Shown in pieces: positions 1 to 64,000 of a DNA stretch of 64,000 nt. Both the position numbers and the translations under genes were made by a program. The DNA is from Allobosea sp. Tri-44 (GTDB lineage Bacteria; Pseudomonadota; Alphaproteobacteria; Rhizobiales; Beijerinckiaceae): NCBI RefSeq assembly GCF_004123845.1, contig NZ_NBDP01000030.1, positions 124,001 through 188,000 on the forward strand, read 5' to 3'. Positions within the stretch are counted from its first letter, which is position 1. Each line of letters begins with the position of its first letter. Under the pieces are notes generated by a model. That model was not told where the DNA came from, ran no database searches, and saw only the letters and a program-made list of their open reading frames with translations.

Positions 1-1274
1 AAGGCGCGGCCGAGATCCTTGGTGTAGAAATAGGCGGCCAGGCCGAAGGGCGTGTCGTTGGCCATGGCGACGACTTCGTCCTCGCTCGTGAAGCGATAGA
101 CCGGCGCGATCGGGCCGAAGGTCTCCTCGCGGGTGACCAGCATCTTGGTAGTCACACCGGCAAGCACCGTCGGCTCGTAGAATGTGCGGCCGAGCGCGTG
201 GCGGCGACCACCGACCATCACCTTGGCGCCGCCCGCGACCGCATCGGCGACATGGCGCTCGACCTTCTCGACCGCGCGCTCGTTGATCAGCGGTCCCTGC
301 ACGACGCCGACCTCGACGCCGTTGCCGACCTTCATCTTCGCGACCTCGCCGGCGAACTTCGCGACGAAGTCATCATGGATGCCGTCCTGGACGAAGAGCC
401 GGTTGGTGCAGACGCAGGTCTGGCCCATGTTGCGGAACTTGGCGATGATCGCGCCCTCGACCGCCTTGTCGAGATCGGCATCGTCGAAGACGATGAAGGG
501 CGCATTGCCGCCGAGCTCGAGCCCGACCTTCTTCACCGTCGTGGCCGCCTGCTGCATCAGGAGCTTGCCGACCGGCGTCGAGCCGGTGAAGCCGATGAAG
601 CGCACGGCCGGATGGCTGGTCATCACGCCACCGATCGCGACCGCATCGCCGGTGACGATGTTGATCACGCCCTTGGGGAAGCCGGCCCGTTCGGCGAGTG
701 CGACCAGTGCCAGCGCGGTCAGCGGGGTGTCCGGCGCCGGCTTGACCACGAAGGTGCAGCCCGCCGCCAGGCCCGGCGCGCATTTGCGCGTGATCATCGC
801 CGCCGGGAAGTTCCAGGGCGTGATCGCAGCGCAGACGCCGACCGGCTGCTTTGCGACGATGATGCGCGAGTTCGGGAAGGGCGAGGGAATGGTCTCGCCA
901 TAGATGCGCTTGGCCTCTTCGGCGTAAAACTCGACGAAGGAGGCGGCATAGGCGACCTCGCCGCGGGCTTCGCTGAGCGGCTTGCCCTGCTCGGCCGTCA
1001 TGATCTGCGCCAGGTCCTCCTGGTTCGCCATGATCAGATCGAACCATTTGCGCAGGATGAGCGAGCGCTCCTTGGCGCTCTTTTTCGCCCAGGGCTTGAA
1101 GGCGCGCGAGGCGGCCTCGACCGCGGCAGTGGTCTCGTCGGCGCCGAAGCGCGGCACCTTGGCCAGAACCTCGCCCGTCGCCGGATTGTCGACCACATCG
1201 ACGCCCTCGCCGATCCAGGCGCCGTCGACATGGCACTGCGCGCGCAGCAGCGAGGGATCCTTGAGCGTAAGCAT
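1..1274 (-). CDS. gabD: NAD(P)-dependent succinate-semialdehyde dehydrogenase, 3' end cut by window
   Basis: Oxidises succinate semialdehyde to succinate, the last step of GABA breakdown, in the cytoplasm. The 424 visible residues carry the class motifs: PWNF near 153-156, GFTGST near 228-233, the general-base Glu253 in LELGGNAP and the nucleophile Cys287 in GQTCVC. The CVC pair is typical of the GabD branch. The C-terminus, about 60 residues, lies before base 1. The ATG at 1274 has a GGAGG seven bases upstream. No GABA aminotransferase is visible nearby. Family membership is clear; exact substrate is inferred from similarity. Confidence 0.9.
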   Translation of the reverse strand, partial: MLTLKDPSLLRAQCHVDGAWIGEGVDVVDNPATGEVLAKVPRFGADETTAAVEAASRAFKPWAKKSAKERSLILRKWFDLIMANQEDLAQIMTAEQGKPLSEARGEVAYAASFVEFYAEEAKRIYGETIPSPFPNSRIIVAKQPVGVCAAITPWNFPAAMITRKCAPGLAAGCTFVVKPAPDTPLTALALVALAERAGFPKGVINIVTGDAVAIGGVMTSHPAVRFIGFTGSTPVGKLLMQQAATTVKKVGLELGGNAPFIVFDDADLDKAVEGAIIAKFRNMGQTCVCTNRLFVQDGIHDDFVAKFAGEVAKMKVGNGVEVGVVQGPLINERAVEKVERHVADAVAGGAKVMVGGRRHALGRTFYEPTVLAGVTTKMLVTREETFGPIAPVYRFTSEDEVVAMANDTPFGLAAYFYTKDLGRA

Positions 1275-1407
1275 GCGAGCCTCCGGCGTCATGAACGGGT
1301 TGCCCGGGCTCTAGCATGCGCGGCGAGCGCTTGCCGATAGCAAAACGCCGCATGCACGCGGTGCGCAGATTGCAGTTACCGTTCGGTCACCAGCTCGGCC
1401 GCAGCGG

Positions 1408-1809
1408 CTATTTCACCATCGGTGTGCAAACGACCTTGTCGTCGAAGACGTAGCAGACGCTGAGCTCGCCGGTGCGGACATTGGCGCGGAAGATGCCGCC
1501 TTCACGCTCATGGCGCGAGGGAACGAGCACATAGTCGCTGGGCGCCTGCGGGCCGGCCCCCTCGCCCGCCGGGAAGCAGACGGTGACGCCGACGCCACCC
1601 TCCTTGAGCTGGAACTGGCAGGCGCCGACCTCGCCCGTCGCCTTGTCGATGCGATAGACGCGGTTGAGGTCGGTCTGCGGCGCCGGTGCAAACTCGAACG
1701 GCGCGGCAAGCGCCGCCCCGAAGGCGGGCAAGACGAACAGACCAGCGCCCAGCACCCGGACAAGGGAGCGGCCAAAGGAGCTTTTGGGACAGCTCGACAG
1801 TTTCGGCAC
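1408..1809 (-). CDS. Small secreted protein of unknown function
   Basis: A 133-residue product from a GTG at 1809, where AGAGGG lies about nine bases upstream; an ATG at 1848 would add 13 residues but has no ribosome site. The N-terminus has a basic stretch and a hydrophobic signal segment ending in AALA, so export is likely. The mature part is acidic to neutral and has three cysteines. It contains two similar segments, RVYRIDKATGEVGACQF and IFRANVRTGELSVCYVF, which look like paired beta-hairpins each ending in a cysteine strand. I do not recognise the family. Confidence 0.65.
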   Translation of the reverse strand: MPKLSSCPKSSFGRSLVRVLGAGLFVLPAFGAALAAPFEFAPAPQTDLNRVYRIDKATGEVGACQFQLKEGGVGVTVCFPAGEGAGPQAPSDYVLVPSRHEREGGIFRANVRTGELSVCYVFDDKVVCTPMVK

Positions 1810-1967
1810 CGCTACGACCCTCTCGACGATTCGGGCGGAGGCTATCATGCCGCTCGGCAGCGATCACCTTTATGACTCGCTCTTGCCATCGTGGCGTGCA
1901 AGGCTTGCTTAAGGTCGAGCCTTCATGGTGCTATCGATGGTAAAGCTCCGCTCTATTAGGAGCCCGG

Positions 1968-2684
1968 ATGACCGCTGCCCAATACACTTTCCACATAGCA
2001 GGCTTCACGCCTGAGACACTGCCAATGGCAAGGTTGGCCGATTATCTGAGCGATCTCGCCCAGCTTCTCGGCTCGAAAGAGCACGTCCACCTCGATCGCA
2101 TCGAAGCCGGAAGTATCAGACTTGCGGTGGCAATCGACCAGGAAGTGCGCCCTCTTGTCGGCCCGCGAGTGCGCAGTGCAGCGCAGGGAGACGGGCCCAA
2201 AGAAGCACAGGCCGCATGGCTTCGGCTAAATGAGCGACTAGGCAAAGACGGTGCCAGAGCCAATCTGGAACTCCCGGGCGGAGAGATAATTCCCTTTCCT
2301 GGCTCAGCGGCCCCTTCCAAGCCGGTCGGGCCTCTCCGACAGGAGACCGCGATTCAAGGGCGGTTGGTCCGCCTTGAGGGTTATGGCGACGACGTCTCGG
2401 TAGGCATCGAGGATGAAGCTGGCCTCGCTGGCCGGATTGTCGTTCGTGCGGATTTGGCGCGCGACCTCGGCAATTACTTTCATCGTCATGTAAGACTCTC
2501 GGGCCGCGGAAGATGGCGCCGCAATACAGAGGGACAGTGGTGTCTGGAACATCTCGATGTCACCGACTTCACGCCTCTTGACGACAAACCCCTTGATGAC
2601 GTGCTTCGTCATGCCGGCAGCCTCCTTCCGGAAGGCAGCGCGCAAAAGGCTATTGATCTGATCCAAGAGCTACGGCGCGCATGA
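1968..2684 (+). CDS. Uncharacterised 238-residue protein coupled to a PIN nuclease
   Basis: Not recognised. The N-terminal half (about 1-95) opens with a mixed alpha/beta stretch including HIAGFTPETLPMARL. A proline-containing linker follows at about 100-120. The C-terminal half (about 125-205) is beta-rich, with GRLVRLEGYGDDVSVGIED and RHVRLSGRGRWRR, which resembles a small barrel such as an OB fold; that is inference. A final helix follows. TTAGGAG lies six bases before the ATG. Its TGA overlaps the ATG of the PIN gene, so the two are probably translated together. It is far longer than usual VapB antitoxins and shows no AbrB, RHH or HTH motif. Codon use looks less GC-biased than its neighbours. 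Confidence 0.8.
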   Translation: MTAAQYTFHIAGFTPETLPMARLADYLSDLAQLLGSKEHVHLDRIEAGSIRLAVAIDQEVRPLVGPRVRSAAQGDGPKEAQAAWLRLNERLGKDGARANLELPGGEIIPFPGSAAPSKPVGPLRQETAIQGRLVRLEGYGDDVSVGIEDEAGLAGRIVVRADLARDLGNYFHRHVRLSGRGRWRRNTEGQWCLEHLDVTDFTPLDDKPLDDVLRHAGSLLPEGSAQKAIDLIQELRRA

Positions 2685-3181
2685 TCGTAGTCGATGCGAA
2701 CTTTCTTGTGCTGCTCTTGGACCCTGGCGCAATGCCCCATCTCGATCGGGGACGCGAACGTGTCGAGTTCTTCATCCAAGAACTGACTCGGCAGAGAACC
2801 GAGATTGTCATTCCCGCACCAGTGGTAGCGGAAATCGTTGCCGGTCGCATCGACCGCATCGAAGAGATAGCCGCCACGCTTATCCAAAGTCGGTTCTTCA
2901 CCGTCCAGCCCTTCGACGCTGTCATCGCCATCGAGACTGGGGAGATGATCAAGAAGGCACAAGACCGCATTCCCGCGGCAGAGCGATTGCCTGGATGGCG
3001 CGTGAAGATGAAGTACGATGCGATGATCGCTGCAACAGCCAAGGTGCGCAGGGCCAAGGCTGTTTGCACTGACGATGCAGGTCTGCGTGCGCATCTGCGG
3101 GATAGCGGTATCGAGATTATCTGGATCGACGATCTGCCGCTGCCGCCAGAAGATTCACAAGGCACGTTCGAGGGCGTCTAA
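2681..3181 (+). CDS. PIN-domain nuclease (VapC-like)
   Basis: A 166-residue PIN-domain protein, probably a Mg-dependent ribonuclease. The acidic centre is visible: Asp5 in VVDANF, Glu51 in PVVAEI, Asp113 in KYDAMIAA and Asp131 in CTDDAGL. Typical VapC toxins are about 130-140 residues; this one has extra helical sequence between about 60 and 105. The ATG overlaps the upstream stop (ATGA), which couples it to the 238-residue gene. The arrangement suggests a toxin-antitoxin-like or RNA-processing pair, but the upstream partner is not a known antitoxin type. Confidence 0.88.
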   Translation: MIVVDANFLVLLLDPGAMPHLDRGRERVEFFIQELTRQRTEIVIPAPVVAEIVAGRIDRIEEIAATLIQSRFFTVQPFDAVIAIETGEMIKKAQDRIPAAERLPGWRVKMKYDAMIAATAKVRRAKAVCTDDAGLRAHLRDSGIEIIWIDDLPLPPEDSQGTFEGV

Positions 3182-3241
3182 ACGCCTTGCCAAGCGGTGC
3201 CGGCCAGCCTTTATGCACAGGGCCACGTCACAGGATTGCCC

Positions 3242-3940
3242 ATGTCGCTGCCCCCGATCGTCGTCTTCGATCTCGACGGCACCCTCGCCGAGACCGCTCC
3301 CGATATCATGCACACGCTCAACGTCATCCTCGAACGGGAAGGGCTGCCGGCGCTGCCGATCGAGCGGGCGCGCGAACTGGTCGGCGCCGGTGCGCGAGCT
3401 TTGATCGAGCGCGGCTTCAAGGTCAGCGGCCGCCCGCTCGATGCCGAGAAGCTCGAGCAATTGTTCGAGGAATTCCTGGTGATCTATGCTGGCGCCGTCG
3501 CGAAGGACTCTTATGTCCATGACGGCGTGATTGGCGCGCTCGATGCGCTTGCGGCCGACGGCTTCGTCTTCGCCGTCTGCACCAACAAGCCGATCCTGCA
3601 CACAAGGCTGATCCTCGACCATTTCGGCATCACCGGGCGTTTCGCCGCGATCGCAGGGCGCGACAGCTTTCCCTTCTTCAAGCCCGATCCACGCCATCTG
3701 ACCCAGACCATCGCCGAGGCCGGCGCCGATCCGCAGCGGGCGGTCATGGTCGGCGATTCGCGCACCGATGTGAGCACGGCGCGCGCTGCGGGGATCCCGG
3801 TGGTCTGCGTGCCGTTCGGCTATACCGACGTGCCGGTCGAGGCTCTCGATCCCGATCTGGTGATCCAGCACTTCAGCGAACTTCCGGATGCTGTGCGCAA
3901 GCTGACCAACCGCGAACCGGCGCTCGCTACTCATTCTTGA
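3242..3940 (+). CDS. gph: Phosphoglycolate phosphatase (HAD family)
   Basis: Dephosphorylates 2-phosphoglycolate, a by-product of DNA end repair and of oxygenase activity, in the cytoplasm. The 232 residues show HAD motif I at 8-14 (VFDLDGT, nucleophile Asp10, acid/base Asp12), motif II in CTNKP, the Lys of motif III in FFKPDPRH and motif IV in VGDSRTD. The helical cap follows motif I. I chose the ATG at 3242 because AGGA lies about seven bases upstream; an in-frame ATG at 3197 lacks a site. Related HAD phosphatases cannot be excluded. Confidence 0.85.
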   Translation: MSLPPIVVFDLDGTLAETAPDIMHTLNVILEREGLPALPIERARELVGAGARALIERGFKVSGRPLDAEKLEQLFEEFLVIYAGAVAKDSYVHDGVIGALDALAADGFVFAVCTNKPILHTRLILDHFGITGRFAAIAGRDSFPFFKPDPRHLTQTIAEAGADPQRAVMVGDSRTDVSTARAAGIPVVCVPFGYTDVPVEALDPDLVIQHFSELPDAVRKLTNREPALATHS

Positions 3941-3976
3941 CGGCGCAGGCGCGCGCCACTAGGAACAGCGCGGTCC

Positions 3977-4051
3977 GGGCGGCTAGCTCAGCGGTAGAGC
4001 ACTCCCTTCACACGGGAGGGGTCACAGGTTCGATCCCTGTGCCGCCCACCA
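3977..4051 (+). tRNA. tRNA-Val (anticodon CAC)
   Basis: A full cloverleaf with encoded CCA. The acceptor arms GGGCGGC and GCCGCCC pair, the D-arm is GCTC...GAGC, the anticodon stem CTCCC/GGGAG encloses TTCACAC with anticodon CAC, and the T-arm is CACAGGTTCGATCCCTGTG. It reads GUG codons. It starts 36 bases after gph. Confidence 0.97.
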
Positions 4052-4333
4052 TTTCCCCCGACATTTTCGGAAGACCCGGTGCACTGGCGCGCAAATGCAC
4101 AGGGAAGATCTGGGGAACCCGGTCCCGATTCGATCGACCCCTCCTCGCTTTTCCCCTCTCCCCCAGCGGAGAGCTGAGACGGGGTGAAGCGGAATGGGAT
4201 GCGCCGCTAGGGAGGGTGTGACGCCTGGGCCTTGGCAGTGCAGTCGCCTGCGGCAGCAGGTCAAAAAGAACTGCATCATGGTCGGGCCGGGGAGCCACTG
4301 CATCCAAAGGACACCTTCGGGCGTACCCGGCAA
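4052..4333. other. Intergenic stretch after tRNA-Val
   Basis: No convincing gene. It contains a pyrimidine-rich run (about 4140-4160) followed by purine-rich sequence, of the kind often found between alphaproteobacterial genes. Short open frames here lack ribosome sites and coding character. Confidence 0.4.
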
Positions 4334-4519
4334 ATGCCCATGCCTAAAAGCCGAAAGCGGCCGGCTGCTGAAGCGCCGCACTCAACCGAAACCCCGATCG
4401 ACCTCGACACCCAACGCAGGCTGAGACGCGATCTCAAGCTGACCAGCGAGGACCTTGCGGAAATCGACATAGAGCTTGCGATCGACGCGGGGCTGCTGAA
4501 GAGGCCGAAGAGACGCTGA
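4334..4519 (+). CDS. Possible small basic protein
   Basis: A 61-residue frame opening MPMPKSRKRP with a basic N-terminus and a helical acidic centre (LTSEDLAEIDIELAIDAGLL), ending in KRPKRR. The amphipathic composition looks coded rather than random, but the ribosome site is weak and there is no recognised family. An upstream in-frame ATG at 4232 is less likely. Confidence 0.4.
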   Translation: MPMPKSRKRPAAEAPHSTETPIDLDTQRRLRRDLKLTSEDLAEIDIELAIDAGLLKRPKRR

Positions 4520-4562
4520 GGCAAGAGAGGCCCAGCCTCGAAAAGCCGGATTTCCAGGAGAC

Positions 4563-4640
4563 TTCGACGGGCGGCGTATTCACCCCTTCCGAGATGAACA
4601 ACCCTCGCACGCGGGGGCCTTTGCCGATCCGCCCGTCGAA
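4563..4640. repeat. Long-spaced inverted repeat
   Basis: Perfect 12-base arms TTCGACGGGCGG (4563-4574) and CCGCCCGTCGAA (4629-4640) enclose 54 bases in the gap before the aldehyde dehydrogenase 3' end. A second small hairpin (CTCGCACGCGGGGG region) lies inside. There is no T-run, so a simple terminator is unlikely; it could fold in RNA or be a worn intergenic repeat. Confidence 0.5.
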
Positions 4641-4783
4641 CTCCCATACCCCATGCGCTGTTACATCCGCAGTCGCCGGGTAAAGCTATCAGGCGGCTCG
4701 CGCAAAACCGCCATGGAATTTCGAGGCAGCCGTCCGGGCGTAAGCCTTTCGGGCACAAGCCTTACCATGCCAGTGAGTCTGGA

Positions 4784-6217
4784 TCAGGCTGCGGCGTAGC
4801 CGACCGTGCCCTTGATCTCGAGGAATTCCTCGAGGCCGAAATCGGCATATTCGCGGCCATTGCCGGACTGCTTGTAGCCGCCGAACGGAGCGCCGGCGTC
4901 CCAGGCGGGATAGTTGATGTAGACGTTGCCGGAGCGCATCTGCGCCGCGACCTTGCGCGCCCGCTCGAGCGAGCCGGATTGGACGTAGGAGGCGAGCCCG
5001 TAGGGCGTGTCGTTCGCCCGTGCGATCACTTCCTCTTCGCTCTCATAGGGCAGGATCGACAGCACCGGCCCGAAGATCTCCTCCCGCGCGATCGTCATCT
5101 CGTCCGTCACGTTGCCGAAGACCGTCGGCCGGACAAAGTAGCCGCGGTTGAGGTCCTCGGGTCGGCCCGGCCCGCCCGTGACCAGGGTCGCACCCTCCTT
5201 GATGCCGCTCTCGATCAGGCGCTGAATCTTGTCGAACTGGGTTTCGCTGACGACCGGGCCGAGGAAAACACTCTCCGTCGACGGCGCGCCGACCTTGAGC
5301 GGTTCAGCGGTCGCCTTGGCGATGGCCAGCGCGTCCTCGTGCAGTTTGGCCGGGACGAACATCCGCGTCGGCGCATTGCAGGACTGGCCGGAGTTGCGCA
5401 TGACGCTCTCGACGCCGAGCTTCACTGCCCGCTTCAGGTCGACGTCGTCGAGCAGGATGTTGGCCGACTTGCCGCCGAGTTCCTGATGCACGCGCTTGAC
5501 CGTGTCGGCGGCCGCCTTGGCAACCAGGATGCCGGCGCGGGTCGAGCCGGTGAAGGAGACCATGTCGACGCCGGGATGGCGCGAGATCGCCTCGCCGACC
5601 GTCGGGCCATCTCCATTGACGAGATTAAACACGCCCTTCGGCACGCCGGCCTCGTGCATCACCTCGGCGAAGATGATCGCATTCATCGGGGCGATCTCGG
5701 AGGGCTTCAGCACCATGGTGCAGCCGGCCGCGAGGGCTGGCGCGACCTTGCACATGATCTGGTTCAGCGGCCAGTTCCAGGGCGTGATCATGCCAACGAC
5801 GCCGATCGGCTCCTTGGCGATAAGGGTGGTGCCGCGCAGTTCCTCGAACTCGAAATTCTCCAGCGTCTCGATCATCTTGGCGAGATGGCCGGTGCCCATC
5901 GCGGCCTGTGCCCGGTGAGCCAATTCCTTCGGCGCGCCCATCTCCTGCGACAGCGCGTCCGCGATATCGGCATAGCGCGCCTTGTAGGCGTCGAGCAGGC
6001 GCCGCATCAGCGCCAGGCGCTCCTGCTTCGAGGTTGCGGCGAAAGCCGGAAAGGCGGCGCGCGCCGCCGCGACGGCCTTGTCGACATCGGCCTGGCTGCC
6101 GAGCGCGATCTGCGCGAAGGCCTCCTCGGTCGAAGGGTCGATCACGTCCAGGGTCTTCAACCCTGCGGCGGGGTCGACCCAGGCACCGTCAATATAGAAC
6201 TGCAGGGCATGAGACAT
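4784..6217 (-). CDS. NAD-dependent aldehyde dehydrogenase
   Basis: A 477-residue ALDH-superfamily enzyme oxidising an aldehyde to a carboxylate. It has TPWNWP near 145-150, SFTGST near 221-226, Glu246 in HQELGGKS and the catalytic Cys280 in NSGQSCNAPTR. The absence of the GabD-type CVC pair separates it from the enzyme at the left end; the substrate cannot be told. The ATG at 6217 has an excellent AGGAAGGAAG upstream, so the longer frame to 6283 is not used. It is a single gene between an intergenic repeat and a 329-base upstream gap. Confidence 0.9.
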   Translation of the reverse strand: MSHALQFYIDGAWVDPAAGLKTLDVIDPSTEEAFAQIALGSQADVDKAVAAARAAFPAFAATSKQERLALMRRLLDAYKARYADIADALSQEMGAPKELAHRAQAAMGTGHLAKMIETLENFEFEELRGTTLIAKEPIGVVGMITPWNWPLNQIMCKVAPALAAGCTMVLKPSEIAPMNAIIFAEVMHEAGVPKGVFNLVNGDGPTVGEAISRHPGVDMVSFTGSTRAGILVAKAAADTVKRVHQELGGKSANILLDDVDLKRAVKLGVESVMRNSGQSCNAPTRMFVPAKLHEDALAIAKATAEPLKVGAPSTESVFLGPVVSETQFDKIQRLIESGIKEGATLVTGGPGRPEDLNRGYFVRPTVFGNVTDEMTIAREEIFGPVLSILPYESEEEVIARANDTPYGLASYVQSGSLERARKVAAQMRSGNVYINYPAWDAGAPFGGYKQSGNGREYADFGLEEFLEIKGTVGYAAA

Positions 6218-6546
6218 GATCGGGCTTCCTTCCTGTGGACCTATGTACGCGACGCTCGGCCGGACATGCGGACCGGCCGGCATCTGCGCTGTGTCTTGTC
6301 AGATACAGCGTAGCAGCCCGGAGCCGCCTGTCATCGCGCGGTGGGCGAATGGGGGGAATACCCTGCGCGGGAGCGGCTGAGGACGAATTGCTGAAACTGG
6401 GCGCCTTTCCGGCCGAACGGAGATAGCAGGAACGCCAGCGAGAAGCTGGCTGCACATTTCGTGCAATGTAGCCACCGAATCCTGGGCGGAGGGCGCAGGC
6501 GCGACATCTTCGAGTCGCGAGACCTTGCGCCGCGTCAAGTGAATGG
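6218..6546. other. Divergent intergenic region
   Basis: Separates the divergent aldehyde dehydrogenase and the secreted hydrolase-like gene, so it must hold both promoters. I see no strong operator or RNA structure, and short frames here lack ribosome sites. Confidence 0.4.
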
Positions 6547-7302
6547 ATGACACCTACCATGTTCGGATTTCAGCAGCGTGCCTCGCGCGCGCTCAGTGCC
6601 CTCGCGATCGCCTTGTGGCTCGCCGCCCCGTCGGCTCGGGCCGAGGCGCCGATCACGGTCAAGGGCGGCGAGACCGTCACGATCAGCGGCGTCCGCAGCA
6701 TCCTCATCCGGGCTCCACATCCCAAGGGCAGCGTGATCCTGCTAACCGGCGGCGACGGGCGTCTCGAGGTCGGCAGCGGCGCGCGCTTCGGCAAGGCCGG
6801 AGACAACGTCCTGATCCGCAACCGCGATGCGTTCGTCGCACAAGGCTACAACGTGCTTCTCGCTGAGCTCGGGACGAACCTCTCCGCTGCAGTCGACCAC
6901 ATGGCCGCGATCAAGCGCCCGGTCATCGTGATCGCCACCAGCAAGGGCACGCAACGAGCCGCCGAAGGACTCGTGGAGGGCGCCATGCCGGACAGGCTCG
7001 TCCTGACCTCCGGCTTCCTCAGCAAGGCATCCGGGCCCGACGACACCGTCCAGAGCATCCTGGGAACGCCGAACCGGCTGCCGCGAACACTCGCCCTGCA
7101 CCATCGCGAGGATCGCTGCCGCTGGACACAGCCTGCCGGCGTTGCTCCGTTTCAGGCTTGGGCCGGCGGCCGGGCCCATATCGAGTGGATGAGTGGCGGC
7201 AATGCCGACGAGGCCAATCCGTGCCGCTCCAGCGCTCATCACGGCTTCGCCGGGCAGGACGAGGAGTTCGTCGCCCGCATCGTCAAGTTCATGATGCGCT
7301 GA
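6547..7302 (+). CDS. Secreted alpha/beta-hydrolase-like protein
   Basis: About 250 residues with a cleavable signal peptide (hydrophobic segment ending SARAEA). The fold order suggests an alpha/beta hydrolase: a first strand at about 62-68 (VILLTGGDG), then a nucleophile-elbow-like IVIATSKGT near 127-135 where GxSxG has become ATSKG, and late His residues (ALHHRED, AHHGFAGQDEEF). Function is unknown and the altered elbow leaves activity uncertain. ATGs at 6547 and 6559 are both possible starts. It is followed by the acyltransferase 80 bases later. Confidence 0.7.
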   Translation: MTPTMFGFQQRASRALSALAIALWLAAPSARAEAPITVKGGETVTISGVRSILIRAPHPKGSVILLTGGDGRLEVGSGARFGKAGDNVLIRNRDAFVAQGYNVLLAELGTNLSAAVDHMAAIKRPVIVIATSKGTQRAAEGLVEGAMPDRLVLTSGFLSKASGPDDTVQSILGTPNRLPRTLALHHREDRCRWTQPAGVAPFQAWAGGRAHIEWMSGGNADEANPCRSSAHHGFAGQDEEFVARIVKFMMR

Positions 7303-7381
7303 AGGCGGCCGCACAGCCGCGCAATGTTCGAGCAAACCGACGCAACGACCACTCCACCGGGGCCACCGTGGAGATCGGATC

Positions 7382-8065
7382 ATGCGATTCGGCAATGGAC
7401 AATCCGTGGCAATCGCCGGCCGCGCCTTGCACGCCTATCTCGATTTCGTCCAGCGGACGACCCGCTTCAAGCCGGCGATCCCGGGCGCCAGGCCGTGGGA
7501 GCGCAGCCGTGAGCCCTTCATCGCTCTGACCTGGCATGGCCAGCAGATGTTGAGCCTTGCGGCCTTAGACGGCGCCTCGCAGGTCGCGATCCTGGCCTCG
7601 CTGCATTTCGACGGATCCGTGGTGGCCTCGGTGGTCGGGCGGTCCGGCTTCCGCGTCATCCGCGGTTCGGGCACGCAGAGTCGCACGAAGATCCAGGCCA
7701 AGCGCGCCATTCCCGCCTTCTTCGAGATGCGTGAGGCCCTGCGCGGGGGCACCAGCCTCCTGCTCACCGCCGATGTCCCGAAGGTCGCGCGCGTCGCCGG
7801 CCAGGGCGCAGTCCAGCTCGCGCGCGCCACGGGTCGGCCGATCTATCTCTTCGCCGCGGTGACCAGCGCGCGCTTCGAGCTCGACAACTGGGACAAGGCC
7901 AGCATCGCCCTGCCCTTCGGTCGTGGCTGCGTCCTGTGGTCGGAGCCGCTCTACGTCCGCCGGTCGGCCGATGAGCGCGAGATGGGCCTGATCGCGCTCG
8001 ATATTTCGAGCCAGCTCGACGAGTTGCATGCCACGGCACGTCGCCTTCTCGAGCGGCGCCGCTAG
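7382..8065 (+). CDS. DUF374 lysophospholipid acyltransferase-family protein
   Basis: A 227-residue member of the LPLAT superfamily (DUF374). The active-site His52 lies in ALTWHGQQ, and the second block includes the stretch around FRVIRGSGTQSR and LLLTADVPK, where DUF374 proteins have a substrate-binding segment. Relatives are thought to act on lipid A or other envelope lipids at the inner membrane. There is no clear membrane anchor. The neighbouring envelope genes fit such a role. The acceptor is not predictable. Confidence 0.8.
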   Translation: MRFGNGQSVAIAGRALHAYLDFVQRTTRFKPAIPGARPWERSREPFIALTWHGQQMLSLAALDGASQVAILASLHFDGSVVASVVGRSGFRVIRGSGTQSRTKIQAKRAIPAFFEMREALRGGTSLLLTADVPKVARVAGQGAVQLARATGRPIYLFAAVTSARFELDNWDKASIALPFGRGCVLWSEPLYVRRSADEREMGLIALDISSQLDELHATARRLLERRR

Positions 8066-8093
8066 GACCGCGGCCCTGTTTATCCGAGACGTG

Positions 8094-8762
8094 TCAGCGG
8101 CCCGGCGGGGGGCAGTCGGCCGGCGTGGGGCAGATCCTGCCGGGCGGGCGCAGCTGTTCCTGCACACCCGCCGGCTCGATGACGATGCGGCTGAGATCGC
8201 CGGAAAGGCGCAGGCCGAGGCCGGAGGAGATCAAAACGATTCGGGCGCGCGTGGAAGCCAGGATGGTGGCGTTGGCACCGGCGAGAAAATGGGCGCTGCC
8301 GCCGAGGCTGGCATAGGTACCAAACACGTCCTCGTAGCGGTCGAGCCCGTAGACCAGCATGATCACCCGGCCGTAGTCGGCGCCGAGGCCGATGCCGACG
8401 GAGAGCGCCGACCAGCTCACCGGCATCGGAATCCCATCGGAGAAGCGCAATTCGCCGCTGCCATGGCGGCCGCCGAGCACGAAGGAACCGCTGAGCTCTC
8501 CGCCCACGATATACGCGTTCGGCTCGCCGAAGAGCGCGAGCGAGCGTTCGATCGGGATGCTGACTGTCTTGGAAGCGGTGTCGAAGACGCCCTCGACGAT
8601 CCCGAAAATATCCTGCCGCGGGGTTGTCGGCAGCTGGCCGGCCCGGACATCCCCTTTCGTGACAGCCCCCTGCGCGAGCACGAGGCTCGGCACCAGGGCC
8701 AGCAGCGTGGCCAGCATGAAGCGCAGCCCAGGCCAACTCCGGATGACGCGTAACGCGGACAT
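8094..8762 (-). CDS. DUF1134-like exported protein
   Basis: A 222-residue exported protein with a hydrophobic signal ending VLAQG. The core matches the DUF1134 pattern of Rhizobiales: FGEPNAYIVGGELSGSFVLGG, a GADYGRVIMLVYGL segment, GGSAHFLAGANATILA and a last GLGLRLSGDL strand, all glycine-rich beta structure. The proline- and cysteine-containing tail (ICPTPADCPPPGR) is unusual. I started at the ATG at 8762; the frame is open to 8885 but that part is not signal-like. It is convergent with the DUF374 gene, 28 bases apart. Confidence 0.75.
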   Translation of the reverse strand: MSALRVIRSWPGLRFMLATLLALVPSLVLAQGAVTKGDVRAGQLPTTPRQDIFGIVEGVFDTASKTVSIPIERSLALFGEPNAYIVGGELSGSFVLGGRHGSGELRFSDGIPMPVSWSALSVGIGLGADYGRVIMLVYGLDRYEDVFGTYASLGGSAHFLAGANATILASTRARIVLISSGLGLRLSGDLSRIVIEPAGVQEQLRPPGRICPTPADCPPPGR

Positions 8763-8975
8763 CAGGCCGGCAGCTCCGGGAGAGAGTTGAACGGCAATGG
8801 CAATACGGTCCATGCAGAGACAGGAAGAGGCGAGCGCCCCGCTCCGCAAGCCATACCCCGATCGAGGTTCCGTGACGACCCGCAACGCCGCATCAATCTC
8901 CAGCCGATCGCAAGCGACAGACCTGCTCTCCAGAGAAGGTCGCCGCGCAGCCCGGCATGATAGCGGAGACCGGCC

Positions 8976-10319
8976 ATGACCTCACTGTCGCGCGCCCTCA
9001 CCCTGCGGCTATCGCTGCTCGGCATCGTCCTATTCACGGCCTTCATCGGTGCTGTCATCGCCTTCGCCTTGATTACCGAGGATCCTGGCGCCCTGCGCAA
9101 CGACGTCACCTCCCAGATCATCCGGCAAGGCGTGCGCCAGCAGTCCGGCAACGCCTTGCAGGTCGAGAAGACCGCAGACCTGACCCGGATCGAGCGCACC
9201 AGCCCCGGGCTCTGGTACCTAGTCTCGGATGGACGTTCCGTCGTCGAGTATGCGCCAGAGTTGCGGCCGGGCCTGCCGATCGACATTCGGCTCGACGGGC
9301 CGACCATCGCTGCGCAGATGCGGGTCGGCGGCGACAATGCGCTCGCCTTCGACGTGATCGAGAAGGACGGCAGCCGCTTCATCGTCGCGACCGGCGGCGG
9401 CCGACCGGGCTGGGATCTGATCCTCGGCTTCTACTTGCGGGCCATTGCAGGCTCGGCGCTGGCGATCTCGGTGGTCTTCGGCCTGCTGATCGCAGGCGCG
9501 ATCGCCATGTCGGTGTCCTATATCGGCGAGCGGCTGCGCAGCGCCGCAGAGGCCGCTGCACGGATCGACCCGAGAGCGCCACGCGGCCTGCTGCCGACCG
9601 AGGAAACCCCGATCGAGCTGATGCCGCTGACCACGGCGCTCAATGCCGCGCTCGACCAGATCGCCGGGAACATGGAGGTGCAGCAGCGCTTCATGAACAA
9701 TGTCGCGCATGAGCTGCGCACCCCGCTCACCGTGATGCGCGGCCGGATCGACGCGCTGCCGAACGATCAGATGCGGCTCGCGCTCACCACCGACGTCAGC
9801 CGGCTGACCACCATCGTCTCGTCGATGCTGCAGCTCGCACGCCTGCACAGCACGGAGCTCCCCTTCGAGCCGCTGCAGCTCAACGGCCTCGCCCGTGCGG
9901 TGCTGGCAGACCTTGCGCCCTTGATCCTGAACAATGGCGGCGATGTCGCTCTGGAGGAGGAAGGCGATCGCCGATCGCTGATCAGCGCCAACGAACCGAC
10001 CGTCCGCGCCGCGATCGCCAATCTGGTCGACAACGCGCTGCGCCATGCCCAGGCGAAATCGACGATCCTGGTCAAGGTGATCGATGGCGCCGTGGTTGAA
10101 GTCGCCGATGACGGGATCGGCATCGAGGCCTCCGACCGCTCGCAAGTCACCGAGCCGTTCAACCGGATGTCGCCGAACTCCACCGGGGCCGGGCTCGGCC
10201 TGACGATCGTGCGCGACATCATGGCCGCGCATGGTGGGACGCTCGCTATCCTCGGCAGGTCGGGCGGCGGCACCATGGTGCGGCTGGTCTTCCCGCCGAG
10301 CGAGATCGGCAGCGCGTGA
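8976..10319 (+). CDS. Sensor histidine kinase
   Basis: A 447-residue membrane kinase. TM segments at about 12-32 and 157-179 enclose a periplasmic sensor of about 120 residues without cysteines. The H-box is FMNNVAHELRTPLTV with His245, followed by an N-box (NLVDNALRHA), G1 (VADDGIGIE) and G2 (GAGLGLTIV). It should autophosphorylate and pass phosphate to the OmpR-type regulator encoded convergently just downstream. Kinase and regulator face each other, so they are not in one transcript. The signal is unknown. Confidence 0.92.
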   Translation: MTSLSRALTLRLSLLGIVLFTAFIGAVIAFALITEDPGALRNDVTSQIIRQGVRQQSGNALQVEKTADLTRIERTSPGLWYLVSDGRSVVEYAPELRPGLPIDIRLDGPTIAAQMRVGGDNALAFDVIEKDGSRFIVATGGGRPGWDLILGFYLRAIAGSALAISVVFGLLIAGAIAMSVSYIGERLRSAAEAAARIDPRAPRGLLPTEETPIELMPLTTALNAALDQIAGNMEVQQRFMNNVAHELRTPLTVMRGRIDALPNDQMRLALTTDVSRLTTIVSSMLQLARLHSTELPFEPLQLNGLARAVLADLAPLILNNGGDVALEEEGDRRSLISANEPTVRAAIANLVDNALRHAQAKSTILVKVIDGAVVEVADDGIGIEASDRSQVTEPFNRMSPNSTGAGLGLTIVRDIMAAHGGTLAILGRSGGGTMVRLVFPPSEIGSA

Positions 10320-10328
10320 GGCGCCGGG

Positions 10329-11012
10329 CTACTGCGCCAGCTCCGACACCCTCAGCATATAGCCGATGCCGCGCAGCGAGGTGATCTCGACCCGGGCGCC
10401 GGCATCCTTGAGCTTGCGCCGCAGCCGCGAAATCTGCGCCTCCAGCGTGTTCGACTCGATCAGGTCGTCGAAGCCGTAGACGGCCTCGATCAGGACGTCG
10501 CGGGTGACGACGCGGCCGACACGCTGCACCAGCGCTTCCAGGATCAGCGCCTCGCGCCGGCGCAGGTCGAGCAGTTCCGAACCGACGGAGGCACAACGCC
10601 CCTCGAGATCGAGCGAGAGATTGCCTGCGGTGATCACCAGCGAACGCTTGGGATTGCGCCGGCGCATGATGACCCGCAGGCGCGCCAGCAGTTCCTCCGG
10701 CTCGAAGGGTTTGATCAGGTAGTCGTCCGCCCCGCCGTTCAAGCCCTCGATCACATCGGCCTTGGCGTCGCGGGCGGTCAGAATCAGGAAGGCGGGCCGC
10801 GTATCGGAAGCGTTCAGCGCCTTGACGATCGACAGGCCGTCGCCATCAGGCAGGCGCCGATCGACGATGACGATGTCGAAAGGCGTCGAGCGCAGGGCCG
10901 CCAGCGCCGCATCGATCGTGGTCGTGCGATCGGCGATCAGCCCGGCATTTGTGAGGAGCGAGGACAGGAAAGCCATCAGCTGAGGCTCGTCCTCGACGAT
11001 CAGTGCGCGCAT
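10329..11012 (-). CDS. OmpR/PhoB-family response regulator
   Basis: A 227-residue regulator. The receiver (1-115) has acidic residues Glu7 and Asp8, the phosphoacceptor Asp51 in VIVDRRLP, Thr79 in LTARDA and Lys101 in LIKPFEP. The winged-helix domain (about 130-225) ends with the conserved LRGIGYML. It is the likely partner of the convergent kinase whose stop lies nine bases away. Its promoter region lies next to the double-hairpin repeat at 11112-11225. Confidence 0.93.
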   Translation of the reverse strand: MRALIVEDEPQLMAFLSSLLTNAGLIADRTTTIDAALAALRSTPFDIVIVDRRLPDGDGLSIVKALNASDTRPAFLILTARDAKADVIEGLNGGADDYLIKPFEPEELLARLRVIMRRRNPKRSLVITAGNLSLDLEGRCASVGSELLDLRRREALILEALVQRVGRVVTRDVLIEAVYGFDDLIESNTLEAQISRLRRKLKDAGARVEITSLRGIGYMLRVSELAQ

Positions 11013-11111
11013 TAAGGGGTCGTTTCAGGGTGCACGGATGGAACGTGATGCCGGAATAGGGGCGAAATATCCAGACACATCACGCTCCATCCATGCCTTG
11101 GCGCGGCCGTT

Positions 11112-11225
11112 GGAGCCGGATCCGATCAGGTTAGAACAACCTGATCGGTGAATCCGTCTCCCACTTTTTGCCGGGAGGCCGTTTTGCCGATCAACTTGCA
11201 GCGCAAGTTGATCGGAACGGGCTCC
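11112..11225 (+). repeat. Double-hairpin intergenic repeat, copy A
   Basis: An element of about 114 bases bounded by GGAGCC and GGCTCC. It has a first palindrome with stem CCGATCAGGTT/AACCTGATCGG, a conserved middle containing GAATCCGTCTC, and a second palindrome with perfect stem CCGATCAACTTGC/GCAAGTTGATCGG. The same design recurs at 11962-12074 and 35151-35260. It lies 50 bases downstream of the outer-membrane protein gene. Confidence 0.85.
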
Positions 11226-11274
11226 AGGGCCGCAAGGCGATCCGGACCGGCCAACCGGCCCGGGATTTCAGGAT

Positions 11275-11916
11275 TCAGAACCGGTAATTCAGGCCGGTCT
11301 TGACGACATGCTCGCTGACGCCGACACGGGCCCGGCCGCTGGCGAACTGAAAGTTCTGCTTGCCGAGCGAGACATAGTTGTACTCGACCTTGGCGGAGAG
11401 ATTGTCAGTGATGCCGTATTCGGCGCCGGCGCCGACGACATAACCGATCTTGCTCTTCTCCTTCGAGACGAGCCCGTCGCTCGCCTTCAGGCTGCCATAG
11501 GCAACGCCGCCGAGACCGTAGACCAGGAGGCGGTCGAAAGCGAAGCCGGCGCGGGCCTTCAAGGTTCCCAGATAGCGCATGTCGGCGCTGGTGCCGCCGG
11601 TGCGCTTGGCGCCCTTGCCGAAGCCGTTCATCGACATGTCGGCCTCGAGGCCGGTGACGAGGCCGCCCATCTGGAGGTTGTAGCCAACCTGACCACCGAG
11701 CAGGATTTCGTTGCGGCTCTTCTTGGCGGTCCCCTCGAAACGATCGAAGGCGGCGCCGGCATGCACACCGGCATAGATGCCGTTCCAGTTATAGGGGCGC
11801 GGCTGCGAATAGGCCGGCTGGTATTGCTGCACGCGCGCGGGACGATCGGCCGCCATGGCCGGGACCGCGAGCTGGGCCAGCAGGCCGAGACCAACCATCG
11901 GGATAAGACGCTTCAT
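11275..11916 (-). CDS. Omp31-like outer-membrane beta-barrel protein
   Basis: A 213-residue outer-membrane protein. The signal peptide ends AVPAMAAD, after which NWNGIYAGVHAG is the typical opening strand of rhizobial Omp25/Omp31 barrels. Alternating-residue strands follow (GGQVGYNLQMGGLVTGLEADM, FDRLLVYGLGGVAYG, NLSAKVEYNYVSLG). It ends KTGLNYRF, the C-terminal aromatic signature read by the BAM complex. The ATG at 11916 has AAGGAG upstream; the longer frame to 11991 enters the repeat. Inverted copies of the double-hairpin repeat flank the gene. Confidence 0.9.
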   Translation of the reverse strand: MKRLIPMVGLGLLAQLAVPAMAADRPARVQQYQPAYSQPRPYNWNGIYAGVHAGAAFDRFEGTAKKSRNEILLGGQVGYNLQMGGLVTGLEADMSMNGFGKGAKRTGGTSADMRYLGTLKARAGFAFDRLLVYGLGGVAYGSLKASDGLVSKEKSKIGYVVGAGAEYGITDNLSAKVEYNYVSLGKQNFQFASGRARVGVSEHVVKTGLNYRF

Positions 11917-11961
11917 CAAAGGCTCCTTGCGGCGGCTTGATCGCCGCCGACGCATCAGGCT

Positions 11962-12074
11962 AGAGCCCGTTCCGGTCGACTTGCATGGCAAGCCGACCGG
12001 AAAAACGGTCTCTGACTAAAAGTGAGAGACGGATTCACCGATCAGGTTGATTCAACCTGATCGGATCCGGCTCT
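11962..12074 (-). repeat. Double-hairpin intergenic repeat, copy B
   Basis: Second copy, inverted relative to copy A, bounded by AGAGCC and GGCTCT. The stem pair is CCGGTCGACTTGC/GCAAGCCGACCGG at one end and CCGATCAGGTTGA/TCAACCTGATCGG at the other, with AAAGTGAGAGACGGATTCAC between. It sits 46 bases upstream of the barrel gene start. Confidence 0.85.
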
Positions 12075-12210
12075 TGCGACCGCAGGTCCGTTCATCGGAC
12101 CGGGTCAGCACGGCGCAGATTGCGGGCGAAGATTACGGCAACGTTGCCCGCCATGCGGGCACCAGCCTGAATCAGGTCCGTTGGAGGTGTACGGTCGCCG
12201 CGGGTGGCGC

Positions 12211-12489
12211 TCAGCCGCGGCCGATGCGCTCAGGGCGCGGCTGCGCGCCTTGCGTGCTGCTCGCCCATTCGGCCAAGGGCGAGGTCGCCTGGAATTGCTC
12301 GATCGCGAGCAGCGTGATGTCGCCGGAATGGCCGGAGCGGCGCAGGCCGAGAATCAGGCGCGCGAGCCATTCGCGATGGGGATTTTCGAACGGCCCATCG
12401 ATCGGGCCGACATGCCGCCACGCCTCATGAAAGGCTGTTCCGAGGGCAGCGAGTTCGTCTGGTCCGGCATTGAGTTGGCACGCAGGCAT
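12211..12489 (-). CDS. Small hypothetical protein
   Basis: A 92-residue cytoplasmic protein opening MPACQLNAGPDELAALGTAF, with three predicted helices and a disordered, proline-containing C-terminus. GGGAAG lies about eight bases before the ATG. The region AFHEAWRHVGPIDGPFENPH looks like small Rhizobiales proteins with no assigned role. Function unknown. Confidence 0.6.
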   Translation of the reverse strand: MPACQLNAGPDELAALGTAFHEAWRHVGPIDGPFENPHREWLARLILGLRRSGHSGDITLLAIEQFQATSPLAEWASSTQGAQPRPERIGRG

Positions 12490-12607
12490 GGCGAGCTTCC
12501 CGGCGTTTGCATGCAGCGGACCAGAGCCCGCTCGGCTTTGCAATCGGAAGTTGCCCCTTCATCTGAATATTAGGCGAACGGCCGGTTAACGACAATCGGA
12601 GAAGCCG

Positions 12608-12832
12608 TCAGAGGCTGCTCACAATCTCGCGCGGATGACGGGTAACGAAATCACGAGCCGAATCACGGAAGGCCATCCAGGCAGGCAGTGACTCCGCCGG
12701 AGATTGAAAAGCTCCGAGAAGAAGGGGGCGAGTGCGTTCGTCGATAGCGGCGTCGGGGTCGATGCGCGCCGAACGGCAGAGCGCCCGCGCGATCCTGATG
12801 ATGCGCTGCTCTTCGCTGTCTTCGGGAATCAT
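12608..12832 (-). CDS. Small hypothetical protein
   Basis: A 74-residue helical protein opening MIPEDSEEQRIIRIARAL with no signal or membrane segment. GAGGT lies nine bases upstream of the ATG. The amino-acid balance and regular helices look coded. Possibly co-transcribed with the 92-residue gene 118 bases downstream. No family recognised. Confidence 0.6.
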   Translation of the reverse strand: MIPEDSEEQRIIRIARALCRSARIDPDAAIDERTRPLLLGAFQSPAESLPAWMAFRDSARDFVTRHPREIVSSL

Positions 12833-13132
12833 GATTGGTAGACCTCGACGTCATCCCAGCAAGCCGCACAACGCGCCGCCAGCTGCCCGGTTCCCGAAAT
12901 CGACCGCCTCGCTTCCGCCCGAAAGCCGCCCAGATCGGGCCAAGCAGCCTCCAGACGCCTGCGCCTGTTGCACACCGGCAACGGGCGCCTTCAAAGCTTG
13001 GAAGGTCGCGCCGATGTGAACGCCGATCGATTGAATGGCAGCCCTCGCTCTGCCAGAGATTTGGGGAATTGTTGACGTTTTTCCGTCACCTTTCTTCGCA
13101 CCCGTCACCCCGCAATCCTCCCCGAGGCCGCA
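12833..13132. other. Intergenic region before L,D-transpeptidase
   Basis: Lies between the divergent small gene and the transpeptidase. No supported gene. The right part (13070-13110) is comparatively pyrimidine-rich and probably carries the transpeptidase promoter, but no clear -35/-10 pair stands out. Confidence 0.4.
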
Positions 13133-13711
13133 ATGCTCCGCTTCTTCCGTTTGGCCCTGATCGCCGGCACGGCCGTCGCGGCCACGGCGACCGCCGCTAT
13201 CGCCGAGATCGATCCCCTCACCCGCCAGCCGCTCGTCAGCTATGTCGACCCTGCCAAGGCGCAGGCGACCGCGATCCCGCGCGAGGTCGTCTCCTTCAGC
13301 GGCACCTATCGCCCCGGCACGATCGTGATCAACACGAGCGAGCGCCGCCTCTATTTCGTGCTGCCCGATGGCAAGGCCGTGCGCTACGGCGTCGGCGTCG
13401 GCCGCCCCGGCTTCGAATGGGGCGGCGCACAGACCGTCTCCCGCAAGACCGAGTGGCCGACCTGGACCCCGCCGGCCCAGATGCTGAAGCGCCGCCCCGA
13501 CCTGCCGCGCTTCATGCCCGGCGGCCCGGAGAACCCGATGGGCGCGCGCGCGCTCTATCTCGGCTCGACCCTCTACCGCATCCACGGCTCGAACGAGCCC
13601 GAGACGATCGGCCAGGCGGTCTCCTCCGGCTGCATCCGCATGCAGAACGAGGACGTGATCGACCTCTACGAGCGCGCCAAGGTCGGCACCCGCGTCGTCG
13701 TCGCCCGCTGA
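13133..13711 (+). CDS. L,D-transpeptidase (YkuD domain)
   Basis: A 192-residue exported enzyme that makes 3-3 peptidoglycan crosslinks or attaches proteins to the wall. A signal peptide covers about 1-24. The YkuD domain (about 58-191) has His151 in YRIHGSNEP and the catalytic Cys167 in AVSSGCIRM. GAGG precedes the ATG. Its last 133 coding bases (13570-13702) recur exactly at 15301-15433. A strong terminator follows. Confidence 0.93.
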   Translation: MLRFFRLALIAGTAVAATATAAIAEIDPLTRQPLVSYVDPAKAQATAIPREVVSFSGTYRPGTIVINTSERRLYFVLPDGKAVRYGVGVGRPGFEWGGAQTVSRKTEWPTWTPPAQMLKRRPDLPRFMPGGPENPMGARALYLGSTLYRIHGSNEPETIGQAVSSGCIRMQNEDVIDLYERAKVGTRVVVAR

Positions 13712-13735
13712 ACGAACGCTGCATCGAGACCTACG

Positions 13736-13763
13736 AAAGGCCGGCTTCGCGCCGGCCTTTTTG
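13736..13763 (+). terminator. Rho-independent terminator of L,D-transpeptidase
   Basis: Stem AAAGGCCGGC/GCCGGCCTTT with a short TTCGC loop followed by a T-run, 25 bases after the stop codon. Confidence 0.85.
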
Positions 13764-13801
13764 TTTGCTTCGACCCGTGCCGGCAACAAGGCGCAGGGCG
13801 A

Positions 13802-13984
13802 TCAGAACGGGGCCGTGAAGTATACTCGGGCGGCCACGACGCCGGCCAGCAGAAGCAGCAGGACGAGACACTGCAACAGGTCCCGGGCGATCTCGCTGGA
13901 CCGCGTATCGGACAGCTCATTGCGAGGCCCGGTTCGATGCGCAGCCGCGCGCCGCTGTCTCTCCGACGCTTCATAAGTGGTCAT
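13802..13984 (-). CDS. Small single-pass membrane protein
   Basis: A 60-residue protein with a polar, arginine-rich N-terminal half and one strong membrane helix near 38-56 (CLVLLLLLAGVVAARVYF), ending in FTAPF. GGAGGT sits five bases before the ATG, which supports translation. Topology is likely N-in. Function unknown. It lies in the segment bounded by the two copies of the transpeptidase 3' end. Confidence 0.7.
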   Translation of the reverse strand: MTTYEASERQRRAAAHRTGPRNELSDTRSSEIARDLLQCLVLLLLLAGVVAARVYFTAPF

Positions 13985-14106
13985 GGCGACCTCCATCACT
14001 TGATGGCGGATAGTCGACCAGCTCCGCGTAAGCTCGCGATGCCGGCCATGGATCGGCAGCATCAAGCCCGCATAAGCGCGGGCACGCTTATGCGGATGGT
14101 TGGAAG

Positions 14107-15027
14107 TCAGGCGGCTGAACGATGGTCGATCGCGTGACCATTGCTCGGTCGCGGCAGGTCATCGAGCGCGTATTTGAGCTCCTCGGCGAGCGAAGGCTGC
14201 GCTGCGGCCAGGGGCAACCGGCAGACGGAGCCGACGCCCGGATGCTGGAACGACAAGGCGAGCTTGACTGCGACCGGATCAGGCTCGCGGGAAAGCAGGT
14301 CGTGAAGCGGAATCAGCCGCCGCTGCAGGGTCTGGGCCTGCTCGAATGCACCGGCGCGGCAGGCTTCCCTGATCCGGCGCAGCAGGCGCGGCGCGAGGTT
14401 GCCGATACTGGTGATCGCGCCGCAGCCACCCGCGACGAAATAGGACGGGATGGTGTCGCTGGCCCCGGTCAGGCGCAGGAAGTGCCGGCTGCAGTTGCGC
14501 ATGATGCGATCGCAACGGGCGATGTCGCCGCGCCGCTCGAGGATGCCGACGATGGTCGGATGTTCGGCCATCTCGGCCAGGGCTGCGGGAGCAAGGTCGA
14601 TGGCGCAGCGATCGGGGTCGTTGTCGATGATCAGCGGCAGCGACGTGACCTCCGCCACCGACAGGACGTGCCGGACAAGGCCGGCCTGCGTCGGCCTGCT
14701 GTAATAGGGCAGCCGCAGGAGTATGGCGCTCGCCCCTGCCGCAGTCGCCTCCCTGACTTCCGCGATGCTGTCCGTGGTCGAGTACGACCCGGCAGCAGCC
14801 AGGATCGGATAGCCAGGTCCGGCCGCGGTGCGCGCAACCCTGACGAGCCGGATGCGTTCCTTGCCGGACAGCGTCGAATACTCGCCGCTGGCGGAGCCGA
14901 GCACGATGCCGTCGGCCCCTTCCTGGACCTGCCAATCCACCAGCCGAGCCAGGCTCGGCTCGTCGAGGGCGCCGACCCTGAAGGGCGTGACGAGCGCGGT
15001 GAACATCCCGTGAAGCCAGTGATCCAT
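14107..15027 (-). CDS. DapA-family aldolase-like protein without the Schiff-base lysine
   Basis: A 306-residue TIM-barrel protein of the dihydrodipicolinate synthase/N-acetylneuraminate lyase family. It keeps GSASGEYSTLS near 44-54 and the tyrosine pair PYYSRPTQ near 107-114. The canonical GIKE block reads GILERRGD, so the imine-forming lysine is Leu163 (CTC codon). Without that lysine a normal class I aldolase mechanism is not expected; it may bind ligand, catalyse another reaction or be inactive. GAGGT lies four bases before the ATG at 15027. It lies between the direct copies of the transpeptidase 3' end. Confidence 0.85.
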   Translation of the reverse strand: MDHWLHGMFTALVTPFRVGALDEPSLARLVDWQVQEGADGIVLGSASGEYSTLSGKERIRLVRVARTAAGPGYPILAAAGSYSTTDSIAEVREATAAGASAILLRLPYYSRPTQAGLVRHVLSVAEVTSLPLIIDNDPDRCAIDLAPAALAEMAEHPTIVGILERRGDIARCDRIMRNCSRHFLRLTGASDTIPSYFVAGGCGAITSIGNLAPRLLRRIREACRAGAFEQAQTLQRRLIPLHDLLSREPDPVAVKLALSFQHPGVGSVCRLPLAAAQPSLAEELKYALDDLPRPSNGHAIDHRSAA

Positions 15028-15289
15028 GTCGACCTCGGCAGAGTGGATTGACGATGGAGGCGCAGCGGAGCGTTCTGCTCCGCCGCGCCTCGGCCGAACT
15101 CGGGACGACCGGTGAAACAGGGGCCGAGGGCCCTCAAACCCCACGGGGGGCGGTCGGGGTTCGAGGGTGCCTCTGGTTCCCAGCGTGCCCGAGCACGACG
15201 CCGATCAAGGCTAGGGCGGTCGACATAAGGGTTCGATGCGGATCGGGGCGAATAATGTGAAGCCGGCATCAGGGCGGCGTGCCATGCAT

Positions 15290-15439
15290 CTCGGCTCTGG
15301 CCTCTACCGCATCCACGGCTCGAACGAGCCCGAGACGATCGGCCAGGCGGTCTCCTCCGGCTGCATCCGCATGCAGAACGAGGACGTGATCGACCTCTAC
15401 GAGCGCGCCAAGGTCGGCACCCGCGTCGTCGTCCGCTAA
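15290..15439 (+). pseudogene. Partial duplicate of the L,D-transpeptidase 3' end
   Basis: Bases 15301-15433 are identical to 13570-13702 of the transpeptidase gene (133 of 133), including the His and Cys active-site motifs. Similarity extends about ten bases further left with mismatches, then ends. The copy finishes RVVVR and stop instead of RVVVAR. No signal peptide or upstream YkuD strands are present, although the frame is open from an ATG at 15236. It is best read as a gene fragment. The surrounding sequence is not duplicated. Confidence 0.85.
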
Positions 15440-15535
15440 ACGGCATCGAGATCGGAATTCGGAAAGGCCCGCCTCACGGCGGCGGGCCCGAGATAGATCG
15501 TCAGTCATCGCCGCCGCTTCGTCCTGCCACCCAAG

Positions 15536-16525
15536 TCAGAACTGCCAGTTGGCAGGCACCCAGGCGTAGCCGGTGTCGGTCCGGAGCAGATGGCCGAGGC
15601 CGGGGAAGGGATAGTGGAAGCCGAGCACCGGAATCCGCTCGGCTGCCGCCCGATCGAAAATCCGCCGGCGCGCGTTGAGGGCTGCGTCCTTGTCCCGGTC
15701 GGGACCCGGCCGCCAGGGGCGGTCGATATTGATGATCGGGTGATAGGCAAGGTCCGCCGTCAGCAGCAACTGGTCGGCTCCCGAATGAACCAGGAAAGAG
15801 ACCATGCCCGGCGTATGGCCGGCCGCCGCGATGGTCGTGAGCCCCGGCACGATCTCGGTCCCCGCCTCATACAGCTCGATGTCGCTCGCCACGGGCTCCA
15901 CGCTGCGCTTGATCGCGGCGCCGAACCGCCGGCGGAAATCCTCGGGTACCGGCATGTAGGAGAGATCGGGATCGTTGCGGACGAAGAAGTCCCAGTCGGC
16001 CTTCGGCGCGAATACCCTGGCGCGCGGAAAGGCTTTTTCGCCCGTGGCGGTGCGGAGATTGCCGACATGGTCGGGGTGCGCATGCGAGACGACGACCATG
16101 TCGATATCGGTCGCCGTCAGGCCGCTCGCCGCCAGGCTGGCGAAGATCCGGCCACCATTGGGGCCCATCGTCTGGCCGGCACCCGCTTCCAGCAGGATGC
16201 GCCGACCGCCTGTCTCGATCAGCAGTGTGTTGAGATTCAGCGTCAGGTGGCCGGAAGGCAGGAACGCCCGCCGCAGGACCTCCTGCAACTCGACTTCCGG
16301 CGCATCGCTGGCATAGATTCGCGGCGGGCCGCCGATGACGCCGTCGCTCAGGACGGTTGCGCTGATCTCACCGACGCGGAAGCGATAATGGCCGGCATTG
16401 CCATGCGTGGCCGGCAGCGTCTGGGCATGGGCGCTTTCCCGCGTCCCGTATCCGGCCAGGAGTCCCGACCCGCCGGCGATGGCGGAGAGCATGATCTTGC
16501 GGCGGTTCAAAGTCAGGGCGGTCAT
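15536..16525 (-). CDS. Exported MBL-fold metallo-hydrolase
   Basis: A 329-residue metallo-beta-lactamase-fold enzyme, probably periplasmic. The N-terminus has a Tat-like NRRKIMLSAIAGG motif followed by a hydrophobic core. The zinc motif HAHPDH is at 148-153, with later ligands in AAGHTPGM and a TADLAYH segment near the C-terminus. A lactonase, esterase or other hydrolase activity is possible. Two adjacent ATGs exist; I chose 16525 because GAGGTG is better spaced from it than from 16528. It is divergent from the LysR gene, and the shared region holds a LysR-type site. Confidence 0.88.
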   Translation of the reverse strand: MTALTLNRRKIMLSAIAGGSGLLAGYGTRESAHAQTLPATHGNAGHYRFRVGEISATVLSDGVIGGPPRIYASDAPEVELQEVLRRAFLPSGHLTLNLNTLLIETGGRRILLEAGAGQTMGPNGGRIFASLAASGLTATDIDMVVVSHAHPDHVGNLRTATGEKAFPRARVFAPKADWDFFVRNDPDLSYMPVPEDFRRRFGAAIKRSVEPVASDIELYEAGTEIVPGLTTIAAAGHTPGMVSFLVHSGADQLLLTADLAYHPIINIDRPWRPGPDRDKDAALNARRRIFDRAAAERIPVLGFHYPFPGLGHLLRTDTGYAWVPANWQF

Positions 16526-16591
16526 CATCACCTCGCTGGGCAGGGGTCCGCTGTGCTGTGACCCGCCCGGCTTAGATGACATCGTGCCATT

Positions 16592-16618
16592 GCTCAGATA
16601 AGATCGATCGATCTGAGC
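16592..16618. promoter_or_regulatory. LysR-type operator (T-N11-A inverted repeat)
   Basis: Perfect arms GCTCAGAT and ATCTGAGC separated by exactly 11 bases, fitting the T-N11-A LysR box. It lies 27 bases before the LysR ATG and 67 bases before the MBL hydrolase ATG, where it could control both. Confidence 0.75.
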
Positions 16619-16644
16619 AGCTTGATAAGCAGTTCTTTGCAATA

Positions 16645-17562
16645 ATGCGCCTCGACACTCTCGATGTCTTCGCCGCAATCGTGCGATGCGGCGGCTTTCG
16701 TGCAGCGGCAGCCGAGCGCGGCGTCTCGTCCGCCGCCTTGAGCCAGAGCATCGGCACGCTCGAGGCGGCGCTCGGCATCCGGTTGCTGAACCGGACGACG
16801 CGAAGCGTGGCGCCGACGGAAGCCGGGACGCGCCTCCTGGAGCGGCTCGTCCCCGCGCTGCAGGACATCCGGCTCGCGATCGAAGACCTCAACCAGATGC
16901 GCGAGCGGCCGACCGGGACAATTCGGATCAACGCCCCCGGGCCGGCGGTGGACCATGTGCTATGCCCGCTCGCGTTCGATTTCATGCGGGCCTATCCCGA
17001 CGTCAAAGTCGAGCTGATCAGCGACGCCGCCATCGTCGACATCGTCCAGCAGGGCTTCGATGCCGGCGTGCGCTTCGGACAGCAGCTGGAACAGGATATG
17101 ATCGCCGTGCCGCTGGGTCCGCCCCTGCGCTACGCGATCGTCGCATCGCCCGGCTACCTTGAGCGCTGCGGCACGCCGCTGGCGCCAGCCGACCTGATCG
17201 GACGCGACTGCGTCCGCCGACGCTTTCCCGGCGGTACGACGGCCTCCTGGCGCTTCGAAAAGGACGGCGCGAGCCTGGAGATCACGCCCGAAGGCCGCCT
17301 GACCCTGAGCTCGGCTCATCAGGAGCTCCAGGCCGCGCTGGCCGGGCAAGGGCTGGCACATGTCTTCGTCGACTACGCCAGGCCGCATTTGAACGACGGC
17401 AGCCTGGTCGAGCTGTTGCGGGACTGGAGCCCGAACCTGCCCGGCTGGTTTCTCTACTATCCCAACCGTCGATATCCGAGCGCGGCGATGTCCGCCTTCC
17501 TGCACCATGTCCGAGAGTTCGATTGGTCAGGCCATGGCCTGACGGCGATCCGCAAGGACTAG
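16645..17562 (+). CDS. LysR-family transcriptional regulator
   Basis: A 305-residue regulator. The N-terminal winged helix-turn-helix (1-60) reads LDTLDVFAAIVRCGGFRAAA then SSAALSQSIGTLEAALGIRLLNRTTR. The co-inducer domain (about 90-290) resembles the CrgA/DsdC-like subgroup, with GTIRINAP and YAIVASPGYL. I chose the ATG at 16645, which places the HTH at the usual distance. It most likely regulates the divergent MBL hydrolase through the palindrome between them. Confidence 0.92.
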   Translation: MRLDTLDVFAAIVRCGGFRAAAAERGVSSAALSQSIGTLEAALGIRLLNRTTRSVAPTEAGTRLLERLVPALQDIRLAIEDLNQMRERPTGTIRINAPGPAVDHVLCPLAFDFMRAYPDVKVELISDAAIVDIVQQGFDAGVRFGQQLEQDMIAVPLGPPLRYAIVASPGYLERCGTPLAPADLIGRDCVRRRFPGGTTASWRFEKDGASLEITPEGRLTLSSAHQELQAALAGQGLAHVFVDYARPHLNDGSLVELLRDWSPNLPGWFLYYPNRRYPSAAMSAFLHHVREFDWSGHGLTAIRKD

Positions 17563-17621
17563 CAGCGCCGCTTGGTGCCGCCGCGCAAGATCGAAGTCGA
17601 CGCTGCGAAGCTGGACACGCT

Positions 17622-17990
17622 CTACCCTCGCCTCACCCGCTCTCGCGACAGCCCCTTCGCAGCGAGATCATCGAGATAGGCCTGCAGCTTCGCCTCACCG
17701 TCGCGGCCGAGTTCGCGCAGATAGTCCCAGCCATAGATGCCGGTGTCGTGCATGTCGTCGAAGGTCAGGCGGACTGCGTAGTGACCAACCGGCTCGACCT
17801 TGAGGATTTCGACCTCGTGCTTGCCCGGCACGGTCTGCTTCTGCGTCGGGCCATGGCCCTGGACCTCGGCCGAAGGGCTTTCGACGCGCAGCAATTCGGC
17901 GGGAAGCGCATGACTCTCGCCGCTCTCGAAGGTCACATGCAGGGTGCGGCGATCCTTCGACAGGCGGATCTCGCTCGGCCAATCTGACAT
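17622..17990 (-). CDS. DUF971 protein
   Basis: A 122-residue protein made of the DUF971 / gamma-butyrobetaine hydroxylase N-terminal-like domain. It has [18 protein letters not shown], a [21 protein letters not shown] segment and [19 protein letters not shown]. Bacterial stand-alone members are often near Mo cofactor or Fe-S genes and have no settled function; here moaA follows divergently. The C-terminus is an arginine-rich helix. Confidence 0.85.
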
Positions 17991-18158
17991 CTTCGTGTTT
18001 CTCCGGAGCGCCTTGCGACCTTGGGCCTGCTTGACCGCGGCCTTGCCGCCGCCGATGCTGCCTTCCTATATCAGAGCAACGGCAGGCGCACTGCGCCGCA
18101 AGACCGCGACCGCCCGAGGATTTCAGCCATCGTGCTGCATGACCCTGTCAGACCCTTG

Positions 18159-19160
18159 ATGCGTGCGCCGCTGACCGACCCGTTCGGCCGCGACATCTCC
18201 TACTTACGCATCTCGGTGACGGATCGCTGCGATTTCCGCTGCGTCTACTGCATGTCCGAGGACATGGCCTTTCTGCCGAAGCGCGACCTCTTGACGCTCG
18301 AAGAGGTCGATCGCGTCGCCACCGCCTTCGTCTCGCGCGGAACGCGGAAGCTCCGCATCACCGGCGGCGAGCCGCTGGTCAGGCGCGACATCATGAACCT
18401 GTTCCGCTCGCTCTCGCGCCATCTGACCTCCGGTGCCCTCGACGAACTGACCTTGACCACCAACGGCTCGCAGCTCGCCCGCTATGCGCAGGAGCTGGCC
18501 GATTGCGGCGTGCGCCGTGTCAATGTCTCGCTCGACACGCTCGATCCGGAAAAATTCCGCAAGATCACGCGCTGGGGCGACCTCGCGAAGGTACTCGCCG
18601 GGATCGAGGCCGCGCGGGCCGCGGGCCTGCGCGTCAAGATCAATGCGGTGGCGCTGAAGGGCGTCAACGAGGACGAGATCGAGGGCCTGATGCACTGGGC
18701 CCATGGGCTCGGGATGGACCTGACGCTGATCGAGGTGATGCCGCTCGGCGAGATAGAGCCGGCCAGGCTCGACCAGTTCCTGCCGCTCTCGATGGTGCGG
18801 GCCCGGCTGATGGACCGCTACACGCTCGACGACGATCCTTACCGGACCGGCGGACCGGCGCGCTATGTCCGGGTGCGCGAGACCGGGGGCTTGATCGGCT
18901 TCATCACGCCGATGACCCATAATTTCTGCGAGAGCTGCAACCGCGTGCGTCTGACCTGCACCGGCACGCTCTATATGTGCCTCGGCCAGGAGGACGCCGC
19001 CGATCTGCGCGCGCCGATCCGCGCCTCCAGCGACGACGCCCTGCTCTACCGGGCGATGGAAGAGGCGATCTCGCGCAAGCCCAAGGGCCACGACTTCGTG
19101 ATTGATCGCCGCCAGCCCCGCGCCGCCGTCGGCCGGCACATGAGCGTGACTGGCGGCTGA
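18159..19160 (+). CDS. moaA: GTP 3',8-cyclase MoaA
   Basis: Radical SAM enzyme that converts GTP to 3',8-cyclo-GTP, the first step of molybdenum-cofactor synthesis. Of 333 residues, Cys24, Cys28 and Cys31 (CDFRCVYC) bind the SAM cluster. The second cluster motif lies in [14 protein letters not shown]. The C-terminus is the invariant Gly-Gly (SVTGG) needed for catalysis. The ATG at 18159 is preferred because [20 protein letters not shown] is the usual MoaA opening; the frame is open further upstream to 18021. No other moa gene is in the window. Confidence 0.95.
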
Positions 19161-19184
19161 GGACGGCGCGGGCCTCGACCGAAC

Positions 19185-19826
19185 TCAGCGGCCCCGCAAT
19201 CCGCGCACGATATTCGCCGCTCGCCTGAGAGCTGTCACGGCAGCTCCGACCGCGATCAGCCAGAGCGCGATGACCAGCACCTCGTTCTGGCCCCGCCAGA
19301 GCGGCTCCAGCAGCGACAGCAGCGCCGCCGCCGTGATCGTCGCCATGCGGTGCGGCTTGGCCATCGGGCCGGAGAAGTCGGCCGGCAGTCCGCAATTACG
19401 CCCGAGCTCACGGGTGTAGGCCGTCAGCACGGCAAAACCAGCCGCCGCCCACCCCAATGCTGGCACGCCGGCCCCGTAGCCCGCGCCTGTCAGAATGAGG
19501 ATATCTGCGATGCGATCGGGAAACTCGTTCCAGAATGGCCCATCGGCAGCCTGCTTGCCGCCCTCGATCGCAACCATTCCATCGAAGAGATTGCAGAGCA
19601 GTCTGAGCTGGCAGAACAGGGCCGCGGCAAGCAGCAGTGCTACACGCGGCCCGGAAGCCGCGGTGCCCGCAAGCCAGAAGGCGGCGCCGGCGAGGGCTGC
19701 CATCGCCATGCTCGCCATCGAGATCTGGTTCGGCGTGATGCCGGTGGCGCTCAGCCGGCGCGCAACGGCCCGGGCCCAGCCGGAATCGCGGCTCGAAAGC
19801 GGTCGCCGATCGTCATTCTGCGCCAT
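19185..19826 (-). CDS. CDP-alcohol phosphatidyltransferase family protein (YnbA-like)
   Basis: A 213-residue integral membrane enzyme, last gene of a four-gene lipid operon. It would join a CDP-activated lipid to an alcohol. The signature normally reads D-x2-D-G ... G-x3-D-x3-D. Here it is NLFDGMVAIEGG, then GPFWNEFPDRIAD, so two metal-site Asp positions are Asn. Hydrophobic helices flank it. The ATG overlaps the end of the upstream membrane-protein gene by 14 bases. The acceptor alcohol is unknown and the Asn changes may mark a distinct subfamily. Confidence 0.82.
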   Translation of the reverse strand: MAQNDDRRPLSSRDSGWARAVARRLSATGITPNQISMASMAMAALAGAAFWLAGTAASGPRVALLLAAALFCQLRLLCNLFDGMVAIEGGKQAADGPFWNEFPDRIADILILTGAGYGAGVPALGWAAAGFAVLTAYTRELGRNCGLPADFSGPMAKPHRMATITAAALLSLLEPLWRGQNEVLVIALWLIAVGAAVTALRRAANIVRGLRGR

Positions 19827-20220
19827 GGTTGATGGCCTTTCTGGTCCGCCACAGCGAGAGATTGTAGAGCGCCGCATAGCTGGTCGCGACGGTCAGCGGG
19901 ACGGCGATCGTCCTGCCGATTTCGGGCGTGCCGCCGATCGCATGGATCGCTGTCAGCACACTGGCCGAGATGAGCCCAGCGATCAGGGGCGGAGCCAGAA
20001 GCGCGGTCGGCCCGGAGAAGCGCCTGGCCAGCGCTTCGATGCCCCGTTTCAGCAGCAGCGTGATGAGGGCGGAAAGCGTACCCTGGATCAGCCCGGCGAG
20101 GAGCGGCGCCGGCATCGGATGGACGCGGTTCGCGAAAGCCGCCCAGCTGCCCATGGCGAGGAAGGCGAAGGCGACATGCACGATGCTGCTTCGCATCAGG
20201 CGCGCGAGCGGCACGCTCAC
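19813..20220 (-). CDS. Four-helix membrane protein of the lipid operon
   Basis: A 135-residue membrane protein with about four hydrophobic helices (VHVAFAFLAMGSWAAF, LLAGLIQGTLSALITLLL, LLAPPLIAGLISASVLTAI, VPLTVATSYAALYNLSL). The GTG at 20220 overlaps the stop of the CdsA-like gene as GTGA; an ATG at 20196 is the alternative. It overlaps the start of the CDP-alcohol transferase gene. Not assigned to a family. Its position suggests a subunit, flippase-like helper or modifier of the lipid made here. Confidence 0.75.
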   Translation of the reverse strand: MSVPLARLMRSSIVHVAFAFLAMGSWAAFANRVHPMPAPLLAGLIQGTLSALITLLLKRGIEALARRFSGPTALLAPPLIAGLISASVLTAIHAIGGTPEIGRTIAVPLTVATSYAALYNLSLWRTRKAINHGAE

Positions 20221-21167
20221 GTGGTCGACCAGCCATAGCGGACGAGGTGGAAGAAGATCGGGGCGGAGAACACCACCGAATCGAGCCGGTCGAGGAAGCC
20301 GCCATGGCCGGCGATCAGGTGGCCCCAATCCTTGATGCCGCGGTCGCGCTTGATCGCCGACATGACGAGCCCGCCGAAGAAGCCCATCACAACGATGACC
20401 AGCGCCAGGAAAGCGGCCTGCAGCGGCGTGAACGGCGTCATCCAGGCCAAGCCGGCGCCGACGGCTGTCGCGCTGAGCGCACCGCCGACGAAGCCTTCGA
20501 CCGTTTTGGAAGGCGACAGCATGGGCGCGATCTTGGTGCGGCCAAGAAGCTTGCCCCAGACATATTGCAGGACATCGCTCATCTGCACGACGATGACGAG
20601 AAAGGCGATCAGGAGCACGTTGCGCCCCTGATAGCCGGGAATGTCGAGGCTGAGCAGCGCCGGCACGTGCGAGGTGCAGAAGACGCAGATCATCAGCGCC
20701 CACTGCACTTCGGCGATGCGCACCAGAAAATGCTCGGTGTCGCCGCGCGCCGCCGCGATGATCGGCATGAGCAGGAAGGCGTAGACTGGGATGAAGATCG
20801 AATAGAGCCCGTACCACTCGATCCAGATCAGGTAATACTGGACCGGCAGCATGATGAAGAAGCCGGCCGCCAGCGCCCAATGGTCGGCGCGGCGCGTGTT
20901 CGTCAGCGTGATGAATTCGCGCAAGGCCGCGAAGGAGCAGAAGGCGAAGAGCAGCGTTACGCCGGTCTTCCCGCCGATCAGCGCCAACCCCATCAGCACG
21001 ACCATGATCCACCAGGCGCGAATGCGGTCGTTCAGGTTCTCGACCACGGCATTCGAGCCATCAGGCGAAAGCCGGCGCTGCAGCACGTAGCCAACCGCGG
21101 AAGCCAGGACCAGCACGGCGAGCAGGCAGCCCAGCACGGCGACGAGATCGGGATGCGGCATCGTCAT
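20217..21167 (-). CDS. Phosphatidate cytidylyltransferase-like protein (CdsA/YnbB)
   Basis: A 316-residue polytopic membrane protein that would make CDP-diacylglycerol from phosphatidate and CTP. The C-terminal signature is present as SPSKTVEGFVGG, then IKRDRGIKDWGHLIAGHGGFLDRLDSVVF, including the metal-binding DR and D positions. Eight or so hydrophobic segments precede and surround it. The ATG overlaps the acyltransferase stop (ATGA). It may be a second, specialised CDP-lipid synthase like E. coli YnbB, since housekeeping cdsA usually sits with the uppS-rseP-bamA genes. Confidence 0.87.
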   Translation of the reverse strand: MTMPHPDLVAVLGCLLAVLVLASAVGYVLQRRLSPDGSNAVVENLNDRIRAWWIMVVLMGLALIGGKTGVTLLFAFCSFAALREFITLTNTRRADHWALAAGFFIMLPVQYYLIWIEWYGLYSIFIPVYAFLLMPIIAAARGDTEHFLVRIAEVQWALMICVFCTSHVPALLSLDIPGYQGRNVLLIAFLVIVVQMSDVLQYVWGKLLGRTKIAPMLSPSKTVEGFVGGALSATAVGAGLAWMTPFTPLQAAFLALVIVVMGFFGGLVMSAIKRDRGIKDWGHLIAGHGGFLDRLDSVVFSAPIFFHLVRYGWSTT

Positions 21168-21808
21168 GGCGCACTCGCCTTCGGTGACAGGGCGAGCAGG
21201 GCCGCCTCGGCCCTGGCCAGGAATTCCTGCTTCGTCTCGGCGCCGACAATCGAGAGAGCAGCACCGAAGGTGACAGTGCAAATAAGAGGTACCGGCACGA
21301 ACTCGCCCTTCGGCATGACCCGGTTGAGATTGTCGATCCAGACCGGCACGAGCGTAACGTTCGGCCGCGCTTGCGCCAGATGGAACAGCCCGCTCTTGAA
21401 CGGCAGCAGCCGCGCATCCGTGGTGTTGCGCGTGCCTTCCGGGAACACGATGAGAGATGAGCCGGCATCGAGCGCCTCGGTCATCTGGGCGATCGGGTCA
21501 CTCGTTCGGCTCTCGCGGTCCCGGTCGATCAGGACGGCGTTGAAGACATCGCGGCCGATGAAGCGCCGAAGGCCGCTCTTCAGCCAGTAATCGCTTCCAG
21601 CGACCGGCCTGGTCGCGAACCGCATACGCCGCGGCAGCACCGTCCAGATCAGGACGAAATCGCCGTGGCTGGCATGATTGGCGAAATAGACTCGCTGCTC
21701 GCCGGTCGGTGCGACCCCGTCCCACCGTCCGCGGACCGCAGTGATGAAGCGGGCAAAGACCACAATGAGCGTACCAGCCAGGCTGATCCCTGCTTCGCGC
21801 ATCCCCAT
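21164..21808 (-). CDS. PlsC-like 1-acylglycerol-phosphate acyltransferase
   Basis: First gene of the lipid operon. A 214-residue membrane-associated acyltransferase with the HX4D motif in NHASHGD (His45, Asp50) and the FPEGTR motif at 122-127. It would make phosphatidate for the CdsA-like enzyme. In-frame ATGs also occur at 21862, 21844 and 21802, none with a strong ribosome site; 21808 leaves the usual N-terminal hydrophobic helix (ISLAGTLIVVFARF). The operon runs acyltransferase, cytidylyltransferase, membrane protein, CDP-alcohol transferase. Confidence 0.87.
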   Translation of the reverse strand: MGMREAGISLAGTLIVVFARFITAVRGRWDGVAPTGEQRVYFANHASHGDFVLIWTVLPRRMRFATRPVAGSDYWLKSGLRRFIGRDVFNAVLIDRDRESRTSDPIAQMTEALDAGSSLIVFPEGTRNTTDARLLPFKSGLFHLAQARPNVTLVPVWIDNLNRVMPKGEFVPVPLICTVTFGAALSIVGAETKQEFLARAEAALLALSPKASAP

Positions 21809-22031
21809 ACCCGATTGCCGCCCTTGCGATGACGTAACGTTCATCTCGAACGCTGTCGACATTGCAGCGGTCTGGGGCGAATTCGAAAGCTGGTCGCGGG
21901 CTTCCGATCACCGCCTTTTGGGGGGCCTCCAAAGACCTCGTGTTCACCAGCCGCGGTCTGCTGGTTTGATTGGAGCGCCCCGGTTCCTGCGCTACAGTGA
22001 GCTGCCACCGACCAGAGAGCGAGTTCGAACG

Positions 22032-22430
22032 ATGAACGAGCATTCCGCCGAGGCTAGGCCTGCCCCTGTACCTCTGGATTTCCGCCAGCTCGCTCGCGGT
22101 CTGGGAACGGTGATCACCTATGCCGCCGGGGATGTCGTCTTCCGTGAGGGCGACGAGCCCGCCCATGCCTATATTGTTCTCACCGGCAGAATCGAAGTCA
22201 GCAGCCGCGGAAAACTGATCGAAGAGGTCAGTGAAGGGCGAGCCTTCGGCATTGTTTCGCTGATCGACAAAAAACCGCGATCCGCTACGGCAAAAGCGAT
22301 GGCACCCTCCGAAGTTGCCTTGGTCGATGCAAAGCAATTCCGGTTCATGGTCGAAACGACGCCGAATTTCGTCTGGTATGTGCTGTCAGAAGTCGTCGAC
22401 CGGCTGCGAGCAACAAATTCTGCTTTGTAA
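22032..22430 (+). CDS. Stand-alone cyclic nucleotide-binding domain protein
   Basis: A 132-residue protein that is almost only a CNB (cNMP_binding) beta-roll. It has AGDVVFREGDEPAHAYIVLTG, then GRIEVSSRGKLIEEVSEGRAFG and SLIDKKPRSATAKAM. The phosphate-binding cassette is weak: the FGExAL...RxA pattern reads FGIVSLIDKKPRSATA. There is no DNA-binding or enzyme domain. It may sense cAMP/c-di-GMP-like ligands for a partner protein or have lost binding. It is divergent from the phospholipid operon. Confidence 0.85.
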   Translation: MNEHSAEARPAPVPLDFRQLARGLGTVITYAAGDVVFREGDEPAHAYIVLTGRIEVSSRGKLIEEVSEGRAFGIVSLIDKKPRSATAKAMAPSEVALVDAKQFRFMVETTPNFVWYVLSEVVDRLRATNSAL

Positions 22431-22679
22431 ACGCGGCCGGGGCGCCGCGGGCAATCGGCGTCCAGATCTGGCGCCAAGCCGGGCAAGCGGCTGTTCACTC
22501 ATGGCGGCCGCCCTGCACCTCATTGCTGTCGATCGGCAGAGGCCAATCCCGCTGCGGCCGCGCGACGCTCCTGCCCCACGCAGCCCTCCCCCTGCTTTCG
22601 TCGCATCTTGCCTGTCGGTTCTGGTGTACTAGTATACATGCCAAGGCCGCAGCAAAGCAGGCCAGCATAGGGAGGTACC

Positions 22680-23861
22680 ATGAGCCATCTGACACGGCGC
22701 GGCGTCATCGCCGGCGCTTCCAGCTTCACCGCGCTCTCCGCCGGCGGAGCCTTTGCCCAGGGCGCGCCGGCGAGCCCGGTCGCGCTCAATATCATCGATG
22801 TGGCCGGCAATCTGCAGCTGACGCAGACCGCGATCGAGAAATTCGCCAAGGACAATCCGAAGCTGATCTCGCGCCTGAATTTTTCGCGCGCGCCTTCGCC
22901 GGAGCTGCCGGCCAAGCTCAAGGCGCAGCAGGACGCCAACCGCGTCGACATCGACATGGTGCTGACCGGGCCGGGCGCGATGTCGGACGGCATCCAGCAG
23001 GGCCTGTGGATCGACGTCTGGAAGTCGCACACCGCCGCCCTGCCCAAGGCCGAGGAGACCTATCACGAGCAGGCGCTGATGATGCAGCGCAATTTCGGCC
23101 AGAACGAAGGCGTCGCAGTCGTCTATTCACCGTCGGGACCGCTGTTCGAATATGCGCCCGACCGGCTGAAGACCGTGCCCAAGACGGCCGAGGAGTTCCT
23201 CGCCTACGTCAAGCAGAACAAGAACCGCTTCACCTATGCCCGCCCGCTCAATTCCGGCCCCGGCTGGACCTTCCTGCAGGGCCTGCCCTACATCCTCGGT
23301 GACAGCGACCCGAGCGATCCGATGAATGGCTGGGCCAAGAGCTGGGCCTATCTCAAGGAGCTCGGCACCGGCATCGACTACTATCCTGGCGGCACCACGC
23401 CAACGATGAAGGAGCTCGGCGAAGGCACGCGCGACGTCATCGTCTCCACGCTGGGCTGGGACATCAACCCGCGCGCGCTCGGCATCGTGCCGAAGGAGGC
23501 GAAGGTCTTCGTCCTCGCCAACACGCACTGGATTCCCGACACCCAGTTCATGTGCATCCCCAAGGGCGTCGCCGCGGCGAAGATCCCGGTGATCCTGGCG
23601 CTGATGTCCTACATGCTGAAGCCGGAGGCCCAGGCCGCGACCTATGACAAGGGCTATTTTTATCCCGGCCCGGCGATCAAGGGGGTCACGCTCGCCATGG
23701 CCCCGCAGGACAGCCAGGACGTGATCAAGGAGTACGGCCGGCCCGAATATGACGGGCTGATCGGCAGCCTGCCGACCCGCCCGCCGCTGACGCCCGAGCG
23801 CCTGGTCGCCGCCTTCCGGCGCTGGGACCAGGAGATCGGCGTCGGCCACGCACCGAAATAG
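22680..23861 (+). CDS. ABC transporter extracellular solute-binding protein
   Basis: A 393-residue periplasmic binding protein. The N-terminus TRRGVIAGASS with a hydrophobic core ending AFAQG is Tat-like. The mature part has the two-lobe pattern of PotD/AfuA-type family-1 binding proteins (VDIDMVLTGPGAM, AVVYSPSGPLFEY, IVSTLGWDINP). GGGAGGTACC precedes the ATG. The next two genes, separated by 1 and -4 bases, are sugar-type dehydrogenases, so the ligand is probably a polyol, sugar acid or similar. No permease or ATPase gene is adjacent. Confidence 0.85.
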   Translation: MSHLTRRGVIAGASSFTALSAGGAFAQGAPASPVALNIIDVAGNLQLTQTAIEKFAKDNPKLISRLNFSRAPSPELPAKLKAQQDANRVDIDMVLTGPGAMSDGIQQGLWIDVWKSHTAALPKAEETYHEQALMMQRNFGQNEGVAVVYSPSGPLFEYAPDRLKTVPKTAEEFLAYVKQNKNRFTYARPLNSGPGWTFLQGLPYILGDSDPSDPMNGWAKSWAYLKELGTGIDYYPGGTTPTMKELGEGTRDVIVSTLGWDINPRALGIVPKEAKVFVLANTHWIPDTQFMCIPKGVAAAKIPVILALMSYMLKPEAQAATYDKGYFYPGPAIKGVTLAMAPQDSQDVIKEYGRPEYDGLIGSLPTRPPLTPERLVAAFRRWDQEIGVGHAPK

Positions 23862-23862
23862 C

Positions 23863-24885
23863 ATGCGTTTCGCAGCTATCGGCCTCGACCACCGCCATGT
23901 CTACCACATGGTCGGCGGTCTCCTGGAAGCCGGCGCGGATTGCGCCGGCTTCGATCCTGCGACCAGCGATCCGCGCGTGCTCGACGGGTTCCGCGAGCGC
24001 TTTCCGCAATTGCGGGAGGTGCCAGCAGAAACGCTGCTCGACGATCCGGCGATAGACCTCATCGTCTGCGCCGGCATCCCGTCGGAGCGGGCCGCCCTCG
24101 CCGTCCGGGCGATGCGGGCCGGCAAGGATGTGATGGTCGACAAGCCCGGCGTCACCAGCTTCGTGCAACTCGCCGAGGTCGAGCGGGTCGTTGCGGAGAC
24201 CGGACGGATCTTCTCAATCTGCTTCTCCGAACGCTTCGTCGTTCCCGCCACCATCGTCGCGGGGAAGCTGATCGCGGACGGCACGATCGGGCGCGTTATC
24301 CAGACGGTGGGCCTAGGCCCGCACCGGCTCAACCGAACGATCCGGCCGGACTGGTTTTTCGACAAGCGCTATTTCGGCGGCATCCTGACCGACATCGCTT
24401 CGCACCAGATCGACCAGTTCCTGCACTTTACCGGCTCGCAGGACGCCGAGATCGCAACCTCCGGCATCGGCCATTTCGGCGTGCCGGACCTGCCCGATTT
24501 CGAGGATTTCGGCGAGATCCTGCTGCGCAGCGACCGGGCGAATGGCTTTATCCGCGTCGACTGGTTCACCGCTGACGGCCTGCCGACGTGGGGCGACGGA
24601 CGGCTCACCATCCTCGGCACGGAAGGCACGATCGAGCTGCGCAAATATGTCGACATCGCCGGCCGGCCCGGCACCGACCATCTCTTCCTGGTCGACAAGG
24701 CCGGCACCCGCCATATCGACGCCTCGCGCGAACCGCTTACCTATTTCCGCGCCCTCATCGCGGATATCGCTGATCGTAGCGAGACTGCGGCGACGCAGCA
24801 GCACATGTTCACGGTCTGCCGGCTCGCGCTGCATGCGCAGGACCGGGCCGTGCGCCTCCCGATCAGGGGAACCGACGCAAAGTGA
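23863..24885 (+). CDS. Gfo/Idh/MocA family oxidoreductase
   Basis: A 340-residue NAD(P)-dependent sugar or polyol dehydrogenase. The Rossmann part (1-120) opens MRFAAIGLDHRHVYHMVGG, with an H-rich loop in place of the usual GxGxxG. The CxDKPG-like motif is MVDKPGVT near 93. The C-terminal beta-sheet domain includes DIASHQIDQFLHFTG, a catalytic-His type segment. It starts one base after the binding-protein stop and is overlapped by the next gene, so the three form one operon. Confidence 0.87.
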   Translation: MRFAAIGLDHRHVYHMVGGLLEAGADCAGFDPATSDPRVLDGFRERFPQLREVPAETLLDDPAIDLIVCAGIPSERAALAVRAMRAGKDVMVDKPGVTSFVQLAEVERVVAETGRIFSICFSERFVVPATIVAGKLIADGTIGRVIQTVGLGPHRLNRTIRPDWFFDKRYFGGILTDIASHQIDQFLHFTGSQDAEIATSGIGHFGVPDLPDFEDFGEILLRSDRANGFIRVDWFTADGLPTWGDGRLTILGTEGTIELRKYVDIAGRPGTDHLFLVDKAGTRHIDASREPLTYFRALIADIADRSETAATQQHMFTVCRLALHAQDRAVRLPIRGTDAK

Positions 24886-25883
24886 CACGCAAGATCGGCA
24901 TCGCCGTCATCGGGCTCGGTCCGGCCGCCCTGCCTCATTCCCGCAGCCTGGTCGACTTAGGCAACCGGGTCGATGTCCGGCACGTCGTCAGCCGCTCACA
25001 GGACCGACTCGACGCCTATCGCAGCCAGTTCCCCTTCCCCGGCACGACCGATATCGACGCCGTCCTCGCCGACAGCACTGTCGAGGCGGTGATCGTACTG
25101 ACGCCGCCGTCGAGCCATCGCGATGTCGGGGCGCTCTGCCTTGCCGCCGGCAAGCATGTGCTGGTCGAAAAGCCGCTGGAACTGACCGTCGCGCGCGGCG
25201 AGGAGCTGGTCGCAGCGGCGCGGGCCTCGGGCAAGGCCTTCGGCGTCGTGCTGCAGCACCGCTTCCGGCCGGCGAGCCTGCGCCTCAAGGCGGCATTGGA
25301 CAGCAGCGAACTCGGCATGGTCGAGGCGGGCCTGCTGCAGGTGCCGTGGTGGCGGCCGCAAAGTTATTACGACGAGCCCGGCCGGGGCACGATGGCACGC
25401 GATGGCGGCGGCGTGCTGCTGACGCAGGCGATCCACTCCTTCGACCTGTTCCGCTCGCTGGTCGGCGTGTCGAAGGTCGTGGCGGCGCAGGTGCGCACCA
25501 CCTCACTGCACCAGATGGAGACCGAGGACTATGTCGGCGCCCTGCTGGAGACCGAAAACGGCGCGCCGGCGACGCTGGTCACCACCACCGCCGCCCATCC
25601 TGGCCATCCCGAGCGCATCGAGGTCATCGGCAGCAAGGGCCATGCGGCGCTGGTCGGCGGGCGTCTGCAGCTCTCCTTCCTCGATGGCCGGTCCGAAATA
25701 GTCGAGGCCGAGGGCAATACCGGCAGCGGCGCCAACATCATGGACTTCCCGCACGACGCCCATCGCGCCGTGATTGCCGATTTCCTGGATGCGATCGAGG
25801 CCAAGCGCGATCCCGTGGTCACCGGCGAGGAAGCCCTGACCTCGCAGCGCTGGATCGACGCGATCCTCGCGGCTGGACGCTAA
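24882..25883 (+). CDS. Gfo/Idh/MocA family oxidoreductase
   Basis: A 333-residue second dehydrogenase, from a GTG that overlaps the previous stop as GTGA. GIAVIGLGPAALPHS is the nucleotide-binding loop, and VLVEKPLELT carries the EKP motif with its substrate-binding Lys. DGGGVLLTQAIHSFDLFRSL holds the conserved His. The pair of different dehydrogenases suggests successive oxidation/isomerisation of one imported substrate, as in inositol or sugar-acid pathways; the substrate is not identified. Confidence 0.9.
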   Translation: MTRKIGIAVIGLGPAALPHSRSLVDLGNRVDVRHVVSRSQDRLDAYRSQFPFPGTTDIDAVLADSTVEAVIVLTPPSSHRDVGALCLAAGKHVLVEKPLELTVARGEELVAAARASGKAFGVVLQHRFRPASLRLKAALDSSELGMVEAGLLQVPWWRPQSYYDEPGRGTMARDGGGVLLTQAIHSFDLFRSLVGVSKVVAAQVRTTSLHQMETEDYVGALLETENGAPATLVTTTAAHPGHPERIEVIGSKGHAALVGGRLQLSFLDGRSEIVEAEGNTGSGANIMDFPHDAHRAVIADFLDAIEAKRDPVVTGEEALTSQRWIDAILAAGR

Positions 25884-25886
25884 ACG

Positions 25887-27656
25887 TCACGCCATGCGAT
25901 AGGCCATGCGCACGCCGCCCCAATGGCGACCGGCGACGCGTAAGGGCGCGTCGACCTCGCGCATCAGCTGAATGCCGGCGCTACCCATGTCGCGCTGATA
26001 GGACTGGATGATGAAGGGCCGCGTCGAGCGGGCGGCGGTGATGCCGGCGCGGTCGTCGAAGATGCGGCGATCGCGGCTATAGGCAGCGTCCCAATCCCGG
26101 TCGCCCGGCCGCTGTGGCTGTGAATACTCGGGATGATGCACCGGGACATAACCGTTCCGGTCGATCGGCAAGGTGAAGACCAGGCGCGGATCGCTCGCCT
26201 TGGCCTGCTCCATCACCTGCGGCAGGATCGCCTGAAGTACCGGCAGCGCCCGGTTGGCGAACTGGCGTGGATTGGACTCGGGTACCGGCACATAGTCGGT
26301 GTCGAACAGGTCGTCCTCGTTCAGGCGACCTGTGCGCAGGGCCGCCTCGAGCAAGGCAGCGACCCGGTGTGCGAACTCCTGCGCCTGCTCGATCAGCGGG
26401 CGATAGCCGTCTTCGATCTCGGCGAGCCGCCGGTGCAGCGCCGCATGCGCGCCTTCCTCGCCGCGCTCGAACGCAATGTGGAGCCCGAGATCGCTGCGCG
26501 CCATCACCCGGCAGGGCAGCGGCAGCATGTTCTCGACCGCGATCGTGCCCCGCGCCCGCGCCTTCAGCTGCGTGTCGGCGACCGACAGCAACGCGCCACC
26601 GAAACCGAGATCGATCGTCTGCCCGGCGACCATGCGTCCGCCGAATTCGAGCGTGACCGGGCATTCGGCCGGGAAACGGTCATGCTGGCGCCGGTCGGCG
26701 AAGACGGTGTGGCGCAGCGTCGGCACGAAGCGCTCCAGCAGCCCCTCGGCCTGGCGCGCGCCTTCGGCCAGCGCCCGCCTGGCGTCGACATTCTCCTGCG
26801 CGGCAGCGAGCGCGACGCGGTCGACCTCAGTGACACGGTCCCGCACGGTCTCGATGAAACGCGCCGTGGCTTCGGCGCTGCGTGACAGTTCCGCCGCTGC
26901 GGCGGCCTGCTCCTGCGAGGCCTCGCCCACGGTCGCCATGACCGGATTGACCTCGCCGACGAGCCGGAAGGCGTCGGTGACCACCGCGGCCGAGCCCTGG
27001 GCCGTCTGGTTCAGCCGATCGACCTGGTTGCGGATATGGTCGGCCGCCTCGCGCACGCCGAGCGAGAGCGACTTCACCTCCTGCGCCACGACGCCGAAAC
27101 CCCTGCCGGCCTCGCCGGCGCGGGCTGCCTCGATGGTGGCGTTGAGGGCGAGCAGGTTGGTCTGGCGCGCGATCTCGGCGATGGCATCGACGATCGAGCG
27201 GATCTCGCCGGTCGCCGCCGCGAGCCCATTGATCATCGCCGTCGCTTCGGCGGCGCGTTCGGCCGCGTTGTCGAGCATGTCGCGGGCGCCGGACATGGCG
27301 GCGCCGACCCGTTCGGCCGCCTCCGAGACCTGCATGGTCGCCGTTGCCAATGCCGAAGAATTCTCGCTTGCCAGCACAGCCGCGTCGCGCAGCTCCGCCA
27401 TGCCGCCACGGATTTCCTGGGAGCGGACTTCCGAGCGCTGGGAGCAGTCCTCAGCCTGATCGAGCCCGTCATTGAGACGGCGCATCGCGGCGACGACATC
27501 GTTCTCGAGCTCGTTGATCGCTTCGCTGATCGAGGTCTCGGCGGGAGCGGGCAGTGGCGGTTGAGGCGTCTCGGCCACGGCCTGCGACGCAGCCGGCGCG
27601 GCAGCGGGGCCGGCGCGGCCCAACAGGCGCCAGACGGAGCGAGCAAGCATAGGCAT
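25887..27656 (-). CDS. Cytoplasmic chemoreceptor with central PilZ and C-terminal sensor domains
   Basis: A 589-residue methyl-accepting chemotaxis protein without membrane helices. The signalling hairpin tip is at about 161-195 ([20 protein letters not shown]). A PilZ-like domain follows at about 321-405, with RRQHDR matching RxxxR, but the second motif reads DLGFGG instead of DxSxxG. The C-terminal part (about 410-589) has [10 protein letters not shown], then a [10 protein letters not shown] segment and [13 protein letters not shown], a heme/PAS-like sensor found in other rhizobial receptors. It may link c-di-GMP or another cytoplasmic signal to taxis. Confidence 0.88.
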
Positions 27657-27875
27657 TCCCGAGCGAGACAGGATGCCGGACTATGCCGCCGACAGGGTTA
27701 ACAAAAGCCTGAAGTCAGCCGCTCGAAGCGCAGTTTTCCAGTGTGTCGGCCTGCCGCCCTGCCCGCTGCGCGTATGCGCTCACGCACCAGGCGGGATGGA
27801 CCCGAACCACCCGCCCGCCTAGATTGCAGGCAGAACCGACCGACGGATGAAGTCGGCCTCCTCCAGGATCCTTCC

Positions 27876-29015
27876 ATGAGCTCATCGCAATACGACGTGA
27901 TCGTCGCCGGCGTCGGTGCGATGGGCTCCGCCGCCTGCTGGCATCTGGCCAAGCGTGGCCTCAAGGTGCTCGGTCTCGAAAGGTTTGACCTCGGCCATAC
28001 GATGGGCTCCTCGCACGGGCTGACGCGGATCATCCGCCTCGCCTATTTCGAGGGCTCGCACTATGTGCCGATCGTCAAGCGGGCGCACCAGCTCTGGAGC
28101 GAGACCGGCGAGGCGGCCGGGCTGAAGCTTCTGCACGTCACAGGCTCGCTCGACCTCGCGCCGGAAGGGCTCGGCCCGGTCGAGTCATCGCTCAAATCCT
28201 GCCTCGACCATGGGCTCGAGCACGAGGTGCTCGACCGCGACGAGATCTCTCGCCGTTTCCCGGCCTTCCAGCTACCGGACGGGCATATCGGCCTGTGGCA
28301 GGCGGGCGGCGGCTTCGTCGCCTCGGAGAAGGCGATCTACGCCCATGTCGGACTGGCACAATCCAAGGGCGCCGATATCCGCACCGGCGAGCCGATGCTC
28401 GATTGGCAGCCGACCGCCGATGGCGGCGTCACCGTCAGGACCGAGCGCGGCACCTATTCGGCCGGGCGGCTCGTGCTCACCTCCGGCGGCTGGATCGCCG
28501 ATGCGGTGCCGGCGCTGAAGCAGCGGGTCAGGACGGTGCGGCAGGCGATCGGCTGGTTCACCACGCGCCGGCCGGAACTCTTCCGCGAGGGCGCTTTCCC
28601 GGTCTTCATCCTCAGCGTCGAGGAAGGCAATTTCTACGGCTTCCCGCTCTACGAGCATCCCGGCTTCAAGCTCGGCGGACCGCATTTCGGGCGCGAGCCG
28701 ATGGACCCGCGCGATCCCGACCGGACACCGAGCCCGAACCAGGTCAAGCTGATCCGCGAATGCCTGGCACGCTATATCCCCGACGCCGCAGGCGAGCCGC
28801 TGACGGTGAAGGGCTGCATCTATACTGTCTCGCCCGACGAGGGCTTCATCATCGACGCGGTGCCCGGCGTGCCGCAGGCCGTGTTCGCCTCGGCCTGCTC
28901 CGGCCATGGCTTCAAGTTTGCCAGCGCGATCGGCGAGATTCTCGCCGATCTCTCAACCAGCGGCCGCTCGGCCTTCGATCTCTCCGCCTTCTCCCTTTCC
29001 CGCTTCGACGCCTGA
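27876..29015 (+). CDS. solA: SolA-like sarcosine / N-methyltryptophan oxidase
   Basis: A 379-residue FAD amine oxidase that demethylates an N-methyl amino acid, giving formaldehyde and peroxide. The ADP-binding GVGAMGSA is near 11-18. The covalent-FAD cysteine lies in GCIYTVSPDEGFIID, matching monomeric sarcosine oxidases. SGHGFKF follows near the C-terminus. AGGA lies about nine bases before the ATG. The next gene (EamA exporter) begins 27 bases on. Exact substrate uncertain between sarcosine, pipecolate and N-methyltryptophan. Confidence 0.85.
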   Translation: MSSSQYDVIVAGVGAMGSAACWHLAKRGLKVLGLERFDLGHTMGSSHGLTRIIRLAYFEGSHYVPIVKRAHQLWSETGEAAGLKLLHVTGSLDLAPEGLGPVESSLKSCLDHGLEHEVLDRDEISRRFPAFQLPDGHIGLWQAGGGFVASEKAIYAHVGLAQSKGADIRTGEPMLDWQPTADGGVTVRTERGTYSAGRLVLTSGGWIADAVPALKQRVRTVRQAIGWFTTRRPELFREGAFPVFILSVEEGNFYGFPLYEHPGFKLGGPHFGREPMDPRDPDRTPSPNQVKLIRECLARYIPDAAGEPLTVKGCIYTVSPDEGFIIDAVPGVPQAVFASACSGHGFKFASAIGEILADLSTSGRSAFDLSAFSLSRFDA

Positions 29016-29042
29016 GCCCTCCCGGGCTCGACAGGAAACGCC

Positions 29043-29945
29043 TTGGCCACCGCCGCCCAGAACCGCCGCGGCATCATCGCCATGATGACGGCGATGTCGC
29101 TCTTCTGCTGCAACGACGCGCTGATGAAGCTCGCCCGCGAAGCCTTCCCGACCGGGCAGGCGGTGGCGATGCGCACAGGCTTCGCCATTGTGGTGGGCCT
29201 CCTGATGGTCACAATGATGGGCGACTGGCGCAAGCTGCGGCTCGGGCTGAAGCCGATCGTGCTCGGACGCGGGGTGATTGAGGCGCTGTGCGCACAGACC
29301 TTCATCTGGGCACTCGGCGTGCTGCCGCTCGCCAACATCACCGCGATCGCGATGGCCTCGCCGCTGCTCATTGTCGTGCTGGCGGTACTCTTGCGGATCG
29401 AAACGGTCGGGTGGCGCCGGACGGTCGCACTGGCGGTCGGCTTCATCGGCGTCCTGATCGTGATGCGCCCCAGCGCCGAAGGTTTCAGCCTCGCCGCGCT
29501 GATCGCCCTCGCCAGCGCCTGTCTGGTTGCCATCCGCGACCTGATGACCCGGATGGTCGGCAACGAAGTGCCCTCGACCGTGATTTCGCTGACCACGACC
29601 CTGATCGTCGGCATGCTCAGCCTGAGCATGGGCGCGCTGGAAACCTGGCAATCGCCCTGGCGGATCGAGCTCATCTATCTCGCAGTCGCCGCGCTCCTGG
29701 TGACGGCTGGCGGTTTCTGCGTCATCAGCGCCTTCCGCAATACCGATGTCGGCGTCGTCGCGGGTTATCGCTACTCGGTCGTGCTCATCGCCGTGCTGAT
29801 CGGCTGGCTGGTCTGGGGCGAGACGCCGGACAAGATCGCCTTCGTTGGCATCGCGCTGATCGTCGGCAGCGGCCTCTACACCCTCCACCGCCAGCGCGTC
29901 CGCCCCGATTCGCAGCTGAAGCCCGAGGGCGACAAGCCGCTATGA
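29043..29945 (+). CDS. EamA/DMT-family membrane transporter
   Basis: A 300-residue transporter with ten hydrophobic helices in two EamA repeats (about 8-140 and 150-285). The second repeat includes SAFRNTDVGVVAGYRYSVV and a GWLVWGE segment, typical of the family. Starts at a TTG with AGGAAA upstream. The stop overlaps the start of the MFS gene (ATGA), so the two exporters are coupled. Substrate unknown; amino-acid or metabolite export is common. Confidence 0.88.
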   Translation: MATAAQNRRGIIAMMTAMSLFCCNDALMKLAREAFPTGQAVAMRTGFAIVVGLLMVTMMGDWRKLRLGLKPIVLGRGVIEALCAQTFIWALGVLPLANITAIAMASPLLIVVLAVLLRIETVGWRRTVALAVGFIGVLIVMRPSAEGFSLAALIALASACLVAIRDLMTRMVGNEVPSTVISLTTTLIVGMLSLSMGALETWQSPWRIELIYLAVAALLVTAGGFCVISAFRNTDVGVVAGYRYSVVLIAVLIGWLVWGETPDKIAFVGIALIVGSGLYTLHRQRVRPDSQLKPEGDKPL

Positions 29946-31117
29946 ACCCCAAACCCTCCCTCACCGTCCTCGTCGCGATCTCGACGCTGCAGCCGATCGC
30001 ACTCAACATGCTGGCCCCCGCGACGCCGGCACTCGCCCGCAACTTCGCCACCAGTTACGCGACGATCCAGCTGACCCTGACGCTCTTCCTGGTGGCGGTG
30101 GCGTTGACGCAGCTCATCGTCGGCCCGCTCTCCGACCGCTTCGGGCGCCGCCCCTGCGTGATGGCCGGTGCCGCGGTCTTCACGGTCGGCTCGGTGCTCG
30201 GCGCGCTGGCGGACAGCGCAGGCACCCTGCTGTTCGCCCGCGTGCTCGAAGGCGCTGGCGCCGGAACCACCTTCGCTTTGGCGCGCGCCATCATCCGCGA
30301 CACGGCCAGCCGCGACGAGGCCGCGAGCCAGATCGCGACGGTGACCATGGTCATGGTGGTCGCGCCGATGATCACGCCCTATCTCGGCGGCCACATCGAA
30401 ACCAGCTTCGGCTGGCGCATGATCTTCTGGTCGATGGCTGCAGTGGCCGCGATCGTGCTGGCGCTCGTCGGCCTGCGCCTGCCCGAGACGGCGCCGAATG
30501 TCGGCGTGCGAACCTCGCTCATCGACATTTTCCGGGCCTTTCCGGACCTGGCGCGCGACCGCAGTTTCATCCGCAACGTGATCGCGCTGGCGATGACCTC
30601 TGCCGCCTTCTTCGCCTTCATCGCAGCGGCGCCGTTCATCGTGGTCGAGACCATGGGGCGCGGCTCCGACACTTACGGCGCCTATTTCATCATCAACGCC
30701 TTCGGCTACATGGTGGGCAATTTCGCGATGTCCCGATTGGTGCTGCGGCACGGCACGGCGCGGATGGCCTGGATCGGCCTGGTGATCTCGTTCGTGGCGA
30801 CGACGGCCGCGCTCGCGATCTCGCTGACGCCTTATTGGACGCCGCTGACCCTGTTCCTGCCGCTCGCCATCAACGCGATCGGCAACGGGTTGACCCTACC
30901 GGGAGCGACCGCCGCGGCGCTTTCGGCAAGACCCGAGCTCGCCGGCTCCGCCGCCGGGCTGTCGGGCGCGATTCAGCTCGGTTCGGGCGCGCTCGCGACC
31001 ATACTGATCAGCTCGCTCGTGGCGCATTGGCCGCCGGCGCTGATGGCGATGATGTGGCTGATGCTGATCGTCGCCCTCTTCGCATTGCGCAGCGAGCCCC
31101 GGCGGCGCAACGACTGA
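29942..31117 (+). CDS. Bcr/CflA-type MFS efflux transporter
   Basis: A 391-residue, 12-helix MFS drug:H+ antiporter (DHA1, Bcr/CflA). The loop 2-3 signature is LSDRFGRRP near 63, and motif C-like sequence GTTFALARAIIRD is near 112-124. It would export toxic compounds or metabolites. Coupled by ATGA overlap to the EamA gene. A 109-base gap follows before the TRAP permeases. Confidence 0.9.
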   Translation: MNPKPSLTVLVAISTLQPIALNMLAPATPALARNFATSYATIQLTLTLFLVAVALTQLIVGPLSDRFGRRPCVMAGAAVFTVGSVLGALADSAGTLLFARVLEGAGAGTTFALARAIIRDTASRDEAASQIATVTMVMVVAPMITPYLGGHIETSFGWRMIFWSMAAVAAIVLALVGLRLPETAPNVGVRTSLIDIFRAFPDLARDRSFIRNVIALAMTSAAFFAFIAAAPFIVVETMGRGSDTYGAYFIINAFGYMVGNFAMSRLVLRHGTARMAWIGLVISFVATTAALAISLTPYWTPLTLFLPLAINAIGNGLTLPGATAAALSARPELAGSAAGLSGAIQLGSGALATILISSLVAHWPPALMAMMWLMLIVALFALRSEPRRRND

Positions 31118-31226
31118 TCCACAGCGCCTTGCGCCGCGCAATCTTGTACGGCATGTAGCATTCGTATAACCGCCCTTCGTAAACCGCATGATGCGGCCGT
31201 AATCCACAAGGTCAGGGAGGACTGAG

Positions 31227-31826
31227 GTGGACGCACCCCTCGCTTTGAGTCGCGCGATCGACACCCTCAACCGCAAGATCGGTCAATGGGTCGCCTGGCT
31301 GATCCTGCTGGCGGTCATCGTCTCGACCGTGAACGCGATCATCCGCAAGCTGTTCAACGTCTCGTCGAATTCCTGGCTCGAGCTGCAATGGGTGCTGTTC
31401 GGCGCGGTCTTCCTGCTCTGCGCAGCCTGGACGCTGCAGGTGAAGGAGCACATCCGCATCGACATCGTGAACAACCTGCTGCCCAAGCGCGTGCAGCAGT
31501 GGATCGACCTGGTCGGCCATCTCCTGTTCCTGCTGCCGTTCTGTGCGCTGATGATCTATCATTCCGGCCCGTTCTTCATCCGCTCCTACCAGGTCAACGA
31601 GCAGTCGCTCTCGGCCGGTGGCCTGCCGCAATGGCCGGCCAAGGGACTGGTGATCATCGGCTTCTCCCTGCTGCTGCTGCAGGGTATCTCCGAGGTGATC
31701 AAGCAGATCGCGATCATGCGCGGAAAGCTCGAAGACGACGAGACGCTGCGCGGCCATGCCGCTGCCGCCGAAGCCGAAGCGCAGCGCCTGCTCGAGCAGG
31801 CCAGGGCCGAAGGGCTCGCCCCGTGA
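31227..31826 (+). CDS. TRAP transporter small permease (DctQ, FcbT2 type)
   Basis: A 199-residue membrane protein with four helices. The WLELQWVLFGAVFLLCAAWT segment is typical of DctQ subunits of the FcbT/TakP type. The C-terminus is a long charged helix rich in Ala, Glu and Arg. It pairs with the large permease whose GTG overlaps its stop. Binding proteins for the system are probably those encoded at 35.3-37.7 kb on the other strand. Confidence 0.9.
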   Translation: MDAPLALSRAIDTLNRKIGQWVAWLILLAVIVSTVNAIIRKLFNVSSNSWLELQWVLFGAVFLLCAAWTLQVKEHIRIDIVNNLLPKRVQQWIDLVGHLLFLLPFCALMIYHSGPFFIRSYQVNEQSLSAGGLPQWPAKGLVIIGFSLLLLQGISEVIKQIAIMRGKLEDDETLRGHAAAAEAEAQRLLEQARAEGLAP

Positions 31827-33631
31827 GCAAAGCCGTTTCCCGGATCCGTTCAATGACCTTCGCCCGCTCCGCCGCGCTGCTGCTCGCACTCACCGCCGCA
31901 GCCTTCCTCAGCCTGCACACCGGCGACGCGCACGCCGCCGGGATCGGCGACTTCCTGCGCGCCAACATGGCGCCGGTGATGTTCGTCGCGCTCGTGCTGT
32001 TCCTGCTGCTCGGCTATCCCGTCGCCTTCGCGCTCGCCGCCAACGGCCTGTTCTTCGCCCTGGTCGGCATCGAACTCGGCATGTTCCAGGAGAATTTCCT
32101 GCAGGCGCTGCCGGAACGCATCTACGGCACGATGAACAACGACGTGCTGCTGGCGATTCCGTTCTTCACCTTCATGGGGCTGGTGCTGGAGCGCTCCGGC
32201 ATGGCGGAGGACCTGCTCGACACGATCGGCCAGCTCTTCGGGCCGATCCGCGGCGGCCTCGCCTATGCGGTGATCTTCGTCGGGGCGCTGCTTGCCGCCA
32301 CGACCGGCGTCGTCGCGGCGTCCGTCATCTCGATGGGCCTGATCTCGCTGCCGATCATGCTGCGCTATGGCTATGACCGGCGCCTCGCCTCGGGCGTGAT
32401 CGCGGCGTCGGGCACGCTGGCGCAGATCATCCCGCCCTCGCTCGTCCTGATCGTGCTCGCCGACCAGCTCGGCCGCTCCGTCGGCGACATGTATGAGGGC
32501 GCCTTCATCCCCGGCCTGGTACTAGCCGGGCTATACGCCGGCTATGTCTTCCTGACCACCATCTTCCGGCCAGAACGCGCCCCCGGCCTGCCACCCGAGG
32601 CGCAGACGCTGCGCGACGCCGACGGCGTGACGCGGCGGCGCTCGCTGCTGGTGGTGACGATCCTCGCCTTCGCCGTCGCCATTGCCTACATGAAGTACTT
32701 CACCACGCTCGGCGGCGGCGCGGATTTCGTCATCCTGACGATGTCGATCGCAGTCGCGGTTTCCTTCGTGATCGCGCTGGTCAACAAATACCTGAAGCTC
32801 AACCTGCTCTCGCGCATGACCGAGCAGGTCGTCTTCGTGATGGTGCCGCCACTGGCGCTGATCTTCCTGGTGCTCGGTACGATCTTCATCGGCGTCGCGA
32901 CGCCGACCGAAGGCGGTGCCATGGGCGCGGCCGGCGCGATCCTGCTCGCCTGGGGCAAGAAGCGCATGACCTTCAACCTGCTCCGGCAGGCGACGGAGTC
33001 GACTGCGAAGCTTTCGGCCTTCGTGCTCTTCATCCTGGTCGGCGCCCGCGTGTTCTCGCTGACCTTCTATGGCGTCAACGGCCATGTCTGGGTCGAGCAT
33101 CTGCTCGTCGGGCTGCCGGGCGGCGCGACGGGCTTCCTGATCGTCGTCAACGTGATGGTCTTCCTGCTCGCCTTCTTCCTCGACTTCTTCGAGCTCGCCT
33201 TCATCATCGTGCCGCTGCTCGGCCCGGCGGCGGAGAAGCTCGGCATCGATCTGATCTGGTTCGGCGTCATCCTCGGCGTGAACATGCAGACCTCGTTCAT
33301 GCACCCGCCCTTCGGCTTCGCGCTGTTCTTCCTGCGCTCGGTCGCGCCAAAGAATCCCTATCGCGACAAGGTGACGAGCAAGATGATGGAACCGGTGACG
33401 ACCGGGCAGATCTACTGGGGCGCCGTGCCCTTCGTGGTGATCCAGTGCATCATGGTCGCGCTGGTCGTGCTCTTCCCGCAGATGGTGATGCACTACAAGA
33501 GTTCGGGCATTCAGCTCGACCAGCAGCAGATCAACAAGCAGCTCGACAACATCACCATTCCAGGGCTCGGCGGCTCCGGCGGACTGCCGGGGCTCGACCT
33601 CAACGCCCCACCGACGCTGAACCTGAAATAG
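31823..33631 (+). CDS. TRAP transporter large permease (DctM, FcbT3 type)
   Basis: A 602-residue permease that carries the solute with Na+. It is longer than common DctM (about 430), as FcbT3-type proteins are. More than a dozen helices are visible. DctM motifs include AIPFFTFMGLVLERSGMAEDLL, AASGTLAQIIPPSLVLIVLADQ and GVATPTEGGAMGA. A long hydrophilic loop lies near 255-275. The tail after residue 560 is glycine- and proline-rich. GTG at 31823 overlaps the small-permease stop; an ATG at 31853 is the alternative start. Confidence 0.92.
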   Translation: MSKAVSRIRSMTFARSAALLLALTAAAFLSLHTGDAHAAGIGDFLRANMAPVMFVALVLFLLLGYPVAFALAANGLFFALVGIELGMFQENFLQALPERIYGTMNNDVLLAIPFFTFMGLVLERSGMAEDLLDTIGQLFGPIRGGLAYAVIFVGALLAATTGVVAASVISMGLISLPIMLRYGYDRRLASGVIAASGTLAQIIPPSLVLIVLADQLGRSVGDMYEGAFIPGLVLAGLYAGYVFLTTIFRPERAPGLPPEAQTLRDADGVTRRRSLLVVTILAFAVAIAYMKYFTTLGGGADFVILTMSIAVAVSFVIALVNKYLKLNLLSRMTEQVVFVMVPPLALIFLVLGTIFIGVATPTEGGAMGAAGAILLAWGKKRMTFNLLRQATESTAKLSAFVLFILVGARVFSLTFYGVNGHVWVEHLLVGLPGGATGFLIVVNVMVFLLAFFLDFFELAFIIVPLLGPAAEKLGIDLIWFGVILGVNMQTSFMHPPFGFALFFLRSVAPKNPYRDKVTSKMMEPVTTGQIYWGAVPFVVIQCIMVALVVLFPQMVMHYKSSGIQLDQQQINKQLDNITIPGLGGSGGLPGLDLNAPPTLNLK

Positions 33632-33654
33632 GGTGGCAGGCCGGAACGACGAGC

Positions 33655-33762
33655 CGTCATGCTCGGGCTTGACCCGAGCATCTCAGGCCGGAAGAGGTTC
33701 CAATCCGAGCCTTCTGGTCATGAGATTCTCGGGTCTGCGCTTCGCTCCGCCCGAGAATGACG
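33655..33762. repeat. Palindromic intergenic repeat (CGTCATNC family)
   Basis: About 108 bases bounded by CGTCATGCTCGGG and CCCGAGAATGACG, with internal inverted arms, in the gap between convergent genes. Similar outer arms occur at 41668-41774 and 49988-50080. Such elements are common and scattered in alphaproteobacterial genomes. Confidence 0.7.
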
Positions 33763-33768
33763 CGGGGT

Positions 33769-34158
33769 TTACCAGCGCTGCCACCCGTTATTCAGGTTGT
33801 TGTCGATCCGGCCGCGGCCGCTGATCACGGCGCGCATCTCGCCCAGGGACGTCGCGCTGCGCGCCTCGCCATAGACCATCGCATCAGCGCCGGAGCCGTA
33901 GCCGCGGCGGCTGGAACTTTTGCCGAACTCGACGCGGACACCGCCGCCGATACGGACACAGGCCGAAGAGCCTTCGACGCGAACGAAACCAGGCCCATAC
34001 TCCGGACAGGGGCGCGCTGCCTGCGCCGGCGCGGGGCGAGCCGCCGTCGGCTTGGCCTTGGCGGGCGCGCGCCCAGGAAGAGGCTCGCCGATCGACTGCG
34101 CGCCTGCCAGAGCCGGCAGCCCGAAGATGGCAATAACGATGGCGACAGGCAGCTTCAT
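33769..34158 (-). CDS. Secreted protein resembling a porin N-terminal segment
   Basis: A 129-residue protein with a signal peptide ending ALAGAQS and an Ala/Pro/Lys-rich linker. The segment CPEYGPGFVRVEGSSACVRIGG closely matches the opening of Porin_2 family porins, where two cysteines flank GxGF...C(I/V)R(I/V). Only this motif and a short tail remain; a real porin has 300-450 residues. It ends NLNNGWQRW. It may be a small family in its own right or the remnant of a porin. Confidence 0.75.
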   Translation of the reverse strand: MKLPVAIVIAIFGLPALAGAQSIGEPLPGRAPAKAKPTAARPAPAQAARPCPEYGPGFVRVEGSSACVRIGGGVRVEFGKSSSRRGYGSGADAMVYGEARSATSLGEMRAVISGRGRIDNNLNNGWQRW

Positions 34159-34227
34159 GGCGCGCTCGGTCAGTGAGTGTGTTTGCAATCTAACCCGGCA
34201 AACGAGGCCGGGCTAGGGCAGCCACGT

Positions 34228-34674
34228 TCAACTGCTCCCGGCGCTCTCGGCCAGGATCGGCGCCGTTTCGATCTCGCCGACGCCAGGAACGGCGCTCAAC
34301 CTGTCGACCAGTCGCGACAGCGCCGGCGCATCTTGCGTCTCGACGATCAGCATCGCGTCGACCGGTCCGGCCAGCGAATAGCAAGCGACGATCTCCGGCC
34401 AGTGCCTGAAGCGATCGAGCACGGTCGCACAGGGGCGCGTGCGGATGCGCAGGGAGAGCACCGCGCGGGTGGCCGGCGCCTTCGGCCTGTCCGCGAGTCG
34501 CGCGCTGTAGCCGAGGATGGTCCCATCGCGCTCGAGCCTCGCCATCCTCTCCTGGATCGCGGTGCGCGAGAGGCCGGCACCGCGCGCCAGCGCCGTGAAG
34601 GAAGCGCGGGCATTGGCCTGGAGCAGCGCAAGCAGCTTCCGGTCGATGGCGTCGAGCTCACCGTCGTTTCGCAA
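34228..34674 (-). CDS. Lrp/AsnC-family regulator
   Basis: A 148-residue regulator with an N-terminal HTH (LDAIDRKLLALLQANARASF then GLSRTAIQERMARLE) and an RAM domain whose strand pattern (VLSLRIRTRP, ACYSLAGPVDAMLIVE) should bind amino acids. The TTG at 34674 has an AGGAGG eight bases upstream, clearly better than the ATG at 34704. It is divergent from the cupin gene 109 bases away and may control it. Confidence 0.88.
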   Translation of the reverse strand: MRNDGELDAIDRKLLALLQANARASFTALARGAGLSRTAIQERMARLERDGTILGYSARLADRPKAPATRAVLSLRIRTRPCATVLDRFRHWPEIVACYSLAGPVDAMLIVETQDAPALSRLVDRLSAVPGVGEIETAPILAESAGSS

Positions 34675-34783
34675 GCCAAGCCTCCTGCAAACCGCCGATC
34701 GCAACCGCGACCGGCGTCTTGCCTATGGCACGGGTGGCCCCGTCGGTGAAGGTTCAGGGTCTTGAGCAACCGGAGACATCAGG

Positions 34784-35095
34784 ATGAGGACGATCAAGCC
34801 GCGGGACTTCACCGGAAACAGCGCCTGGGAGGCGCTCGACATCGAGCGGATCGACGACGCCACGATCCGGCTGCACTGGACCGATCAGCCCTACAAATGG
34901 CACGTCAATGACGGGCCTGAGGTCTTCGTCGTCCTCGACGGAGAGGTCGACATGCATACTCGAACGGAGGGCGCCGAAAGCGTGCAGCGACTGGTTCGCG
35001 GCGATATCTTCCATGCGCAGGACGGTGACGCCCATGTCGCCCATCCCGTCGGAGCTGCGCGCGTATTGGTGATCGAGCGCGCCGGCAGCATCTAA
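34784..35095 (+). CDS. Small cupin-domain protein
   Basis: A 103-residue single cupin barrel. HVNDGPEVFVVLDGEVDMHT is cupin motif 1, though its canonical first HxH is reduced to one His. Motif 2 is DGDAHVAHPVGAARVLVIER. A metal site is possible but incomplete. Sits opposite the Lrp/AsnC gene, so it may handle an amino-acid derivative. Function unknown. Confidence 0.82.
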   Translation: MRTIKPRDFTGNSAWEALDIERIDDATIRLHWTDQPYKWHVNDGPEVFVVLDGEVDMHTRTEGAESVQRLVRGDIFHAQDGDAHVAHPVGAARVLVIERAGSI

Positions 35096-35103
35096 ACCGA
35101 AAA

Positions 35104-35129
35104 GGTCCCCGGCCTCGCGGCCGGGGACC
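35104..35129 (-). terminator. Hairpin terminator between convergent genes
   Basis: Perfect stem GGTCCCCGGCC/GGCCGGGGACC with a short loop. Read on the minus strand it is followed by TTTT, so it best serves the TRAP binding-protein gene, whose stop lies about 150 bases upstream; it may also stop the cupin transcript. Confidence 0.7.
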
Positions 35130-35150
35130 CCACAACAAGTTGGCCGGCTT

Positions 35151-35260
35151 GAGCCCGCTCCCATCAACTTGCTCTGCAAGCTGATGGGAAAAGCGGTCTC
35201 AATCCAAAGTGAGAGACGGATTCACTGATCAGATTGACTCAGTCTGATCAGATCCGGCTC
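35151..35260 (-). repeat. Double-hairpin intergenic repeat, copy C
   Basis: Third copy, bounded by GAGCC and GGCTC. Stems are CCCATCAACTTGC/GCAAGCTGATGGG and CTGATCAGATTGA/TCAGTCTGATCAG around AAAGTGAGAGACGGATTCAC. Compared with copies A and B, several stem positions have changed on both sides so that pairing is kept. Confidence 0.85.
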
Positions 35261-35281
35261 TAGCCGGCAGTCGCCCTCTTC

Positions 35282-36514
<1,233 letters not shown>

Positions 36515-36562
36515 CTAACCCATCTTGGTGTCGGCGCACCGCCAGGCCCTTCCCGCCGAACG

Positions 36563-36590
36563 AAAAAGCCCGGCCTCGCGGCCGGGCTTC
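36563..36590 (-). terminator. Rho-independent terminator of TRAP binding-protein copy 2
   Basis: On the minus strand, stem GAAGCCCGGCC/GGCCGGGCTTTTT with a short loop and T-run, 28 bases after the copy-2 stop. It separates the two tandem binding-protein genes, so copy 1 needs its own promoter. Confidence 0.85.
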
Positions 36591-36617
36591 GTTGCTGTTG
36601 CCGTATTCGGCAGTCGA

Positions 36618-37838
<1,221 letters not shown>

Positions 37839-38018
37839 TTAATCGGCTCACTTCGAATCTATACTTGCACAAGATTTGCGCAGCACTCCCCCCAATCGTT
37901 GCAAGATCGTCAACTGTCGCAGGCCGCTCGACAATTGCACGCAGAGCATGGCACGGCTGCGCCGGAAGCGCATGAAACTTTTTCCCCGCCCGGTCAACCT
38001 CTCCCGTAAAGAGGCCCG

Positions 38019-38438
38019 ATGACCAGCATCCCCGCCCCGATCTGGCTCTATGACGGCGTCTGCGTGCTCTGCTCCGGCGGCGTACGCCACACCTTGCGGC
38101 ATGAGCGCGACCGCAGCATCCGCTTCGTCGCGATCCAATCGCGTGAGGGGCGCGAGTTGGCGGAGGCCCACGGCATCGACCCGGACGAGCCGGACAGCTT
38201 CCTCTTCGTCGAGAACGGTGAAGCTCTCGCCAAATCCAATGGGGTGCTCGCGCTCGTCAGTCATCTGAACGGACCAGCGCGCCTGCTGCTGCTCGGCCGG
38301 GCGCTGCCGAAGCGCTGGCGGGACTGGCTCTATGACCGCGTCGCCCGCAACCGCTACCGGCTCTTCGGCAAGAAGGACAGCTGCGATATACCTGATCCGG
38401 CGACGAGGCACCGCTTCACCCTGCCGGACAGCCCATGA
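38019..38438 (+). CDS. DCC-family thiol-disulfide oxidoreductase-like protein (DUF393)
   Basis: A 139-residue DUF393 protein. The signature WLYDGVCVLCSGGVRHTLRH holds DGxCxxC near 12-17, followed by the RIRFVAIQS-like strand and a hydrophobic C-terminal region. Members are thought to be thioredoxin-like. It is coupled to the next gene by ATGA. Confidence 0.88.
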   Translation: MTSIPAPIWLYDGVCVLCSGGVRHTLRHERDRSIRFVAIQSREGRELAEAHGIDPDEPDSFLFVENGEALAKSNGVLALVSHLNGPARLLLLGRALPKRWRDWLYDRVARNRYRLFGKKDSCDIPDPATRHRFTLPDSP

Positions 38439-40114
38439 AACGCATCGTGCTGATCGGGGCGACCGGGGTCTTCGGCCGGCGGCTGGCGCGCCATCTCTCG
38501 CGCCTGGACGGCCTCGATCTGATGCTGACCTCACGCAGCGCCGACAAGGCCGAAGCCCTGGCGCGGGAATTGGCGGCAGAGACGAGCGTGCCCATTCGCG
38601 GCATCGCGTTCGACCGAGACAAGGACCTCGTGGCCTCGCTCGCCGCGCTGCAGCCCTGGCTGGTGATCGACGCTTCCGGGCCGTTCCAGCAGCAGGGCTA
38701 TGAAGTGCCGACGGCCGCGCTCCTGCTCGGCGCCCATGTCGTCGATCTTGCCGATGCGCGCGACTATCTCTCCGGATACGGGCGGCAGCTGGATGAGCTC
38801 GCCAGGCAACGCGGCCTCGTCGCCCTGGCCGGTGCGAGTTCGACCCCTGCCCTCTCGGCCGCGGCGGCGCGTGAACTGAGCGAAGGCTGGCGGCGGCTCG
38901 ACACGGTCGATATCGCGATCACGCCGGGCGGGCGCAGCGAGGTCGGCCCGGCGGTCATCGCTGCCGTCCTGAGCTATGCCGGCAAGCCGGTGCCGATCTG
39001 GCGGGAAGGCGAATTGCAGACCACGCCGGGTTGGGGCGTCGGAACGGTCATCGACATGCCCGGCCTCGGCCCACGGCGGGTCGCACCGGTCGAGACCGTC
39101 GACGCCGAGACGCTTGGCCCCGGCCTCGCGGTGCACTCCCGGGTCAGCTTCTCTGCCGGCCTGGAAGCCGGCATCGAGCAATGGGGGCTTAGGCTGCTCG
39201 GCTGGCTGCGGCGGCGTGGCTGGCTCACCGAGCTTGCGCCGCTCGTGCCTTTCCTCGTCAGGGCGCGCCGGATCACCCGCCTCTGGACCTCGGATCGCGG
39301 CGGCATGCGTGTCGCAATCACCGGCATCGACGCCAAGGGCCGGCCGCGCCGGGCCTATTGGTCGCTGCTGGCCGAAAACGATGACGGCCCACAGGTGCCG
39401 GTGCTGGCTGCGGCGGCGGCCGTGCGTGCCTTGCTCGTGGACGGCATCGCCCCCGGCGCGCGCTCTGCCGCCGAAGCGCTCGATCTTGCCATGATCGAGG
39501 CCGAGATGGCGCCCTATGCGATCAACACCAGCCAGGACGAGCGCAGCTTCGGGCCTGCCCTGTTCGAAACCGTGCTCGGGGCGCAGGCCGTCGCGATGAT
39601 GCCGGCGGCGATCCGGGCCTTCCATGCCAGTGACGCCAAACCGGTCTGGCAAGGCCGGGCCGAGGTCACACGCGGGGACGGACGAGCGATCGAGTTGATC
39701 TGCCGGTTCTTCGGCCTACCCGCCGCCAGCACCGACCTGCCGGTGACCGTCAGCGTCGCACGCGGCGATTCGGTCGACGACAGCTGCGAAGTCTGGACCC
39801 GCAACTTCGCCGGCCAGCGCTTCAGCTCGCATCTGAGCATCGATCACGGCGAACTACGCGAGGCCTTCGGACAGTTCTCCTTCACGCTCGCTGCCGAGGC
39901 GGGCCCGGACGGGCTGGCGCTGCCGATCGCGGGCTGGCGCGTCTTCGGCCTGCCGCTGCCGCGCTTCCTGATGCCGTCTGCCGCGGCGCGCGAGACGGTT
40001 GACGCGGAGGGCCGCTTCCGCTTCGACGTGCGGCTCACTTTGCCCTTCTTCGGCCTGCTGGCGCATTATCGCGGCTGGCTCAAACCTCGGGGACCAAGCG
40101 ATGGATCAGGATAA
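38435..40114 (+). CDS. Saccharopine-dehydrogenase-like Rossmann protein with C-terminal DUF4166
   Basis: A 559-residue two-domain protein. Residues 1-360 are a Rossmann/saccharopine dehydrogenase-like part with IGATGVFGRRLARHL at 7-21. Residues about 365-555 are DUF4166, with FHASDAKPVWQGRAEVTRG and WTRNFAGQRFSSHL. The ATG overlaps the DUF393 stop, and the 3' end overlaps the ureohydrolase gene by 14 bases. Fusions of this type are often near DUF393 genes. Substrate unknown. Confidence 0.85.
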   Translation: MKRIVLIGATGVFGRRLARHLSRLDGLDLMLTSRSADKAEALARELAAETSVPIRGIAFDRDKDLVASLAALQPWLVIDASGPFQQQGYEVPTAALLLGAHVVDLADARDYLSGYGRQLDELARQRGLVALAGASSTPALSAAAARELSEGWRRLDTVDIAITPGGRSEVGPAVIAAVLSYAGKPVPIWREGELQTTPGWGVGTVIDMPGLGPRRVAPVETVDAETLGPGLAVHSRVSFSAGLEAGIEQWGLRLLGWLRRRGWLTELAPLVPFLVRARRITRLWTSDRGGMRVAITGIDAKGRPRRAYWSLLAENDDGPQVPVLAAAAAVRALLVDGIAPGARSAAEALDLAMIEAEMAPYAINTSQDERSFGPALFETVLGAQAVAMMPAAIRAFHASDAKPVWQGRAEVTRGDGRAIELICRFFGLPAASTDLPVTVSVARGDSVDDSCEVWTRNFAGQRFSSHLSIDHGELREAFGQFSFTLAAEAGPDGLALPIAGWRVFGLPLPRFLMPSAAARETVDAEGRFRFDVRLTLPFFGLLAHYRGWLKPRGPSDGSG

Positions 40115-41153
40115 GCTGGCGAAACTCAGGGCGCGCTATGCCGGGGCGAGCGGCGCCGACATCCATGATCCACGTTTCGCCAAGGTCGCGGCCGGGCAGT
40201 TCCAGGGCGACCGCCGCAAATGGCCGTTCTCCGACGTCGCGACCTTCATCAGCGCGCCCTATCGGCCGGATGCACTGGGCCAGCCCGATCTCGGCGGGCT
40301 CGATGTCGCGATCATCGGCCTGCCGATGGATCTCGGCGTCACCAACCGCGCCGGCACTCGGCTCGGCCCACGCGCGGTGCGCTCCGTCGAGCGCATGGGG
40401 CCGATGGATCATGTCAACGGCACCGCGCCCTTCAGCCTGGTCAAGGCGGCCGATATCGGCGACGTCCCCTTCCGCTCGCGCTATTCGCTGGAGAGCTGCC
40501 ATCAGGATATCGAGGCGACCTTCAAGCAGATCGTGAAGGCCGGCGTCTCGACGCTCGGCGTCGGCGGCGACCATTCGATCACCTATCCGATCCTGAAGGC
40601 CGTCGGCGAGAAGCGCCCGGTCGGCATGGTCCATATCGACGCGCATTGCGACACCTCCGGGCCCTATGAAGGCTCGAAGTTCCACCATGGCGGGCCCTTC
40701 CGGCAGGCGGTGCTCGACGGCGTGCTCGATCCCGAGCGCGTCATCCAGATCGGCATCCGCGGCGGCGCGGAGTATCTCTGGGAGTTCTCCTACGAGTCTG
40801 GCATGACCGTGATCCATGCCGACGAGGTCGATCGCATGGGCCTCGACGCCGTGATCGCCAAGGCGCTCGCCGTGATCGGTGACGGGCCGACTTACGTCTC
40901 CTTCGACGTCGATTCGCTCGATCCCGCCTTCGCGCCTGGCACCGGCACGCCCGAGGTCGGCGGGCTCACCCCGCGCGAGGCGCTCGCCATCCTGCGCGGC
41001 CTCAAGGGGCGCAACATCGTCGCCGCCGACGTGGTCGAGGTCGCGCCGCAATACGATGCGACCAGCAACACGGCGCAATGTGCGGCGCAGGTGCTGTTCC
41101 TCGAGCTCTGCCTGATCGCCGAGGCGAGAGCCGCCGGCAAGGGCCGGCCGTGA
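40101..41153 (+). CDS. Ureohydrolase (agmatinase/arginase family)
   Basis: A 350-residue binuclear Mn enzyme that hydrolyses a guanidino compound to urea. All metal ligands are visible: His in GVGGDHSIT, DAHCD in MVHIDAHCDTS and DVDSLD in YVSFDVDSLDPAFAPG. Agmatine, arginine, guanidinobutyrate or guanidine could be the substrate. Nearby Lrp regulator and ornithine aminotransferase favour arginine-related catabolism. The start overlaps the preceding gene; the GTG of the Lrp gene overlaps its stop. Confidence 0.9.
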   Translation: MDQDKLAKLRARYAGASGADIHDPRFAKVAAGQFQGDRRKWPFSDVATFISAPYRPDALGQPDLGGLDVAIIGLPMDLGVTNRAGTRLGPRAVRSVERMGPMDHVNGTAPFSLVKAADIGDVPFRSRYSLESCHQDIEATFKQIVKAGVSTLGVGGDHSITYPILKAVGEKRPVGMVHIDAHCDTSGPYEGSKFHHGGPFRQAVLDGVLDPERVIQIGIRGGAEYLWEFSYESGMTVIHADEVDRMGLDAVIAKALAVIGDGPTYVSFDVDSLDPAFAPGTGTPEVGGLTPREALAILRGLKGRNIVAADVVEVAPQYDATSNTAQCAAQVLFLELCLIAEARAAGKGRP

Positions 41154-41635
41154 AGCGAAAGGCGCTCCAGCTCGACGCGATCGATCGCCAGATCATCGCG
41201 ATCCTGCGGACGGAGGGCCGGATCACCAACCAGGCGCTGTCGGAGCGGGTCGGGCTCTCGGCCCGGCCCTGCCTGGAACGGATGCGCCGGCTCGAAGCCT
41301 CCGGGCTGATCGCCGGCTATGGCGCGCGGCTCTCGCCCGAGCTTGCCGGCCATGCCATCATCGCCTTCGCGCAGATCTCGCTGCGCGACCATTCGGTCGG
41401 CCGGCGCGAGCGGGTCGAGAAGGTGCTGCGCGCCTGCCCGGACGTGGTCGAGCTTTTGGTGATCAGCGGCGATGCCGACTATCTCGCGCGCATCGTCGCC
41501 AGCTCGCTCGCCGCCTATGAGGAGCTGACCGGCGCCTGGCTCGCCGACAACCAGCTCGGCATCGCCCGGATCGCGACCACCTTCGCGCTCAAGGCGCTGA
41601 AGGATTTCGAGGGCTATCCGCTACTGGAAGAGTAG
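41150..41635 (+). CDS. Lrp/AsnC-family regulator
   Basis: A 161-residue regulator from a GTG overlapping the ureohydrolase stop (GTGA). HTH: LDAIDRQIIAILRTEGRITN then VGLSARPCLERMRRLEASGL. The RAM domain follows from about residue 72. Coupling to the ureohydrolase suggests local control of guanidino/ornithine catabolism by its amino acid. Confidence 0.9.
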   Translation: MKRKALQLDAIDRQIIAILRTEGRITNQALSERVGLSARPCLERMRRLEASGLIAGYGARLSPELAGHAIIAFAQISLRDHSVGRRERVEKVLRACPDVVELLVISGDADYLARIVASSLAAYEELTGAWLADNQLGIARIATTFALKALKDFEGYPLLEE

Positions 41636-41667
41636 TGTGGATCGAGGCGCTTCCCTCCAAACCACAC

Positions 41668-41774
41668 CGTCATTCCGGCCGCAGCGAAGCGGAGCGCCGG
41701 AATCCATCGTAGGGTTCGACGCCTTTCGATGGATTCCGGAGCTGCGCCGCTACGCGGCTTGTCCGGAATGACGC
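41668..41774. repeat. Palindromic intergenic repeat (CGTCATNC family)
   Basis: A 107-base element with outer arms CGTCATTCCGG and CCGGAATGACG and inner arms GGAATCCATCG/CGATGGATTCC. It fills most of the 307-base gap between the Lrp gene and the MFS gene; the rest of that gap shows no gene. Confidence 0.75.
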
Positions 41775-41942
41775 GTCCATCTGACTGAAGCTCACACATC
41801 ATGCGCCTGCAACATGCCTGCAGCGCTCGCGCTGGTTTTACTCAGCGGACACTTGCGGTTTACGCATGAGCTGAGGCATATGCTGCAGTGCAATGTGCGC
41901 CCTCGCGCCGCGACCAATAACAATCCATCACGGACCATCGTC

Positions 41943-43172
41943 ATGAGCCTCTCGAGCACGGGAGACGCGTTCGCGCGCCCTGCCCGCTCCGCCACCGCGC
42001 CGCGTATCGGCCTTGTCCTGCTCGCTTTGGCGATGGGCGGCTTCGCCATCGGCACGGCCGAGTTCGCGGTGATGAGCCTGCTGCCCTATTTCTCGGCCGG
42101 GCTCGGCGTCGACGAGCCGGCGGCCGGGCACGTGATCAGCGCCTATGCGGCCGGCGTCGTCGTCGGCGCCCCGATCATCGCGGTGCTGGCGACGAAGCTC
42201 TCGCGCCGCACCTTGCTGATCGCGCTGATGGCGGCGTTCGCGCTCGGCAACGGCCTTTCCGCGCTCGCGCCCAGCTATGGCTGGATGCTGCTGTTCCGCT
42301 TCCTCAGCGGGCTGCCGCACGGCGCCTATTTCGGCGTCGCGGCGCTGGTCGCGGCTTCGCTGGTGCCGGCGAACCGGCGCGCGCTCGCCGTGGCGCGGGT
42401 CATGCTCGGCCTGACGATCGCGACGATTCTCGGCGTGCCGCTGGCGAACTGGCTCGGCCAGGTGCTCGGCTGGCGCTGGGGCTTCGGCGTCGTCACGGCG
42501 CTGGCGCTGACGACGGTGATCCTGATCGCTTTGTTCGCTCCGAAGGATCGGCCCCAGCCCGGCGCCAGCGCCTTGCGCGAGCTCGGCGCGCTGCGCCACC
42601 GGCAGGTCTGGCTGACGCTTGCAATCGGCGCCGTCGGCTTCGGCGGCCTGTTCGCGGTCTACACCTATCTCGCCTCGACCCTGATCGAGGTGACGCAGGT
42701 TTCGCCGTCGATGGTGCCGGTCGTGCTGGCGATCTTTGGGCTCGGCCTAACCTTTGGCACGCTCGCCGCCGCCTGGCTCGCTGACCGGATGCCGATGGCC
42801 TCGATCGCGATCATCCTGATCTGGACCGCGGGCTCGCTGGCACTCTTTCCCTTCGCCGCCGGCAATATCTGGGCGATCTGCGCCGTCGCCTTCATGATCG
42901 GCTGCGGCGGCGGGCTCGGTACGCCCCTGCAGACAAGGTTGATGGACGTCGCGCAGGACGCGCAGACGCTCGCCGCGGCGTTGAATCACAGCGCCTTCAA
43001 CACCGCCAATGCGCTCGGCCCCTGGTTCGGCGGCATGGCGATCGCCGCCGGCTATGGCTGGACCTCGACCGGCTGGGTCGGCGCCGGCCTCGCGCTCGCG
43101 GGCCTTGCGATCTGGCTAGTGACGCTGTGGGATGCGAAGGTCCGGCAACGGGCAGCCCTCGCCAGCGCCTGA
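41943..43172 (+). CDS. MFS transporter, sugar/drug efflux type (YdhP/AraJ-like)
   Basis: A 409-residue, 12-helix MFS protein. The opening GGFAIGTAEFAVMSLLPYFS is diagnostic of the DHA1 AraJ/YdhP/NepI group. GLPHGAYFGVAALVAASLVP and the A-like motif LATKLSRRTLL follow. Exports sugars, nucleosides or drugs. The ATG at 41943 is preferred because the upstream frame is not membrane-like. Convergent with the TetR gene. Confidence 0.9.
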   Translation: MSLSSTGDAFARPARSATAPRIGLVLLALAMGGFAIGTAEFAVMSLLPYFSAGLGVDEPAAGHVISAYAAGVVVGAPIIAVLATKLSRRTLLIALMAAFALGNGLSALAPSYGWMLLFRFLSGLPHGAYFGVAALVAASLVPANRRALAVARVMLGLTIATILGVPLANWLGQVLGWRWGFGVVTALALTTVILIALFAPKDRPQPGASALRELGALRHRQVWLTLAIGAVGFGGLFAVYTYLASTLIEVTQVSPSMVPVVLAIFGLGLTFGTLAAAWLADRMPMASIAIILIWTAGSLALFPFAAGNIWAICAVAFMIGCGGGLGTPLQTRLMDVAQDAQTLAAALNHSAFNTANALGPWFGGMAIAAGYGWTSTGWVGAGLALAGLAIWLVTLWDAKVRQRAALASA

Positions 43173-43174
43173 TC

Positions 43175-43771
43175 TCAGCGCGGTGTCGGCGCCGCGATCA
43201 GGCGCATCGCGGCCGGGATCGACGCCTGACCGGCCTCGAGCTGGTCGGTCAGCACATAGAACCAGTTGAAGCCGAGATAGAGCGCGAGCCTGGCCTCGAC
43301 CTCCTCGGCCGGAATATCGCCGCGCGCCACCGCGGCGGTGAAGAGGCCGCGAACGTCCCGCAATCGCTCGGGCAGGAACTTGTCGCGCAAAGCCGCGAGC
43401 GCCTCCGGATCGCTCTGGGCTTCGGCCAACAATGCCCGGAACGTGCGCCCTGAGGGCGTCCCGCACCAGAAGCCCCAGAGCGCTGTGGTGTGATCGACGA
43501 GGTCCCGCGCGAGATCATCTGTCGGCACGGCCGTGATGATCGCCTTTTCGGCGGCATAGACCTCCATCAGCAGATCGGCCCGGTTCTTCCACCAGCGATA
43601 GATCGTCGGCTTGCCGGCGCCGGCGCGGCGCGAGACGGCGTCGATCGAGAAGCCGGCATAGCCCTCCTCCGCCAGCACGGCGCGGGCGGCGGCGAGGATC
43701 GCCGCCTGTGAGGCCGGATTGCGCTTCGCCCCGATCGAGGCGCGGCGGCGCGGTGTCGCGGCTTTTATGAT
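43175..43771 (-). CDS. TetR-family regulator with a non-ATG start
   Basis: About 198 residues. The HTH needs the segment AAILAAARAVLAEEGYAGF, followed by DAVSRRAGAGKPTIYRWW, which sits upstream of the first GTG (43678). Reading upstream to an in-frame TGA gives no ATG, GTG or TTG. A perfect GGAGGA (43779-43784) lies seven bases before an ATC (43771) and ten before an ATA (43768), so one of these is the probable start. The C-terminal ligand domain contains WFYVLTDQLEAG. It probably represses the divergent membrane protein gene. Confidence 0.8.
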   Translation of the reverse strand: MIKAATPRRRASIGAKRNPASQAAILAAARAVLAEEGYAGFSIDAVSRRAGAGKPTIYRWWKNRADLLMEVYAAEKAIITAVPTDDLARDLVDHTTALWGFWCGTPSGRTFRALLAEAQSDPEALAALRDKFLPERLRDVRGLFTAAVARGDIPAEEVEARLALYLGFNWFYVLTDQLEAGQASIPAAMRLIAAPTPR

Positions 43772-43845
43772 CGGCTCTTCCTCCGCTCAACCCGATGCGC
43801 TGGCCATCCCTGCAAGCACGATCTTGCAACAGAGCGAATTGATAT

Positions 43846-43893
43846 CGAAACGGATCGTATCTATCAATAGATAACGAAACGGATCGTTCCGTT
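43846..43893. promoter_or_regulatory. Candidate TetR operator region
   Basis: Between the divergent TetR and small membrane genes, CGAAACGGATCGT occurs at 43846-43858 and 43875-43887. Between them is the palindrome TATCTAT-CA-ATAGATA (43858-43873). The second copy continues into AACGGA-N4-TCCGTT (43878-43893). Confidence 0.65.
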
Positions 43894-43905
43894 ACTGAGG
43901 TGACA

Positions 43906-44112
43906 ATGACTACTGCAGCCCGCAATCCTGTTCTCGCCCGCCTGCGTTTTCTGGGGACGCTGATGCTCGGCGCCTATCTGCTGATCAACCTGATCCTGGT
44001 CGCGCTGGCGCCGGTGACGACCGGCTGGTCGACCTGGTCGGTGACGGCGCTCGCCGTGCCGCCCATGGTGCTGGGCATGGTCTATCTCGTCATTCCGATC
44101 GCCCGCCGCTGA
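43906..44112 (+). CDS. Small two-helix membrane protein
   Basis: A 68-residue protein with two hydrophobic helices (FLGTLMLGAYLLINLILVAL and VTALAVPPMVLGMVYLVIPI), ending IARR. GAGGT precedes the ATG at 43906. Divergent from the TetR gene with operator-like repeats between, so it is probably TetR-controlled. Unknown role; it may be a small efflux-related or stress membrane protein. Confidence 0.72.
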   Translation: MTTAARNPVLARLRFLGTLMLGAYLLINLILVALAPVTTGWSTWSVTALAVPPMVLGMVYLVIPIARR

Positions 44113-44238
44113 GGCCGAAGGCTCGCATTTGTCCGATTCTGTCGCCACCGCGACAGAATCGGCTGCGATGCGGCAACATGGCGGCCTGCCTCGGCTGCTT
44201 TCATGGGCCTACCCTCTGGGAAACGAGGGAGAACCGCC

Positions 44239-45438
44239 ATGAATGCGATCGTGCTTGAACGCGAAGTCTGCGCGCAGAACTACGCACCCCTGCCGATCAT
44301 GCTCTCCCATGGCGAAGGGGTCTGGCTCACCGATGTCGCCGGCGTGCGGCGTCTCGACATGATGAGCGGCTATTCCGCCGTCAGTCTCGGCCATGGCCAT
44401 CCGCGTATCCTCAAGGTGCTGAATGAGCAGGCCAGGCGCCTCGCCGTGACCAGCCGCGCCTTCCACACCGAACCGCTCGGCCCCTTCCTGGCGAGGCTCT
44501 GCGCCGTCGCCGGCCAGGACATGGCGCTGCCGATGAACACCGGCGCCGAAGCTGTCGAGACCGCAATCAAGGCTGCCAGGCGCTGGGGCCACAAGGTCAA
44601 GGGCATCGCCGACAGCAGGGCCGAGATCATCGTCGCCGACAACAATTTCCACGGCCGCACCACGACGATCGTCGGCTTCTCCTCCGATGAGAGCTACCGC
44701 GACGGCTTCGGCCCGTTCGCGCCAGGCTTCGTCAGTGTGCCCTTCGGCGACGCGGCCGCGATGGAAGCAGCGATCACGCCGAACACCGCCGCGATCCTGA
44801 TCGAGCCGATCCAGGGCGAAGCCGGCATTGTGCTGCCCCCGGACGGCTATCTCAGGGCGCTGCGGACGCTCTGCGACCGGCACAACGTCCTCCTGATCCT
44901 CGACGAGATCCAGTCCGGCCTCGGCCGCACCGGCCACTGGTTCGCGCATCAGCACGAGGGCGTGAAGCCGGACGGGCTCATCGTCGGCAAGGCCTTGGGC
45001 GGCGGGGTCTATCCGGTCTCGGCCTTCCTGGCCTCGCGCGCAGTGATGGAGCTGTTCGGGCCGGGCTCGCATGGCTCGACCTTCGGCGGCAACGCGCTCG
45101 CAGCGGCGATCGGCTTCGAGGCGCTGGCGGTGATCGACGAGGAAAAACTGGTCGAGCGTTCGGCCGAGCTCGGCGACTATATGAAGCGGCGGCTCGAAGC
45201 GATGACGATCGGGCTCGCCAGCGAGGTGCGTGGGCGCGGCCTCTGGATCGGCGTCGAGATCACCCCTGGCGCCGGAAATGCCAAGGAGATCGTCGCCCGT
45301 CTCGCCGATGCCGGCGTGCTAACCAAGGAAACGCATGAGCACACCATCCGCTTCGCGCCGCCACTGACGATCAGCCGGCAGGAGCTGGATTGGGGGCTGG
45401 AGCGCTGCGAAAACGTCTTCGCGTCGCTGACGCGCTGA
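44239..45438 (+). CDS. rocD: Ornithine aminotransferase
   Basis: A 399-residue PLP enzyme moving the delta-amino group of ornithine to 2-oxoglutarate, giving glutamate semialdehyde. Class III motifs: GYSAVSLGHGHPRI, FHGRTT, the DEIQSGLGRTG metal/PLP block and the PLP-lysine in VGKALGGGVYPVSAF. GAGGGAG precedes the ATG. With the ureohydrolase 3 kb upstream it could complete arginine to glutamate; other omega-aminotransferases are an alternative. Confidence 0.9.
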   Translation: MNAIVLEREVCAQNYAPLPIMLSHGEGVWLTDVAGVRRLDMMSGYSAVSLGHGHPRILKVLNEQARRLAVTSRAFHTEPLGPFLARLCAVAGQDMALPMNTGAEAVETAIKAARRWGHKVKGIADSRAEIIVADNNFHGRTTTIVGFSSDESYRDGFGPFAPGFVSVPFGDAAAMEAAITPNTAAILIEPIQGEAGIVLPPDGYLRALRTLCDRHNVLLILDEIQSGLGRTGHWFAHQHEGVKPDGLIVGKALGGGVYPVSAFLASRAVMELFGPGSHGSTFGGNALAAAIGFEALAVIDEEKLVERSAELGDYMKRRLEAMTIGLASEVRGRGLWIGVEITPGAGNAKEIVARLADAGVLTKETHEHTIRFAPPLTISRQELDWGLERCENVFASLTR

Positions 45439-45673
45439 GTGCTGCGACGAAATCCGTGTGCGGCCGCCTGGACCGGAACCAGCGAAAACCGCCGCCACGG
45501 TACGATTTCAACAACAAAAACAGCGGCCTGACTTGCGACATCCTTGTGCGGACGCGCTCAGAAAAGCTGCAAGAGCCTACTTGCGGCCCGCACCAAGGAT
45601 CGCACAAGCTGTCGCGCACAAGCCGATGCGGGAACTCGAAACGCCCGGTTGGCCAAACCCAAGGGGAGGTCCC

Positions 45674-46447
45674 ATGAAAGGTTTCGCAAAGTTCTTCGCA
45701 GCCGCAGCGCTCACCGTTGCCGGCGCCACCGGGGCGCTCGCCCAGGCCAAGGAGTGGAAGGAAGTCCGGATCGGCACGGAGGGGGCCTATCCGCCCTACA
45801 ACAACCTCAACGCCAAGAAGGAGCTGGAAGGCTTCGAGATCGATTACGGCAACCTTCTCTGCGAGAAGATGAAGGTGAAGTGCAGCTGGGTCGTGCAGGA
45901 TTGGGACGGCATCATCCCGGCGCTGCAGGCCAACAAATACGACATCATCCTCGCCGGCATGAACGCCACCGAGGAACGCAAGAAGCAGGTCGACTTCACC
46001 TCGGTCTACAGCAAGACGCCGATCTGGATGATCGGCCCCAAGAGCACCGCTTCGGCCGACATCTCGCCGGCGACCCTGAAGGGCAAGTCGATCGGCGCGC
46101 AAGGCTCGACCATCCACGCCAACTACGTCGAGAAGTTCTACAAGGACTCGACCGCGCGCCTCTATCCGACCCAGGAAGAAGCCAATCTCGACCTGCTCAA
46201 CGGCCGCCTCGACTACATCGTCGCCGACGCGCTGGCCCTCGCCGATTTCCTCAAGGGACAGGGCAAGGGCTGCTGCAAGCGGATCGCTGAGGTCACTCGC
46301 GATGACGCGATCCATGGCGCGGGCGTCGCCGGCGCCGTCCGCAAGGCCGACACCGCGCTGAAGGCGCTGGTCGACAAGGCGGTCGCCGAGACCGTCGCCG
46401 ACGGCTCGCTGAAGAAGCTCGAGGACAAGTGGTTCAAGTACGAATGA
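45674..46447 (+). CDS. Polar amino-acid ABC transporter binding protein
   Basis: A 257-residue periplasmic binding protein (HisJ/ArgT/LAO-like). Signal peptide ends GALAQA. The mature start is EVRIGTEGAYPPYNN, then GFEIDYGNLLCEKM and DGIIPALQANKYDIILAGMNAT. GGGGAGGTCCC precedes the ATG. Likely ligand arginine, ornithine or lysine, given rocD just upstream. Confidence 0.93.
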   Translation: MKGFAKFFAAAALTVAGATGALAQAKEWKEVRIGTEGAYPPYNNLNAKKELEGFEIDYGNLLCEKMKVKCSWVVQDWDGIIPALQANKYDIILAGMNATEERKKQVDFTSVYSKTPIWMIGPKSTASADISPATLKGKSIGAQGSTIHANYVEKFYKDSTARLYPTQEEANLDLLNGRLDYIVADALALADFLKGQGKGCCKRIAEVTRDDAIHGAGVAGAVRKADTALKALVDKAVAETVADGSLKKLEDKWFKYE

Positions 46448-46468
46448 TCTGAAGCCTGCTGACGCCCA

Positions 46469-46499
46469 CCCGCCGGCCGCTTCAGGCCGGCGGGCTTTT
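46469..46499 (+). terminator. Terminator or attenuator after binding-protein gene
   Basis: Stem CCCGCCGGCC/GGCCGGCGGG with a six-base loop followed by CTTTTA, between the binding protein and first permease. It would let the binding protein be made in excess over the permeases, as is usual in such operons. Confidence 0.75.
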
Positions 46500-46522
46500 A
46501 TCCCTCGCGCGCCGGCTCTGCC

Positions 46523-47233
46523 ATGTTCGATAAGCTCGCTCTGCTCGGCTTCGGCCCCGGCGGCTGGGGTTGGGCCCTGCTGCAAGGCGCGGCCAACACC
46601 ATCTCGGTCGCGCTCGCGACCCTGCCCTTCGGCCTGGCGCTCGGCCTGATCATCGCGCTGTGGAAGCGCTCCGACAGCGTGCTCCTGCGCTCGCTGGCGA
46701 CGATCTACACCACCGTCTTCCGTGGTGTGCCCGAGCTGCTCACGCTCTACATCATCTATTTCGGCATCCAGGTGCTGGTGCAGAAGGTCTGGAGCGGCTT
46801 CTCGATCCCGCCCTTCGTCGCTGGCATGGTCGCACTCGGCATGGTGCTCGCGGCCTTCTCGAGCGAGGTCTGGGTCGGCGCGCTGAACTCGATCCAGAAG
46901 GGCCAGCGCGAGGCAGCCTCGGCGCTCGGCCTGTCGAAGGCGCAGGCCTTCCGGCTCGTCGTCTTCCCGCAATTGATCCGTGTCGCGCTGCCCGGTCTCG
47001 GCAACAACTGGATGGTGCTGCTGAAGGAGACTTCGCTGATCTCGGTGATCACGCTACAGGACATCATGTTCATCGCGACGCGCGCCAATGTCGTGACCAA
47101 GGAGCCGTTCCTGTTCTTCGGCACGGCGATGATGCTCTACTTCTTCTTCTCGCTGGTTTCCGCCTGGGGCATCGGCAAGCTCGAGCAGCGCACCAATCGC
47201 GGCTTCGCCGCCTTCGGCGGAGCGACGCGATGA
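46523..47233 (+). CDS. Amino-acid ABC permease (HisQ-like)
   Basis: A 236-residue inner-membrane permease with about five helices. The EAA loop reads AASALGLSKAQAFRLVVFPQLIR, and the family opening GAANTISVALATLPFGLALGL is present. It pairs with the HisM-like permease, whose ATG overlaps its stop. Confidence 0.93.
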   Translation: MFDKLALLGFGPGGWGWALLQGAANTISVALATLPFGLALGLIIALWKRSDSVLLRSLATIYTTVFRGVPELLTLYIIYFGIQVLVQKVWSGFSIPPFVAGMVALGMVLAAFSSEVWVGALNSIQKGQREAASALGLSKAQAFRLVVFPQLIRVALPGLGNNWMVLLKETSLISVITLQDIMFIATRANVVTKEPFLFFGTAMMLYFFFSLVSAWGIGKLEQRTNRGFAAFGGATR

Positions 47234-47946
47234 ACTGGTGCGAATACCCCGGCCACCTGATCGGCAGCGAGGTCCTGCAGAACTATGGTTGCCGCATGGC
47301 CAGCGGCCTATTGCTCACCTTCCAGCTGGTGGTGCTCTCGGTCGCGTTCGGCTTCGTGCTCGCGATCGGCCTCGCGATCGCCAGGCTCTATGGCCCACGC
47401 TGGGCGCAGATCGCGATCAACGGCTACACCACCTTCTTCCGTGGCACGCCGCTGCTCTGCCAGCTGTTCCTGGTCTATTACGGCTTCGGCCAGTTCCGCC
47501 TGTTCTGGCAGGATATCGGCCTGTGGTGGTTCTTCCGCGAGCCGTTCTACTGCGCGCTCTTCACCTTCACCATCAACACCGCTGCCTACCAAGCCGAGAT
47601 CTTGCGCGGCGCCATCCAGTCGATCCCGCGCGGCCAGTTCGAAGGCTCCCTGGCGCTCGGCCTGCACCGCTGGGCGACGCTGCGCCGGGTGATCCTGCCG
47701 CAGGCGATGATCCTGGCACTGCGCCCGCTCGGCAACGAATTGATCGTGATGATCAAGGCGAGCGCCATCGCCTCGCTGGTGACGCTGTTCGATCTGATGG
47801 GCGCAACGCGCCTCGCCTTCGCCCGCTCCTTCGACCTCTCGATCTATCTCTATGCGGCGTTGATCTATCTCGTGCTCACCGAGATCATCCGCCGGGTCTG
47901 GGACCGGATCGAGCTCAGGCTGACGCGGCATATGGCGCTGAGGTGA
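47230..47946 (+). CDS. Amino-acid ABC permease (HisM-like)
   Basis: A 238-residue permease. It has MASGLLLTFQLVVLSVAFGF, FFRGTPLLCQLFLVYYG and an EAA loop SLALGLHRWATLRRVILPQA. Starts at ATGA overlap. No ATPase (HisP-type) gene follows; the next gene is a ParD-like antitoxin, so the ATP-binding subunit must be encoded elsewhere. Confidence 0.93.
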   Translation: MNWCEYPGHLIGSEVLQNYGCRMASGLLLTFQLVVLSVAFGFVLAIGLAIARLYGPRWAQIAINGYTTFFRGTPLLCQLFLVYYGFGQFRLFWQDIGLWWFFREPFYCALFTFTINTAAYQAEILRGAIQSIPRGQFEGSLALGLHRWATLRRVILPQAMILALRPLGNELIVMIKASAIASLVTLFDLMGATRLAFARSFDLSIYLYAALIYLVLTEIIRRVWDRIELRLTRHMALR

Positions 47947-47948
47947 AG

Positions 47949-48179
47949 ATGGTGACGGTCAACATGTCCTTGCCGGCTTCGATGAAGGATTGGGTCGAGG
48001 CCCAGACCGAGAGCGGGCGCTATGCCAGTGCAAGCGACTATATCCGCTACCTGATCCGGCAGGATCAGGAGCGCAACGAGAAGATCACGGCGATGCAGCA
48101 TTTCGTCGACGAAGGCCTGAACAGCGGCGTCAGTTCGCGTTCGAGCGAGGAGCTCTTCGCGGCAGCCCTCGCGCGGTAG
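47949..48179 (+). CDS. Orphan ParD-like ribbon-helix-helix antitoxin
   Basis: A 76-residue protein. TVNMSLPASMKDWVEAQTES and YASASDYIRYLIRQ are the RHH strand and helices of ParD/CopG antitoxins; the C-terminal part is the toxin-binding arm. The ATG at 47949 lies two bases after the HisM-like stop (a GTG at 47943 overlaps it). No parE follows: the next gene starts from the other strand. Confidence 0.85.
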   Translation: MVTVNMSLPASMKDWVEAQTESGRYASASDYIRYLIRQDQERNEKITAMQHFVDEGLNSGVSSRSSEELFAAALAR

Positions 48180-48185
48180 CCCCGC

Positions 48186-48938
48186 TCAGCCCGGTAAGGT
48201 CAAGACCAGCGGGCCGTTGGCGGTTGCGACCACGGTGTGCTCGTACTGCACGGTCGGCGCACGTGGCTCGGCATAGAGCGTCCAGCGGTCGTCGCCCTCG
48301 TGCTCCGCCCAGTCGGCGCCCAGCGACAGGAACGGCTCGACGGTGAAGACGAGCCCCTTCTGCATGACCCGCCGCTCGGAGCGCTCCGGCCAGGTCGCGA
48401 TCTCCTTGGGCTCCTCGTGCAGCGAGCGCCCGATGCCGTGGCTGGCGAGGTTGCGCACCAGCGTATAGCCGTTCTTCTGGGCGAAGCGGCCGACCGCCTC
48501 GCCGATCCCGGCGATCGGCTTGCCAGCGCCGACCTGCCCGAGCCCGGCCCAGAGCGCACGCTTGCCGTCGCGACAGAGCCGTTCGATCCGGCGATCGACC
48601 GGCGGCACCGTGAAGGATGCTCCGGTGTCTGAGTAGTAGCCGGCCTTCTCGGCGGAGACGTCGATGTTCACCAGATCGCCCGCAGCGATCCGGCGATCGC
48701 CCGGAATGCCGTGCGCGACCTCCTCATTGATGCTGATGCAAGTGGCGCCCGGGAAGGCGTAGACTGTCTCGGGCGCCGACCGTGCGCCGTGCCTTTCGAG
48801 CATGTCGCGGCCGATCGCATCGAGTTCGGCCGTGGTCATGCCCGGTTCGAGCGCCCGCCCCATGGCCGCCAGCGTATCGGCGACAATGCGGCCGATCTCG
48901 CGCAGGGCCTGCAGTTCTTCATCATTGGTGATGGTCAT
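48186..48938 (-). CDS. map: Type I methionine aminopeptidase
   Basis: A 250-residue enzyme removing the first methionine. The metal ligands are visible: Asp in VNIDVSAEKAG, Asp in YYSDTGASF, His in LASHGIGRSLHEEP, Glu in FTVEPF and Glu in QYEHTVV. The usual GHGIG reads SHGIG. No N-terminal zinc-finger extension. The ATG at 48938 is chosen for the usual start of the pita-bread fold. It may be a second paralogue. Confidence 0.92.
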   Translation of the reverse strand: MTITNDEELQALREIGRIVADTLAAMGRALEPGMTTAELDAIGRDMLERHGARSAPETVYAFPGATCISINEEVAHGIPGDRRIAAGDLVNIDVSAEKAGYYSDTGASFTVPPVDRRIERLCRDGKRALWAGLGQVGAGKPIAGIGEAVGRFAQKNGYTLVRNLASHGIGRSLHEEPKEIATWPERSERRVMQKGLVFTVEPFLSLGADWAEHEGDDRWTLYAEPRAPTVQYEHTVVATANGPLVLTLPG

Positions 48939-49110
48939 CCGGGGTTCCTGACTGATTTCGGCGAGAGCGACAAGCCAGGGCGCGGCAGACTGTCCATGCA
49001 TGATCTCTGCGGAATCGCGATCGCTGCTATCGCGCGTGCATCGCTTCCCTCGCCTTCCCCGGCGCGCTAAAGCCGCACTGACCTTTCAGACGATGCAGCG
49101 GAGCAGTCCC

Positions 49111-49977
49111 ATGGCCAAAGTCGCTTTCCTCGGTCTCGGCGTGATGGGCTATCCCATGGCCGGCCATCTCAAGGCCAAGGGCCACGACGTCACCGTCTTC
49201 AACCGCTCGCCGGAGAAGGCCCAGAAATGGGTGGCGCAGCACGCCGGCGTCTACGCGCCGACGCCGGCCCAGGCGGCCGAGGGCCAGGAGATCGTGTTCT
49301 GCTGCGTCGGCAATGACGACGATCTGCGCTCGGTGACGACCGGCGAGAACGGCGCCTTCGCCGCGATGGGCAAGGGCACGGTCTTCGTCGACCACACCAC
49401 CGCCTCGGCCAATGTGGCGCGCGAACTCGACGCCGCGGCGAAGGCGGCCGGCTTCGGCTTCATCGACGCTCCGGTCTCCGGCGGCCAGGCCGGCGCCGAG
49501 AACGGCGTGCTGACCGTGATGTGCGGCGGCGAGCCTGAGACCTACGCCAAGGTCGAGCCGGTGATCGCCAGCTTTGCCCGCATGTGCCGGCTGATGGGGC
49601 CCGCCGGCTCCGGCCAGCTCACCAAGATGGTCAACCAGATCTGCATCGCCGGGCTCGTCCAGGGCCTCTCCGAGGGGGTTCATTTCGCCAAGCGCGCCGG
49701 CCTCGATGTCGAGGCGATGCTGGAGGTGATCTCGAAGGGCGCCGCCGGCTCCTGGCAGATGGAGAACCGCGGCAAGACGATGAATGCCGACAAGTTCGAT
49801 TTCGGCTTCGCCGTCGACTGGATGCGCAAGGATCTCGGCATCGTGCTCGACGAAGCCCGTAACAACGGCGCCCGCCTGCCGGTGACCGCGCTGGTCGACC
49901 AGTTCTATGGCGATGTGCAGAAGCTCGGCGGCGGGCGCTGGGATACGTCCAGCCTGTTGAAGCGGCTGGAGCCGTAG
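49111..49977 (+). CDS. Beta-hydroxyacid dehydrogenase (3-hydroxyisobutyrate dehydrogenase family)
   Basis: A 288-residue NAD(P) oxidoreductase. GLGVMGYPMAGHL is the nucleotide loop, VFVDHTTASANVARELDAAA the signature region, DAPVSGGQAGAENGVLTVM the substrate-binding block and the catalytic Lys lies in GQLTKMVNQI. Candidates include 3-hydroxyisobutyrate, tartronate semialdehyde and glyoxylate/succinate-semialdehyde reductases. The start lies in a short gap after the divergent map gene. Confidence 0.9.
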   Translation: MAKVAFLGLGVMGYPMAGHLKAKGHDVTVFNRSPEKAQKWVAQHAGVYAPTPAQAAEGQEIVFCCVGNDDDLRSVTTGENGAFAAMGKGTVFVDHTTASANVARELDAAAKAAGFGFIDAPVSGGQAGAENGVLTVMCGGEPETYAKVEPVIASFARMCRLMGPAGSGQLTKMVNQICIAGLVQGLSEGVHFAKRAGLDVEAMLEVISKGAAGSWQMENRGKTMNADKFDFGFAVDWMRKDLGIVLDEARNNGARLPVTALVDQFYGDVQKLGGGRWDTSSLLKRLEP

Positions 49978-49987
49978 AGGGCCCACT

Positions 49988-50080
49988 CGTCATTGCGAGC
50001 GCAGCGAAGCAATCCAGAGGACTGGCCACTGCGCCCTGCCTCCCCTGGATTGCTTCGTCGCTGCGCTCCTCGCAATGACG
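49988..50080. repeat. Palindromic intergenic repeat (CGTCATNG family)
   Basis: A 93-base hairpin element between convergent genes, with arms CGTCATTGCGAGCGCAGCGA and its near-complement ending CGCAATGACG. It could act as a bidirectional terminator or be a scattered repeat. Confidence 0.75.
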
Positions 50081-50087
50081 GGTGAGT

Positions 50088-50726
50088 TCAGCCGACCAGC
50101 CGCGCCACCTCGGCCCGCAGCACCGACACCAGCTCCGCCTCGAACCAGGGGTTCTTCCTGAGCCAGCCATTGTTGCGCCAGGAGGGATGCGGCAGCGGCA
50201 GGATGCGTGGCCGGCGCTCCTGCGCGAAGAGGGTGCGCCAGTCCGCGACGGTCGCCGTCAGGTTGGCCGCCGCCTTCGGCCCGAGATGCCAGGCTTGGGC
50301 ATAACGGCCGATCACCAGCACGAGCTCGATCTCCGGCAGCGCCGCGAGCACGCGCTCGCGCCAGGCCGGCGCGCATTCGCGGCGCGGCGGCAGGTCGCCG
50401 CCCTTGGCGTCGAGCCCGGGAAAGCAATGCCCCATCGGCACGATCGCGACGCGCGAGGCGTCGTAGAAGCGGGCATGGTCGAGGCCGAGCCAGTCGCGCA
50501 AGCGATCGCCGGAACGATCGGTGAAGGGCCTGCCGCTGACGTGGACGCGCGTGCCTGGCGCTTGGCTCGCGATCAGCAGGCGCGCGCTCGCCTGCGCCTG
50601 GATGATGGGGCGCGGCTCATGCGGCAGGGGCGGGCCGTAGAGCGGCGCATCCCGGCAGATCCGGCAGGCGCGCAGTTCGACGAGGACGTCGTCGAGCGCC
50701 TCCTGCGAAGGCCCCTGCCCGCTCAT
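50088..50726 (-). CDS. Uracil-DNA glycosylase-superfamily protein
   Basis: A 212-residue UDG-fold protein. LLIASQAPGTRVHVSGRPFT is the motif-1 region, MGHCFPGLDAKGGDLPP resembles family 4/5-like loops, and PLPHPSWRNNGWL is the C-terminal HPS motif. CRICRD near 21-26 supplies two cysteines, but the complete four-cysteine iron-sulfur set is not obvious. Likely acts in base-excision repair. Its ATG overlaps the stop of the third four-cysteine paralogue. Confidence 0.82.
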   Translation of the reverse strand: MSGQGPSQEALDDVLVELRACRICRDAPLYGPPLPHEPRPIIQAQASARLLIASQAPGTRVHVSGRPFTDRSGDRLRDWLGLDHARFYDASRVAIVPMGHCFPGLDAKGGDLPPRRECAPAWRERVLAALPEIELVLVIGRYAQAWHLGPKAAANLTATVADWRTLFAQERRPRILPLPHPSWRNNGWLRKNPWFEAELVSVLRAEVARLVG

Positions 50727-51190
50727 CGTCCGGCCAAGCGCTCCCGGCCCGGACGCTGCGAGATCAGCCCGTCGCAATGCCAGGCCGGAACCCTGTCGGC
50801 ATGCTTCTCGGGATCGCCGGGCTGAATGGCGAAGGCACCGACGATGCCGCCGCTGACGACGCTGCGCGGGACATAGAGCGTGCCGCTGCGCTCGACCGTG
50901 AAGCAATGGGTCTGGCGCGTCTCGATCGGGCCGTAATAGTAGCAGATCGCATCCTGCGTCGTGGTCCAGCAGGCATCGCGGTTCGGCGTTTCCCGATTGC
51001 GATTATACCCGCTCACCCGTCCATCCTCATGATGGTACTCGCTGAAGGTTTCTCCGGTGCTGTAGCGGCCGGTCACCGTATTGCCTTCGACGAGCTGGCG
51101 CATCTGTTCACCGGTCAACCGCTCGACGGCCTGCGTCTCGCTCCCCCATACCGAGAGGCCGAGAAGCAGCGCCAGCGCGAACAGTCTCAC
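50723..51190 (-). CDS. Secreted four-cysteine protein, paralogue 3
   Basis: A 155-residue exported protein from a GTG overlapping the previous stop (GTGA). Signal peptide to about 20. It shares with its two upstream neighbours VERLTGEQMRQL, GNTV.GRY, EYHHEDGR, Cys74 (DACW), Cys83 (CYYYGP), Cys96 (HCFTVER) and Cys139 (WHCDGLIS). Two disulfides are likely. Distantly like DUF995-type small secreted proteins, but not assigned. Confidence 0.82.
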   Translation of the reverse strand: MRLFALALLLGLSVWGSETQAVERLTGEQMRQLVEGNTVTGRYSTGETFSEYHHEDGRVSGYNRNRETPNRDACWTTTQDAICYYYGPIETRQTHCFTVERSGTLYVPRSVVSGGIVGAFAIQPGDPEKHADRVPAWHCDGLISQRPGRERLAGR

Positions 51191-51657
51191 CGCGAGGCGA
51201 CCCGCGGCGACATCGCTGGCGGCGCGTTCGAAATCAGCCCGTCGCAATGCCAGGACGGTGCCTTGTCGGTATGCTTCTCGGGATCGCCTTGCTGGACGGT
51301 GGCGATGCCGTTGATGCGGCCGGTGCGGTAGGTCTTCAGCACATAGAGCGTGCCGCTGCGCTCGACGGCGAAGCAATAGGTCCGGCGTGTCTCGTGGGGA
51401 CCGTAATAGTAGCAGACGGCGTCGTCCGTCGTCGTCCAGCAGGCATCGGTGTTGGTCACGTGCCGGTTGTGCCCGGTCGCGCGCCCGTCCTGGTGATGAT
51501 ATTCGCTGAACGGCAGGCCGTTATTGTAGCGACCGGCGACCGTATTGCCTTCGAAGAGCTGGCGGATCTCCTGGCCGGTCAGCCGCTCGACCGCAGCGGC
51601 GCTCGTGGCGCAAGCGCATAGCCCCAGGAGCATCGCTACCGTCGAAGCCCGAGTCAT
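51187..51657 (-). CDS. Secreted four-cysteine protein, paralogue 2
   Basis: A 156-residue exported protein. Signal segment VAMLLGLCACATSAAA, whose two cysteines might instead mark a lipoprotein, but the local sequence is not a clear lipobox. Conserved cysteines at 73, 82, 95 and 138. It is closest to paralogue 3 (VERLTG, EYHHxDGR, WHCDGLIS; DNA similarity is visible over long stretches). ATG overlaps the stop of paralogue 1. Confidence 0.82.
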   Translation of the reverse strand: MTRASTVAMLLGLCACATSAAAVERLTGQEIRQLFEGNTVAGRYNNGLPFSEYHHQDGRATGHNRHVTNTDACWTTTDDAVCYYYGPHETRRTYCFAVERSGTLYVLKTYRTGRINGIATVQQGDPEKHTDKAPSWHCDGLISNAPPAMSPRVASR

Positions 51658-52115
51658 CGTGCCGCCACCCGCCGCGACATCGGAAGCTGCGGGCCGCGCG
51701 AGATCAGCCCGTCACAGTACCAGGGCTTGCCGCCATCGGTATGATTGCGCGGGTTGGCGAGCTCGATCGTCGCCACCGCATTAATTCGGCGATCGCCGAC
51801 ATTGCGCAGGATATAGAGCCGCTCGGTCAATTCGACCGTGAAGCAATGCGTCGTCCGCTCCTCCGGCGGGCCATAATAGTAGCAGACAGAGTCGCCCTTG
51901 GTGATCCAGCAGGCGTCGCGGTTCTCCTGCCAGCCATTATTGCCAAGCGCCCGTCCGTCCGGGTCGTGGTACTCGGTGAAGAAGCCGCCGCCGGTATAGC
52001 GGCCGCTGACCGTGTTGCCGGTGAAGGCCTGGTTGATCTGCTCGCCCGTCAGCTTCTCCGCCGCCATAGCGGCAAGCGGCAGCATAAAAGCGAACAGGAT
52101 CGCCAGCAGGCGCAT
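51654..52115 (-). CDS. Secreted four-cysteine protein, paralogue 1
   Basis: A 153-residue exported protein with a clear signal peptide (about 1-18). It has AEKLTGEQINQAFTGNTVSG, EYHDPDGR, Cys69, Cys78 in CYYYGP, Cys91 in HCFTVE and Cys134 in WYCDGLIS. First of three coupled paralogues, more diverged from the other two than they are from each other. Its start is three bases after the GST stop. Confidence 0.82.
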   Translation of the reverse strand: MRLLAILFAFMLPLAAMAAEKLTGEQINQAFTGNTVSGRYTGGGFFTEYHDPDGRALGNNGWQENRDACWITKGDSVCYYYGPPEERTTHCFTVELTERLYILRNVGDRRINAVATIELANPRNHTDGGKPWYCDGLISRGPQLPMSRRVAAR

Positions 52116-52118
52116 CGC

Positions 52119-52730
52119 TCAAGCCTTCCAGCTCGGGCGGGCCGAGATCTCGCCATGCCAGCGGCGGATGTTGGCGAAATCCTCCGGCAACGGGATGCGC
52201 GATGGCTTCATGAAGTCGATGGCGATGCCGGCAGTGATATCGGCCACCGTCAGCTCCTCGCCACAGAGGAAGCGGTTGGCGCCGAGCTGCAGATCGAGCA
52301 GCACCAGATGATCGTCGATCAGCTCGCGATTGGCCTCGGCCCATTCGGGCACCTGGTCCTCGAGCTCGGCCATGGCGGGATGGCTGTGGCGAAACACAGC
52401 CGAAACCGCCGAGAACAGCCCGAGCTCGATGCGCCGATTCCACATCTCGATCAGCGCGGCTTCCTTGGGGGCGGAGCCGAACAGGGCCGGCGCCGGATGC
52501 AGGCTCTCGACATAGCGGCAGATAGCAATCGTCTCGGCCAGCGCAGTCCCGTCCTCCAGCAGCAACACCGGCAGGCGCTGCGACGGGTTGATCCGGGTGA
52601 ATTCCGGTGTGCGGTGCTCCTTCTTGCCGATGTCGACCGGGACGAGTTCGGGCAGAGGTACGCCCTTCTCGGCGAAGAAGATGCGGACCCGCCGTGGATT
52701 GGGCGCACGCCCGCCGTCATAGAGCTTCAT
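52119..52730 (-). CDS. Glutathione S-transferase-family protein
   Basis: A 203-residue GST. The thioredoxin-like part has KLYDGGRAPNPRRVRIFFAE, the cis-Pro QRLPVLLLEDGTALAETIAICRYVE and the helical domain follows from about 85 with GEELTVADITAGIAIDF (N-capping box/hydrophobic staple). It is upstream of the secreted paralogue array and may share its transcript. Confidence 0.9.
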   Translation of the reverse strand: MKLYDGGRAPNPRRVRIFFAEKGVPLPELVPVDIGKKEHRTPEFTRINPSQRLPVLLLEDGTALAETIAICRYVESLHPAPALFGSAPKEAALIEMWNRRIELGLFSAVSAVFRHSHPAMAELEDQVPEWAEANRELIDDHLVLLDLQLGANRFLCGEELTVADITAGIAIDFMKPSRIPLPEDFANIRRWHGEISARPSWKA

Positions 52731-52889
52731 GCCCTCGCCTTTCGCCGTCCCGAGACATGGCGGTTTCACGGTGCCGCCGCGGCCCTGTCAAGAGTTCACC
52801 CGCAAACACGGCGGCAAGACGACACTGACGAGCGTCGACAGGAACAAACCGCCCTCGCCCGCGATTACCGTTCCGCGAGGGGAACCGAC

Positions 52890-53039
52890 ATGCCTCAGGA
52901 TTGGAGCTTCGTCGTCTGGATCGTCATCCTCGCCATTCCGGTGGGGCTGATGCTCGCGAGCTTCTGGTCACGTTCGCGCGAACCTGGCGCGGCACGCCTC
53001 GACGGGCCGCGCAAGGACGATCCGCGCGAGCCCATGTGA
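52890..53039 (+). CDS. Small single-pass membrane protein
   Basis: A 49-residue protein with one membrane helix (WSFVVWIVILAIPVGLMLASFW) and a charged, proline-rich cytoplasmic tail. GAGGGGA lies about seven bases before the ATG. Function unknown. Confidence 0.65.
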   Translation: MPQDWSFVVWIVILAIPVGLMLASFWSRSREPGAARLDGPRKDDPREPM

Positions 53040-53043
53040 TCGC

Positions 53044-53964
53044 TCAGCCCGGCGCGAGCAGGATCAACGCAAGCGGCACAGCAACGGCCGCCAGAATGGT
53101 CTGCAGCGCACAGATGCCGGCCATAAGCGGCGCGTCACCGCCGAGCTGGCGCGCCATCACATAGGATGAAGAGGCGGTCGGCAGCGCCTGAAACAGGATG
53201 GCGAGCGTCGCCGCCTGACCGCCAAGGCCGAAGCCCTTGAGCGCCAGATAGGTGGCCAGCGGCATCAGCACGAACTTGACGAAGGAAGCGACCAGCGCCG
53301 GCTTCAGGCCGCGCCCCAGCGCCCCCCAATCGAGCGCCGCGCCGACACAGAGCAGACCGATCGGCAGCGAGGCCTGCCCGAGCGCCTTGAGAGCGCCCTC
53401 GACACCAGGCGGCAGGCCGAGGCCGCTGAGCTGGATGACGATGCCGAGCACGCAGGACATCAGCAGCGGATTGAGGGCGAGGCCCCGGAGAATGCCGCGC
53501 AAGGTCGGCTGCGCCGAGCCCCAGCGGGCAAAAACCAGGACGCAGAGCACGTTCACGGTCGGCACGATCGCCGCATTGGCTACGGCCGCGAGCGGCAGAG
53601 CCGAAGCCCCGAGCATGCTGCCGGCCGCGCTCAGGCCGACATAGTTGTTGAAGCGGATGCCGCCCTGGAAGACCGAGGTGAAGGCGGCATCGCTGTAGCC
53701 GAGCCGGCGCTTTGCCAGCACGAGCACCGCCGCCACGGCGATGATCGCGGCCATCAGCGTCAAGGCCAGCTCGGCAACGGGAAGACCCTTGAGATCGGCC
53801 ATCGCCAAAGCGTGCATGAAGAGGGCCGGCAGAAGGACGTAGTAGCTCAGCCGTTCGGCCTGCGGCCAGAACGCATCCGGCAGGAAGCGCAAGCGGCGCA
53901 TGGCGTGGCCGAGCGCGATCAACAGGGCGATCGGCGCCAAAGCGAGCAGAATAGCGCCGATCAT
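53044..53964 (-). CDS. AEC-family auxin-efflux-carrier-like transporter
   Basis: A 306-residue membrane transporter with about ten helices in two inverted halves. Family features include RFNNYVGLSAAG, NPLLMSCVLGI and LPTASSSYVMARQLGG near the C-terminus. Probably exports organic acids such as malate. Convergent with the 49-residue gene. Confidence 0.9.
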   Translation of the reverse strand: MIGAILLALAPIALLIALGHAMRRLRFLPDAFWPQAERLSYYVLLPALFMHALAMADLKGLPVAELALTLMAAIIAVAAVLVLAKRRLGYSDAAFTSVFQGGIRFNNYVGLSAAGSMLGASALPLAAVANAAIVPTVNVLCVLVFARWGSAQPTLRGILRGLALNPLLMSCVLGIVIQLSGLGLPPGVEGALKALGQASLPIGLLCVGAALDWGALGRGLKPALVASFVKFVLMPLATYLALKGFGLGGQAATLAILFQALPTASSSYVMARQLGGDAPLMAGICALQTILAAVAVPLALILLAPG

Positions 53965-54124
53965 GCCGGCAGCTCCGATCGGCAGGCGGGCGATGGCGTC
54001 ATGCGGAAGCGAATCCGACGAGAGAACAAGAAGGAGACGATCCTTCTTTAGATTGCGGTTGCTGAGGATGAAAATGCCAAAGCTGCCAGTGACGTTGACG
54101 AATCCGCATGACTGGCGGGCGCGT

Positions 54125-54676
54125 TCAGCGCGGATGGCTGCGCCGCCAGGCCTCCGGCCGCTCGAAGCTCAACGCCCAGATGCCGCGACCGGCGGCTTTC
54201 GCCTCGTCCTCCTCGGCCTGATACCCACCATAGGCCAGGGCCTGGCCCTGGCGCACCAGCGCCGCATTGATCTCGGCATCCCCCTGCCGGCAGCGCGCCA
54301 GTCCGCGGCCATAGCGGTCGGCCCGCGAGATCGTGCAGGTGACGTTGCCGAGCGCCAGCATGGCGGCCAGTGCGCGGCGCGCCTGCCGGCCGCAGGCGAC
54401 ATCGCCGCCGCTCCGGTCCCGGCAGGTCTGCCGGAATTCCGGCGCGTCGATGCCCTCCAGGCGAAGCTCCTCGCCGAGGAGTCTGAGCGAATCGCCATCG
54501 ATCGCCTCGGCGGCTCCCGCAAGGCTGCGGCTAGGGCCTAGCCGGTACTGCAGGACGGCGCCGGCAATCGCCAAAAGCACAAGGAATCCAAGGGCTACGA
54601 CGAAATCGACCGAGCGGCCGACCCGCCGCCAGCCGAACGGACCATAGTTGCTTGTCCTGAATCCGAAGCGCGCCAT
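54125..54676 (-). CDS. Membrane-anchored thermonuclease (SNase-like)
   Basis: A 183-residue protein with an N-terminal membrane helix near 24-42 and an SNase-like OB fold. EAIDGDSLRLLGEELRLEGIDAPE holds the Ca/active-site residues, and RADRYGRGLARC the catalytic arginine region. Three to four cysteines occur (CRDRSGGDVACG). Expected to cut nucleic acid in the periplasm. The start at 54676 is uncertain, the frame being open to 54736. Confidence 0.85.
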   Translation of the reverse strand: MARFGFRTSNYGPFGWRRVGRSVDFVVALGFLVLLAIAGAVLQYRLGPSRSLAGAAEAIDGDSLRLLGEELRLEGIDAPEFRQTCRDRSGGDVACGRQARRALAAMLALGNVTCTISRADRYGRGLARCRQGDAEINAALVRQGQALAYGGYQAEEDEAKAAGRGIWALSFERPEAWRRSHPR

Positions 54677-54762
54677 CAGGACAAGCTTAACGATTTCCAA
54701 CACATCATGGCGAGCCGGAGCGCGACGGGGCGCCACCGGTCGGGAGCCTTTGCCTTCAGATC

Positions 54763-56283
54763 ATGGCGGAACTGACAGCCGAACAGGTGCAGCGCGGTCG
54801 CGGACCCGATCCGACCGTGCTGGCGCGCCGCAAGCTGATCAACCGCGAGGTCCGGTCGGCGCGCGAGAAGCTGACGTCCTCGACCGGGCTCCAGCGCGCC
54901 TTCGATTACGAACTCATCCGCGTCTTCGCAAAGTACCGGCTGAACGGGTCGGCCGGCACCCTGCTGCTCGCGTTCCTGGTCGCCGCCGCAGCCTGCGTCT
55001 GGGTGCCGTTCTACACGGTCTCGGGCTGGCTCTGCCTGGTGGTGCTGAGCACTGGCTTCACCGCGGTGCTGTGCCGGCGCTTCCTGGCCGAGCCCTCCGC
55101 CGCCGCGCGCGTCGCCTTCTGGCGCAAGCTCCTGCCCGCGGCCGAATTGCTGCACGGCCTGTCCTGGGCCCTGCTCGCGGGCCTCTTCATCGGCATCGAT
55201 GCACCCGGCGCCCGCTTTTTCCTGATGACGGCGCTGCTGATCGTCAGCGCACTCACCGTCACGCTCGCGGCGGCGATCCCGATCGCGGTCTACTCCAGCC
55301 TCGTGCCGATCGTCGGCGCGATCGTTCTGTCCTTCAGCGGCCGCAGCGACATCGACAGCGTCACCATGCTGCTGATGGCGGCTTGCGCGCAGCTCTTCTT
55401 CATCTTCCTGACCAACAGGCTCTATTCGACCTCGGTCGAGACGATCGAGTTCCGGGCCGAGAAGGACGCGCTGATCGCCGAACTCGAAACCGCCAAGGCC
55501 AATTCCGACGAAGCCCGGCGCAAGGCGGAGGAAGCCAATCTCGCCAAGTCGCGCTTCCTGGCGACGATGAGCCATGAGCTGCGCACACCGCTCAACGCCA
55601 TCCTCGGCTTCTCCGAGGTGATGAAGAACGAGGTTTTCGGGGCGCACGCCAACGCCTCCTACAAGGAGTACTCCGGCGACATCCATTCCTCGGGCCAGCA
55701 CCTGCTCACACTGATCAACGAGATTCTCGACCTGTCGCGCATCGAATCCGGCAAATATGAGCTCAGCGAGGAGGCGATCAGTCTCGCCGGCATTGCCGAC
55801 GATGCGGCGCACATGCTCAACCTGCGCGCCAAGGCCAAGAGCCAGACCATCCGCCAGGCGACAGAGCCCGAGCTGCCGCGGATCTGGGCCGATGAGCGCG
55901 CCATCCGCCAGGCCGTGCTGAACATTCTGGCGAATGCGATCAAGTTCACCCCGCAGGGCGGCGATATCTCGATCAAGGTCGGCTGGACCGCCACCGGCGG
56001 GCAATATGTCAGCATCACCGATACCGGCCCGGGCATCCCGGAGGACGAGATCCCGGTGGTGATGCAGACCTTCGGGCGCGGCTCGCTGGCGATCAAGACG
56101 GCCGAGCAGGGCTCGGGCCTGGGGCTGCCGATCGTCAAGGGGCTGGTCGACCTGCATGGCGGCGGCTTCCGCATCAAATCGGCGCCGCGCGCCGGCACCG
56201 AAGTGACGATCACGCTTCCCGCCGAGCGCGTCATGGACACGCTGCCGGCCTTGCCGCACCCGGGCGAGCGCTCCGCCGCGTAG
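54763..56283 (+). CDS. PdhS/DivJ/PleC-type membrane histidine kinase
   Basis: A 506-residue kinase. About five to six membrane helices lie between 65 and 220. A coiled coil (about 230-260) leads to FLATMSHELRTPLNAILGFS with His271. N-box ILANAIKFTP, G1 ITDTGPGI and G2 GSGLGLPIV complete the catalytic domain. The sequence around NEVFGAH and YSGDIHSSGQHLLTLINEIL is shared with alphaproteobacterial DivJ/PleC/PdhS kinases that act on DivK-like regulators, so a cell-cycle role is possible. No regulator is adjacent. Confidence 0.9.
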   Translation: MAELTAEQVQRGRGPDPTVLARRKLINREVRSAREKLTSSTGLQRAFDYELIRVFAKYRLNGSAGTLLLAFLVAAAACVWVPFYTVSGWLCLVVLSTGFTAVLCRRFLAEPSAAARVAFWRKLLPAAELLHGLSWALLAGLFIGIDAPGARFFLMTALLIVSALTVTLAAAIPIAVYSSLVPIVGAIVLSFSGRSDIDSVTMLLMAACAQLFFIFLTNRLYSTSVETIEFRAEKDALIAELETAKANSDEARRKAEEANLAKSRFLATMSHELRTPLNAILGFSEVMKNEVFGAHANASYKEYSGDIHSSGQHLLTLINEILDLSRIESGKYELSEEAISLAGIADDAAHMLNLRAKAKSQTIRQATEPELPRIWADERAIRQAVLNILANAIKFTPQGGDISIKVGWTATGGQYVSITDTGPGIPEDEIPVVMQTFGRGSLAIKTAEQGSGLGLPIVKGLVDLHGGGFRIKSAPRAGTEVTITLPAERVMDTLPALPHPGERSAA

Positions 56284-56285
56284 CC

Positions 56286-56750
56286 CTAGAGTGCCCTTCT
56301 GAACACCGTATGTCCCGAACGGCTGGCGACACTGTCGTAGAGTTTTGCCGCCGTCGCATTGGCCACTTGCATGTGCCAGTAGACTCGAAAGGCTCCCTTG
56401 GCGCGGGCCAGATCGTAAAGCGATTCGACCAGCCGCCGGCCGACACCGCATCGACGGGCCCGCTCCGCCACGAACAGGTCGTTGAGAAAGCAGGCCGGCT
56501 TGTCCGACGATGTCACTGGATGAAGGACAGCGTGGACGATCCCAACGAGTCCACCGTCCTGTACCGCCACCAATGCCAGCATCGGGTCACCTGCCAGGAC
56601 GCGCGCGAAGGTCGCCTCCGTGACCGCGGGCGGCGGCGGCGGTCCGCCGAATGGACCATGAGCATGGTAGCCGATCCACAGCTGCTCCCAGTCCGAGCGG
56701 TCGGCGGCCTCCAGCGGCCGAACAGCCAATTCGCCAGCATCTTCCGTCAT
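56286..56750 (-). CDS. GNAT N-acetyltransferase
   Basis: A 154-residue acetyltransferase. Motif A is LFVAERARRCGVGRRLVESL, with the RxxGxG CoA loop. N-terminal strands LAVRPLEAADRSDWEQLW and a C-terminal HTVFRRAL complete the fold. Substrate unknown. Three bases separate it from the convergent kinase stop. Confidence 0.88.
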   Translation of the reverse strand: MTEDAGELAVRPLEAADRSDWEQLWIGYHAHGPFGGPPPPPAVTEATFARVLAGDPMLALVAVQDGGLVGIVHAVLHPVTSSDKPACFLNDLFVAERARRCGVGRRLVESLYDLARAKGAFRVYWHMQVANATAAKLYDSVASRSGHTVFRRAL

Positions 56751-56803
56751 CAGCCCGCTCGCCAGAAACCCAGCACTCGTGAGTACGTAGCCTCGCCTTG
56801 TCG

Positions 56804-57151
56804 CTAGGCGACCTTCGGCAGGACCGTCGTCCTGCTGCGCTCGGCCTCGACATCCTCCCACCAGTCACCGAGCGCATCGATCAACGGCACGAGGCGAAGT
56901 CCCTCTGCGGTCAGCTCGTAGTCGACCCGGCGCGGATAGCCGTCATGGTCGATCCGGTGGACGATGCCGGCAGCCTCCAGCTTGCGCAGCTCCAGCGCGA
57001 GCATGCGGTGCGAGACGGTCGGGTTGTCGCGCCGAAGCTCGCTGAAGCGCTTGGTTCCGTCCTTCAGATAGTAGAGCAACAAGGTCGGCCAGCGGCCGCT
57101 CAGCACCCGCATGACGCCTTCGATCGGGCAGTCGGACACGACGTCCTTCAT
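56804..57151 (-). CDS. HxlR-family regulator
   Basis: A 115-residue winged-helix regulator. CPIEGVMRVLSGRWPTLLLYY carries the family's N-terminal cysteine and GxW motif, followed by RFSELRRDNPTVSHRMLALELRKLE and a wing ending RRVDYELTAEG. Cys8 may sense reactive electrophiles. Divergent from a GST gene 107 bases away, a common detoxification pairing. Confidence 0.92.
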   Translation of the reverse strand: MKDVVSDCPIEGVMRVLSGRWPTLLLYYLKDGTKRFSELRRDNPTVSHRMLALELRKLEAAGIVHRIDHDGYPRRVDYELTAEGLRLVPLIDALGDWWEDVEAERSRTTVLPKVA

Positions 57152-57258
57152 GTTCCGTTCCGCCTGGTTACAAAAAAGTGCGTAATTTACTTAGGGGCCC
57201 GGATGACTAGGTTCCAGCCCGCTGCGCAGCGTTTCCCGACCCAAATGGAAAACGCAAC

Positions 57259-57963
57259 ATGGAACCGATCCTCGTTTATGGCTATCCGTCCGGCACTTCG
57301 ATGGGCCTGGTCACGGCTCTCGAATGGCTTGGCCAGCCCTACAAGCTCAGCCGCGTCGATATGCTGGGTGAAATGCGCGAGCCGCCCTACAAGCGGATCA
57401 ATGCGCGCGTCGAAACCCCGGTGCTGATCACCGATCAGGGCCGCCCGCTCACCGAGACGATGGCGATCGCCGCCTGGCTCGAAGCGCGCGATACCGAACG
57501 GCGGATCAGCTTCGACCCGCTCTCGCCCGAGGCCGACCGGATGCACCAGCTCATGGGCTTCCTCAACACCGGCTTCACCGGTGCCTTCTACCCGCTCTGG
57601 GCGGCGCTGGAGCTGCCCGAGCCCGATCCCGACTTCGAGGCGGCGCTGCGCCGTTTCGGGCGGGAGCGAGTGACCGAGCGCCATGACAGACTGGAGGAAA
57701 TGCTCGACGGCGGAAGCTGGCTGGTCGGCGACAAGCATAGCCTCGCCGACGGGCTGCTCGCCGGCGTGGCGCGCTGGCTCGAATACCATGAGGTCGCCGA
57801 GCTCTCGCGCTGGCCGAAGCTGCAGGCGCTACGCCAGCAGGTCGAGGCCGATCCGGCGGTGATCTACGCAACGGCGCTCGAGAATGGCGAGACGCCGGCC
57901 GGCAGCGGCGCCTGCAAGGGTCATGTCTCGCTGGCCGAGGTCATCGAGCGCTACGGCGCCTGA
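57259..57963 (+). CDS. Glutathione S-transferase-family protein
   Basis: A 234-residue GST. Opens EPILVYGYPSGTSMGLVTALEW, with serine/threonine in the thiol-activating position. ARVETPVLITDQGRPLTETMAIAAWLE has the cis-Pro and SQ/TE loop. The helical domain includes LVGDKHSLADGLLAGVARWLEY. Probably controlled by the divergent HxlR regulator. A strong terminator follows. Confidence 0.9.
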   Translation: MEPILVYGYPSGTSMGLVTALEWLGQPYKLSRVDMLGEMREPPYKRINARVETPVLITDQGRPLTETMAIAAWLEARDTERRISFDPLSPEADRMHQLMGFLNTGFTGAFYPLWAALELPEPDPDFEAALRRFGRERVTERHDRLEEMLDGGSWLVGDKHSLADGLLAGVARWLEYHEVAELSRWPKLQALRQQVEADPAVIYATALENGETPAGSGACKGHVSLAEVIERYGA

Positions 57964-57969
57964 AACGAG

Positions 57970-58003
57970 AAGGCGCGCCGGGTCGAATGCCCGGCGCGCC
58001 TTT
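57970..58003 (+). terminator. Rho-independent terminator of the GST gene
   Basis: Stem AAGGCGCGCCGGG/CCCGGCGCGCCTTT with a seven-base loop, starting six bases after the stop. It insulates the toxin-antitoxin pair downstream. Confidence 0.85.
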
Positions 58004-58013
58004 CCAAGAGATT

Positions 58014-58058
58014 GTAGTTTGACGGCGGCTCTTAGGATATACATGTTCCGTGTATATC
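58014..58058 (+). promoter_or_regulatory. Promoter and operator of the AbrB/PIN pair
   Basis: TTGTAG (58014-58019), 18 bases, then TATACA (58038-58043) look like -35 and -10 boxes. A perfect inverted repeat GATATACA-N7-TGTATATC (58036-58058) overlaps the -10, as in autoregulated toxin-antitoxin operons. Confidence 0.75.
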
Positions 58059-58074
58059 AATCGGGAGCTGGTCA

Positions 58075-58311
58075 ATGCAGGTCGCACGCTGGGGCAACAG
58101 CCTCGCCATCAGAATTCCTGCGGCCGTCAGCGAGGCACTCTCGCTCAAGGAAGGCGATGACGTGGAAATCCGGATCGCGAACGACCGGACCTTCCTGATC
58201 GCGCGCGACGAGCGCAAACGGCGCGCGCTTGCCCGCATCCGCAGCCTGCGCAGGCCGCTCCCGCCGGGCTGGCGTTTCGATCGCGACGAGGCGAACAAGC
58301 GCACGCCGTGA
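58075..58311 (+). CDS. vapB: AbrB/MazE-type antitoxin (VapB)
   Basis: A 78-residue DNA-binding antitoxin. QVARWGNSLAIRIPAAVSEA is the swapped-hairpin AbrB/SpoVT motif; the C-terminal arm (PPGWRFDRDEANKRTP) should lie over the toxin. Its stop overlaps the GTG of the PIN gene. The palindrome 17 bases upstream is the likely binding site. Confidence 0.93.
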   Translation: MQVARWGNSLAIRIPAAVSEALSLKEGDDVEIRIANDRTFLIARDERKRRALARIRSLRRPLPPGWRFDRDEANKRTP

Positions 58312-58712
58312 CGCGCAGCTTCCTAGACAGCAATGTGGTCGTCTACGCCTTCTGCGAAGATCCGCGTAACGCCTTGGCCGAGGAGTTGCTCGGCAGGGGC
58401 TGCGAGATCAGCGTCCAGGTCCTGAACGAGTTCGCCAATGTCGCGCGTCGCAAGCTCGGCTTCTCCTGGGCGGAGATCACTGACGCGGTCGAGGCGATCA
58501 CGATACTGAGCCGCACCGTCCATCCGCTCGATCTCGCCACGCACCAGGAGGCTGTCCGGCTGGCCGAGCGGTACGGGTTCAGCCTCTACGACGCGCTGAT
58601 CGTGGCGAGTGCGCTACGAGCGGGTTGTGCCGTGCTCTACAGCGAAGACATGCAGCACGGCCTGGTCATCGACGAGCGGCTGAGAATCGAGAATCCGTTC
58701 AAGGCGGAGTAA
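58308..58712 (+). CDS. vapC: PIN-domain toxin (VapC)
   Basis: A 134-residue PIN ribonuclease from a GTG coupled to the antitoxin (GTGA). Acidic residues: Asp7 in FLDSNV, Glu41 in VLNEFANV, Asp95 in LYDALIVA and Asp114 in YSEDMQHG. Length is normal for VapC. Overexpression would be expected to block translation by RNA cleavage. Confidence 0.93.
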   Translation: MTRSFLDSNVVVYAFCEDPRNALAEELLGRGCEISVQVLNEFANVARRKLGFSWAEITDAVEAITILSRTVHPLDLATHQEAVRLAERYGFSLYDALIVASALRAGCAVLYSEDMQHGLVIDERLRIENPFKAE

Positions 58713-58727
58713 GCAGTCCCGCCGCTA

Positions 58728-59756
58728 TCAGGCCTTCCCCGACACCTGTGCCTGCGCGAAGGTCGCCATGCCGGAATGCACGCCGGCCGCCGCCTTGACG
58801 AGGCCGGCGGCGAGCGCTGCACCAGTGCCCTCCCCGAGCCGCATGTCGAGCGCCAGCAAGGGCTGCTTGCCGAGCTTGACCAGCGCCTGCGCATGCGCGC
58901 CCTCGGCCGAGAGATGGCCGGCGAGGCAATGGTCGAGCGCCGACGGGTCGAGCGCATGCAGGATCGCGGCAGCGGCGGTGACGACATAGCCGTCTAGGAT
59001 CACCGGGATGCGCTGCAAGCGGGCGGCGAGGATGGCACCGCAGATCGCCGCCATCTCGCGGCCGCCAAAGCGGCGCAGCACTTCGAGCGGATCACTCAGG
59101 TGATTGGCGTGGAGCTTCAGCCCGGCCTCGACCGCCGCGATCTTGCGCTTCAGGCCGTCATCGTCGACGCCGGTGCCACGGCCGCACCATTTGGCAGCGC
59201 CGCCGCCATAGAGCGCGGCGAAGATCGCCGCAGCCGAAGTCGTATTGCCGATGCCCATTTCGCCGAGCGCAAGCAGGTCGGCGCCACCGGCGAGCGCCTC
59301 CATACCGAAGGCCATGGTCGCGACGCAGGCGCGCTCGTCGAGCGCGTCTTCTTGCGTGAAGTCGCCGGTCGGCAGGTCGAGAGCGAGATCGAAGACCTTG
59401 AAGCCGAGATCATAGGCGGCGCAGATCTGGTTGATCGCCGCGCCGCCGGCGGCGAAGTTCTCCAGCATCTGGCGCGTGACCGCCTGCGGAAAAGCCGAGA
59501 CGCCCTGGGCGACGACGCCGTGATTGCCGGCGAACACGCAGACCAGCGGCCGGTCGACGCGCGGCGGCGCCTTGCCCTGCCAGGCGGCGAGCCATTCGGC
59601 GATCTCCTCCAGCCGCCCGAGGCTGCCGGCCGGCTTGGTCAGTTCCTTGTCGCGGGCGCGCACGGTGTTCGCCGCCGCCATGTCGGGGCCTGGCATGCCG
59701 GCGATGAGGTTGCGGATATCGTCGAAGGGCAGGCCGGAGGCGGGCATCGCAGACAT
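58728..59756 (-). CDS. cobT: Nicotinate-nucleotide-dimethylbenzimidazole phosphoribosyltransferase
   Basis: A 342-residue enzyme that makes alpha-ribazole phosphate for the lower loop of cobalamin. CobT motifs include KPAGSLGRLEEIAEWLAAWQ, VCVFAGNHGVVAQGVSAFP, GEMGIGNTTSAAAI and DMRLGEGTGAALA, which holds the catalytic Glu. Divergent from cobS. No B12 riboswitch is visible in the short gap. ATGs at 59756 and 59747 are both possible. Confidence 0.95.
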   Translation of the reverse strand: MSAMPASGLPFDDIRNLIAGMPGPDMAAANTVRARDKELTKPAGSLGRLEEIAEWLAAWQGKAPPRVDRPLVCVFAGNHGVVAQGVSAFPQAVTRQMLENFAAGGAAINQICAAYDLGFKVFDLALDLPTGDFTQEDALDERACVATMAFGMEALAGGADLLALGEMGIGNTTSAAAIFAALYGGGAAKWCGRGTGVDDDGLKRKIAAVEAGLKLHANHLSDPLEVLRRFGGREMAAICGAILAARLQRIPVILDGYVVTAAAAILHALDPSALDHCLAGHLSAEGAHAQALVKLGKQPLLALDMRLGEGTGAALAAGLVKAAAGVHSGMATFAQAQVSGKA

Positions 59757-59862
59757 CTGAGGAGCCGATCTTGAAAGCCTAGGGAATCGAGCGGCATGAG
59801 GTCGCCGCCGCGTTGCCGCTGCTGCTATAGGCTGGAGCGGACGAAGACAATCCGAGGGCAGA

Positions 59863-60705
59863 GTGGCGCAAACCGACAGCGATGATGCGACGCAGGCGCC
59901 CACCTGGCCGGGCTGGCTGATCGCGACCGCGACCTGCATCCGCTTCTACTCGCGCCTGCCGGTGCCGGCGCTGCCGGGCGAGAGCGCGCATGCCCTGCCG
60001 GATTTCCGGCTGGTGCCGCGCGCTTTGCCCTTCGCGGCGCTGGTGATCGCGTTACCTGCTGCGCTGATCGCGCTGCTCGCGGGCCTTGCGGGTGTCGATG
60101 CGCTGCTGACGGCGGCGCTTACTGTGACCGCGCTCGTGCTGACGACGGGTGCCCTCCATGAGGACGGGATCGCCGACACGGCCGACGGGCTCTTCGGCGG
60201 ACACACGCCGGAGCGGCGGCTGGAGATCATGAAGGACAGCCGCGTTGGCACCTTCGGGGCGCTGGCGCTCGGGCTCTCGCTGCTGCTGCGGGTGACGGCG
60301 CTCGCCGCGATCCTGCAAGGCGCCGGAGCGTGGGCGCTCGCCGCCACCGTGCTTGTCGCCGCGCCCTGGTCGCGCGTCGAAGGCATCCGTATCCTCGCCA
60401 TGATCGAGCCGACCCGGCCAGACGGTGCCGCCGCCTCGGTCGGGCGGCCCGAGCGGTCGGTGTTGCCGGTCGCCTACGGTTTGTCGGGCGCCCTCGCCCT
60501 GCTTTTGATTGCCGCAGGCGCGCTTCCCCTCGCTGGCATCCTGCTTGGCCTCATGCTGTCAGCGCTGGCGACATACTGGCTGTCGCGCACCGCCATCAGC
60601 CTGATCAGCGGCCAGACAGGCGACATTCTCGGCGCAGCGCAGCAGCTCGGCGAGATCGCGATCTATCTCGGCCTCGCCATCGTCATCGGCTGGGGCGGGC
60701 GATGA
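59863..60705 (+). CDS. cobS: Adenosylcobinamide-GDP ribazoletransferase
   Basis: A 280-residue membrane enzyme that joins alpha-ribazole to adenosylcobinamide-GDP to complete cobalamin. About six helices. Motifs GALHEDGIADTADGLFGGHT and RLEIMKDSRVGTFGA bind metal/substrate. Starts at GTG with GAGGG upstream. Divergent from cobT, and coupled by ATGA to the DUF1289 gene. Confidence 0.94.
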   Translation: MAQTDSDDATQAPTWPGWLIATATCIRFYSRLPVPALPGESAHALPDFRLVPRALPFAALVIALPAALIALLAGLAGVDALLTAALTVTALVLTTGALHEDGIADTADGLFGGHTPERRLEIMKDSRVGTFGALALGLSLLLRVTALAAILQGAGAWALAATVLVAAPWSRVEGIRILAMIEPTRPDGAAASVGRPERSVLPVAYGLSGALALLLIAAGALPLAGILLGLMLSALATYWLSRTAISLISGQTGDILGAAQQLGEIAIYLGLAIVIGWGGR

Positions 60706-60902
60706 GCGCAATCTCCAGCCCCTGCATCAAGGTCTGCGTGATCGATCCGGCGAGCAGGCTATGCCAGGGCTGCGGGCGGACCCTGCAGGAGATCGCGCAG
60801 TGGTCGCGGTTCTCGGAGGCGGAGCGGCTCGCTATCATGGCAACGCTGGACGAGCGGCTCAACCCTCCGCGAGGCGGGCAAGGCCCTCGCCGGTCAGCCT
60901 GA
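60702..60902 (+). CDS. DUF1289 protein
   Basis: A 66-residue protein. SPCIKVCVIDPASRLCQGCG carries the family's four-cysteine cluster (C-x3-C-x8-C-x2-C), followed by RTLQEIAQW. Probably binds metal. ATGA overlap with cobS. Its 3' end overlaps that of the convergent acetyltransferase gene by 44 bases. Confidence 0.9.
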   Translation: MSAISSPCIKVCVIDPASRLCQGCGRTLQEIAQWSRFSEAERLAIMATLDERLNPPRGGQGPRRSA

Positions 60903-61326
60903 AGAAGACCTTCTCCGGCTGCGGCTTCGCGCCGAGGCTCTCGTAGAAGCGCAGCAGCCGCTCATTGTCGCGCGCCGCCGTCCAGTCGATCCGGCGAAGG
61001 CCGCGTGCAAGCGCCAGCCGCGCCAGTTCGGCGAGCAATGCCCGGCCGGCCCCGAGGCCACGGGCCGTTTCCGTGACGTAGATCTCTTTCAGGAAAAAGC
61101 CGGGCTTCAGGCCGGGACCTGGATAAATCGCCGAGAAGGCGGCGAAGCCGATGAGCCCGTCGCCATGCTCGGCGACGAGCAATTCGGTTCCCGCCGGCCG
61201 CTTCGCCAACCCGGCCCTGATCTCGGCATCCGGCGGACAGGGCACACCGTAATGCGCCTGCATCTCAGCCATCAAACCGGCGAGCGCCGGATGATCGGTC
61301 TCCCTGCAAGGGCGCACGGCAACCAT
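60859..61326 (-). CDS. GNAT N-acetyltransferase
   Basis: A 155-residue acetyltransferase. The CoA loop is ARGLGAGRALLAELARLAL; LKEIYVTETARG precedes it, and WTAARDNERLLRFYESLGAK is the C-terminal motif typical of diamine acetyltransferase-like members. It follows the TSUP gene by 11 bases on the same strand and overlaps the DUF1289 3' end. Confidence 0.9.
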   Translation of the reverse strand: MVAVRPCRETDHPALAGLMAEMQAHYGVPCPPDAEIRAGLAKRPAGTELLVAEHGDGLIGFAAFSAIYPGPGLKPGFFLKEIYVTETARGLGAGRALLAELARLALARGLRRIDWTAARDNERLLRFYESLGAKPQPEKVFFRLTGEGLARLAEG

Positions 61327-61337
61327 GGTTCCCGCCC

Positions 61338-62174
61338 TCAGGAGATCAGCGACCAGAAGAAGCGGGCGCAGACGACCAGCAGGAAGATGCCGAAGGCGAC
61401 CTCCAGCCGGCGCTTCGAGAGGTGGTGCGCCAGGCGCGCGCCGATCGGCGCCGTCCAGATCGAGGTCGGGATGAAGAGCAGGAAGCCGATGAAGGAGACA
61501 TAGCCGAGCGAGAGCGGCGGCAGGATGTCCATCTTCGGCCAGCCGGCATAGATGTAGCCGAGCGCGCCGGGGATCGAGATCAGGATGCCGAGACCGGACG
61601 AGGTCGCCACCGCCTGATGGATCGGCCGACCATAGAAGGTCATGAACAGGCTGGAGAGCTGGCCGCCGCCGATGCCCATCAGCGACGAGAGCACGCCGAT
61701 GATCAGGCCATAGATCCGCATCAGGAACGGCCGAGGCATATCGTCGCCGAACTTCCAGCGGTCGGAGGCGAAGAGCAGTCGCATCGCGCTGGTGAAGGCG
61801 ACCGCGACGAAGACCGCCTTGAACAGGTCCGGCGGCGCATAGCGCGCGATCAGACTGCCGCCGAGCACGCCGAGCACGACCGGCGCCGCCCAGATCCTGA
61901 TGATCGAGGTGTCGACCATGCCTTTGGCGAGATGGGCCCGGTAGGAGCGGATCGAGGTCGGGATGATCACCGCCAGCGAGGTGCCGACCACCAGCGGCAT
62001 GCGCACCTCCTCCGGCACGCCGATCACCCGGAAGACCTCGTAGAGCACGGGCACGATGACGGCGCCGCCACCGACGCCGAACAGGCCGGCGAGCAATCCG
62101 GTGACGGCGCCGGCCGCGATCAGCGACACGGCGAGGAAGATCAGGTCGTTCAGGGGAATGCCGGCGATCATCAT
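61338..62174 (-). CDS. TauE/SafE (TSUP) family sulfite/organosulfur exporter
   Basis: A 278-residue membrane protein with about eight helices. The two family repeats open GAVTGLLAGLFGVGGGAVIVP and GVLSSLMGIGGGQLSS, the glycine-rich signature of anion exporters. Probably moves sulfite or sulfonates. Start at 62174 or 62171; a TTG at 62192 is less likely. Likely co-transcribed with the acetyltransferase gene. Confidence 0.9.
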   Translation of the reverse strand: MMIAGIPLNDLIFLAVSLIAAGAVTGLLAGLFGVGGGAVIVPVLYEVFRVIGVPEEVRMPLVVGTSLAVIIPTSIRSYRAHLAKGMVDTSIIRIWAAPVVLGVLGGSLIARYAPPDLFKAVFVAVAFTSAMRLLFASDRWKFGDDMPRPFLMRIYGLIIGVLSSLMGIGGGQLSSLFMTFYGRPIHQAVATSSGLGILISIPGALGYIYAGWPKMDILPPLSLGYVSFIGFLLFIPTSIWTAPIGARLAHHLSKRRLEVAFGIFLLVVCARFFWSLIS

Positions 62175-62321
62175 ATACCAAGAGCAGGACAAGTCGGGCC
62201 GCTCTTAGGGCTTTGGCCGGAAAGGGCAAGGATCAGCCGGCAGGGCTGGCATGCGCGGGGGCGATTAGTGTCGCCAAGTCCGCTTCAGGGCGATGCAGAC
62301 CTGTCCTTCGGTCGCGGCCGA

Positions 62322-62825
62322 TCACGGCCTGACATAGGTCCAGCCCTTCTCCTGCAACTCGATAACCCGGACGACACCGGATTTCACCACCGACGCCTCA
62401 GGAATGAGCGCGATCTCCTTGTTCTCAGCCTTGCTCATATTGCCCTGGGTATTGCCGCAGGCCTTGAAGGAAATGGCCGGCGTGCTCGCCGTCATCGCCT
62501 TGATCCGCGCCTTCACCGGCGAGGTGTCGTCGCGCAGCATGTGCAGGCCGGGGCCGAAGGTGACGACCTCGATCTCCACCTTCTCGCCGAGATCCTGATA
62601 GTACTGCGCCACGTTCGCCGCATTGTTGAGCGCGAGATTCATCATCGCAGCCTCGTTCGTGTTCACCTGCAGGATGAGCCGGTGCGGCTTCCTTTCAGGC
62701 GCGGGCGGTGGCTTCGGCGCCTGGACCGAGCTCTGCTTCGTGCCCTGTGCGGCCGAGGGTGAAGTGGCGACGGACAGCACCACACCGACCGCCAGTGCTG
62801 TGCCGAGGAAATCCTTGAAGCTCAT
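62322..62825 (-). CDS. Exported DsrE-like protein
   Basis: A 167-residue protein with a signal peptide ending SPSAAQG and a proline-rich linker. The core (about 45-165) is a DsrE/COG1416 fold: LILQVNTNEAAMMNLALNNA, VEIEVVTFGPGLHML and SFKACGNTQ, the last with the family's cysteine. The role is unknown; sulfur relay or thiol chemistry in the periplasm is possible. ATGs at 62825, 62828 and 62831 are all possible. Confidence 0.85.
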   Translation of the reverse strand: MSFKDFLGTALAVGVVLSVATSPSAAQGTKQSSVQAPKPPPAPERKPHRLILQVNTNEAAMMNLALNNAANVAQYYQDLGEKVEIEVVTFGPGLHMLRDDTSPVKARIKAMTASTPAISFKACGNTQGNMSKAENKEIALIPEASVVKSGVVRVIELQEKGWTYVRP

Positions 62826-62855
62826 CATCATCGCATCCCGCCCATGGTTCGAGGA

Positions 62856-63485
62856 CTATTCGCTACGTGGCCTGGCAAGGGTGCGCGGCCATTTGCAGGC
62901 TGCGGCGACCCTGTCCCGCGCCGCTTTCACGCCAGCGAGGGAAAAATACCCGTCATGGACAGCGCCGGCGCGCGTCGTGAGACGGATGGCGATGCCGCCC
63001 TCGCCGGGGAGCGACAATAGGAGGCCGACGACATCGCCCCTGAATGCGACGCCGCTTCCGAACGAAGGCCGGCCCGCTGCGACCTGCACGGGTTGGCTGC
63101 CGTCGAGGCGATAGGTCAGGCCATATTCGCCGTTGCCTTCGGAGAGCGCCGGCCCGCCGACAATCATCTCCGTCCGGCCGCCGCGGCAGTGAATGGAGAG
63201 TTGCTTCACAGAGCCGTTGGCATTGCCTTCGGCGAAGGCGGTGGCGGTGACGATCGGCGTGTAGTCGACTGGAGAGGTGGTCTCGCTGATGACCCAGCCT
63301 CCGGCATCGCCCACCTGGCGTGCGGGCACCGTCACGGGCTGTGGCAACTTGTTCAGGCAGGCAGGCCGCTCCGCCGGATCGAGCAGCGAGCAGGCGCGAA
63401 GCTGCGCCATCGGATCGGACGCGCCCTGCGCGAAGGCGATCCTGCTCGCAATCTCGAAGGCGACGGAGAGCATGATCAGTTTCAT
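62856..63485 (-). CDS. TagO/VasI-like exported protein
   Basis: A 209-residue protein. Signal (about 1-19, ending AFAQG), then AQLRACSLLDPAERPACLNKL, the cysteine pair at the start of many VasI/TagO-like proteins. GGWVISETTSPVDYTPIVTA and LSIHCRGGRTEMIVG form the beta-sandwich core, with a final VAAACKW. TagO is associated with type VI secretion in other bacteria, but no T6SS gene is in this window. The ATG overlaps the stop of the TAXI gene, so the pair is coupled. Confidence 0.82.
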   Translation of the reverse strand: MKLIMLSVAFEIASRIAFAQGASDPMAQLRACSLLDPAERPACLNKLPQPVTVPARQVGDAGGWVISETTSPVDYTPIVTATAFAEGNANGSVKQLSIHCRGGRTEMIVGGPALSEGNGEYGLTYRLDGSQPVQVAAGRPSFGSGVAFRGDVVGLLLSLPGEGGIAIRLTTRAGAVHDGYFSLAGVKAARDRVAAACKWPRTLARPRSE

Positions 63486-64000
63486 CGGCTCGCCGCACGT
63501 TGCGCCTGCGCCTTGCGATCCAGCCATTCCTGCGCCGCCGGGAAGCGGTCGAGGCCGGGAACGGTCGCGGCGAGATTGATCGACTTCCATTTCGCGTCGA
63601 AGCCGGGGCCCTGCAGCTTCTCGATACGGCTGAACAGGGTGTCGACGAAGCGGGCGACGCGCTCATAGCGATTGGTCTGCGGAGCCCAGTTGAACGCGAC
63701 CAGAGCAGTCGGCACCGCGATCGTCGACACCCGCTCGCCCGCCTTGATCAGGCCGGGATACTCGCCGGCCTCCAGCACCGCCGGCAGGTAGTAGTCCTCG
63801 AACTTGCTGTCATACGGCACCGACAGGAATTTGAAGCCGGGCTCGAAGCGGCCGCGCACGAATGCATCGACCGGTTTCGAGGTGATGAAGACGACGGCCG
63901 CCATCTCGCCCTTGCGCATCTGTTCGAGTGCGACCTGATGGGGAATGAAGGTGTTTTCCGCGTTGACGCCGAGACGGCTGAAGATCATCGGACCCGAATA
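63482..64000 (-). CDS. TAXI-family TRAP solute-binding protein, 5' end cut by window
   Basis: The last 172 residues of a TAXI-type periplasmic binding protein (family about 330-430 residues); the N-terminus lies beyond 64000. VALEQMRKGEMAAVVFITSKP, FLSVPYDSKFEDYYLPAVL and STIAVPTALVAFNW are typical of the C-lobe. Ends in an Arg/Ala-rich tail. Ligand not predictable; glutamate- or dicarboxylate-like compounds are known for relatives. Confidence 0.85.
   Translation of the reverse strand, partial: YSGPMIFSRLGVNAENTFIPHQVALEQMRKGEMAAVVFITSKPVDAFVRGRFEPGFKFLSVPYDSKFEDYYLPAVLEAGEYPGLIKAGERVSTIAVPTALVAFNWAPQTNRYERVARFVDTLFSRIEKLQGPGFDAKWKSINLAATVPGLDRFPAAQEWLDRKAQAQRAASR

Follow-up and report, generated by a model that had tools for sequence, protein, structure and literature searches.

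Layout of the two-gene locus

The window, that is, the whole stretch of 64,000 nucleotides analyzed here, belongs to a genome of 6.05 Mb and carries a pair of overlapping genes on its forward strand. The upstream gene (1968..2684, + strand) starts with ATG and encodes a 238-aa protein, P0001, hereafter called the partner, which matches the phage protein family phrog_19868, has a conserved PIN neighbor and is a proposed antitoxin or regulator. The downstream gene (2681..3181, + strand) also starts with ATG and encodes a 166-aa putative PIN-domain nuclease, P0002, recognized by its PF01850 match, its structural similarity to VapC and its acidic tetrad. Both open reading frames and the ATGA stop/start overlap that they share (2681..2684, + strand) lie exactly where a preliminary description of this DNA had placed them, and the overlap suggests translational coupling. 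The partner is probably translated first from a common message, since it is encoded just before the PIN gene and overlaps it.

The pair is preceded by a leader (1850..1967, + strand) with a Shine-Dalgarno-like AGGAG at positions 1958-1962, before the partner ATG. Between the window and the same-genus copy L017, 102 of 115 aligned leader bases are identical, a somewhat higher conservation than in the coding parts, which show 80.1% and 83.5% identity. A stretch similar to the leader also precedes the copy in genome G017, at another genomic site. The leader is possibly an operator or a leader RNA. A scan for the sigma-70 consensus gave no matches (0.5 expected by chance), the three terminator-like sites detected are all located inside the genes, and no convincing family-wide 6-mer motif was found in 116 stretches upstream of partner genes.

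The third-position GC content (GC3) of the two genes is 0.59 and 0.65, versus 0.81-0.90 in the four flanking genes, in agreement with the earlier remark that codon usage in the pair is less GC-biased than in its neighbors; over the 43 longest open reading frames of the window, a set unfiltered for real genes, GC3 averages 0.77 and goes down to 0.53. Comparison of the window with L017 yielded dN values of 0.083 for the partner, 0.040 for PIN and 0.117 for the next gene, with dN/dS ratios of ∼0.085, ∼0.04 and ∼0.26, respectively. Thus, both genes of the pair are under purifying selection. A chance pairing is excluded by the independent homologs that keep the gene order and by dN values lower than that of the next gene. 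In the same comparison dS is ∼1.0 in both module genes and 0.45 in the next gene, both copies being located at the same site. Simple shared descent at one site is insufficient to explain this excess, which possibly reflects repeated acquisition or weaker codon constraint.

Blastn comparison with the loci of 10 relatives delineated the insertion. In relative G003 (locus L181), the flanks matching window positions 1302-1849 and from 3185 onwards lie 68 bp apart. The window pair is a 1.3-kb insert (1850..3184, + strand) composed of the leader and two genes, with an empty site in a relative. It stands alone between genes conserved in relatives. The module occupies this site in genome G058 as well; the copy in G017 has a different one, its match to the window being confined to 1898-3138.

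The PIN protein

P0002 matches PF01850 with an E-value of 4.6e-12 (47 bits against a cut-off of 23.6). Its structure model (pLDDT 92.6, pTM 0.86) aligns over residues 1-150 of 166 with VapC structures (Z 15.1, rmsd 2.1, 125 aligned residues). In an alignment of 92 PIN rows, selected for full length after removal of duplicates, contig-end fragments and partial PINs, the acidic residues D5 (codon 2693-2695, + strand), D113 (3017-3019) and D132 (3074-3076) are present in all 92 rows and E51 (2831-2833) in 91, so that the whole tetrad is kept in 91 of 92 rows. The preliminary description had named Asp5, Glu51, Asp113 and Asp131 as the active-site acids; the first three hold, and the fourth conserved acid is D132 in place of D131, which is present in the window PIN and is an aspartate in just 67 of 92 rows. 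By its model and alignment, the PIN gene product is predicted to have the VapC fold together with the active-site residues. K111, two residues before D113, is invariant in this PIN sub-family (92/92 rows), and we know of no ordinary VapC with its equivalent.

HMM searches of the PDB with the partner and PIN alignments revealed no convincing sequence relative. In PADLOC, the P0002 protein matched the candidate PDC-M07B alone (E 0.019), and the 92 PINs matched PDC-M11A in 13 cases and PDC-S70 in 3 among other candidates, with a best E-value of 2.1e-4. Searching phages with the single P0002 sequence returned no match, though the partner search yielded two phages; the window PIN is so diverged that a search with its sequence alone misses the phage PINs.

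Family status and structure of the partner

The partner had been described as resembling no recognized antitoxin family, and this is borne out at the level of curated family cut-offs, none of which it reaches in Pfam, NCBIfam or PADLOC. Its single Pfam match is Imm32 (E 0.019, 15.3 bits against a cut-off of 27), and NCBIfam and PADLOC gave nothing at E ≤ 10. Over most of its length P0001 matches two phage protein families annotated as being of unknown function, phrog_19868 (E 7.2e-42, residues 4-213) and phrog_21691 (E 7.6e-22, residues 2-161), the former of which matches all 108 partners scanned. Against PADLOC, these 108 partners matched the candidate PDC-M32A in 5 cases (best E 3.2e-4) and otherwise gave single rows above 0.01. 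Named PADLOC system models matched neither P0001 and P0002 nor any of the 108 partners and 92 PINs. Our searches of open-licence PubMed Central papers brought up none on this pair.

The AlphaFold2 model of the partner has a mean pLDDT of 91.3 and a pTM of 0.61, a value that leaves the arrangement of the domains uncertain. The model agrees with the earlier suggestion of an alpha/beta beginning and a beta-barrel end, and identifies the barrel as an OB-fold. Residues 1-110 (1968..2297, + strand) form an alpha/beta N-terminal domain with a conserved TPxTLPMxRLAxY motif. Residues 120-203 (2325..2576, + strand) form the barrel, which in the model has five strands with a helix between strands 3 and 4. 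Its structural matches include single-stranded DNA-binding proteins (SSB), PriB and aspartyl-tRNA synthetases, with Z up to 9.2 over residues 123-206; the comparison with SSB Rim1 gave Z 9.2 and rmsd 3.6 for 82 aligned residues. R176, G179, W183, R185 and W191 are conserved in this domain, and R176, W183, R185 and W191 are nearly or fully invariant. Neither protein of the pair has a strongly hydrophobic stretch.

The C-terminal tail (residues 204-238; 2577..2681, + strand), a proposed PIN-binding element, consists of two helices in the model and is variable in sequence except for R236 (codon 2673-2675), which is found in 104 of 106 rows, the other two of the 108 rows having no residue at that position. 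Partners lacking R236 occur at two PIN-broken loci, L052 and L058, where the tail is shortened, and at two loci with an intact PIN, L057 and L132, where it is missing in the alignment. Analysis of inter-protein covariation placed the tail in 11 of the top 40 pairs against ∼7 expected, with no clear interface. The distances among partners and among PINs run parallel (r 0.74, with 0.14 as the maximum in 500 permutations), as expected for a pair that is inherited together.

Co-occurrence of the partner and PIN genes

We scanned a genome collection of 84,980 species, each represented by one genome, with a 10-row partner alignment and retained the 80 best of its 98 relatives; a further scan with the partner found 23 viral contigs. 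Together with loci from phages, plasmids and genome searches, the partner-anchored set comprised 127 loci, and 125 after L134 and L135 (genomes G245 and G282) were dropped as OB-only, their partner matches spanning 34-40 residues. Merging eight loci with identical partners left 117 distinct partner sequences. Six of these were left out of the test, five ending at a contig edge and one having the partner itself cut by a contig end. Among the remaining 111 (with the genome scan represented by its best 80 of 98 relatives), 96 have an intact full-length PIN and 15 a disrupted PIN or none; 14 of these 15 still show PIN traces, some of them weak. The outcome that the preliminary description had named as a refutation, homologs mostly without a PIN neighbor, was thus not seen. 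Overlapping or directly abutting genes account for 80 of the 96 intact pairs, the commonest spacings being -4 (34 pairs) and -1 (29 pairs). Among the best 80 of 98 relatives, the hosts include α-, β- and γ-proteobacteria, Acidobacteria and Gemmatimonadales.

Searches anchored on PIN gave the reciprocal result. A full-length partner lies just upstream in 22 of 22 viral loci, two contig pairs among them having the same outcome and about 10 being on contigs also found with the partner. The 18 distinct genome loci contain a full-length partner in all 16 testable cases, the window's own included; L138, with the partner cut by a contig end, and L144, where the contig ends inside PIN, were set aside. 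With both queries applied to 385 genomes of the class, both genes were found in 10 genomes, the partner alone in one (G361), which holds a PIN remnant, and PIN alone in one (G388), where the locus is cut at a contig end. Among 335 genomes of an order, three contain both genes and none a single gene. In 72,556 plasmid records (E 1e-5) the PIN and partner queries each found seven, six of them in common. The remaining two are a Proteus record, found with the PIN query and also with P0001, and a Kingella record, found with the partner query only, in which a PIN split between two frames adjoins the partner. A phylum search and a 48-genome search that gave no new locus used the PIN query only and are kept outside these co-occurrence counts. 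The partner and PIN genes are strictly paired and constitute a real module.

The viral contig IMGVR_UViG_2791355159_000004 has pairs at two ranges (L116 and L172), and seemingly carries two copies of the module.

Asymmetric disruption of the pair

The 15 non-intact PINs comprise frameshifts, stops, deletions and remnants, with the partner retained in each case. L083 has an in-frame PIN deletion, L024 a weak remnant (E 0.1) and L058 no PIN trace; the disrupted PINs of L047 and L099 lie near contig ends, at distances of 354 and 366 bases. In the viral locus L109, a reading frame that resembles an HNH-type homing endonuclease lies downstream of position 6735, directly after the PIN remnant.

A disrupted PIN with the partner kept was thus observed 15 times, with the genome scan contributing its best 80 of 98 relatives, against 0 disrupted partners in 38 loci (Fisher p 0.012), a modest asymmetry between partner-anchored and PIN-anchored sets that overlap. 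As the largest set consists of the best 80 of 98 relatives, broken partners are under-sampled. Where both genes served as queries (viral contigs, class, order and plasmids), five PINs (L109, L175, G361, Sinorhizobium and Kingella) and no partners are disrupted (one-sided p 0.031). For viral contigs alone, the numbers are 1 disrupted PIN in 18 distinct partner-anchored loci and 0 disrupted partners in 22. The Sinorhizobium PIN is in a single piece in M103 and in two pieces in K101 and C101, being frame-disrupted in K101; over 1597 aligned bases, a gap of one base is the sole difference between M103 and K101, and this disruption may be a sequencing error.

Mobility and genomic neighborhood

The module is carried by chromosomes, plasmids, the phages Ostro and Pacha, and viral contigs. 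Its distribution is patchy, with copies in 5 of 101 relatives and, in the class, in 11 of 385 genomes when the two OB-only matches are not counted. In both Ostro and Pacha the pair is located downstream of a CI repressor on the same strand. Using four queries against the open reading frames of 138 loci, we found a CI/LexA-like repressor in 13 loci, four of which had supplied a query; in 12 of them it lies upstream on the same strand, 61 to 2427 bases away. The place downstream of a CI-type repressor suggests that the pair is expressed in the lysogens of some temperate phages.

The 146 open reading frames nearest to the pair, picked by length without a gene caller, match 74 PADLOC families at 1e-8, versus 29 for 138 control frames; these are counts of families, not genes, and the controls, taken from other genomes, have a greater length (median 312 versus 211 aa); 20 of the initial 158 were left out because of their size. 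This is a weak sign of defense-rich surroundings. The commonest Pfam family among the 146 nearest frames occurs in four of them only.

Comparison with known systems

The pair resembles VapBC in the PIN fold and acidic tetrad, in the upstream partner with a short overlap, and in its mobility and patchy occurrence. The usual VapB has ∼80 aa and a DNA-binding fold; the partner is roughly three times as large and, according to its model, has alpha/beta and OB domains in place of a small DNA-binding fold. No VapB-type DNA-binding antitoxin family was found for the 238-aa P0001 in Pfam or NCBIfam. Since this VapB feature was looked for and was absent, the pair is not assigned to VapBC. A locus of ordinary VapBC shape, in contrast to the pair, is present in the same window at 58075-58712, where a 78-aa frame, which we take to have an AbrB-like beginning, overlaps a 134-aa PIN frame by 4 bases. 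The source genome (G000) contains 20 PIN-family matches.

In the phage lambda, rexAB are two accessory genes that follow the phage repressor, and RexB is a membrane protein. The pair in Ostro and Pacha likewise consists of two genes after a repressor, without any claim of sequence relationship; unlike RexB, its proteins have no strongly hydrophobic stretch.

The partner was aligned by Foldseek in BFVD with a phage DUF6575 protein over 256 columns (E 1e-8, TM 0.34 by query, rmsd 15), values at which there is no rigid superposition. Pfam gave no DUF6575 sequence match for P0001, and an own-genome search matched nothing, controls included. The top BFVD matches that extend over both domains of the partner are phage proteins, and A0A8S5QA00, Q6NE06 and A0A8S5T657 were aligned by Foldseek to both. 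The PADLOC candidate PDC-M32 resembles the pair in that PDC-M32A weakly matches 5 of 108 partners and PDC-M32B matches 1 of 92 PINs (E 0.046). It differs in having no match to P0001, and PDC-M11A, equally weak (best E 2.1e-4), is commoner in the PINs (13/92).

The DefensePredictor system DS-5 is likewise formed by two proteins including a PIN ribonuclease and is described as likely not a toxin-antitoxin system, with a partner that has DUF5830 and an AcrIF4-like domain (PMC13092281). The DUF5830 ascribed there to the DS-5 partner is absent by Pfam from P0001, and also from the matches listed for the 108 homologs (25 of 45 weak families). The PIN-associated antitoxins given in section 9 of Makarova et al. 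2009 are COG2442/DUF433, COG2886, COG2880/DUF104, COG1753/DUF217 and MerR-like proteins (PMC2701414). They share with the partner the position next to PIN, and their descriptions in that section set them apart, as these are HTH, AbrB, RHH or MerR-like DNA-binding families with no OB-fold family among them.

Functional interpretation

On balance, the pair is probably a mobile toxin-antitoxin-like module in which the partner would restrain a putative VapC-like RNase, possibly in the service of replicon maintenance or phage exclusion. The antitoxin-first overlap, the VapC fold, the strict pairing, the mobility and the losses on the nuclease side together make this the best account. The preliminary description had offered either a new toxin-antitoxin type or an RNA-processing module; the former is favored, and the latter finds no support. 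Patchiness, carriage by phages and plasmids, antitoxin-first gene order and losses that affect PIN and not the partner all speak for the toxin-antitoxin reading.

The main rival to the toxin-antitoxin-like reading is a two-protein anti-phage system consisting of a sensor and an effector, in which the partner would sense the phage and act as an obligate activator or guide of PIN, both proteins being needed and the loss of the partner being harmless. We hold this to be rather unlikely. It has a precedent in DS-5, which reportedly needs both parts and shows no unrestrained toxicity (PMC13092281). The OB-fold with its conserved arginines and tryptophans suits nucleic-acid recognition, the pair adjoins a phage repressor, and the nearest open reading frames match more defense families than the controls do (74 families for 146 frames against 29 for 138, counted as families, with controls that are longer and from other genomes). 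However, such a system would be expected to lose both genes equally, whereas 15 PIN disruptions stand against 0 of 38 for the partner (in overlapping sets, with the best 80 of 98 relatives), and the gene order with its overlap has the classical antitoxin-first form.

Two further readings start from the domain composition. The combination of a PIN with an OB-fold amounts to a nuclease plus an RNA-binder, and aspartyl-tRNA synthetases are found among the OB matches, as might be expected of a host module for RNA processing or RNA repair. Such a role is nevertheless very unlikely for genes that occur in 5 of 101 relatives and, within the class, in 11 of 385 genomes, that travel on phages and plasmids, that are missing from the empty site in G003 and that are accompanied by no Pfam family in more than 4 of 146 neighboring frames; we rejected it because of this patchiness and mobility. 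When structures are compared, the barrel is matched best by SSB and PriB chains. This would fit an accessory pair for phage replication or recombination, composed of a nuclease and an SSB-like protein and merely hitch-hiking on chromosomes. This we consider very unlikely, given that the window pair stands alone between conserved genes and is under purifying selection, and that in Ostro and Pacha the pair is located beside the repressor.

Few toxin types are as common in prokaryotes as PIN nucleases, which are usually paired with small proteins that bind DNA. In VapB and FitA structures, an arginine at the end of the antitoxin plugs the acidic pocket of the PIN toxin. Under the toxin-antitoxin-like reading, the second gene would produce a VapC-fold ribonuclease, and the partner would bind this nuclease and keep it silent. 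By analogy with the arginine plug, we propose that the C-terminal tail with its near-invariant R236 may do the silencing. The OB-fold and alpha/beta domains would stand in for the small DNA-binding domain of VapB; they could mediate dimerization or act as sensors, with single-stranded nucleic acid as a possible ligand. Once released, the nuclease would block translation, and thereby serve either replicon maintenance or abortive infection.

A more speculative, and rather unlikely, extension is that the partner is the first of a novel antitoxin-sensor class. The protein, with its OB-fold, would clamp a VapC-like RNase by the arginine tail and release it on phage single-stranded DNA or RNA. If that is true, an abortive-infection switch triggered by nucleic acid and made of two small genes is present in prophages, plasmids and chromosomes.

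The pair is widespread and conserved, and its large OB-fold partner, in the case of the window protein, is matched above chance level by no family of Pfam, NCBIfam or PADLOC. The proposed role would give a function to phrog_19868 and phrog_21691. If the module serves as a toxin-antitoxin or defense system, it would allow a direct test of nuclease inhibition and nucleic-acid sensing within one protein, and with this pair the relation of PIN toxins to PIN defense systems becomes testable.
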